Shown here: piece after piece, positions 1-33,036 of the stretch
How positions within the stretch are numbered: position 1 is the stretch's first letter
Layout of the letters: the number at the start of each line of letters is the position of its first letter
From: Lachnoanaerobaculum orale
GTDB taxonomy: Bacteria > Bacillota > Clostridia > Lachnospirales > Lachnospiraceae
NCBI RefSeq assembly: GCF_003862485.1
Contig: NZ_RRCM01000004.1
Location: 41,919 to 74,954, forward strand
Reading direction: 5' to 3'
Length of the DNA: 33,036 bases
Notes under the pieces: model-generated
The model's input: the letters and a program-made list of their open reading frames with translations, nothing else
The model's database searches: none
Told to the model about the DNA's origin: nothing
Translations under genes and position numbers: made by a program

Positions 1-1440
<1,440 letters not shown>

Positions 1441-1728
1441 AGTTTAATCTAGCCTGTCGCTAGCTTGCATCTGTTTTCACAGATCTACTGTTTTTTTAAA
1501 GGTTTTAAATTCTGTTCGAATCTAAACGTTGTTTTTCTGAAACTTCATTACATAATCATATGTAGCACCATTGTCTCGCTACGCTCGACGAGGTGCACTA
1601 TTTTTCTAAGCTCGAACTTCGCTTCGCTCGTTCTCGCTAAGAAAAATATGTGAATTTTCAGGGTTGTGTGTACTGTTTAATCTTAAATTATCATGGTTCA
1701 TTGCTTCGCTGTCTCAAACAGCTTTGCT

Positions 1729-1757
1729 ATTATATCAAGTTTATTTCAGCTTGTCAA
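1729..1757 (-). promoter_or_regulatory. rRNA promoter, proximal
   Basis: Exact sigma-A consensus on the minus strand: TTGACA (1757-1752), 17 bp spacer, TATAAT (1734-1729). Predicted start near 1722, about 280 nt before the 16S. The upstream side is A/T-rich and could act as an UP element. Confidence 0.85.
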
Positions 1758-1815
1758 GAAGTTTTTATTCTTTTTCAAACCTTTTGAACTCTTGCTCTCT
1801 TCGAGCAACTCAGAT

Positions 1816-1844
1816 ATCCTATCATATCTGTTTTTTCTTGTCAA
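1816..1844 (-). promoter_or_regulatory. rRNA promoter, distal
   Basis: Minus-strand TTGACA (1844-1839), 17 bp spacer, TAGGAT (1821-1816). It begins about 30 nt downstream of the tRNA-Ser 3' end, followed some 60 bp later by the proximal promoter, giving a tandem rRNA promoter pair. Confidence 0.65.
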
Positions 1845-1873
1845 CAACTTTTTTAAAGTTATTTTACAAGAAA

Positions 1874-1961
1874 CGGAGAAAGAGGGATTTGAACCCTCGC
1901 GCCGGTTGCCCGACCTACACCCTTAGCAGGGGCGCCTCTTCGGCCTCTTGAGTATTTCTCC
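1874..1961 (-). tRNA. tRNA-Ser (anticodon GCT)
   Basis: 88-nt class II tRNA on the minus strand. Acceptor stem GGAGAAA/TTTCTCC with discriminator G. Anticodon stem-loop CGCCC-CTGCTAA-GGGTG, anticodon GCT. A long variable arm follows and the T-arm is GAGGG-TTCAAAT-CCCTC. The long variable arm and anticodon agree on serine (AGC/AGU codons). The 3' CCA is not encoded, so it must be added by CCA transferase. The gene has its own strong promoter and lies immediately upstream of the 16S promoters. No terminator is visible between it and the rRNA, so read-through into the 16S leader is possible. Confidence 0.96.
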
Positions 1962-1986
1962 TTGATTGCTTTCGCAATGCTTACAC

Positions 1987-2016
1987 ATTATACAAGAACA
2001 ACTCTAATCTTGTCAA
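1987..2016 (-). promoter_or_regulatory. Promoter of tRNA-Ser (and possibly the rRNA operon)
   Basis: Minus-strand TTGACA (2016-2011), 18 bp spacer, TATAAT (1992-1987); start predicted near 1980, about 18 nt before the tRNA. The flank around its -35 resembles the flank of the distal rRNA promoter (both have TTGACAAG preceded by an A-rich AAAGTT-type tract). Confidence 0.8.
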
Positions 2017-2061
2017 TAACTTTTTCAAAGTTTTTTAACACATTTTTGACAAATCAGGAAA

Positions 2062-2958
2062 CTACATATTTTGGGCAAAATCAATCCTGTGATTTATACT
2101 CTTGGCAAGTTCCGTCAATTTTCTCAAACTATCTGTTTTACATATAAATAATACATAACTGTCGCTGTCTATATCAATACCTGCTATACAGTATCCGTCT
2201 TTCATCCATCTATCATCCAACTCTTTACACCAAGACGGAATGTCCCCTTCATCATCAAGCATACTGTCGTCTACAACAAGATTATTCTCATTTGCCAATT
2301 CTTCTATACTTGATAAGAATTCATCTTTTTCTTCTTTCCAGTCAAGCTCTGTTGCTATCCCGCTCTCAAGCATTTCATCCGCTACGGCAATCCAAACAAA
2401 GGTATCTATAGCATCTCTGTCTGTAATACCCCTATCTTCATACCTGTCCGCATTATCTTTAAAGTATTCTCTCGGATAACAAAAACACCTGTCCATATTT
2501 TGTAAAAAAACTTCATTATCCGATATGGTCTTTACAAGATCTTTGTAGACCTCCACATTAGCTATCTTGACATCAGCACTGTCAAATACAACTTCCCAGC
2601 TTGAACAATCGGGAACTATATTATCCTTCATAAGGAGTTGAATCATATCCGTTACCTTATCTTTGTCAAATCCCTCTTTTCCATAGATAATAATGTTGTC
2701 TCTATCATTAACATCCGATGTGCTTACTTCAAAATGATAATTCTCATCTCCCTCATCCCTACATATCTGTACGAAATTCAATCTTCTGTTATTTACATCA
2801 ATCTTCTTTTCAGGTGTCAAGACAATAAAATATATCTTTCCGTTTCTTATAGAATCCAACAGGCTTTCGACCTCTTGCGCTGTACATCCGCCCTTTTCTT
2901 CTCCGTCAATATCAAGCTTCCAATCGGACTTTCTCTTGTTAAAGATATTAAACAACAT
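2062..2958 (-). CDS. Uncharacterised acidic protein, C-terminal part DUF6630-like
   Basis: 298 aa, no signal peptide or membrane segment, strongly acidic. The C-terminal 110 residues (DEEGDIP-type motif 'DDEGDIPSWC', then 'DIDSDSY', ending in a HRIDFAQNM-like tail) remind me of DUF6630 proteins, which are common in Firmicutes and have no settled function; this match is from memory. The first half (residues 1-110) looks like a separate alpha/beta domain with 'GKIYFIVLTPEK'. The start is supported by GGAGA about 9 nt upstream. The gene stands alone between the rRNA promoter region and the hydrogenase terminator, with a probable promoter inside that terminator region. Gene certain, function unknown. 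Confidence 0.8.
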   Translation of the reverse strand: MLFNIFNKRKSDWKLDIDGEEKGGCTAQEVESLLDSIRNGKIYFIVLTPEKKIDVNNRRLNFVQICRDEGDENYHFEVSTSDVNDRDNIIIYGKEGFDKDKVTDMIQLLMKDNIVPDCSSWEVVFDSADVKIANVEVYKDLVKTISDNEVFLQNMDRCFCYPREYFKDNADRYEDRGITDRDAIDTFVWIAVADEMLESGIATELDWKEEKDEFLSSIEELANENNLVVDDSMLDDEGDIPSWCKELDDRWMKDGYCIAGIDIDSDSYVLFICKTDSLRKLTELAKSINHRIDFAQNM

Positions 2959-2983
2959 ACTCTAATCTCCATCTTAATCATAC

Positions 2984-3012
2984 TGTATACAAAAATTCTA
3001 AGGAAATGTAAA
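2984..3012 (-). promoter_or_regulatory. Possible promoter of the 2062-2958 gene
   Basis: Minus-strand TTTACA (3012-3007), 17 bp spacer, TATACA (2989-2984). The -35 lies in the loop of the hydrogenase terminator, so the two signals overlap. Only moderate match in the -10. Confidence 0.35.
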
Positions 3013-3027
3013 AAACACTTCCTTAGA
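2991..3027 (-). terminator. Rho-independent terminator of the hydrogenase operon
   Basis: Perfect 9-bp stem TCTAAGGAA/TTCCTTAGA (arms 2997-3005 and 3019-3027, 13-nt loop), followed on the minus strand by ATTTTTG. It lies about 75 nt downstream of the hydA stop. Confidence 0.75.
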
Positions 3028-3099
3028 AAATAAATTTACTTAACACACTCGTACCGATATGTAAATCATAATTTCAAAACAATTTTATTATAAAAAACA

Positions 3100-4821
3100 T
3101 TACTCGTGTACATGCAAAAGCTCATGCGCCTTATGTGAAAGAGGTTTATGGAAATACTCGTCATACAGTGCAATAATATCTTTATTCTCATGCGAGTATC
3201 TTATCTCGGAGTTCTCATCCAGGAAATAAAGCTTCTTACCTCTGTCAAATGCAAGCTCGTAGCCGTCCTTTACAGGCTGTCCGCCGCCGCCTACGCAACC
3301 TCCCGGGCAGGCCATAACTTCCACAAAGTCATACTTTGCTTCACCACGCTCAATCTTGTTAAGCAGCTTTCTGGTGTTACCGAGTCCGCTAACTACAGCG
3401 ATATTAAGTTCAATATCATCAATATTAAACTTAGCCTCAATGGTTCCGTCATTCTCCTGGAATGCCTTACTTCTTACCGGCTTAAATGCATCCGCCGGCG
3501 GATTTTCTTTCTTTATTATGCTGTATGCGGTTCTAAGCGCCGCCTCCATTACTCCTCCGGTAGCACCGAATATTACTCCGGCTCCTGAGTAATCACCCAT
3601 AGGTCTGTCGGCCACCACATCTTTCAGACTCTTCGGATCTATATGTGATGCTCTTATCATACGGGTAAGTTCTCTTGTAGTAAGTGCTATATCCACATCG
3701 TGACCTGCATACTCTCCGTGGAAGAGTTCCATTTCTCTTTCACCCTTCTTGGCTACACAAGGCATGATGGAAACGGATACCATATTTTCAGGATTTACTC
3801 CGATCTTCTCTGCAAAATAAGACTTCATTACCGCGCCGAACATCTGTTGAGGTGACTTTGCTGTAGAAAGTGATTTTGCCATTCTCGGGAACTGTGATTT
3901 TGCAAATCTTACCCAGCCCGGACAACAGGAAGTAAACATAGGTCTGTCGCCGATCAAACCATTGGTATATCTGTGTACAAACTCATTCGCCTCTTCCATA
4001 ATAGTAAGGTCTGCCGAGAATGATGTATCAAATACGTAGTCTGCACCCATTTTCTTCAATGCATCTACAATCTTTCCTACTGTAGCATCCTTGTCTTTCA
4101 GACCGAATACTTCACCCCAAGCCGTTCTGACAGCAGGTGCAATCTGAACTACAACAGTCTTTTCAGGGTCTGCAATTGCATCCCAGAACTTGGAAGTATC
4201 ATCCCTTTCACTTAATGCACCTACAGGACAATGTGTAATACACTGACCGCAAAGTGAGCAGTCGGCTTCTTCAATCTTCTTATATCCTGTTACATTGACG
4301 GTAGTTCTGGCACCTGTACCGTGTAAATCCCATACGCTTAGTGTCTGCATCTTGTCACAAACCTGTATACATCTCATGCACTTAATACATTTTGACGAAT
4401 CTCTGATAAGAGGAAAGTTCTTATTCCACGGCTGTTTCTCAAGTTCAACGGCAAAAGGTATCTCAAGTATATTCAAATCATTGGCTACTTTTTGAAGTGA
4501 ACAGTTGCCGCTCTTAGCGCATATTACACATCTGTTATCATGCTGTGAAAGTATAAGCTCTACAGTCTTTCTTCTGTCTCTGATTACTTTCTTACTGTTT
4601 GTAAAGATTTCCATGCCTTCTTCACATACATTATTACAGGAAGTTATAAGCTTATCCTTACCCTTTAACTCAACAACGCATACTCTACACGCCGCTATTT
4701 CATTCAGACCTTTTAAGAAACACAATTTCGGAATCTCTATATTTATCCCTGCCGCTGCTTCCATAATTGTAGTATTTTCTTTTACGGAAACAGGTATATT
4801 ATCAATAGTTAAGTTTACCAT
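3100..4821 (-). CDS. hydA: [FeFe] hydrogenase, CpI-type domain layout
   Basis: 573 aa, cytoplasmic, reversibly reduces protons to H2. Domains in order: plant-type [2Fe-2S] ferredoxin (C34, C45, C48, C62); His-Cys [4Fe-4S] site (H94, C98, C101, C107); two [4Fe-4S] clusters (C145/148/151/155 and C188/191/194/198); H-cluster domain with all three signatures, 'FTSCCPGW' (C299 proton-relay Cys, C300 ligand), 'MPCVAKKGE' (C355) and 'MACPGGC' (C505, C509). All expected cluster ligands are present, and length and numbering are close to Clostridium pasteurianum CpI. It starts 7 nt inside the upstream GltD-like gene with AGGAGG ahead, so the two are translationally coupled. The partner suggests NAD(P)(H)-linked rather than purely ferredoxin-linked work. 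The maturases HydEFG are not in the window. Confidence 0.96.
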   Translation of the reverse strand: MVNLTIDNIPVSVKENTTIMEAAAGINIEIPKLCFLKGLNEIAACRVCVVELKGKDKLITSCNNVCEEGMEIFTNSKKVIRDRRKTVELILSQHDNRCVICAKSGNCSLQKVANDLNILEIPFAVELEKQPWNKNFPLIRDSSKCIKCMRCIQVCDKMQTLSVWDLHGTGARTTVNVTGYKKIEEADCSLCGQCITHCPVGALSERDDTSKFWDAIADPEKTVVVQIAPAVRTAWGEVFGLKDKDATVGKIVDALKKMGADYVFDTSFSADLTIMEEANEFVHRYTNGLIGDRPMFTSCCPGWVRFAKSQFPRMAKSLSTAKSPQQMFGAVMKSYFAEKIGVNPENMVSVSIMPCVAKKGEREMELFHGEYAGHDVDIALTTRELTRMIRASHIDPKSLKDVVADRPMGDYSGAGVIFGATGGVMEAALRTAYSIIKKENPPADAFKPVRSKAFQENDGTIEAKFNIDDIELNIAVVSGLGNTRKLLNKIERGEAKYDFVEVMACPGGCVGGGGQPVKDGYELAFDRGKKLYFLDENSEIRYSHENKDIIALYDEYFHKPLSHKAHELLHVHE

Positions 4822-6647
4822 ATACTCTCCCTACCTCCTTTGAAAATACCGAAGCCGAAGTGGTCACATCTTAGGCATCTGCCTGCCTCTTGCTTCGCCT
4901 CTTTTTCAGTCATGCAATTTTCAACACCTTCAAAATCAAGAACTCTTTCACAAGCTTCTCTTTCTGTAAGTTCCACTCTGCCGCAAGGGCTCTTATCCTC
5001 AAGGCTTGCCTCAGGAATCTCCACATCCACACTTATCTGGTGGTGATAACCTAAGTACTCGTCAATGTTTGCAGCTACCACCTTAGCCGCACCTATAGCC
5101 TTGATAACTGTTGCAGGTCCGCTGGCACAATCTCCTCCGGCAAATACTCCCGGCATATCCTTGAACGCACCTGTAGAATCTGTGATAATCTTTCCGTTAG
5201 ATACAGGGATTCCCGCATCTTCAAAATGCTTTGTCTCTATGTTTTGTCCTATTGCAACTACCAAAATATCACAAGGAATATATACATCCTCTTCACCTGT
5301 CGCCTTAACACTTGCTCTTCCGTCCTTTATAGCGGAAATCATCTGAGGCTTAACATATATACCCTTTATATGGTTGTTCTCATCCACATCTATTGAAGAC
5401 GGTGCCATAAGGGTTCTAAGTTCAATACCCTCCGCAACCGCAGCTTCCACCTCTGTAGGCAGTGCGGTCATATCGGCAACTCTTCTTCTATAGGCAATGC
5501 TTACCTTTTTTGCACCCATTCTCTTTGCGGTTCTTACCGCATCCATAGATACATTTCCGCCGCCTATTACACATACATTCTTACCTGTCAAATCTTTTAT
5601 GATGTTCTTACCTACATCACGCAAAAACTCTACAGCCGAAACAACTCCTACGGCATCCTCATGTTCAAGTCCAAGCTTCTTATCTGTACTTGCACCTATA
5701 GTTATAAGTACCGCATCATAGGCATTCTTTAAATCATTGATGGAAATATCTTCACCTATTTTAAGACCGTGTTTTATTTTTACACCTGTCTTTAGTATTG
5801 CTCTTATATCCTCATCCAATCTGTCCTTAGGCAATCTGTAGTTCGGTATACCGTATCTTAACATACCGCCAAGCTCAGGAAGCATCTCATATACTGTAGT
5901 CTGATGTCCCATCAGCTGCAAAAAGTATGCCGCACTGAGTCCGCCCGGTCCGCCGCCGAGTATCGCAATCTTCTTACCTGTAGACGGAGCACATTTCGGC
6001 GGATCCACCTCACCTGCAAAATCTGCCGCAACTCTCTTAAGTCCGCGAATATTTATAGAGTCGTCCACCATATTTCTTCTGCATCTGGCTTCACAAGGAT
6101 GTTCACATATGAATCCACATGTAGTAGGGAACGGGTTATCTTTTCTTATAAGTCTGACAGAATCCGCATATCTGCCTTCTTTTATAAGGGCAATATATCC
6201 CGGTATATCTACCTGTGCAGGACACAAGTTTACACAAGGTACAGGCTGATTGTATGAGCATGTACATCTGCCGTGTGCTATATGTTCTATATAGTCATCT
6301 CTGTATCCTATAATACCCTTATACACCATATTGGCCGCTTCATAGCCTATGGCGCAATCTGCCGATTCCATAATGCTTAGAGCGGTCTTCTCCATTAACT
6401 TAAGGGAAGCCATGCTGCCCTTGCCGTCAAGCACATTCTCAATCAACTTCTCAAGTTGTCCTAAGCCGATTCTACATGGAACACATTTGCCGCATGTTTG
6501 AGCGTGAGCCAGCTCAAGGAAAGCTCTTGACATATCCACCGGACAAAGTCCCGGAGGGGATGCCTCAATTCTTCTTTCCAAGTTTTTGTATAGCTCCTCC
6601 ATTACAATTCTTGCTCTACTTGGGGAGACTATCTCTAATCTACTCAT
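4815..6647 (-). CDS. NuoF-tail/GltD-like FAD- and NAD(P)-binding iron-sulfur protein, hydrogenase partner
   Basis: 610 aa fusion. Residues 1-125 match the C-terminal iron-sulfur part of NuoF/HydB ('CGKCVPCRIG', C52/C55/C58 plus C98), but the NADH/FMN-binding front of NuoF is absent. Residues 128-600 match the small subunit of glutamate synthase (GltD/NfnB family): two Cys-rich blocks ('PCVNLCPAQVDIPGYI', and C177/181/185/189), FAD site 'GGGPGG' (231-236), NAD(P) site 'IGGGNVSMDA' (361-370), second FAD motif 'VFAGGDCASGPA' (501-512). A further C591/C594 pair lies near the end. It likely passes electrons between HydA and NAD(P)H. HydDB-style schemes call such loci glutamate-synthase-linked (group A2) and their function is unresolved. 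No gltA large subunit or hydC is next to it. Confidence 0.9.
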   Translation of the reverse strand: MSRLEIVSPSRARIVMEELYKNLERRIEASPPGLCPVDMSRAFLELAHAQTCGKCVPCRIGLGQLEKLIENVLDGKGSMASLKLMEKTALSIMESADCAIGYEAANMVYKGIIGYRDDYIEHIAHGRCTCSYNQPVPCVNLCPAQVDIPGYIALIKEGRYADSVRLIRKDNPFPTTCGFICEHPCEARCRRNMVDDSINIRGLKRVAADFAGEVDPPKCAPSTGKKIAILGGGPGGLSAAYFLQLMGHQTTVYEMLPELGGMLRYGIPNYRLPKDRLDEDIRAILKTGVKIKHGLKIGEDISINDLKNAYDAVLITIGASTDKKLGLEHEDAVGVVSAVEFLRDVGKNIIKDLTGKNVCVIGGGNVSMDAVRTAKRMGAKKVSIAYRRRVADMTALPTEVEAAVAEGIELRTLMAPSSIDVDENNHIKGIYVKPQMISAIKDGRASVKATGEEDVYIPCDILVVAIGQNIETKHFEDAGIPVSNGKIITDSTGAFKDMPGVFAGGDCASGPATVIKAIGAAKVVAANIDEYLGYHHQISVDVEIPEASLEDKSPCGRVELTEREACERVLDFEGVENCMTEKEAKQEAGRCLRCDHFGFGIFKGGRESIW

Positions 6648-6713
6648 ATCCTCTTACTCCTGGAATTATTTACCTCACGGTATATATATGTTTGTCTTAC
6701 ATATATTATTATT

Positions 6714-6729
6714 TTATTTCATGAAATAA
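6714..6729. promoter_or_regulatory. 16-bp perfect palindrome in the hydrogenase leader, candidate operator
   Basis: TTATTTCATGAAATAA is exactly self-complementary and lies between the predicted start site and the first hydrogenase gene. The form would suit a dimeric regulator (CRP/FNR-like or other); no regulator can be named from sequence alone. Confidence 0.4.
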
Positions 6730-6776
6730 TAACAGCACATATCTTTGTTAATTTTTGATACGAACTCTTTACCACC

Positions 6777-6805
6777 ATTATATACTTTTTTAACAAATTT
6801 TGTAA
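6777..6805 (-). promoter_or_regulatory. Possible hydrogenase operon promoter
   Basis: Exact TATAAT on the minus strand (6782-6777) with a weak -35 (TTACAA, 6805-6800) at 17 bp. The leader would be about 120 nt. Single TTGTTAA/TTAACAA heptamers, like half-sites of the redox repressor Rex, occur at 6745-6751, 6790-6796 and 6829-6835, but not in the standard paired arrangement. Confidence 0.4.
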
Positions 6806-6877
6806 TACTTTTCTGAAAAGTCTTTTATTTAACAAGTATGTTTGTTATTTAACTACTTCTTTCTGCCAATAATTGCA

Positions 6878-6924
6878 CAAAAAAGGACATTGTCGCAATC
6901 CTATTCATCTGCGGCAATGTCCTT
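6878..6924 (-). terminator. Terminator of recA-recX
   Basis: 15-bp stem with one mismatch (arms 6883-6897 and 6910-6924) followed on the minus strand by TTTTTTG. The upstream arm is the last coding segment of recX and its stop codon (6901-6903) sits in the loop. Confidence 0.85.
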
Positions 6925-7506
6925 TATTACATCCTTAATCTTATTATACTTATAACCTTTTCTCATTATTGAAGCTATTATCTTTTGCTTTTTTTCAGGC
7001 TCATCCATCTCAAAGTAATGCTTTTTCTCCAAGAGTTTTCCAATCATAGGTGATTCATCTATGTCCGCTTCCTCAAGTACATTATCTATTATTTCTTTGT
7101 TGATGCCTTTTTCCATCAATTTATATTTCAAATTCAGCTTGCTGTATTTGTCTTTATATGTGGATACATAGCGCTCTGCATATCTTTCATCATTTATATA
7201 TCCGAATTTCTTAGCCTTTTCTATAGCTTCTTTGACGGCTTCTTCAGGATAAAACGAGAGCCTCAGCTTCTTTATAAGGTCATTCTCCGACTTGAACGAC
7301 CTTTCCAGTATATGTAAAAGTCTCGCAAAGGCTCTCTTTTTTAGGGTAGGGTAGATAGTTACATAATATTCTTCTTCATCTATCTCCCTACCGACTTCAA
7401 TATCCAATCTTCTCATCTCACCCTTATACAGGGCAAAACTTTCATTGTCATCAAAGATAATCCTGCTCTTTTTAGTGTTTATCGAAATAATCTCTCTTAC
7501 AATCAA
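6901..7506 (-). CDS. recX: RecX regulatory protein
   Basis: 201 aa, mostly helical, with the three tandem three-helix RecX repeats (roughly residues 55-95, 100-145 and 150-195; '[14 protein letters not shown]' is the signature stretch). RecX binds along the RecA filament and limits or modulates strand exchange. Its ATG overlaps the recA stop by 4 nt (ATGA), so it is made by coupled translation from the SOS-controlled recA transcript. Residues 1-50 form a beta-rich N-terminal extension ('[17 protein letters not shown]') seen in Firmicute RecX proteins. The 3' end of the coding sequence forms one arm of the terminator. Confidence 0.93.
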
Positions 7507-8666
7507 TCTTCTTCCTCTAATACCACTCCGTTTGCATTCTCTTCTTCTATAGGTGAGCCGTCAAACTCTTCATCTTCCTCTCCGTCTATCGGATCGTACT
7601 CTATAAGTTTTTCACCGTTTTCAGATGCAAGTTTGAACTTCTCTCTTATCTGTGCTTCCACCTTCTCACATATATCAGGGTTGTCCAAGAGGAATTTCTT
7701 TGCATTTTCTCTGCCTTGACCGATCTTGTTGCCCTCATAGGAATACCAGGCGCCGCCCTTTTCTATAACATCACTTGCAACTCCAAGGTCAAGTATCTCT
7801 CCGGCCTTGGATATACCCAGTCCGTACATGATATCAAACTCGGCCTCTTTAAAAGGAGGTGCCACCTTATTCTTTACTACCTTTATTCTGGTCTTTGTAC
7901 CTATAAGCTCTCCGCCCTGCTTTATCTGCTCGACTTTTCTTACATCAAGTCTTACTGAAGCATAGAACTTCAATGCTCTACCGCCTGTAGTGGTCTCAGG
8001 ACTTCCGAACATAACGCCTATCTTATCTCTAAGCTGGTTGATAAAGATAACTATACAGTTACTCTTACTTACTATACCTGTAAGCTTTCTAAGTCCCTGA
8101 CTCATAAGTCTTGCCTGCAAGCCCATATGTGAGTCACCCATATCGCCTTCTATCTCACCCTTAGGTACAAGAGCCGCTACCGAGTCAACTATTATAATAT
8201 CAATGGCTCCGGATCTTACCATTGTCTCTGTAATCTCAAGTGCCTGTTCACCGTTGTCAGGCTGTGATACATATAACTCATTTATATTGACACCTATTCT
8301 CTCGGCATATGCAGGATCAAGTGCATGCTCAGCATCAATAAACGCCGCAATACCGCCAAGCTTCTGTGCTTCCGCAACCATATGAAGAGCTACCGTAGTC
8401 TTACCTGATGACTCGGGACCATATACTTCTATTATTCTGCCCTTCGGAATACCGCCTACTCCAAGTGCTATATCAAGTCCGAGTGAACCTGTAGGAATAG
8501 TCTCCACATTCATGTGAATATTACCGTCTCCAAGCTTCATCACCGAACCCTTACCGTATGCTTTCTCTATCTGTGTCAGAGCGGACTCAAGCGCCGCCTG
8601 CTTCTCACTATGTTCCGTTACCTGTTTTACTTGTTGTGTTGCTTTGGAATTTTTATCCTTTTTCAT
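7503..8666 (-). CDS. recA: Recombinase RecA
   Basis: 387 aa DNA-dependent ATPase, strand-exchange protein and SOS co-protease. Walker A 'GPESSGKT' (83-90), Walker B 'IIIVD' (157-161), L1/L2 loop region and an acidic tail rich in Glu/Asp that is usual for RecA. I place the start at 8666 (MKKDKN...), not at the longer ATG at 8678: that upstream ATG is itself part of ATGGAGG, whose GGAGG is the ribosome-binding site 6 nt before the internal ATG. The promoter has consensus boxes and a LexA site between the -10 and the start codon. First gene of recA-recX. Confidence 0.98.
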
Positions 8667-8678
8667 AACAACCTCCAT

Positions 8679-8692
8679 CGAATGTATGTTCT
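8679..8692. promoter_or_regulatory. LexA (DinR-type) SOS box of recA
   Basis: CGAATGTATGTTCT matches the Gram-positive LexA consensus CGAACATATGTTCG at 11 of 14 positions. It lies over the predicted start site and just upstream of the recA ribosome-binding site, the usual place for repression. Confidence 0.8.
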
Positions 8693-8697
8693 CTTTT

Positions 8698-8726
8698 ATT
8701 GTATACGCTTATATGATTTTTGTCAA
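8698..8726 (-). promoter_or_regulatory. recA promoter
   Basis: Minus-strand TTGACA (8726-8721), 17 bp spacer, TACAAT (8703-8698), start near 8691, inside the LexA box. Confidence 0.85.
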
Positions 8727-8772
8727 CATATGAAAAAATAGAAATCTTTGCCGTGTAACACCATCTTATCAC

Positions 8773-8800
8773 AAAAAAAGCAGGTTTGCACCCTGCTTTT
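8773..8800 (-). terminator. Terminator of the sugar phosphotransferase gene
   Basis: Stem AAAGCAGG/CCTGCTTT with a 7-nt loop, then a run of T on the minus strand. The first arm overlaps the TAA stop of the gene, so no separate 3' UTR precedes the hairpin. Confidence 0.85.
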
Positions 8801-10163
8801 ACTTATCCTTATTATTGGCATTTGTCTCGCCTTCACCTACGCCCTCTGTGGACTCCTTCATAAATAAAACTTTAGGAGTCAAAACAATCAAAATAAGATC
8901 CATCCAGAGACTGTAGTTTCTTATATAGTGTAAGTCAAGTTTTAACTTATCGTATGGAGTGGTATTGTACTTTCCATGCACCTGTGCGTATCCTGTAAGT
9001 CCCGCCTTCATCTTCAGTCTCATAGCAAACTCAGGCAAATCCTCCATATACTCTGCGGCGATTTCAGGTCTCTCAGGTCTTGGACCTACCAGACTCATCT
9101 CACCCTTTATTATATTAAATAACTGCGGCAACTCATCCAGCCTTGTAGCTCTTAATATCTTACCTACATCGGTTATCCTGTTGTCAGCTTCACCTGCAAG
9201 CCTTGCCACTCCGTCTTTTTCCGCATCCACTCTCATAGTTCTGAACTTATATATCTTAAAAAGTTTACCGTCTATTGTAAGTCTTGTCTGCGTGTAAAAA
9301 ATCGGTCCTCTGTCTGCCAGATGTATTGCAGCTCCGAACATCACAAATAACGGAGATGTAAGTATTATTCCGATCAAACTTACTACAATGTCTATAAATC
9401 TCTTTACCGCCATCTGATCTATCTGCAATCCCTCATTCTTTGAGAGAAGTATAGGTGTATCAAACAGGTTCAGATTGGTAGATGATCTTACCAAAATATC
9501 ACTTATCTTCGGTATCATATATACTCTGATGCTTGAGTCATAGCACTTTTTTAGGATGAGGTTTCTGTCATGTGAAGGTACATCACCTACGACAATGCCT
9601 TCAAATTCTTTGGCCTTTTCCATTATCTTATCAATGCCCTCATCAATGCTTATGGACCCCCCGATAACATACTTGTCGTCTCTGGCACCTATCTTTTCCA
9701 TTATGGAAAATACCGGCCTCACTCCATATACTACCAGTAATCTTCTCGGCGGAAAGAGTACACCGTATATCCATTGAAATAAAAAAACCCAAATACAAAC
9801 TATTATCCCGTCTACAACGGTCAACAGTATAAAAGAGACCGGTGAATGAAACCGCTTATCAATCAGGGCCAATATAAAGTATCCTATCGTATTCACTATA
9901 AACAGTGAAAGTATATGTGAATAAATTATATTTCCTCTTTTCAGATAACCTATTTTGAGTCCGCCGTAGGTCTGCAAAAAGAATACCAAAAGCACACCGT
10001 ACAGTGCGGAAAGCAGCCAGATTCCTCTTCTCCAGAATCTTTCTTCTATTATATTGTTGAGATACAGTTGCCAAAGCAGCCAATAAAGTCCCACTTCAAT
10101 AAGCAATATAACGGCAGCCGAGCCGAATTTTAAAATACGCTTATACTGTTCTTTTCTATTCAT
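8799..10163 (-). CDS. Polyprenyl-phosphate sugar-1-phosphate transferase (exopolysaccharide initiation)
   Basis: 454 aa integral membrane protein of the WbaP/WcaJ group. Four N-terminal membrane helices (about 12-34, 46-64, 84-103, 108-134), a Rossmann-like soluble domain (145-235), a re-entrant hydrophobic segment (257-280) and the catalytic PglC-like domain (253-445) with 'KFRTM', the Asp-Glu pair in 'RLDELPQLFN' (D343/E344) and 'GPRPE' (360-364). It loads the first sugar phosphate onto undecaprenyl phosphate for capsule or exopolysaccharide. It stands alone, without the usual glycosyltransferases or Wzx/Wzy beside it, so the assembly genes must be elsewhere. GGAGG precedes the start. Sugar specificity cannot be read. 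The 137 bp upstream show no clear promoter. Confidence 0.92.
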   Translation of the reverse strand: MNRKEQYKRILKFGSAAVILLIEVGLYWLLWQLYLNNIIEERFWRRGIWLLSALYGVLLVFFLQTYGGLKIGYLKRGNIIYSHILSLFIVNTIGYFILALIDKRFHSPVSFILLTVVDGIIVCIWVFLFQWIYGVLFPPRRLLVVYGVRPVFSIMEKIGARDDKYVIGGSISIDEGIDKIMEKAKEFEGIVVGDVPSHDRNLILKKCYDSSIRVYMIPKISDILVRSSTNLNLFDTPILLSKNEGLQIDQMAVKRFIDIVVSLIGIILTSPLFVMFGAAIHLADRGPIFYTQTRLTIDGKLFKIYKFRTMRVDAEKDGVARLAGEADNRITDVGKILRATRLDELPQLFNIIKGEMSLVGPRPERPEIAAEYMEDLPEFAMRLKMKAGLTGYAQVHGKYNTTPYDKLKLDLHYIRNYSLWMDLILIVLTPKVLFMKESTEGVGEGETNANNKDK

Positions 10164-10276
10164 ATATCCTCCGGTTGGGATGTAAAATAGATATGTAAAT
10201 TTATATGGTAAAGCCTTATGTCCGACTAAAACTTATATTCACATACTCTGCCACCATTGTAACATATTTTTTATAT

Positions 10277-10298
10277 TTATGTATTAAAATTTACATAA
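10277..10298 (-). terminator. AT-rich inverted repeat after dusB, weak terminator candidate
   Basis: Arms TTATGTA/TACATAA with an 8-nt loop directly after the dusB stop, followed on the minus strand by an A/T tract without a clean U-run. It is the only structure seen at the end of the pfkA-dusB operon. Confidence 0.3.
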
Positions 10299-10300
10299 TA

Positions 10301-11269
10301 TCACACTGTCGACTTAAGCAATGACTCCAGCTCATCGTACTTTTCAACATGGTTTACCTTATCTCTAAGTGCTGAAGAGCCCTTCATACCATGTGTATAC
10401 CACGCCACATGCTTTCTCATCTTTCTGACAGCCATAATTTCATCGTCATATTCCATCTGTAGTCTGCAATGTCTTAAAATCATATCAACTATCTCTTTTG
10501 CAGTAGGTTTTACCGGCGTATCTCCATTCAAATATGCTCTTATCTCTCTGAAAATCCAAGGATTTCCTCTTGCCGCTCTTGCAATCATTATCCCGTCACA
10601 ACCTGTATACTCATACATTCTCTTTGCACTTTCGCCGTCCACCACATCACCGTTACCTATTACAGGTATACTCAGTGCCAACTTTACATCTCTTATAATA
10701 TTCCAATCAGCCTTACCTGAGTAATATTGCTCTCTGGTTCTTCCGTGTACGGCAACAGCGCTTACTCCTGCACCTTCCGCTATCTTTGCAATCTCAACCG
10801 CATTGATATTATCTTCATTGAAGCCTCTTCTTATCTTCAATGTCACAGGCTTTTTTACACTCTTTACCAGCTTTGACAATATCTCTTCCACAAGCTTAGG
10901 ATTTTTCATCAGCGCGGAGCCTTCACCGTTATTGACTATCTTCGGTACGGGACAGCCCATATTGAAATCGAATATATCAAAATCTCTGTCTTCTATACTT
11001 GCCGCCATCTCGGCTATTATATCAGGGTCCGAACCGAAAAGTTGCAATGCTATAGGATGTTCAGCTTTATCTATTTTCATAAGCGGCTCTGTATTTTTAT
11101 TTTTAAAATATATCGCTTTTGCGCTTACCATCTCCGTCACAAGCAGTGAAGCGCCCATTTCCTTACATAAATGACGAAATGGCAAGTCGCTTACACCTGC
11201 CATTGGTCCAAGGCACAATCCGCCCTCTATATTTATGTTTCCGATTTTAAAGTTCTTAAGCATTTTCAT
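10301..11269 (-). CDS. dusB: tRNA-dihydrouridine synthase, DusB type
   Basis: 323 aa FMN enzyme that reduces uridine in the D-loop of tRNA using NADPH. TIM-barrel front with 'GPMAGVSDLPFR', 'LQLFGS', the Dus signature 'FDFNMGCPVPKI' (the Cys is the catalytic acid), 'VHGRTREQ' and 'GNGDV'; helical C-terminal tRNA-binding part. I choose ATG 11269 (MKMLKNFKIG) over the longer 11305 form because the extra residues come from the overlapping gtrA 3' end and AGAAAG sits upstream; ATG 11263 is also possible. It overlaps gtrA by 14 nt and is the last gene of the pfkA operon. Confidence 0.93.
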   Translation of the reverse strand: MKMLKNFKIGNINIEGGLCLGPMAGVSDLPFRHLCKEMGASLLVTEMVSAKAIYFKNKNTEPLMKIDKAEHPIALQLFGSDPDIIAEMAASIEDRDFDIFDFNMGCPVPKIVNNGEGSALMKNPKLVEEILSKLVKSVKKPVTLKIRRGFNEDNINAVEIAKIAEGAGVSAVAVHGRTREQYYSGKADWNIIRDVKLALSIPVIGNGDVVDGESAKRMYEYTGCDGIMIARAARGNPWIFREIRAYLNGDTPVKPTAKEIVDMILRHCRLQMEYDDEIMAVRKMRKHVAWYTHGMKGSSALRDKVNHVEKYDELESLLKSTV

Positions 11270-11696
11270 TATTCTTTCTAAAAATAAATAATTTTGAAAA
11301 AACATAGTTGAGTATGACTACAAGCACACTTGCAATAACCTTTGCAATCAGCCAATATCCCTTTAATATATCTACTCCTACAAACATAATAACCGTTTCC
11401 AAAAGCCATGTGGATAATCTCGACACAACAAATGTTATCAGCTCCCTCAGTACAAGCTCATTCTGAAAGCTTTTGCTTTTAAATACCCATATTTTATTGG
11501 TTATAAAAGCAAACATAACCGACAATATCCATGCAACTGTATTACTTGCAAGGTTTATCCAATGAAATTTTGTATAACAGATATAATACACTGCAAAATT
11601 TACTGCTGTAGTCAGCACACCGAATATAAGATAGAGCAGGACGCCTTCATATTTTTTTATATAAAATATCAGCCTGTCAATCATTGCCGTCCACAT
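11256..11696 (-). CDS. GtrA family membrane protein
   Basis: 146 aa, four membrane helices (about 17-37, 44-64, 85-105, 115-137) with 'TNKIWVFKSK' in the middle and 'SKLFIFRK' at the end, the two basic aromatic motifs of GtrA proteins. GtrA proteins are thought to move polyprenyl-phosphate-linked sugars across the membrane for cell-wall glycan decoration. It overlaps the upstream gene by 20 nt, with an AGGAG very close to the ATG (an alternative start is ATG 11684). Its partner glycosyltransferase is not adjacent; the GT2-GtrA fusion at 27996-29048 is a second GtrA domain in the window. Confidence 0.88.
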   Translation of the reverse strand: MWTAMIDRLIFYIKKYEGVLLYLIFGVLTTAVNFAVYYICYTKFHWINLASNTVAWILSVMFAFITNKIWVFKSKSFQNELVLRELITFVVSRLSTWLLETVIMFVGVDILKGYWLIAKVIASVLVVILNYVFSKLFIFRKNNENA

Positions 11697-12054
11697 TTTC
11701 TCCTAAAAATACCACTTTATAAAATAGCTCAAGCTGTGACAAAAGTTCTTCTTTTTTTCTTTGATAAGAACTTATCCTCAGTCCGCTTTCAATATCGTCA
11801 AAGTAGAAATCTCCGTCATCCACTCTCACACAAAAATTCAAATTACCGGATTTGTCAAACTCCAAAGTGAGTATGCCTCCCGCCTCTTCGGCAAAAGACA
11901 CACACATTATCTTAAGTTCATCTTTTATCTCATCCGGTAATCGTTTGAATTTTTCGTTGAAATAATACTTCTGAACATATGAACTTGCGCCGCAAAGAAC
12001 GATTGAATCACTCTTTGTTAAATCGAAGTCATATCCGTTTATCATTTCAGGCAT
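11677..12054 (-). CDS. Small conserved Lachnospiraceae protein (DUF6145-like)
   Basis: 125 aa, soluble, acidic. Features 'LCGASSYVQKYYFN', 'AGGILTLEFDKSGN' and 'YKVVFLGEN' are what I recall of a short Lachnospiraceae family of unknown function (DUF6145); this is from memory. It starts 1 nt after the pfkA stop and overlaps gtrA at its end, so it is part of the same operon. No catalytic motif is visible. Confidence 0.8.
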   Translation of the reverse strand: MPEMINGYDFDLTKSDSIVLCGASSYVQKYYFNEKFKRLPDEIKDELKIMCVSFAEEAGGILTLEFDKSGNLNFCVRVDDGDFYFDDIESGLRISSYQRKKEELLSQLELFYKVVFLGENVDGND

Positions 12055-12055
12055 A

Positions 12056-13098
<1,043 letters not shown>

Positions 13099-13114
13099 TC
13101 CAAATATCTACATT

Positions 13115-13143
13115 ATTTTATATTAATGAAAAAATTTTTTCAA
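13115..13143 (-). promoter_or_regulatory. pfkA operon promoter
   Basis: Minus-strand TTGAAA (13143-13138), 17 bp spacer, TAAAAT (13120-13115); start near 13108, leader about 85 nt. Confidence 0.6.
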
Positions 13144-13177
13144 TAGTATTGTTATAAAATCAACAAACACTAAACGC

Positions 13178-13225
13178 AAAGAGCATTATCAAAAAATCCC
13201 CTTTGATTCCTTGATAATGCTCTTT
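13178..13225 (-). terminator. Terminator of the SRP RNA gene
   Basis: Perfect 15-bp stem (arms 13178-13192 and 13211-13225, beginning AAAGAGCATT) directly after the SRP RNA 3' end, with a short U-rich 3' side on the minus strand (TTTGCGTTT). Confidence 0.8.
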
Positions 13226-13228
13226 TAT

Positions 13229-13488
13229 GCACGCCTTGCTTCGAATGCCATTCACAAACGTTGCCAAAGTAGCCGGCTCCGCGGCGGCTATCTCACGGCA
13301 CATGAAAGGTCTTCCTTAGTGCTGCTACATTCCTGTCCTGACACGGTTCGAAAGTTTCCATTGCGTGGGGACCCCCACTTCAACACCACTTGCTTTAGAC
13401 TGCTAAGCAAATGTACACCCTAGGCAAGGCATCACCCCTACTAAAGCGGATTGTAGGTACAGGACACCGCTATCTCCCCGGCTGTGCG
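13229..13488 (-). ncRNA. ffs: Signal recognition particle RNA, large Gram-positive type
   Basis: About 260 nt on the minus strand. The 5' Alu-domain segment 'GGGGAGATAGCGGTG' and 'CCTGTACCTACAATCCGC', the 'AAGTGGTGTTG' block, the Ffh-binding domain 'GTGTCAGG-ACA-GGAA-TGT-AGCAGCAC' and 'CATGTGCCG' follow the order of the Bacillus subtilis scr RNA. The ends pair: GCAC-A-GCC at the 5' end with GGC-GTGC at the 3' end. The 5' end fits the start predicted from the promoter. It acts with Ffh in co-translational membrane targeting. The apical stem differs from the common TCC/GGA but pairing is kept. Confidence 0.93.
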
Positions 13489-13494
13489 TCTTTA

Positions 13495-13524
13495 AGTATA
13501 CTTGTATTTATCTATATTTGTCAA
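13495..13524 (-). promoter_or_regulatory. SRP RNA promoter
   Basis: Minus-strand TTGACA (13524-13519), 18 bp spacer, TATACT (13500-13495), start near 13488. Just upstream is the palindrome TGATTTTTAAAAATCA (13526-13541), which may serve as an A/T-rich UP element and/or end transcription of the preceding dprA-like gene. Confidence 0.75.
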
Positions 13525-13556
13525 ATGATTTTTAAAAATCAATACCACACTTGCTT

Positions 13557-14732
13557 TTAAGACGGCAGACTGTACATCTGCTTATTTCTTTTTATCTTTC
13601 CCTCGGCAACCAATCTCTTAAGCCATATATTCATTTGACCTTTTTGAATATTACACTTTTGCGCAATATCATTTGCATCCATTTCTCCAACTATGCTTTG
13701 TACAAGAGACTCTTTCACTACATCATATAAGTCAATAATATTATCTTCTTTTATATTTTCTTTAATCTCATCTTTTCCCGTTGTGAACATATCTATCTGC
13801 CTGTAAGCTTCAATATCTTTTTGAAGCGACAAATTTATGGTATCCAAAATAGTTTGTTCTGAAATGACATAAGGTATGGCTCCTTTACTTATCAGCTCTT
13901 TATTTCCTTTTTTTACACAACCGCTCCATACAAACAGATTAGTCCATGAATTATTTATATTTTCTACAGCTCCTGTCCACGTTCCGCCTTTTCCGAAGTC
14001 TGAACTTACAACAAATGCTCCATGTGCCGCCGCATAAATAAATTTATTTCTGTTCATCGCCCTTCCTACAGAAAAACCTGTGTCAGGATTTACATCTGAA
14101 AACAGTAAAATTCTTTTATTTAAAATATTTTGAATTACATCTTTGTTCCTGATTTTTTTGCTCAGTGAATCTCCTATAAATGATACAACATATCCGCCTC
14201 CATCTATTGCGGCCTTTTCTGATATACTGTCTACCCCCTTTGCACCGCCTGAATAGATAATAAGCTTTTCTTTTGTGGCTTTTTTTGCCAAATCTTTTGC
14301 AAACAGCATTCCGGCATCATCCACATCTCTTGACCCGACTATTGCAATTCCGATCTTTCCAGCCAATGTAATATCCCCCGCATAAAACAGCACCGGCGGC
14401 ATCTTTTCTCTGAGTTTTCTTTTCAGGTATTTCGGATAATCGCTGTCAAATTGTGTCACAATATATATACCCTTATTCTCAAGCTCCTGTAACTTAAGCG
14501 CTATGCTAAAACCCCTGCCTGTTAAAAGCTTTATTTGCTCTTTTTGTTTTTCCGATATAGGCAGTTTTTTGGTAAATTCACTTTTCAATAAGTCGGCAAT
14601 CTTATAGCCCATATCATTTACAGTCTTACCAAGCCCGTTCCACTCTTTTAATGTCAACGGCTTGTATTCACCCTCTATTCCTAAATTGGTACAAAGCAGT
14701 ATTGCCGCCATTGCACTGTCTGAATATATCAT
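13557..14732 (-). CDS. DprA/Smf-like SLOG protein, predicted antitoxin or partner of the RecQ-PRTase (PsyrA/RqlI-like)
   Basis: 391 aa. A helical N-terminal region (1-110), then the DprA Rossmann-type (SLOG) domain: 'IAIVGSRDVD' (129-138), 'SGGAKGVDSI' (161-170), 'VGRAMNRNK' (222-230) and 'VVSSDFGKGGTW' (241-252). A C-terminal winged-helix-like region (about 340-390, 'MDANDIAQKCNIQKGQMNIW') follows. The family binds single-stranded DNA or nucleotides. It starts 3 nt after the RecQ-PRTase gene with GAGGTGAT inside that gene's end, so the two are co-translated. Pairing with a RecQ-PRTase, and the divergent second half compared with the RNR..G.. motif of competence DprA, point to the PsyrTA/RqlHI group rather than the transformation DprA. 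Toxicity or neutralisation is inferred only. Confidence 0.85.
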   Translation of the reverse strand: MIYSDSAMAAILLCTNLGIEGEYKPLTLKEWNGLGKTVNDMGYKIADLLKSEFTKKLPISEKQKEQIKLLTGRGFSIALKLQELENKGIYIVTQFDSDYPKYLKRKLREKMPPVLFYAGDITLAGKIGIAIVGSRDVDDAGMLFAKDLAKKATKEKLIIYSGGAKGVDSISEKAAIDGGGYVVSFIGDSLSKKIRNKDVIQNILNKRILLFSDVNPDTGFSVGRAMNRNKFIYAAAHGAFVVSSDFGKGGTWTGAVENINNSWTNLFVWSGCVKKGNKELISKGAIPYVISEQTILDTINLSLQKDIEAYRQIDMFTTGKDEIKENIKEDNIIDLYDVVKESLVQSIVGEMDANDIAQKCNIQKGQMNIWLKRLVAEGKIKRNKQMYSLPS

Positions 14733-14735
14733 ATC

Positions 14736-16787
14736 TTAATTATCACCTCTTCCGGCCGTATTTGCCAACGCAAACGGGTATATATCTCCACTGCCCATTT
14801 CTCTCATCTTCATGGCACATACAGTAAAGGTCCACCTTGAATCCACCATATCATCTACAAGAAGAATATTTTCTTTCTTGACCTGAATGATTTCAAATGA
14901 ATCGTTTGCATTTTGATATTGTCCTTTACTGTTCTCAAATTTCTTTTGTTCCTCTGCATTAAACTTCTTTATTCCTTCAAAATATCCTATACCAAGTCTA
15001 TCGGCAAGCCTTTTCGCAAAATCCGGCACCAATTGTGGATGTCTTTTTGAGGTTACAGGTGTTATCCACTCTATATTATTATTTTTTATAAACTCCGACA
15101 ATATTTTTACACTTGCATCTACAAGCTCATCCGAAAAATAGCCGTCCAAATACTTTCCCTTTTGTACCGCCATGCCATATCCTGCATCGGCATAATTGCT
15201 TAGAACTATACCGCCTTTAAATTGAAATTCCGATTCAATCTTTGTTTTATCCGGAAATTGTTTTCTAGGCTCAATAACTCCAAACTTACTTTTTATAAAT
15301 TGCTGTGCCCTTTGTACCGTTTCGGCACCAACCGTTTCATCAAAAAGTAAACCTCTGCAATTAGAACATTTTCCACATACTTTTGCGTTCACATCATCTA
15401 ATTTTTCTGCAATGTACTTCATATAGCAGCCTTTTTGCTTTGTAAATTCATCCATATCCTGCATTTCTTTATGCCTTATTGCAGTTATACCTTCACTTCG
15501 CTCCAAATCAGGCTCCCACTTTTTTGCCGACTTATAATAGCCCTTTTTTCTGTTAACATATTCAGTATAAATATCATCACCGACGGTTAAATACTTTAAA
15601 GTCTTCTCTACTCTATTTGCTCTTATATTTAAAGCACCTTTGATTTCACTTATAGACTTACCCGGATTGTCTGTTATAAAATCCACAACGATATTCATAT
15701 CTTTTTCTGTAGGAAAAGCTGAATTGATAAAATATTGATTTATATGCTCATCTTCTTCTCCACACAGCAATATAGCATATGCAAGTTCTATTCCTCTGCC
15801 TGCTCTACCTATCTGCTGATAATAAGATACAATATTCGCAGGACGCTGAAAATGAATTACAAACCCGATATCAGGCTTGTCATACCCCATTCCGAAAGCT
15901 ACTGTGGCCACCAAAACCTTTATTTCATTCTTCTGAAACTTATCAAGTATAATTGCCTTATATTCCTTACTGATATCTGCATAATACTTCTCACTTTTTA
16001 TATTATTTTCATTAAGCCAATCAGTCACCAAATCACAATCCGCCTTTGTTAAGCAATATACCACTCCGCTTCCCGGCATTTTTTCAATATTTTCAGCCAA
16101 CCATGCCAATCTGTCCTCTTTTTTCTGCAATTTTATAACTTGTATAGCCAAGCTTTCCCTTATAAGCTCCCCTCTGCTTATTACCAAATTTTCTCCAAGC
16201 TGTGCGACTATATCATTGACCACTCTGTCATTTGCTGTGGCTGTAGTGGCAAGTACCGGAACATTACCAGGCAGCAATTGTAATATTTTTACAATTCTTC
16301 TGTAATCAGGTCTAAAATCGTGTCCCCAATCCGATATACAGTGAGCCTCATCTACAACAAATAAATTCACTCTGTTTTTGATTTTATCCAAACAGTCTTT
16401 AACAAAATCCGCATTTGCTAGTCTCTCCGGAGATATGATCAAAGCATCTACAGTATTATTGTCACATATATCACTTATTATATTATCCCATTCATCCTTA
16501 TTATCAGAATTAATTGTCTTGACATTGATTCCCAGTTTTTTTGCCGAATCTATCTGATTGTTCATCAAAGCTAAGAGCGGACTGATAATCAATGTAATAC
16601 CGTCTCTTTCCTTTTCCTTTAAAAGTTTTGCAGACAAAAAATATACCAAGCTTTTACCCCATCCGGTCTTTTGAACTACCAATGTCCTTTTTCCGTTGAC
16701 AACCGCCTCTATTGCCTCTTTTTGTCCCTCTCTGAACTTTGCATTTTCGCCGTAGCTTTCCCTTAAAATCTCATAAACTCTATCCAT
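14736..16787 (-). CDS. RecQ-family helicase fused to a phosphoribosyltransferase domain (PsyrT/RqlH-like)
   Basis: 683 aa. RecQ helicase core: motif I 'QKTGWGKS' (39-46), DEAH box (146-149), 'TTATA' (181-185), 'ATVAFGMGYDKPD' (294-306), motif VI 'QIGRAGR' (325-331), then the RecQ zinc site (C454, C471, C474, C477). Instead of an HRDC domain the C-terminal 180 residues form a phosphoribosyltransferase-like domain with 'ILLVDDMVDSRWT' (641-653), the place of the PRPP-binding loop. Such helicases unwind 3'-tailed DNA; the role of the PRTase part is unknown. AAGGAG lies 7 nt before the ATG. With the dprA-like gene it forms a two-gene unit matching PsyrTA/RqlHI; ShosTA is a related PRTase-DprA pair. 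Assigned by architecture, not by search. Confidence 0.88.
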   Translation of the reverse strand: MDRVYEILRESYGENAKFREGQKEAIEAVVNGKRTLVVQKTGWGKSLVYFLSAKLLKEKERDGITLIISPLLALMNNQIDSAKKLGINVKTINSDNKDEWDNIISDICDNNTVDALIISPERLANADFVKDCLDKIKNRVNLFVVDEAHCISDWGHDFRPDYRRIVKILQLLPGNVPVLATTATANDRVVNDIVAQLGENLVISRGELIRESLAIQVIKLQKKEDRLAWLAENIEKMPGSGVVYCLTKADCDLVTDWLNENNIKSEKYYADISKEYKAIILDKFQKNEIKVLVATVAFGMGYDKPDIGFVIHFQRPANIVSYYQQIGRAGRGIELAYAILLCGEEDEHINQYFINSAFPTEKDMNIVVDFITDNPGKSISEIKGALNIRANRVEKTLKYLTVGDDIYTEYVNRKKGYYKSAKKWEPDLERSEGITAIRHKEMQDMDEFTKQKGCYMKYIAEKLDDVNAKVCGKCSNCRGLLFDETVGAETVQRAQQFIKSKFGVIEPRKQFPDKTKIESEFQFKGGIVLSNYADAGYGMAVQKGKYLDGYFSDELVDASVKILSEFIKNNNIEWITPVTSKRHPQLVPDFAKRLADRLGIGYFEGIKKFNAEEQKKFENSKGQYQNANDSFEIIQVKKENILLVDDMVDSRWTFTVCAMKMREMGSGDIYPFALANTAGRGDN

Positions 16788-16804
16788 CTACAAACTCCTT
16801 AAAA

Positions 16805-16834
16805 TATAATAAACAACTACTACAGTTTATTATA
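16805..16834. other. Perfect AT-rich inverted repeat between mfd and recQ-PRTase
   Basis: 10-bp arms TATAATAAAC/GTTTATTATA with a 10-nt loop in the 57-nt gap. On the minus strand it is followed by TTTT, so it may be a weak terminator for mfd; its first arm also contains TATAAT, so it may instead carry the -10 of the recQ promoter. No good -35 is seen. Confidence 0.45.
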
Positions 16835-16844
16835 CACAATTCCC

Positions 16845-19800
16845 CTAAAACAGCTCCTTCTTCATCCTCTCAAACATCTCCACCGCAAACTCCATTCTGT
16901 CTTCCGTAGAGATTTTCTCTCTGTCCCTGTACTCCCAGTTCAGTACTTTATCGTACTTTACCGTGAGGCTTTTGCCGAAGGACTTTAGAAAATTATCCAA
17001 GTTATCCATATTCATCTGCTTATTTTCTCGCATTGTCCACTTTATCTGCAACTTGTTCACAATTACATCAGTGATAAACATAGAACTTGCAAGTGCCTTT
17101 ATCCTTGCAACATACAAAAGATTGCCTACAGGCCTTGGCATCTCACCGAATCTGTCTATCAATTCATCCTGCATATCCGAAAAATCCTCCTCGGTTTTTA
17201 CAAGAGCGATCTTTTTATATATCTCAAGCTTGGTCTCTTCATTGTCTATATAGTCACTTGGAATATAGGCGCTGTCATCAATCTCAACACTTGCCTCCAC
17301 TTCCTCTTCCACAGGCTTTCCGGTCTTTAAAGCGGTAACCGCCGTATTTAGGAGTTTTACATACAAATCATATCCGACCTCTTCCATATGCCCGTGTTGA
17401 GTCACACCAAGTACATTGCCTGCACCTCTTATCTCAAGATCTCTCATAGCAATCTTTATTCCGGAACCCAGTTCCGTAAACTCTCTGATTGCCTTAAGTC
17501 TCTTTGACGCTTCCTCCGATAAAAGCTTGTTCCTTGTATACATAAGGAAAGCATAAGCACTTCTTTTGCTCCTGCCTACTCTGCCTCGAAGCTGGTAAAG
17601 CTGTGAAAGACCGAGCCTGTCCGCATCGTGAACTATTATAGTATTGGCATTGGGCACATCAAGACCTGTCTCCACTATGGTGGTGGTGACAAGTACATCC
17701 ACATCACCGTTTATAAAGTCAACCATCTTGGCTTCAAGTTCTCTCTCATTCATCCTGCCGTGGACATACTCAACATCAATATCAGGCAATAAAGCCCTAA
17801 CATGTGCCGCCACTTCCTCTATATTGTTGACTCTGTTATAAAGATAATAAACCTGACCGCCTCTGGCCACCTCTCTTCTTATAGCCTCCTTAACAGTCTC
17901 ATCATGGTACTCCATTACATAGGTCTGTATAGGCTTTCTGTCAACAGGCGGTTCCTCAAGCACCGATAAATCCCTGATACCTGAAAGCGACATATGCAAA
18001 GTTCTCGGTATAGGTGTAGCCGTAAGTGTCAGCACATTTACATTTTCACAAAGTTGCTTAAGCTTCTCCTTATGCTTTACTCCGAATCTCTGCTCCTCAT
18101 CCACTATCACAAGTCCGAGCTTTTTAGGTACCACATCCTTTGACAAAAGTCTGTGAGTACCTATCACTATATCCACAAGCCCCTTGTTAAGATCTTCTAT
18201 AGTCTTTGTCTGTTCCTTCTTGGTATTAAACCTTGATAAGAGTGCAATCTTTACAGGGAAATCCTTCATTCTCTGCACAAAAGTATTGTAATGCTGCCTT
18301 GCCAAAATAGTGGTAGGCACAAGGTATAATACCTGATAGCCCTCCTGTATTACCTTAAAAGCTGTCCTCAGTGCAATCTCGGTCTTACCGTAGCCCACAT
18401 CACCACATACAAGTCTGTCCATTATCTTTCCGGTCTCAAGGTCTCTCTTTGCATCTTCAATAGCCTTTAACTGATCATAGGTCTCCTCATACTCAAACAT
18501 CTCTTCGAACTCTCTTTGCCAAAGTGTGTCCTCGCCGTATACCACTCCCTTGCCGTTTAATCTGCTTGCATACAAAGTCACAAGTTCCTTGGCCATTTCC
18601 TCGACTTCAGTCTTTACCTTGTTTTTGGTTTTTGACCACTCCACTCCGCCAAGCTTATTTAACTTAGGTTTTTTTATCTCGGCTCCGCCATATTTTTGGA
18701 TTCTGTTAAGCTTTGAAACCGGCACAAAGCAGTTGTCACCGCCCTGATACTCTATCTTTACATAGTCCTTTATAATGCCGTCTCTTTCTATCTTTTCTAT
18801 ACCTTTGTAGACTCCAAGTCCATGGTCCTCATGTACTACATAATCCCCTATATAAAGCTCACTTAGAGAGGTTACTCTGTCTCCCTCATACTCTTTGTTT
18901 CTTCTCTTTTTCTTCTTTTTGTCCTTAAAGATATCGCTTTCAGAAATCACCGCAAAGTTGAGTGCAGGGTACTCAAAACCTGAATGTATATTTCCGACAA
19001 ATATAGCTATCTGACCGGGAGCAATGTTCACGTCAGAATTTTCCTCAGCAAAAAAAGCATCAAGCGCATAGTCGTTTACAAAGCTGTCACAAAGTCTTTT
19101 CGCTCTGGTCTTTGATGCACAGATAAGTGCAACCTTTGTCTTGTCGGACTTGTATCTTTTAAGGTCGTCCACAAGATTTGTAAAGTCTTCATGATATACA
19201 CCGCTCATTCTTGAAAAGACGGAATAAACAGACTTCACCTCAAGTTCTTTTATTCTGTTATCAAGCCCTGTAAGCGCGATGGCGGGAGACTTATTCAAAG
19301 AGTGGAATACCTCCTTTGCGCTGAATATATCGGGGATATCCTCCTTATTATACTGACCCGATTCTATTCTGCCTGCCGCACTCTGATTGTATTCTTCCTC
19401 AGTCCTTATGGCCTTGTCCATCGTCCTTGCAGGCTCGTCAATATATATCAAAGTATTTTTATAATCAAAATATCTGAGAAAAGATTCTTCTCCTCCGATT
19501 TCTCTTTCCTTTGCCGGATAGATATTCACATACTCAAGTTCCTCTATAGACCTCTGACTTGCAGGGTCGAAGCTCTTCATGGCATCTATCTCGTCATCCC
19601 ACAACTCTATTCTTACAGGATTTTCCTCAGTCAGCGGAAAAATATCCAGTATTCCGCCTCTTATTGAAAACTGTCCCGGATTGTCGGTCTCAAAGCTTCT
19701 CTCATATCCTATATCCGTAAGCTTTTTTGACATTTCTTCCAAGTCAATTTTGTCTTCTTTTTTTATCTCAAGTGTGGCCTTACAAAACTTATTATAGTCC

Positions 19801-20183
19801 TCAAGCTTGTCCATAAGCGCATCGACGGTGGTAACCACCACACCGCTTTTATCTTCTCTAAGATGCTTCCACACCTCAACTCTTTTTGAAGTTATCTGCA
19901 AAGATCTTATATCCGCATTGAAAAAAAGCAAATCTCTGGCAGGGTAGAGATAGACCTCGCCCAAAAAGCAGCCTATATCTTCATATAGCCTGCTCGCATT
20001 GTCCTCATCATATGTTACTACCAGTTTCCAAGGCCTGTCATCCTTCATAAGCTCAGAAATCAAATGTGCCTTTCCGGGCTCGGACATATCGGTAACCTGT
20101 AAAGGAAACTTATCTTTTTTTATACTTTCTTCCAAAGACTCGAAATCCGCCAGTTTCTTTAAGGGATTTTCAAATAAACTCAT
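16845..20183 (-). CDS. mfd: Transcription-repair coupling factor Mfd
   Basis: 1112 aa ATPase that pushes RNA polymerase off DNA lesions and recruits UvrA. UvrB-like N-terminal region (1-330), linker with a Lys-rich patch (420-430), CarD-like RNA-polymerase interaction domain (440-500, 'GDYVVHEDHGLGVYKG'), RecG-like translocase with Walker A 'GDVGYGKT' (594-601), 'DEEQRFG' (695-701) and 'QLRGRVGRS', and a C-terminal TRCF domain ending about 1110. Full length for the family. It starts 8 nt after pth and is the last gene of the xpaC-telA-GH32-pth-mfd run; pth-mfd is a usual Firmicute pairing. Confidence 0.97.
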   Translation of the reverse strand: MSLFENPLKKLADFESLEESIKKDKFPLQVTDMSEPGKAHLISELMKDDRPWKLVVTYDEDNASRLYEDIGCFLGEVYLYPARDLLFFNADIRSLQITSKRVEVWKHLREDKSGVVVTTVDALMDKLEDYNKFCKATLEIKKEDKIDLEEMSKKLTDIGYERSFETDNPGQFSIRGGILDIFPLTEENPVRIELWDDEIDAMKSFDPASQRSIEELEYVNIYPAKEREIGGEESFLRYFDYKNTLIYIDEPARTMDKAIRTEEEYNQSAAGRIESGQYNKEDIPDIFSAKEVFHSLNKSPAIALTGLDNRIKELEVKSVYSVFSRMSGVYHEDFTNLVDDLKRYKSDKTKVALICASKTRAKRLCDSFVNDYALDAFFAEENSDVNIAPGQIAIFVGNIHSGFEYPALNFAVISESDIFKDKKKKKRRNKEYEGDRVTSLSELYIGDYVVHEDHGLGVYKGIEKIERDGIIKDYVKIEYQGGDNCFVPVSKLNRIQKYGGAEIKKPKLNKLGGVEWSKTKNKVKTEVEEMAKELVTLYASRLNGKGVVYGEDTLWQREFEEMFEYEETYDQLKAIEDAKRDLETGKIMDRLVCGDVGYGKTEIALRTAFKVIQEGYQVLYLVPTTILARQHYNTFVQRMKDFPVKIALLSRFNTKKEQTKTIEDLNKGLVDIVIGTHRLLSKDVVPKKLGLVIVDEEQRFGVKHKEKLKQLCENVNVLTLTATPIPRTLHMSLSGIRDLSVLEEPPVDRKPIQTYVMEYHDETVKEAIRREVARGGQVYYLYNRVNNIEEVAAHVRALLPDIDVEYVHGRMNERELEAKMVDFINGDVDVLVTTTIVETGLDVPNANTIIVHDADRLGLSQLYQLRGRVGRSKRSAYAFLMYTRNKLLSEEASKRLKAIREFTELGSGIKIAMRDLEIRGAGNVLGVTQHGHMEEVGYDLYVKLLNTAVTALKTGKPVEEEVEASVEIDDSAYIPSDYIDNEETKLEIYKKIALVKTEEDFSDMQDELIDRFGEMPRPVGNLLYVARIKALASSMFITDVIVNKLQIKWTMRENKQMNMDNLDNFLKSFGKSLTVKYDKVLNWEYRDREKISTEDRMEFAVEMFERMKKELF

Positions 20184-20191
20184 ATACTTCC

Positions 20192-20764
20192 TTACTTAGT
20201 CTTTTTTACATTGTATTTGTTCATTGCCGTATCATACTGACCGTCCACCATCAGCTTTATAGCCTCTATCGCATGTGATGCGGCTTCATCAAGCTTCTTT
20301 TTATCTTCATCATTAAAATGTCCGAGCACATGGTCTGCAAGGTCCATTCTTGCAGGCTTTTCACCTACTCCCATCTTTACTCTCGGGAAATCCGATGTAC
20401 CCATATGTGCAATCAAAGACTTGATGCCGTTGTGTCCTCCGGCACTTCCCTTTAACCTGATACGCAAATTTCCGGGTTCAAGATTTATATCGTCATACAC
20501 CACTATTACATCCTTTGCCTCTATCTTAAAGTAGTCCATAAAGGCTCTGACGGACTCACCGCTGTTGTTCATATATGTCTGCGGCTCAAGCAGTATGGCT
20601 TTTTCATTCCCTATCCTTACCTTTGCAAACAGCCCCTTATATTTTCTCTCGGTTATATCCTCACCAAGCTCATATGCAAGCTTCTCAACCACATAAAAGC
20701 CTGCATTATGTCTGGTGTTTACATACTCTCTTCCCGGATTCCCCAATCCAACTATCAACTTCAT
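20192..20764 (-). CDS. pth: Peptidyl-tRNA hydrolase
   Basis: 190 aa from ATG 20764; frees tRNA from prematurely released peptidyl-tRNA. 'MKLIVGLGNPG' start, 'NTRHNAGF' with the catalytic His, 'VVYDDINLEPG' and 'GSAGGHNGIKS' are all present. The frame runs 12 codons further up to 20800 (overlapping the GH32 stop by 8 nt), but the family starts at MKLIVGLGNPG, so I use 20764; neither start has a strong ribosome-binding site. It lies between the sucrase and mfd in the same direction. Confidence 0.95.
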   Translation of the reverse strand: MKLIVGLGNPGREYVNTRHNAGFYVVEKLAYELGEDITERKYKGLFAKVRIGNEKAILLEPQTYMNNSGESVRAFMDYFKIEAKDVIVVYDDINLEPGNLRIRLKGSAGGHNGIKSLIAHMGTSDFPRVKMGVGEKPARMDLADHVLGHFNDEDKKKLDEAASHAIEAIKLMVDGQYDTAMNKYNVKKTK

Positions 20765-20792
20765 ATTACTATCTTTTCTATTTTTAAAAAAC

Positions 20793-22127
20793 CTAAACAT
20801 CCAACTTATAAAGCTTTCCTGTGATATTGCCGTTTACTTTAATATCCTTATACTCACTTGGATACATTCTGTTTGACATCACATACTTGCCGTCATTTAC
20901 AAACACCTCTACGGAACTTGCATCAATCATAAGTCTGAGATTTTCTATCTTTTTTACTCTTATATATCTTGCATCTCTGCCGTATCCGTTTGCAATAAAA
21001 GACAGCTCAAAGTCACCTCTACCGGAATCAAAATCAAGCTTTAGAGTATCAAAAATTTCAATATCAAACTTATCGCCGAAATTTTGGGTCTCAAGGTCAA
21101 AGGCTCTGTCATCACCTACACTGTAAGACTTATTCTCCTCATCAAAATCAAAGCAATGCTTTCTGAGAGATTCGTATTCCTTTGCAGGCTTCATAATAAG
21201 AGTATCATTGTCAAAATCCAACTCTCTGAATGTGCTCATACAGTGCTGATATCCGTACTCGACAGTCGGGTTTGTATACTTTGCATCAGGCATACCCATC
21301 CATCCGAGTAGAAGTCTTCTTCCCTCATGTGTAAAGGTCTGCGGTGCATAAAAATCAAATCCCAAATCCGCTTCCTTATACTCCACAATATAGCCGTTTT
21401 TTCTGAAATCACCGTCTATAATGAAATATCCGCATGAGTAGATATTTTGGAATTCATACTTTCCGCCCTCAAGCCCCTGCGGACAAGCCATCAAAATCCA
21501 CTGCCCGTTTATCTCAAACAGATCCGGACATTCCCACATATACCCGAACTTTGCCATAGTCTCAAAAGTTCTGATATGATTCCAGCTGTCCAAATCCTCA
21601 GACTCATATACAAGCACCTCACCCTTGTCCTCTTTTGTCCTTGCGCCGAGTACCATGTAATATTTGCCTTCATACTCAAACACCTTAGGGTCTCTCACAT
21701 GCAAAGTAAGTCCGTCAGGATAATCCTTATTAAACATTATCACATTCTTTGAATCCACACACTCGCCGTCTTTACTCACCGCATGGACCGTGTTATTTTC
21801 TCTGCCAGTATTTATATAGTCAAAGTCTCCCTTATGCTTTACATTGCCGGTATAGAAGATATGCATCATATCATCCTTTACCAATGCACAACCCGAGTAG
21901 GCTCCGTTTTTATCAAACTCCTTATCCGGAGATAAAAACAAAGGCGCCTCTTCCCAATTTATCAAATCCTTTGATTTAAGATGTGCCCAGTACTTATTTC
22001 CGCCTACAGGTTCATAAGCGTACTGATAAAACACATGGTAGTATCCCTTAAAAAAGCAAAGCCCGTTAGGATCGTTCAACCATCCGCTCTTCGGTTCAAT
22101 ATGATATCTTTGTCTCCAATTGTTCAT
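20793..22127 (-). CDS. Glycoside hydrolase family 32, sucrose-6-phosphate hydrolase-like
   Basis: 444 aa, no signal peptide, so intracellular. GH32 motifs: 'WLNDPNG' with nucleophile D19, 'RDP' (145-147, transition-state Asp146) and 'WECPD' with acid/base E199. A five-bladed propeller (about 1-320) and a short C-terminal beta-sandwich complete the fold. Likely cleaves sucrose or sucrose 6-phosphate (or short fructans) into fructose and a glucose part. AGGAAT precedes the start; the gene begins 8 nt after telA. No sugar transporter, fructokinase or LacI-type regulator is beside it, which is unusual for scrB loci. Confidence 0.9.
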   Translation of the reverse strand: MNNWRQRYHIEPKSGWLNDPNGLCFFKGYYHVFYQYAYEPVGGNKYWAHLKSKDLINWEEAPLFLSPDKEFDKNGAYSGCALVKDDMMHIFYTGNVKHKGDFDYINTGRENNTVHAVSKDGECVDSKNVIMFNKDYPDGLTLHVRDPKVFEYEGKYYMVLGARTKEDKGEVLVYESEDLDSWNHIRTFETMAKFGYMWECPDLFEINGQWILMACPQGLEGGKYEFQNIYSCGYFIIDGDFRKNGYIVEYKEADLGFDFYAPQTFTHEGRRLLLGWMGMPDAKYTNPTVEYGYQHCMSTFRELDFDNDTLIMKPAKEYESLRKHCFDFDEENKSYSVGDDRAFDLETQNFGDKFDIEIFDTLKLDFDSGRGDFELSFIANGYGRDARYIRVKKIENLRLMIDASSVEVFVNDGKYVMSNRMYPSEYKDIKVNGNITGKLYKLDV

Positions 22128-22135
22128 TTTTATTC

Positions 22136-23323
22136 CTATCTGTTACTGTTTGCCTGTCTGTTACTGATTTCAAGAAGCTTTGTTCTCATCTCGTTTTCTA
22201 TGTTTCTAAGCTCGGCTTCCGCTTCTTTTCTCTTTTGTCTGCCCTCATCCTGTATCTTTATAACTTCATCAAAGGTAGATATCAAAGTCTTATTGGTATT
22301 TTTAAGAGTTTCAATATCTATTATACCGCGCTCCGATTCCTTTGCGGTCTCTATAGTGGCAGTCTTTAGGGCATCCGCATTCCTCTTTAAAAGCTCATTG
22401 GTCATATCCGATACAGCCTTTTGTGCCTTGGCGGCATCGTTTGAATGCTTTAATCCGATAGCAATCACCATCTGATTTTTCCAAAGCGGAATAGTGTTTA
22501 CAATGGTTGACTGTATCTTGTCAGACATCATGGAGTCGTTGTTTTGGATAAGTCTTATCTGCGGTGCCATCTGAAGTGATACGGTCTTTGTAAGCTCAAG
22601 GTCGTATATCTTCTTTTCAAAGCGGTTTATCATCTGTGAGAAATCCTTTGCCTTTTGTGTATCCTCAGGCAGACCGCTCTCATCGGCCTTTTTTATAAGC
22701 TCAGGCAACTCCACATTGTTGGCTCTTTCAAGTCTTTTCTTTCCTGCCAGAATGTACATAGACAATTCCTTGTAGTAGTTCATATTTAACTCATACATCT
22801 TGTCAAGCATCAGCACATCCTTCATAAGAGTCACCTGATGGTCCTCAAGCGCCTTTGCAATATTGTTGACATTGGTCTCCACCTTATCATACTTTGCCTT
22901 AAGATTTGCCAGCTTATTGCTTGTTTTCTTAAAGAAACCGAAAAGCCCCTTTTCATCTTCCTCAGTTTCAAGTGAGCGAATTTCACCGACCACTCCTGCA
23001 AGCATATCGCCTATCTCACCGAGGTCTTTTGTCTTTACTCTCTCAAGTGCGTTTTCCGAAAAGTCCGCAATCTTTTTTTGACTTCCAACACCATATGCAA
23101 GTATTGCCTGAGAATTGGATATATCTATCTTTGACGCAAAATCATCCACCATCTTTTCTTCCTCAGGTGAGAGCTTAACTTCAGGTGTTTCATTTTTCTT
23201 TTCCTCTTTTATCTCAACAACTTCAGGCTTTACCTCAGGCATATCAAAGCTTAAGCTTGGAGCCTCTTTTAACATATCATCAAGTGAATTCATATCGTCT
23301 TTTTTCAAATCATTCTCATTCAT
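22136..23323 (-). CDS. telA: TelA family protein (toxic anion resistance)
   Basis: 395 aa, soluble, helical and charged. A low-complexity acidic N-terminus (1-60) precedes the TelA domain (about 65-385, with 'YYKELSMYILAGKKRLE' and 'QMAPQIRLIQ'). The family is linked to tellurite resistance, and to lantibiotic and cell-wall stress; its biochemical role is unclear. GAGGTG lies 5 nt before the ATG. It follows the XpaC-like gene by 12 nt, a pairing common in Firmicutes. The C-terminus is Glu/Arg-rich and probably coiled. Confidence 0.9.
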   Translation of the reverse strand: MNENDLKKDDMNSLDDMLKEAPSLSFDMPEVKPEVVEIKEEKKNETPEVKLSPEEEKMVDDFASKIDISNSQAILAYGVGSQKKIADFSENALERVKTKDLGEIGDMLAGVVGEIRSLETEEDEKGLFGFFKKTSNKLANLKAKYDKVETNVNNIAKALEDHQVTLMKDVLMLDKMYELNMNYYKELSMYILAGKKRLERANNVELPELIKKADESGLPEDTQKAKDFSQMINRFEKKIYDLELTKTVSLQMAPQIRLIQNNDSMMSDKIQSTIVNTIPLWKNQMVIAIGLKHSNDAAKAQKAVSDMTNELLKRNADALKTATIETAKESERGIIDIETLKNTNKTLISTFDEVIKIQDEGRQKRKEAEAELRNIENEMRTKLLEISNRQANSNR

Positions 23324-23335
23324 AGTAACACCTCA

Positions 23336-24424
23336 TTATTTCATTTCATCTATAAGACCTTCCTTTGCCAACATTGTCTTAAGCAGTGCGGCATCGGTAT
23401 CGGCATCAAATGCAGTATCCTTATAAAGTCTGTTCTGGAATTCCATACAGGCCTCATTTATAGAATCTATTGTCAATTCAATCTCTTTTTTAGTACTTAA
23501 TATTTCCTCATCCGGTGAAATCACATTGTCAAAATCGGAATAAGTCTTTATAAGCTTTATCGTGGTAGGTAAATAATATCTCATAAGCTTATCAAGTTTC
23601 TTTAACTCGTCAGGCTCCTTTTCCACCCTGTCAAATATTGCAACAAGCACAGTCTCAAGCTTGCTAAGCTTGGATGACATAGGCTCCGATTTGATTCCAA
23701 GGTGCATCTCTTTTATAGAAAGTACATACTGTCTGCCCTCAGGTATAATACTTCCCTCAGATACATTCTTATCCTCTATTACCTGCTGACTTTTTCTCTG
23801 ATTTTCAAGTGCCAAATACTCTTTATATACTTCATTACTTAACATAAAGCACTGACCGCTTGCATCTATATGTCCCTGTGGAAAATTCCTTCTCTCAATC
23901 AGCTTTCGCAGATTCTTTTCTACATTATCTCTGCTCTCGTTTGCAAACATTGCAATATCGTCTATATTCATATAAAGCTTATCATTCATTATACGATAAT
24001 ATTTTTTAGCCTCGTCTACAAGCTTCAGATTTGAGAGTGCCGGTATTGCAAGGACCGCTCCCACTGCAAAAAAAGGAGCCAATGCAACCATTATAATAAG
24101 CCATATCTTAAGAGAAAACGGAAGTACCGTCAAAGCCGTGACAAACATCGGTATAGCAAAAATTATCATTATCGGTATTCCGAAAAAAATCCTTAAAAGC
24201 AAATCTCCTCTGCTCGCCTTTAGGTATGTCTTCTTCTTTTCTTTTACTTTTTTCGGAACCGTATTTACATTCACATTTTTATTGTACTGTATCGGATTAC
24301 CGACTCGCCTTAATATATCCAAAGCCTTATTTGAAAACTCTTTGGCCTGATTAAAGGTATTATTTTCATCAAAAACATCTACTACATTATCTCTGATATT
24401 ATTCCACTCTTTATTATCCTGCAT
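23336..24424 (-). CDS. XpaC-like membrane protein (5-bromo-4-chloroindolyl phosphate hydrolysis family)
   Basis: 362 aa with two hydrophobic segments (76-101 and 105-128) between a basic linker and a long helical cytoplasmic part. The region around 'NIDDIAMFANESRDNVEKN' followed by a short winged-helix-like stretch to residue 210 resembles an all-helical sensor or adaptor. The XpaC/TelA pair has been annotated together in many Firmicutes; the enzyme activity implied by the family name is not supported by any catalytic motif. AGGAG lies 7 nt upstream of the ATG. First gene of the run to mfd. Confidence 0.8.
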   Translation of the reverse strand: MQDNKEWNNIRDNVVDVFDENNTFNQAKEFSNKALDILRRVGNPIQYNKNVNVNTVPKKVKEKKKTYLKASRGDLLLRIFFGIPIMIIFAIPMFVTALTVLPFSLKIWLIIMVALAPFFAVGAVLAIPALSNLKLVDEAKKYYRIMNDKLYMNIDDIAMFANESRDNVEKNLRKLIERRNFPQGHIDASGQCFMLSNEVYKEYLALENQRKSQQVIEDKNVSEGSIIPEGRQYVLSIKEMHLGIKSEPMSSKLSKLETVLVAIFDRVEKEPDELKKLDKLMRYYLPTTIKLIKTYSDFDNVISPDEEILSTKKEIELTIDSINEACMEFQNRLYKDTAFDADTDAALLKTMLAKEGLIDEMK

Positions 24425-24453
24425 ACCCTGTCTCCTATTCTTAGTCTTCCCTT

Positions 24454-24482
24454 ATTATCCCACATATTTTTATAGTTATCAA
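24454..24482 (-). promoter_or_regulatory. Promoter of the xpaC-telA run
   Basis: Minus-strand TTGATA (24482-24477), 17 bp spacer, GATAAT (24459-24454), start near 24447. Both boxes match at 5 of 6 positions. Confidence 0.6.
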
Positions 24483-24552
24483 TTAAGAATGTCATAATTT
24501 ACAGCATTATACATATATATTTAAAGCCTCTTACTTTATAAAATCTATTTTC

Positions 24553-24581
24553 TTGACATAGCGATATAAGGTTTATACAAT
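24553..24581 (+). promoter_or_regulatory. Promoter of the two-component system
   Basis: TTGACA (24553-24558), 17 bp spacer, TACAAT (24576-24581), start near 24588. It diverges from the xpaC promoter about 70 bp away. Confidence 0.75.
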
Positions 24582-24609
24582 CAAGTCAATAATTATTTTG
24601 GGAGTATGT

Positions 24610-25281
24610 ATGAATATTTTAGTGGTTGAAGATGAGGTATTGCTTGCCTCATCTGTTAAAGAAATCTTGGAAGGACATGATGTGGTCTGTGCCTATGACG
24701 GATTGGAAGGACTTGAACTTGCAAAAAGCTCACATTTTGACCTGATAATACTTGATATAATGCTGCCGAAACTGAACGGCTTTCAGGTAGCCAAAACCCT
24801 TAGGGCACAAAAAAACGGTGTGCCTATACTTATGCTGACAGCAAAGTCAGATATCCTTGACAGAGTGGAAGGGCTTGATTCAGGTGCGGACTACTATCTT
24901 ACAAAGCCTTTTGACAGAAGAGAACTCTTGGCCTGTGTCAATGCACTGCTTCGCAGACAGGGAAAGGAAGTCAACCAGATAAGTTTTGGCGATACCGTAC
25001 TTGACCTTGACTCAGGTGAACTTATCTCAGGTGAAAACTCTATCAGACTTTCATCTAAAGAATTTCAAATGATGCGGCTTCTTTTAAAAGAGGGTAAGAA
25101 CAATATCTCAAAGAACTTTTTCTTGGAAAAGATTTGGGGATATGACAGTGACGCTACGGAAAACAATGTTGAAGTTTATATAGGTTTCCTGAGGAAAAAA
25201 TTAAAAAGCCTCTCCTCGGATATTTTAATAGTAGCAAGCAGAGGACTCGGATACCACTTGGAGAAATGTAGAGATGATTAA
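24610..25281 (+). CDS. OmpR/PhoB-family response regulator
   Basis: 223 aa. Receiver domain (1-115) with acidic pocket E7/D8, phospho-acceptor D49 in 'LIILDIM', T77 and K99 ('TKPF'); winged-helix DNA-binding domain (about 125-220, ending 'RGLGYHLE'). I start at ATG 24610 because GGGAG lies just upstream; the longer frame from a TTG at 24598 overlaps that ribosome-binding site. The kinase gene overlaps its end by 8 nt. OmpR-type regulators usually bind tandem half-sites with an 11-bp period; such a repeat occurs in the promoter of the convergent surface operon. Confidence 0.93.
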   Translation: MNILVVEDEVLLASSVKEILEGHDVVCAYDGLEGLELAKSSHFDLIILDIMLPKLNGFQVAKTLRAQKNGVPILMLTAKSDILDRVEGLDSGADYYLTKPFDRRELLACVNALLRRQGKEVNQISFGDTVLDLDSGELISGENSIRLSSKEFQMMRLLLKEGKNNISKNFFLEKIWGYDSDATENNVEVYIGFLRKKLKSLSSDILIVASRGLGYHLEKCRDD

Positions 25282-26569
25282 AAAATTACAAAGAAGACTT
25301 ACCTTGCTTTTGTCATCCGTCAGTATATTTTTGCTGCTGTTTTTACTTATCTTCCCTTTCCTATTCAACAGATACACTTTATACAGCAGCCTTAAGACCG
25401 CCCTTACCACCGCCGTCAATTCACCTATGCATGATTACAATTCATCAGGTTCATACCCTGTTTTTATGATGCTTGTAAACTCCGATTCTGAGGTAATTGA
25501 CAGCAAAGGACCTGATTTTTTCTTGGATGCCGATACCAAGTCAAAAATAGCAAAAGACGCCATCTCTAAGATAAATGATGATGAAAAACTTTTTTCTTCA
25601 ATAAACGGAGGTAAGATTGCTTATCTTTGTAAAAAGGATGTTCCGCCTGATAATTTTGAGGATAAATCCGGTCATTTTGATAATGATAAACACAGTGACT
25701 CTAATGATTCAAACTTTATAGATAATACACTGTATCGTATTGCCGTCACAGACTTTGGCAATGAGATAAAAAGCTTACAAAGACTTTCTGTTTTACTTAC
25801 AGCTTTGTTCTTTATACTGTCTGCAATCATAATACTTTTTTCAAGATATTTTGTGAAAAAGAGTATTCGTCCGGTGAGCGACGCCATTATCTCACAGCGT
25901 CAGTTTATCTCGGATGCATCACATGAGCTTAAGACTCCGCTTACAGTTATTATAAATAATATCGGCAATCTCAAAAATCTTCTTTCAAAAGAGAATTTCG
26001 GTACTCAAAGTATTGATCTGATTAAGAAAAATATTTACGGCATTGATGAGATGAGTACAAGAATGAAGCATCTGACAGAGGACCTTTTAAACCTCGGAAG
26101 GCTTGAAAACTGGCAGGACAGAAAAGAGCAGATGCAACCTGTAGAACTTTCAAAGCTTACAGATAATGAATGTATGTATTTTGAACCTTTATTTTTCGAG
26201 GATTCAAAGACCTTTGATTACAATATAGCGGATAATATCTCCATACTCGGAGATGCCAAAAAGATAAAGGACCTTATATCAATACTTTTGGAAAATGCCT
26301 TAAAGTACTCCGTATCTCATACAAGCCTTACACTCTGCAAGCAAAAAAACAATGTCATTCTCTCTGTGGAAAATGACATCTCAAAAGAGCTTTCAAAAGA
26401 AGATACCCAAAATATCTTCAAAAGATTTTACAGACTGGATGAATCCCACTCAAGCGCCGGCTACGGTCTGGGACTTCCCATTGCAAAGGAGATAGTCGCA
26501 ATGCACAAAGGTGAAATCAAGGTAAAGAGTGAGAATAAAAAGATATGCTTTAATGTGTATTTTCATTAA
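25274..26569 (+). CDS. Membrane sensor histidine kinase
   Basis: 431 aa. Membrane helices at about 9-31 and 170-192 enclose a roughly 140-residue extracellular sensor rich in Asp/Ser. Then a HisKA domain with 'DASHELKTPLTV' (phospho-acceptor H217) and an ATPase domain with 'LLENALKYS' (N box), 'RFYRLDESHSSAGYG' and 'GLGLPIAKEI' (G box). It pairs with the response regulator just upstream (8-nt overlap). The sensed signal is unknown; the small extracellular loop and the neighbouring surface-glycan genes hint at an envelope signal (inference). Ends just before a bidirectional terminator. Confidence 0.93.
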   Translation: MIKKLQRRLTLLLSSVSIFLLLFLLIFPFLFNRYTLYSSLKTALTTAVNSPMHDYNSSGSYPVFMMLVNSDSEVIDSKGPDFFLDADTKSKIAKDAISKINDDEKLFSSINGGKIAYLCKKDVPPDNFEDKSGHFDNDKHSDSNDSNFIDNTLYRIAVTDFGNEIKSLQRLSVLLTALFFILSAIIILFSRYFVKKSIRPVSDAIISQRQFISDASHELKTPLTVIINNIGNLKNLLSKENFGTQSIDLIKKNIYGIDEMSTRMKHLTEDLLNLGRLENWQDRKEQMQPVELSKLTDNECMYFEPLFFEDSKTFDYNIADNISILGDAKKIKDLISILLENALKYSVSHTSLTLCKQKNNVILSVENDISKELSKEDTQNIFKRFYRLDESHSSAGYGLGLPIAKEIVAMHKGEIKVKSENKKICFNVYFH

Positions 26570-26576
26570 ACATAAA

Positions 26577-26595
26577 GGAGGGGCACTACCCCTCC
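26577..26595. terminator. Bidirectional terminator between kinase and surface operon
   Basis: Perfect 7-bp GC stem GGAGGGG/CCCCTCC, 5-nt loop, followed on the plus strand by GCTTTTAT and on the minus strand by TTTATG. The stop codon of the minus-strand gene lies in the loop. Confidence 0.8.
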
Positions 26596-26954
26596 GCTTT
26601 TATATTTGCCTTTATTGTCATCAGTATACCTGCAAGTATACAAAACGCCAATCCTACTATAAGATAAATTATCTCAAAGTTTGTACTTGTACCGTATATT
26701 TCAAGGACTCCCTTATATATTGAACCTACCGTAAGTGTTGCTATACCGCATTTTAATGACAGCTTGGCCATGTCGGGAATATCTCTTTTTAATATAAATC
26801 TGTTTAAAATACTCGGTACAAAAAGCCCTAATAAAGGTATCAAAAACGCATATATCATAAAGCCCGAATAGACTCCGTGTGAGAAATGCTCATACACTTG
26901 TGAAAAAATAAATACAAATGCCGAGATTCCAAGATATATAAATGATTTCTTCAT
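26586..26954 (-). CDS. Small four-helix membrane protein, unknown function
   Basis: 122 aa with four predicted membrane helices (about 5-20, 30-52, 66-84, 93-114) and short charged loops ('LKRDIPDMAK', basic tail). No family is recognised. Its ATG shares one base with the stop of the glycosidase gene (TGATG), and an AGGAGGTGAAAG-type ribosome-binding site lies inside that gene's end, so it is the last gene of the surface operon. A helper in export or lipid-linked sugar handling would fit the context, but nothing in the sequence proves it. Confidence 0.8.
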   Translation of the reverse strand: MKKSFIYLGISAFVFIFSQVYEHFSHGVYSGFMIYAFLIPLLGLFVPSILNRFILKRDIPDMAKLSLKCGIATLTVGSIYKGVLEIYGTSTNFEIIYLIVGLAFCILAGILMTIKANIKAEG

Positions 26955-27979
26955 CAGCTTTCACCTCCTATATATACTATATCACTTACAGCCCTTTCCT
27001 CACCGGAGCGTCCGCTTGTGGTAGGATTGTTTATAATCTCTCCCTTAAATACCATGGTGGAAGAACCGCCGCCGTCCAAGTTGTATGCATCCTTTACACC
27101 CAGTTCTTTCATAAAGCTTGCAAGTTCATAAAGACTTAATCCTGCACTCTCACTTGTTCTTCCGTCAGATACTACAAATACATAGTGATTGTTTCCAAGA
27201 TATCCTATAGCGGTTCTGGGATTGCTTGCCATTGCCATACCCACCTCGTCATTTTCGCCTACTGAAATCTCACCGTTACTTAAAAGCACCGGACCGAATG
27301 AAAATACCTGTAACGCTCCGTCTTGTAAAAGATCGCTTGCACTTGTCTCACTTTCCGAAACAAACTTAAACTCACCGTTTTTTTGTATTACCAAAGCGTC
27401 CCTGTTTCCTGAAGTATCACGGTAGAGTTTTCCGTTTCTTATCACATATCCGCTCTGCCTTGCACCGTAGTAGTCACCGTTGATTGCCAAGACGGCATTA
27501 TTGTTTGCCGCCATATCGGAAGTTGTATCTGTGATATTTCTTCCGTAGGTATTGTTTGCAAGAGCGGTCTTTAAATCTGAGGCGTCCGATACGGTCACAT
27601 CCGCCACATAAATATTGCTGTCGTACTCTCTGTACTGCTTTAATGTAATACTTGTTTTACCGTCAGAATACTGACCTATAACTGTTCCGCCCTCAACAAC
27701 ACTTGCAGCAGATTCCACCGTAGTATCCGCACTTTCGGATGTAGTTGTAGAGCTGTCTGTTTGTGCCGAAGTATCCGTATTATTACCAAGCTTTGACTGT
27801 ATTGCAGCCTCAACGCTTTCTTTTATACCTGAAGTGCTTGTGGTCTCCGCTATTGCATTTATCTCCACACTCTGCATAGGGTGCGGTATCACAAAAGTAT
27901 CTAAAAGCGCATATGTACTGAATGAAAATAAAAGTACACCGTACAGCACTCCAAGTCCTTTTTTACCGAATTTTTTCAT
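26954..27979 (-). CDS. Phosphodiester glycosidase (NAGPA domain) surface protein
   Basis: 341 aa. N-terminal membrane anchor (9-30), a Ser/Thr-rich linker (45-95), then a NAGPA domain (about 150-338) with 'INGDYYG' (166-172), 'NPRTAIG' (253-259), 'SDGRTSESAG' (271-280), 'LDGGGSSTM' (301-309) and a late Arg in 'GEERAVSD'. Members of this family remove sugars joined through a phosphodiester, as in the GlcNAc-1-phosphodiester 'uncovering enzyme'; in bacteria the targets are probably cell-wall or exopolysaccharide phosphodiesters. Outer face of the membrane. It follows the GT2-GtrA gene by 16 nt. Confidence 0.88.
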   Translation of the reverse strand: MKKFGKKGLGVLYGVLLFSFSTYALLDTFVIPHPMQSVEINAIAETTSTSGIKESVEAAIQSKLGNNTDTSAQTDSSTTTSESADTTVESAASVVEGGTVIGQYSDGKTSITLKQYREYDSNIYVADVTVSDASDLKTALANNTYGRNITDTTSDMAANNNAVLAINGDYYGARQSGYVIRNGKLYRDTSGNRDALVIQKNGEFKFVSESETSASDLLQDGALQVFSFGPVLLSNGEISVGENDEVGMAMASNPRTAIGYLGNNHYVFVVSDGRTSESAGLSLYELASFMKELGVKDAYNLDGGGSSTMVFKGEIINNPTTSGRSGEERAVSDIVYIGGES

Positions 27980-27995
27980 ATCTTACTCCATTCTT

Positions 27996-29048
27996 TTAAA
28001 CAATCTGTGCCACCTTTTTGTTCTCTCTTGAGAATACAAGTTTTTTCTGTACCAAATATGATAATGTAAATAAAATCACCTCTGTAAGTATCTTTGCAAT
28101 AATTGCATTTATATGAAATGTTTCCACTATTCCGCGAAGTATCAATGTATTCATCACAAATATAAATGCCGCCAATCCCAAATAACTTAAGTATTCCTTA
28201 CTGCTTGTTTTACTGTTTTTGCCATCTTCAAATACAAACTTCTTATTCATAAAGAAATTAAAGTGCAGTGAGATAATTCTGGCAAAAGCATTTGAAAATA
28301 ATATACTCCCCGACATTATCAAACTGATACTGTATATCAAAAAATCTATGCCAAATGACAGCAACGAACTTGTGCAAAACTTTATAATCTGACTGTATAT
28401 CCTTATAGAGTCCTTCACCGTATCAAAATGGCTCTCTTCATTGTCATTGATATAAATTGTTTCAATAGGATATTCTTTCATCTTGATACCCTCCTTGGCA
28501 AATTCAAGCAACATATTCATCTCGTACTCATATCTCTCACCTTTTATCTCCAAAAGTTTCGGTATAAGACTTTTTTTGAATGCTCTCATACCTGTTTGAG
28601 TATCCTCTATATCCACTCCTGTAGAAAAACAGAATACCTTTTTTGTAATATAATTTCCTATCCTTGAGCGAAGAGGTGAATCCTTTGACTGCTCCCTTGA
28701 GCCCAGTATCAAAACATCTTCACTCTTAGCGGCTTTTTCAAGCAAATATGTCGCATCCTGTAGTGAATGTTGGCCGTCTGCATCTAATGTGATCACTGTA
28801 AAGTCGCCTTCAATATTGTTCAGATATGAAAGTCCTTCTTTCAGTGCCGCACCCTTTCCCTGATTTATATAAAACCTTATAATCTTTACATTGCTGTTTT
28901 TTCCAAGTTGTGAAAAGAGGGGAAGATATTCTCCCCCTGAGCCGTCATCCACCACTACTACCTCTATTCCTCTTTTTTCCAAGGACTGCACAAAATATAT
29001 CAAATTTTCATTTGGCTTATACGCCGGTATTAGGGCGAGTCTTCTCAT
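27996..29048 (-). CDS. GT2 glycosyltransferase fused to a GtrA membrane domain
   Basis: 350 aa. Residues 1-220 form a family 2 glycosyltransferase of the dolichyl-phosphate-mannose-synthase type: 'VVVDDGSGG' (31-39), 'NQGKGAALKEG', metal-binding 'LDADGQH' (88-94), 'DTQTGMRAFK'. Residues about 228-345 form a GtrA domain with four membrane helices and 'MNKKFVFEDG' and 'QKKLVFSREN'. It likely makes a polyprenyl-phosphate sugar on the inner face and helps move it outward for glycan decoration. Its ATG shares one base with the stop of the lipoprotein gene (TAATG), showing coupled translation. Confidence 0.9.
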   Translation of the reverse strand: MRRLALIPAYKPNENLIYFVQSLEKRGIEVVVVDDGSGGEYLPLFSQLGKNSNVKIIRFYINQGKGAALKEGLSYLNNIEGDFTVITLDADGQHSLQDATYLLEKAAKSEDVLILGSREQSKDSPLRSRIGNYITKKVFCFSTGVDIEDTQTGMRAFKKSLIPKLLEIKGERYEYEMNMLLEFAKEGIKMKEYPIETIYINDNEESHFDTVKDSIRIYSQIIKFCTSSLLSFGIDFLIYSISLIMSGSILFSNAFARIISLHFNFFMNKKFVFEDGKNSKTSSKEYLSYLGLAAFIFVMNTLILRGIVETFHINAIIAKILTEVILFTLSYLVQKKLVFSRENKKVAQIV

Positions 29049-31027
29049 TATTGCTCCTTTCCTGATTTGTTCTCAGTTTTTTTATTATTCTTTTGTTTGT
29101 TATTTTTCTTCTTTGAGTCACCTTTATTTTTACTGTTTTGACTGTCATCAATATGTGCCTGATTCGGCTTCTGACCTCCCTGCGGCGGCTGACCCATTCC
29201 ACCCTGCTCTCTACCGTTTCCGTTCATCTGCGGTGGCTGTCCCTGGCGGTCTCCGTTACCTCCGTCCTGTGGACCTCCTTGCGGCGGCTGACCCATTCCG
29301 CCCTGTTCTCTGTCGTTTCCGTTCATCTGCGGCGGCTGGCCTTGACGGTCTCCGTTACCTCCGCCCTGTGGACCTCCGAAGTTTCCTCCTTGTGGTCCTC
29401 CTTGCGGCGGCTGACCCATTCCGCCCTGCTCTCTGTCGTTTCCGTTCATCTGCGGTGGCTGTCCCTGGCGGTCTCCGTTACCTCCGTCCTGTGGACCTCC
29501 TTGCGGCGGCTGACCCATTCCGCCCTGTTCTCTGTCGTTTCCGTTCATCTGCGGCGGCTGACCTTGGCGGTCTCCGTTACCTCCGCCCTGTGGACCTCCG
29601 AAGTTTCCTCCCTGTGGTGGCTGGCCCATTCCGCCCTGACGGTTTCCGACAGTATTGGATCCGCTCTCCAATGTTACAGACTCCTTACTGTCACCGACAC
29701 TTATATCATATTTCTTTCCGCTCTCAAGCTTATCACTGCTATAAAGTACCGCATTGTAGCTCTGAGTCTGATCTGCCGACGAGAATATCTCATTACCTGA
29801 TTCATCGGTAAGCTTTATGGTACTTCCCGGTGTAACATTGCTGTCAAGATAATATATAATACTTGACTGAGTTGAGCCGTTGCCGTTAAAGCCCTCAAAC
29901 ATCCCTGAGTTTCCGGTAGCAAGTATGCTTCCGCCTGTTATAGTGGCGGTTCCGTCATAGTCAACAGGTGCATTACCAACGTCAGACGGACCGTCTATAA
30001 ATATATTTCCTCCTGAAATATTCATATCACCGTTTGAATCTATACCGTCACCGCCCGGTACCACCTTTAAGTTACCGCCTGAAATATTTATAGCGTAGCT
30101 TGCCTGCGATCCGTCCTCGGTATCACCTGCCGCATTCACTCCGTCATCGCTTGAATTGACTGTGATATCTCCGCCTTCAATATTTACAGTGATACCTTCA
30201 AGTCCCTCATTGGAAGCTGCAACATTTATCGTTCCGTCCTTAACGGTAAGTGTATTGTCGGCATGTACCGCATCATCACCTGCGTTTATATTTATTTCAC
30301 CGTTTTCTACAGTAACATCGCCCTTTGAATGTAATGCATCCTCTACAGTAGTAACATCGAAAGTACCGTTCTTTACAACCAAAGTTGTCTTTCCGTTCAG
30401 TCCGTGGTGTGAAGCCGTAACTGAATAATTTCCACTCTCAACACTCAAGTTTGACTTACTGTGTATTCCGTCCTCGTAACCGCCTTCTACAGTAAGCTTG
30501 CCGTTTCCGCTAAGATTTATATCGGCTTCGCCATAGATGGCCGCGTCATATGCCTCCTTTGAGCTTTCACTTGAACCGTTTTCATCCTCTGTATTGGCAG
30601 CTCTCTTATCACTGACCCTATTTTCAGTACCGTCCGCCGATACGATATTTAAGTTTCCTTTCTTTGCCACTATCGGAGCATCCTTGGAATATGAAATACT
30701 AAAATTATTGAATGTAAAGTTTACATCACCGTCGGCATCCACAATTATCTGTCCCTCATCCAAATTTCCGGTAAAATTATAGTTGCCTGCCTTGCTTACA
30801 GTTATCACATTACCTTCGCTGCTTGCACCGTCTCCGTTTATACTTACAGTGTTATTGTCCACACTTATATTTGTAGTGTTTCCCTTAGTGTCCTTGTTGC
30901 TTACATTTGCACTTACTGTAGCCGCATTGGCTCCTACATTACTGCAAGCACCAAGGCTTAACATAAGTCCCATTCCTGCCAGCGATAAAGCTATTGTCTT
31001 ATTTTTTTTATTTATATTCTTCTTCAT
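29048..31027 (-). CDS. Carbohydrate-binding lipoprotein (Cthe_2159/DUF4353 type) with repeat tail
   Basis: 659 aa. Signal peptide with lipobox 'LSLGAC' (lipidated C28), so membrane-anchored outside. Residues about 35-450 form a right-handed beta-helix-like domain with repeated 'GKLTVEGG', 'GDDAVHA', 'SNEGLEG', 'SDDGVNA' and 'GGDGIDSNGD' turns, as in the Clostridium thermocellum Cthe_2159 family that binds cellulose- or pectin-like glycans with Ca2+. Residues about 462-616 are Gly/Gln/Pro/Met-rich repeats of 33-41 residues (see repeat), then a Lys/Asn-rich tail that could contact anionic wall polymers. First gene of the surface operon. AGAGG precedes the ATG. Confidence 0.87.
   Translation of the reverse strand: MKKNINKKNKTIALSLAGMGLMLSLGACSNVGANAATVSANVSNKDTKGNTTNISVDNNTVSINGDGASSEGNVITVSKAGNYNFTGNLDEGQIIVDADGDVNFTFNNFSISYSKDAPIVAKKGNLNIVSADGTENRVSDKRAANTEDENGSSESSKEAYDAAIYGEADINLSGNGKLTVEGGYEDGIHSKSNLSVESGNYSVTASHHGLNGKTTLVVKNGTFDVTTVEDALHSKGDVTVENGEININAGDDAVHADNTLTVKDGTINVAASNEGLEGITVNIEGGDITVNSSDDGVNAAGDTEDGSQASYAINISGGNLKVVPGGDGIDSNGDMNISGGNIFIDGPSDVGNAPVDYDGTATITGGSILATGNSGMFEGFNGNGSTQSSIIYYLDSNVTPGSTIKLTDESGNEIFSSADQTQSYNAVLYSSDKLESGKKYDISVGDSKESVTLESGSNTVGNRQGGMGQPPQGGNFGGPQGGGNGDRQGQPPQMNGNDREQGGMGQPPQGGPQDGGNGDRQGQPPQMNGNDREQGGMGQPPQGGPQGGNFGGPQGGGNGDRQGQPPQMNGNDREQGGMGQPPQGGPQDGGNGDRQGQPPQMNGNGREQGGMGQPPQGGQKPNQAHIDDSQNSKNKGDSKKKNNKQKNNKKTENKSGKEQ
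29181..29632 (-). repeat. Tandem repeats in the lipoprotein gene (99/123/99/111-bp units)
   Basis: Repeat starts, marked by TGCGGCGGCTGACCCATTCC on the plus strand, fall at 29181, 29280, 29403 and 29502, with a diverged copy at 29613. Spacings are 99, 123, 99 and 111 bp. Units alternate in type, and the first two units (29181-29402) nearly match the next two including synonymous markers, so a two-unit block of about 222 bp was duplicated. The last partial unit ends the array. Confidence 0.92.
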
Positions 31028-31119
31028 ATGTATACCTCTTTTTTAATTTTTAAAGGTTTGTTTTCCTTTGATGCATTAAGGATACAATCTCAAGCTGAAA
31101 TGAAACTTAAAAAAATCTG

Positions 31120-31147
31120 TTATTATGTGAACAATTTGTGAAATCAA
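31120..31147 (-). promoter_or_regulatory. Surface operon promoter with 11-bp-period direct repeat
   Basis: Weak minus-strand boxes TTGATT (31147-31142), 16 bp spacer, TAATAA (31125-31120). The spacer contains TTCACA-N5-TTCACA (complements of 31137-31142 and 31126-31131), the layout of OmpR-family binding sites. A poor core plus such a repeat suits an activated promoter. The -35 overlaps the upstream terminator U-tract. Confidence 0.4.
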
Positions 31148-31188
31148 AAAAAGCCCTACAAACAAGTAAAACTTGAATGTAAGACTTT
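31144..31188 (-). terminator. Terminator of the cysteine hydrolase gene
   Basis: 10-bp stem AAGTCTTACA/TGTAGGGCTT (with G-U pairs; plus-strand arms 31179-31188 and 31151-31160), with an inner CAAG/CTTG pairing, followed on the minus strand by seven T. It lies 17 nt after the stop. Confidence 0.8.
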
Positions 31189-31204
31189 TAATCAATCCGA
31201 AATA

Positions 31205-31726
31205 TTATTCTATATTCACTTGGCAACTTCTTAAAGTCTCAAGCGCGGCATTATTCTTTTCTACAGTCACACCGGCACAGCATGAAGCATCTACACTTAT
31301 CTTTGTCTCAGGTAAAAACGCCTTCAAAAGCAGAGCATTGGAAACCACACATATATCTGTACAAAGTCCGACCAACTCTATTTCAATCTCTTCCTCTTTA
31401 GCTATCTCACTTATCTTTTTGGCAAGCTCCACACTTCCAAATGTCGGCTTCTTAAATACATTCTCAGGATATATAAGCTCTGCTATCTCATTATTCAGCT
31501 CCCAACCCTCAGTATTTTCTATACAATGTGATACAGGAAGATTTTTACCCTCCTGAGTATCAAGGTAGTTTTCTTTATGCGTATCCATAGTTGCAAACAC
31601 ATCTCTCTTATCATATGTAAGGATTTTTTTCTTAACATTTTCTACTATGTCTACAGCTTCCTTAGTACCGAGACTCCCGTCAATAAAATCGTTTTGCATA
31701 TCTATAACAATAAGTATCTTTCTCAT
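31205..31726 (-). CDS. Cysteine hydrolase of the isochorismatase/nicotinamidase family
   Basis: 173 aa. Catalytic triad of the family: D9 ('VIDMQNDF'), a Lys in 'FKKPTFGS' (K92/K93) and C126 in 'LCTDICVVS'. 'MDTHKENY' (D48, H50) and 'PVSHC' (H67) sit where nicotinamidases bind their metal, so nicotinamide deamidation for NAD salvage is the likeliest role, though small amidases of the same fold act on other substrates. Cytosolic. Single-gene unit with its own promoter and terminator. AGGAGG lies just before the ATG. Confidence 0.88.
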   Translation of the reverse strand: MRKILIVIDMQNDFIDGSLGTKEAVDIVENVKKKILTYDKRDVFATMDTHKENYLDTQEGKNLPVSHCIENTEGWELNNEIAELIYPENVFKKPTFGSVELAKKISEIAKEEEIEIELVGLCTDICVVSNALLLKAFLPETKISVDASCCAGVTVEKNNAALETLRSCQVNIE

Positions 31727-31760
31727 ATAGCCTCCTAAAAAACATTATGAGGCTATTATA
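31727..31760 (-). promoter_or_regulatory. Cysteine hydrolase promoter with overlapping inverted repeat
   Basis: Extended -10 TGATATAAT on the minus strand (-10 at 31760-31755) with only a weak -35. An 8-bp perfect inverted repeat ATAGCCTC/GAGGCTAT (31749-31756 and 31727-31734) has one arm on the -10/start site and the other on the AGGAGG ribosome-binding site. Confidence 0.5.
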
Positions 31761-31823
31761 TCACATTATCTTCAAACTTAAATTAGATTAAATTAGACTT
31801 ATCGGTATCATATTGAGAATTTG

Positions 31824-31852
31824 TTGATAAATTGTTAAGATTTTGATATAAT
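31824..31852 (+). promoter_or_regulatory. Promoter of the 31899 gene
   Basis: TTGATA (31824-31829), 17 bp spacer, TATAAT (31847-31852): 11 of 12 consensus positions. Start near 31859. Confidence 0.8.
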
Positions 31853-31898
31853 TGTCGTCAGTGATACTTCACAATTTTTATTTTTGGAGGAATTAAAA

Positions 31899-32345
31899 GT
31901 GAGAACATTTTTGACAATTCTTATTGTCATACTCGTTATATTACTCGCTGCCTTAGTTGCCCTCTATTTTTTCGGAAGAAAGATGGAGACAAAGCAGGTA
32001 GAGTCACAGGCGGCTATGGAAGCTGCCAAACAAACGGTTTCGATGCTTATTATAGATAAAAAGAAACTGAAAATAAAAGAATCCGGTCTGCCTAAGATTG
32101 TATATGAGCAGACGCCTTGGTATCTGAAATGGACGAAAGTCCCCATAGTAAAAGCCAAGGTAGGACCAAGAATAATGACACTCATGGCGGATGAAAAAGT
32201 ATTTGCCATGATACCTCTAAAGACAGAAGTAAAAGCTGTAGTAAGCGGTATCTATATCTCGGATATAAAGAGTGTCAAAGGCGGAAAACTTATTAAGCCT
32301 GAGCCTAAGAAAAAAGGCTTCTTTGCAAAACTGTTTAAAAAATAG
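31899..32345 (+). CDS. Single-span membrane protein, unknown function
   Basis: 148 aa from a GTG start at 31899, chosen because GGAGG (31886-31890) lies 8 nt upstream; reading from the earlier TTG would run through that site. A membrane helix (about 3-25) is followed by a basic cytoplasm-facing or outside domain with 'KLKIKESGLPKIVYEQTPW' and a Lys-rich end ('KKKGFFAKLFKK'). I recognise no family. Strong promoter in front and a strong terminator behind make it a single-gene unit, which suggests steady high transcription. Confidence 0.8.
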   Translation: MRTFLTILIVILVILLAALVALYFFGRKMETKQVESQAAMEAAKQTVSMLIIDKKKLKIKESGLPKIVYEQTPWYLKWTKVPIVKAKVGPRIMTLMADEKVFAMIPLKTEVKAVVSGIYISDIKSVKGGKLIKPEPKKKGFFAKLFKK

Positions 32346-32358
32346 TTTCTATAAAAAA

Positions 32359-32401
32359 AGTGGGGTGTGAAAAAACTTTATTGAGTTTTTTACACCCCAC
32401 T
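32359..32401. terminator. Strong bidirectional terminator
   Basis: Stem AGTGGGGTGT/ACACCCCACT (10 bp) continued by AAAAAACT/AGTTTTTT (8 bp) with one bulged G and a 6-nt loop. Minus-strand side is followed by seven T, plus-strand side by GATTTTATTT. It serves the converging 31899 and Rpn-family genes. Confidence 0.93.
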
Positions 32402-32442
32402 GATTTTATTTAAATATATTCAAAACTATACGCTAATTTGCA

Positions 32443-33036
32443 TTAACCTCGCTCTAAATATCCTCTAAAGCTTTCTTCGCTAATGCCGGCTCTTTTTGCT
32501 GCATCCGCAATGCTTAGAATCCCATCATTTACCAGAGAAATAAGGATATTTACAGTACCTTCTTTAATTCCTTCTTTAATCCCTTCTTTAATTCCTTCTT
32601 CTCTTCCTCTTGCCTCTACTCTATCCAGTACCTCACACATAGTCACATGCTCCTTTCCTTTAACTTCATTTATGGTATCTTCAAATCTGTAGTCCTTTGT
32701 CATTGCCGACATCAGCATCAAAAGTTCATCCACATGTTCAATTACTGTGTCACTTGCTACATAATCCTTATTTACACGCATCTGATACAGATAATCGGCA
32801 AGTATCCAAAAGTCACTCTTGAACATATCTATCTTTTCCCTGTCAAGGTATGCTATTTCAAATAGATTCATCTTGAAATCATTCACATATGGTTTGATTC
32901 TTTTATCTATATCCAAAAGTTCAAGCAAATTCGTTGGATGACACCATCTGCCGTTATATCCGAAGTACAATACTAATGTAATAACGGGATATCTTGCTTC
33001 TTTACTGTTCTCATTTTTAGCTTGCCTCGTATACTC
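32443..33036 (-). CDS. Rpn-family PD-(D/E)XK nuclease/transposase-like protein, 5' end beyond window
   Basis: Last 197 aa or so; the open frame continues through the window edge (…PVITLVLYFGYNGRW…), so the N-terminal nuclease core is only partly seen. 'ITLVLYFG', 'LLELLDI', 'FKMNLFEI' and the C-terminal 'KEGIKEGIKEG' repeat are typical of the Rpn (recombination-promoting nuclease, formerly 'transposase_31') group. These proteins make RecA-independent DNA breaks in Escherichia coli, and some homologues act in phage defence. No inverted repeats or partner transposase genes are seen, so there is no evidence that it is a moving element here. Confidence 0.87.
   Translation of the reverse strand, partial: EYTRQAKNENSKEARYPVITLVLYFGYNGRWCHPTNLLELLDIDKRIKPYVNDFKMNLFEIAYLDREKIDMFKSDFWILADYLYQMRVNKDYVASDTVIEHVDELLMLMSAMTKDYRFEDTINEVKGKEHVTMCEVLDRVEARGREEGIKEGIKEGIKEGTVNILISLVNDGILSIADAAKRAGISEESFRGYLERG
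32558..32597 (-). repeat. 12-bp tandem repeat in the Rpn-family gene
   Basis: Three near-identical 12-bp units (CCTTCTTTAATT on the plus strand; 32558, 32570, 32582) plus a partial fourth, encoding repeats of Lys-Glu-Gly-Ile. Unit length is a multiple of three, so copy changes keep the frame. Confidence 0.9.

Follow-up and report, generated by a model that had tools for sequence, protein, structure and literature searches.

Two adjacent genes on the minus strand of the window (the whole stretch of 33,036 nucleotides analysed here) encode a full-length PsyrT/PsyrA pair that is almost certainly a member of the PsyrTA family. Both products match the corresponding PADLOC profiles nearly end to end and far beyond chance, with 877.8 bits (E = 1.3e-264) for PsyrT and 343.8 bits (E = 3.4e-103) for PsyrA. 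We hypothesize that the pair is likely a toxin-antitoxin module of the PsyrTA/RqlHI type, in which a phosphoribosyltransferase (PRTase) toxin would be restrained by PsyrA and released by abnormal DNA. This kind of module is already known, and the pair adds to it a Gram-positive-type member that is compact, intact and accompanied by a clean empty-site comparison. The Gram-positive character of the host is suggested by the large SRP RNA together with the gene content.

Identity and domain composition of the gene pair

The first-pass annotation had described two neighbouring genes 3 nt apart, the upstream one encoding a RecQ helicase with a C-terminal PRTase-like domain and the downstream one a DprA/SLOG protein, and had proposed a PsyrTA/RqlHI-type identity for them. 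Each part of this description holds. Both reading frames are intact and full length, they are separated by exactly 3 nt, and a ribosome-binding-like sequence precedes each start (Table 1). The psyrA-like gene lies immediately downstream of the psyrT-like gene, an adjacency that suggests the operon organization of PsyrTA and RqlHI. The assigned identity is borne out by the profile matches, the active-site residues, the gene order and spacing, and a tree position among paired relatives.

Table 1. Coordinates of the gene pair, its sequence features and its surroundings within the window
Feature	Position	Strand	Description and basis
SRP RNA gene	13227-13489	(-)	
SRP RNA promoter (TTGACA-18-TATACT)	13495..13524	(-)	Conserved in congeners, left intact by insertion
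Inserted segment relative to congeners	13540..16837		Junctions versus empty sites in G002-G005; right end uncertain, 13534-13540
psyrA-like gene	13557..14732	(-)	391-aa DprA/SLOG protein, putative antitoxin; PADLOC PsyrA positions 1-390 of 398
C-terminal extension of PsyrA, residues 331-391	13560..13742	(-)	Alignment
DprA/SLOG Rossmann domain, PsyrA residues 84-283	13884..14483	(-)	PF02481; invariant SGGA, AM-RN and GGT motifs
psyrT-like gene	14736..16787	(-)	RecQ-family helicase of 683 aa carrying a PRTase domain at its C-terminus; putative toxin; PADLOC PsyrT positions 7-686 of 689
PRPP-binding loop, PsyrT residues 643-653 (LVDDMVDSRWT)	14829..14861	(-)	D646 = RqlH D663; alignment and profile search
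Predicted zinc-binding cysteines C454, C471, C474, C477 of PsyrT	15357..15428	(-)	Invariant in alignment A1
DEAH aspartate codon, D146	16350..16352	(-)	= RqlH D148; PsyrT alignment
Walker A lysine codon, K45 (motif TGWGKS)	16653..16655	(-)	= RqlH K49; alignment of 17 PsyrT proteins; invariant in alignment A1
Perfect 10-bp inverted repeat, 10-nt spacer (TATAATAAAC-N10-GTTTATTATA)	16805..16834	(-)	psyrT leader; candidate operator or hairpin
mfd	16845-20183	(-)	

The helicase portion of PsyrT is recognised by the Pfam DEAD and Helicase_C models and by the RecQ subfamily model TIGR00614 (293.5 bits, exceeding its cut-off of 219.8), with a weak match to RecQ_Zn_bind (21.7 bits against a cut-off of 25). 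The PRTase domain emerged from aligned-domain profiles. Specifically, Pfam reported no PRTase domain on the whole protein at E 0.01, and PF00156 matched the window copy alone at E 0.015, below its cut-off; the same model was found in 13 of 16 aligned members (best E 6.5e-11), and a PDB profile search with the aligned C-terminal domain matched the PRPP synthetase loop at E 7e-5. These profiles support a phosphoribosyltransferase assignment, clearly so with the aligned domain and weakly when one sequence is taken alone. An AlphaFold model predicted for the domain from a single sequence was too poor to be usable, with a mean pLDDT of 41.7. Among 17 aligned PsyrT proteins, the experimentally tested residues K49, D148 and D663 of E. 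coli RqlH correspond to K45, D146 and D646, and the PRPP-binding loop, which is needed for RqlH toxicity, is intact in the window protein.

PsyrA matches PF02481 with 116-117.8 bits. The PADLOC ShosA profile, included in the search that the annotation had proposed as a check, also matches PsyrA, but its 97.6 bits fall far below the score of the PsyrA profile itself. The C-terminal extension of PsyrA is missing from four shorter PsyrA proteins (L075, L093, L097 and L125). By analogy with the helix-turn-helix described for RqlI in the accessible part of that report (PMC4670107), the extension is probably a winged helix; no domain match to it supports this name.

The pair is distinct from the housekeeping dprA and recQ of the same genome, and a housekeeping identity was rejected on equivalog scores and on separate genomic loci. 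PsyrT reaches 328.6 bits on the RecQ equivalog TIGR01389, short of the cut-off of 640.2, and PsyrA reaches 95.8 bits on the DprA equivalog TIGR00732, short of 191.15. The housekeeping dprA and recQ loci sit elsewhere in the genome, the other DprA locus scoring 244 bits on PF02481 as against 117.8 for PsyrA.

Insertion into the mfd-SRP RNA interval

The pair lies between the SRP RNA gene and mfd, as annotated. The annotation had further suggested comparing this interval across relatives, with presence at this exact place in all of them counting against its reading; the pair is absent from all five congeners compared. Four of these (G002-G005) have an empty interval, and the fifth (G001) carries an ABC transporter there. 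The inserted segment, of about 3.3 kb, begins 7 nt past the mfd stop and ends just ahead of the SRP RNA promoter. Its presence is best explained as a clean insertion, apparently acquired as a unit. No direct repeat of at least 7 bases that could represent a target-site duplication was found near the two junctions, in contrast to the ABC transporter insert of G001, which is flanked on both sides by an 11-nt repeat. Third-position GC is 0.318 and 0.327 in the pair versus 0.335-0.447 in the 17 other window genes of more than 200 codons; this count left out two shorter genes, one of which is equally low (0.329), so base composition is weak evidence for transfer. The scan of window proteins recognised no further defence gene.

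Upstream of psyrT, the 57-nt leader contains a perfect inverted repeat. A repeat as long occurred in 4 of 5000 shuffled versions of the leader and in 7 of 1736 57-mers of the window, and the leader RNA fold has a z of -2.19. The repeat was rejected as a conserved operator: for 15 other psyrT genes, the 70 nt preceding the gene contained no inverted repeat with arms of at least 7.

Distribution of relatives

PsyrT homologues are rare and patchy. At a threshold of E 1e-150, and with the genome's own copy included in the counts, they were found in 5 of 397 genomes of the family, 4 of 392 of the order, 3 of 391 of the class and 5 of 398 of the phylum. The annotation had stated that such pairs are mostly described in Proteobacteria; this stands for experiments and less so for occurrence, as surveys already list PsyrTA in genomes of the Bacillus cereus group (PMC11811056, as far as the accessible part goes) and same-phylum copies amount to about 1% here. 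PsyrA directly follows PsyrT in all 12 same-phylum relatives with downstream sequence, with gaps of -4 to +3 nt. One named relative, from Macrococcoides (L084), is unpaired, and a scan of genome contigs with a single protein query returned one relative only.

Trees of PsyrT and of PsyrA both group the window pair with pairs from the same family. The exact sister grouping is moderately supported (93/94 for PsyrT, 84/77 for PsyrA), and the two trees disagree on the branching order within that group.

A tblastn search of 50,697 phage records matched PsyrT in 25, all partially and none covering 80% of the query, and PsyrA in three, none with the full protein. On these partial-only matches a phage-borne origin was rejected. 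Viral contigs yielded five relatives, two of them (L129, which was examined, and L130) with a nearly whole PsyrT, and a viral or proviral vehicle for the window copy is possible.

Proposed mechanism and alternatives

Close homology to tested pairs makes toxin-antitoxin behaviour of the window pair likely. In E. coli, RqlH and RqlI physically interact and form an operon, RqlH toxicity depends on the PRTase pocket, and the D663A substitution abolished both growth inhibition and SOS induction (PMC4670107, accessible part). According to the same portion of that report, the PRTase domain on its own lacked toxicity, and viability suffered more from helicase-dead RqlH, which RqlI did not rescue. Thus, the division of labour between the two domains is not simple.

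In the mechanism that we propose, the RecQ-like helicase of PsyrT would carry the PRTase domain, the putative source of harm, on DNA. PsyrA, a DprA-like protein of the SLOG type whose translation would be coupled to that of PsyrT, would bind PsyrT and keep the PRTase in check until abnormal DNA, for example replication intermediates of a phage, free ends or single-stranded DNA, causes it to release PsyrT or to switch partner. Freed PsyrT would then damage or block DNA metabolism, such that the infected cell stops growing. We infer the toxicity of the window copy, its trigger, its PRTase substrate and its role against phages.

As to the main benefit of the pair, we lean toward defence against phages or plasmids. 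A ShosTA-like DprA and PRTase combination protected against T7 and lambda (PMC9122126, accessible part). For PsyrTA of E. coli NILS69, the accessible part of the report describes slowed growth upon expression and no detectable phage protection (PMC12409345). Some relatives are located within type I restriction loci or within BREX, or beside a CBASS-like SMODS/patatin pair and hsdM; among the neighbours examined, most of the 12 same-phylum pairs show none with a clear link to defence, and a metagenome survey found PsyrTA under-represented in defence islands (PMC10924106, accessible part).

These settings also bear on whether the pair is instead a selfish addiction module that persists through post-segregational killing and brings its host no benefit. 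Homologues are toxin-antitoxin-like, a Nostoc plasmid carries a pair beside ParA/ParB genes, and fitness loss was not detected in a delta-rqlHI strain in the accessible part of that study (PMC4670107). Nevertheless we consider such a module unlikely, because the window pair lies on the chromosome and no mobile gene was recognised next to it, and because the nesting of some relatives within restriction and BREX operons suggests a common role against foreign DNA.

Less probable again is a DNA-repair or competence accessory in which the two proteins act on DNA that is incoming or damaged, to the advantage of the host, and are toxic only if unbalanced. Their domains resemble RecQ and DprA, helicase and PRTase are likewise paired in ComF proteins, and the view preferred by the RqlHI authors is that of a cooperative function on DNA (PMC4670107, accessible part); moreover, the canonical recQ of this genome has an in-frame stop, so that PsyrT alone among the recQ-family matches above the cut-off is uninterrupted. 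However, an accessory of this kind fits poorly with the rarity and patchiness of PsyrTA and its absence from the congeners, and all six genomes of the genus compared have a complete housekeeping DprA. Congener G003 has neither a canonical recQ match nor PsyrTA, so one is no stand-in for the other.

That the pair is a decayed or silent passenger is highly improbable: a promoter search of the psyrT leader gave no promoter-like site and the cargo of G001 at the same place is unrelated, but both frames are intact, both starts have ribosome-binding-like sequences, and the invariant columns of the 17 aligned PsyrT proteins are kept in the window copy, though by definition.

The toxin-antitoxin module could be extended further, in a speculative form that we regard as rather unlikely. 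Same-phylum PsyrTA would be a second line behind restriction-type immunity, in which PsyrA reads DNA ends or single strands from cut or stalled foreign DNA and the helicase-delivered PRTase modifies nucleotides of that DNA or of the pool that feeds it. The mfd-SRP RNA interval of this genus would be a small landing site with species-varying cargo, and the pair would travel there as just two genes, with no recombinase of its own.

Comparison with known systems

The original PsyrTA paper is reportedly that of Sberro in 2013. As in PsyrTA of Pseudomonas syringae, the toxin gene of the window pair comes first and both profiles are matched near end to end, whereas phylum and chromosomal setting differ. 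RqlHI of E. coli likewise has its toxin gene upstream with RqlI adjoining, and in the two E. coli genomes examined it also stands alone on the chromosome, as a pair flanked by gntU and yhgN. PsyrT-level identity to RqlHI is close to 45% (44-46% band), with K49, D148 and D663 conserved in the window copy, and RqlI is about 30% identical to the window PsyrA. Unlike the window genes with their 3-nt gap, rqlI overlaps rqlH according to annotation, and RqlHI occupies a separate branch in both trees.

ShosTA shares with the window pair a DprA-like antitoxin and a PRTase toxin, but the accessible description of its toxin is without a helicase (PMC9122126); a ShosTA identity was rejected because helicase domains are present in the window PsyrT. 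SftH was dropped as a defence-active relative, since it is a helicase distinct from RqlH (PMC13316683, accessible part).

M. smegmatis RqlH and other actinobacterial solo RqlH proteins have the same helicase and PRTase architecture as PsyrT and, unlike the window pair, have no PsyrA partner. Solo copies from Tsukamurella (L104) and Arthrobacter (L105) group apart from the window pair in the trees, and the PRPP loop of the Tsukamurella copy is degenerate. A 2015 survey found RqlH alone in 99.6% of the Gram-positives that have it (PMC4670107, accessible part), whereas all 12 same-phylum copies for which downstream sequence is available are paired here. This contrast raises the testable question of whether solo copies are harmless through a changed PRPP loop or are held in check by another restraining protein.

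Identity and arrangement of the pair

The first-pass annotation had placed a RecQ helicase gene and a DprA-like gene between the SRP RNA gene and mfd, an observation that is exact in coordinates, order and 3-nt gap, and its interpretation of them as a PsyrTA/RqlHI-type pair is right as to kind. Specifically, the 683-aa protein (PsyrT) matches the PADLOC PsyrT profile nearly end to end (877.8 bits, E 1.3e-264), with DpdF as the second-best family at 318.4 bits. Similarly, the 391-aa protein (PsyrA) matches PADLOC PsyrA nearly end to end (343.8 bits, E 3.4e-103), with ShosA second at 97.6 bits. NCBIfam profiles place PsyrT above the cut-off of the RecQ-family helicase TIGR00614 and reject RecQ equivalog identity; PsyrA scores far below the DprA equivalog cut-off, though a DprA domain is present.

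Gene order from mfd to pfkA, in the direction of minus-strand transcription
Feature	Position or length	Strand	Place
mfd	16845-20183	-	first in minus-strand order
leader between mfd and psyrT	57 nt	-	precedes 683-aa gene
683-aa gene (psyrT-like)	14736-16787	-	3 nt before 391-aa gene
391-aa gene (psyrA-like)	13557-14732	-	upstream of SRP RNA
SRP RNA	13227-13489	-	after 391-aa gene
pfkA	12056-13024	-	after SRP RNA

The alternative that these genes are the housekeeping dprA and recQ copies is rejected by separate second DprA and RecQ-family loci in the same genome, the former scoring 244 bits on PF02481 (versus 117.8 for the window PsyrA) and the latter 471.4 bits on TIGR00614. A DprA of 374-396 aa, matching the PsyrA profile at 80.6-85.7 bits, occurs in all six genus genomes compared, and among these only the L. 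orale genome has the 343-bit PsyrA. Outside the window, the canonical recQ of this genome (G000:C1:2067668-2069029) is interrupted by a single in-frame TAG downstream of its helicase core, which may reflect genuine decay or an error in the sequence. Canonical recQ has no internal stop in four of the five congeners, and the fifth, G003, gives no canonical match.

Empty sites and the insertion

None of the five congeners yields a PsyrT match at E 1e-60. Across 61 genomes, this search matched six: the L. orale genome, G053 with one full-length relative (53%), and four others whose alignment is confined to the helicase part. The first-pass annotation had expected housekeeping gene order in the mfd-SRP RNA interval; among the relatives compared, the pair is not universal there. 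The mfd-pfkA distance is only 523-560 nt in G002, G003, G004 and G005, compared with 3823 nt in the window and 5732 nt in G001. In G001 (G001:C10:64505-70236) the additional sequence encodes an ABC transporter whose ATPase and permease were found by Pfam; its third gene has no Pfam match at E 1e-5. The interval thus takes different cargo.

The match with G003 extends until 7 nt past the mfd stop (window 16838) and picks up again at the SRP RNA promoter (13533-13540); therefore, the insert is essentially the two genes plus their leader. Unlike the G001 insert, which has an 11-nt direct repeat at both flanks, the window insert has no direct repeat of at least 7 bases in the flanking stretches compared. 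In G005 (C10:11794-15128), mfd is split in two, and stop codons occur within the fragments or in the stretch separating them.

The PRTase domain

Pfam reported no PRTase domain for whole PsyrT at E 0.01. When the C-terminal 190 residues of 16 relatives were made into a profile and searched against the PDB, PRPP synthetases matched at their PRPP-binding loop (E 7e-5), and purine PRTases matched more weakly. PF00156 is matched by 13 of the 16 members (best E 6.5e-11; window copy E 0.015). AlphaFold prediction of the domain from the single sequence gave a model of unusably low quality (mean pLDDT 41.7).

The experimentally tested relative is E. coli RqlH, in which D663A in the PRPP loop is reported to abolish growth inhibition and SOS induction (PMC4670107). 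RqlH in the E. coli record that we examined is 698 aa long and has K49, D148 and D663 at the published numbering; by alignment, their window counterparts are K45, D146 and D646, the last within the loop LVDDMVDSRWT. The four zinc cysteines are invariant across a 17-protein alignment. The loop is degenerate (VVDESGTGWA) in one solo actinobacterial RqlH (L104:4914-7076), a single case in which this change might make an antitoxin unnecessary.

Expression signals

AAGGAG precedes psyrT, and AGAGGTG lies in the 3' end of psyrT ahead of psyrA, positions in keeping with coupled translation. A promoter scan listed none in the psyrT leader. A perfect 10-bp inverted repeat there overlies a TATAAT-like sequence; repeats of equal length arose in 4 of 5000 leader shuffles and in 7 of 1736 window segments of leader size. 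The repeat was not found in 15 relatives examined, and is a candidate operator only.

Distribution, neighborhoods and descent

With E 1e-150 as the threshold for the PADLOC PsyrT profile, overlapping samples that include the L. orale genome gave 5/397 genomes for the family, 4/392 for the order, 3/391 for the class and 5/398 for the phylum, or 13 other PsyrT genomes combined. PsyrA directly adjoins PsyrT, separated by -4 to +3 nt, in all 12 whose contig continues downstream of the toxin gene; the contig of the remaining genome, G091, breaks off within PsyrT. In another collection, a Macrococcoides PsyrT (L084) has no PsyrA match at E 1e-5 within 14 kb. Among plasmids, 172 records match PsyrT at E 1e-40, of which 11 span 80% of the query; of seven loci examined, PsyrA lies beside PsyrT in L099, L100, L101 and L103 and not in L102, L104 and L105.

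Several relatives adjoin defense genes. On an E. coli plasmid the pair lies inside a type I restriction operon (hsdS-pair-hsdR), and an E. coli chromosome that shares this cassette has the same arrangement. On an Acinetobacter plasmid (L101:1-12079) it is embedded in a BREX operon, with pglX on one side and, on the other, a DUF262 gene followed by pglZ. In G1471, of the same phylum, the pair comes immediately after a run of hsdR, a Fic gene, hsdM and hsdS. The viral contig L129 (1938-11267) is a dense defense cluster, in which a SMODS synthetase and patatin, read as CBASS-like, are followed by a WYL regulator, the pair and HsdM. Suggestive neighbors are also seen in L122 (a Schlafen AlbA_2 protein), L098 (a double dynamin), L125 (a WYL regulator) and L096:1990-6813, where a protein of 1607 aa that combines a DEAD-type with a UvrD-type helicase domain lies directly upstream of the pair. 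By contrast, among the neighbors searched, mostly ordinary genes surround the pair in L075, L124 and L127, and no further defense gene was recognized among the window proteins scanned. A metagenome survey describes PsyrTA as under-represented in defense islands and, inside them, co-localized with other systems (PMC10924106).

Maximum-likelihood trees were built from 22 PsyrT and 18 PsyrA proteins; in both, the window copies group with pairs of their own family (a seven-row set with support 96/98 and a five-row set with support 100/99, respectively), separate from the E. coli, Acinetobacter, Nostoc and IMG/VR pairs. The nearest sister grouping has moderate support only, and inner order differs between trees. 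Broadly, the two genes have moved together.

Proposed function and comparison with known systems

By homology, PsyrT would be the toxin and PsyrA its restraint, such that the helicase part carries the PRTase to DNA and the PRTase is the harmful activity. For RqlHI, PMC4670107 demonstrates an operon and physical interaction of the partners, and reports that the isolated RqlH PRTase domain is non-toxic, that helicase-dead RqlH is worse for viability and escapes rescue, and that the HTH of the RqlI antitoxin is dispensable. In keeping with the last point, the C-terminal extension is missing from four aligned PsyrA proteins of the same phylum. That the DprA-like partner senses phage or foreign DNA is a published hypothesis for a DprA-PRTase pair (PMC9122126), and NILS69 PsyrTA is described as giving no detectable phage defense (PMC12409345). 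A role of the window pair in phage defense is hypothetical. The pair belongs to an already known kind rather than a new type of system, and its value is as a useful comparison with empty sites.
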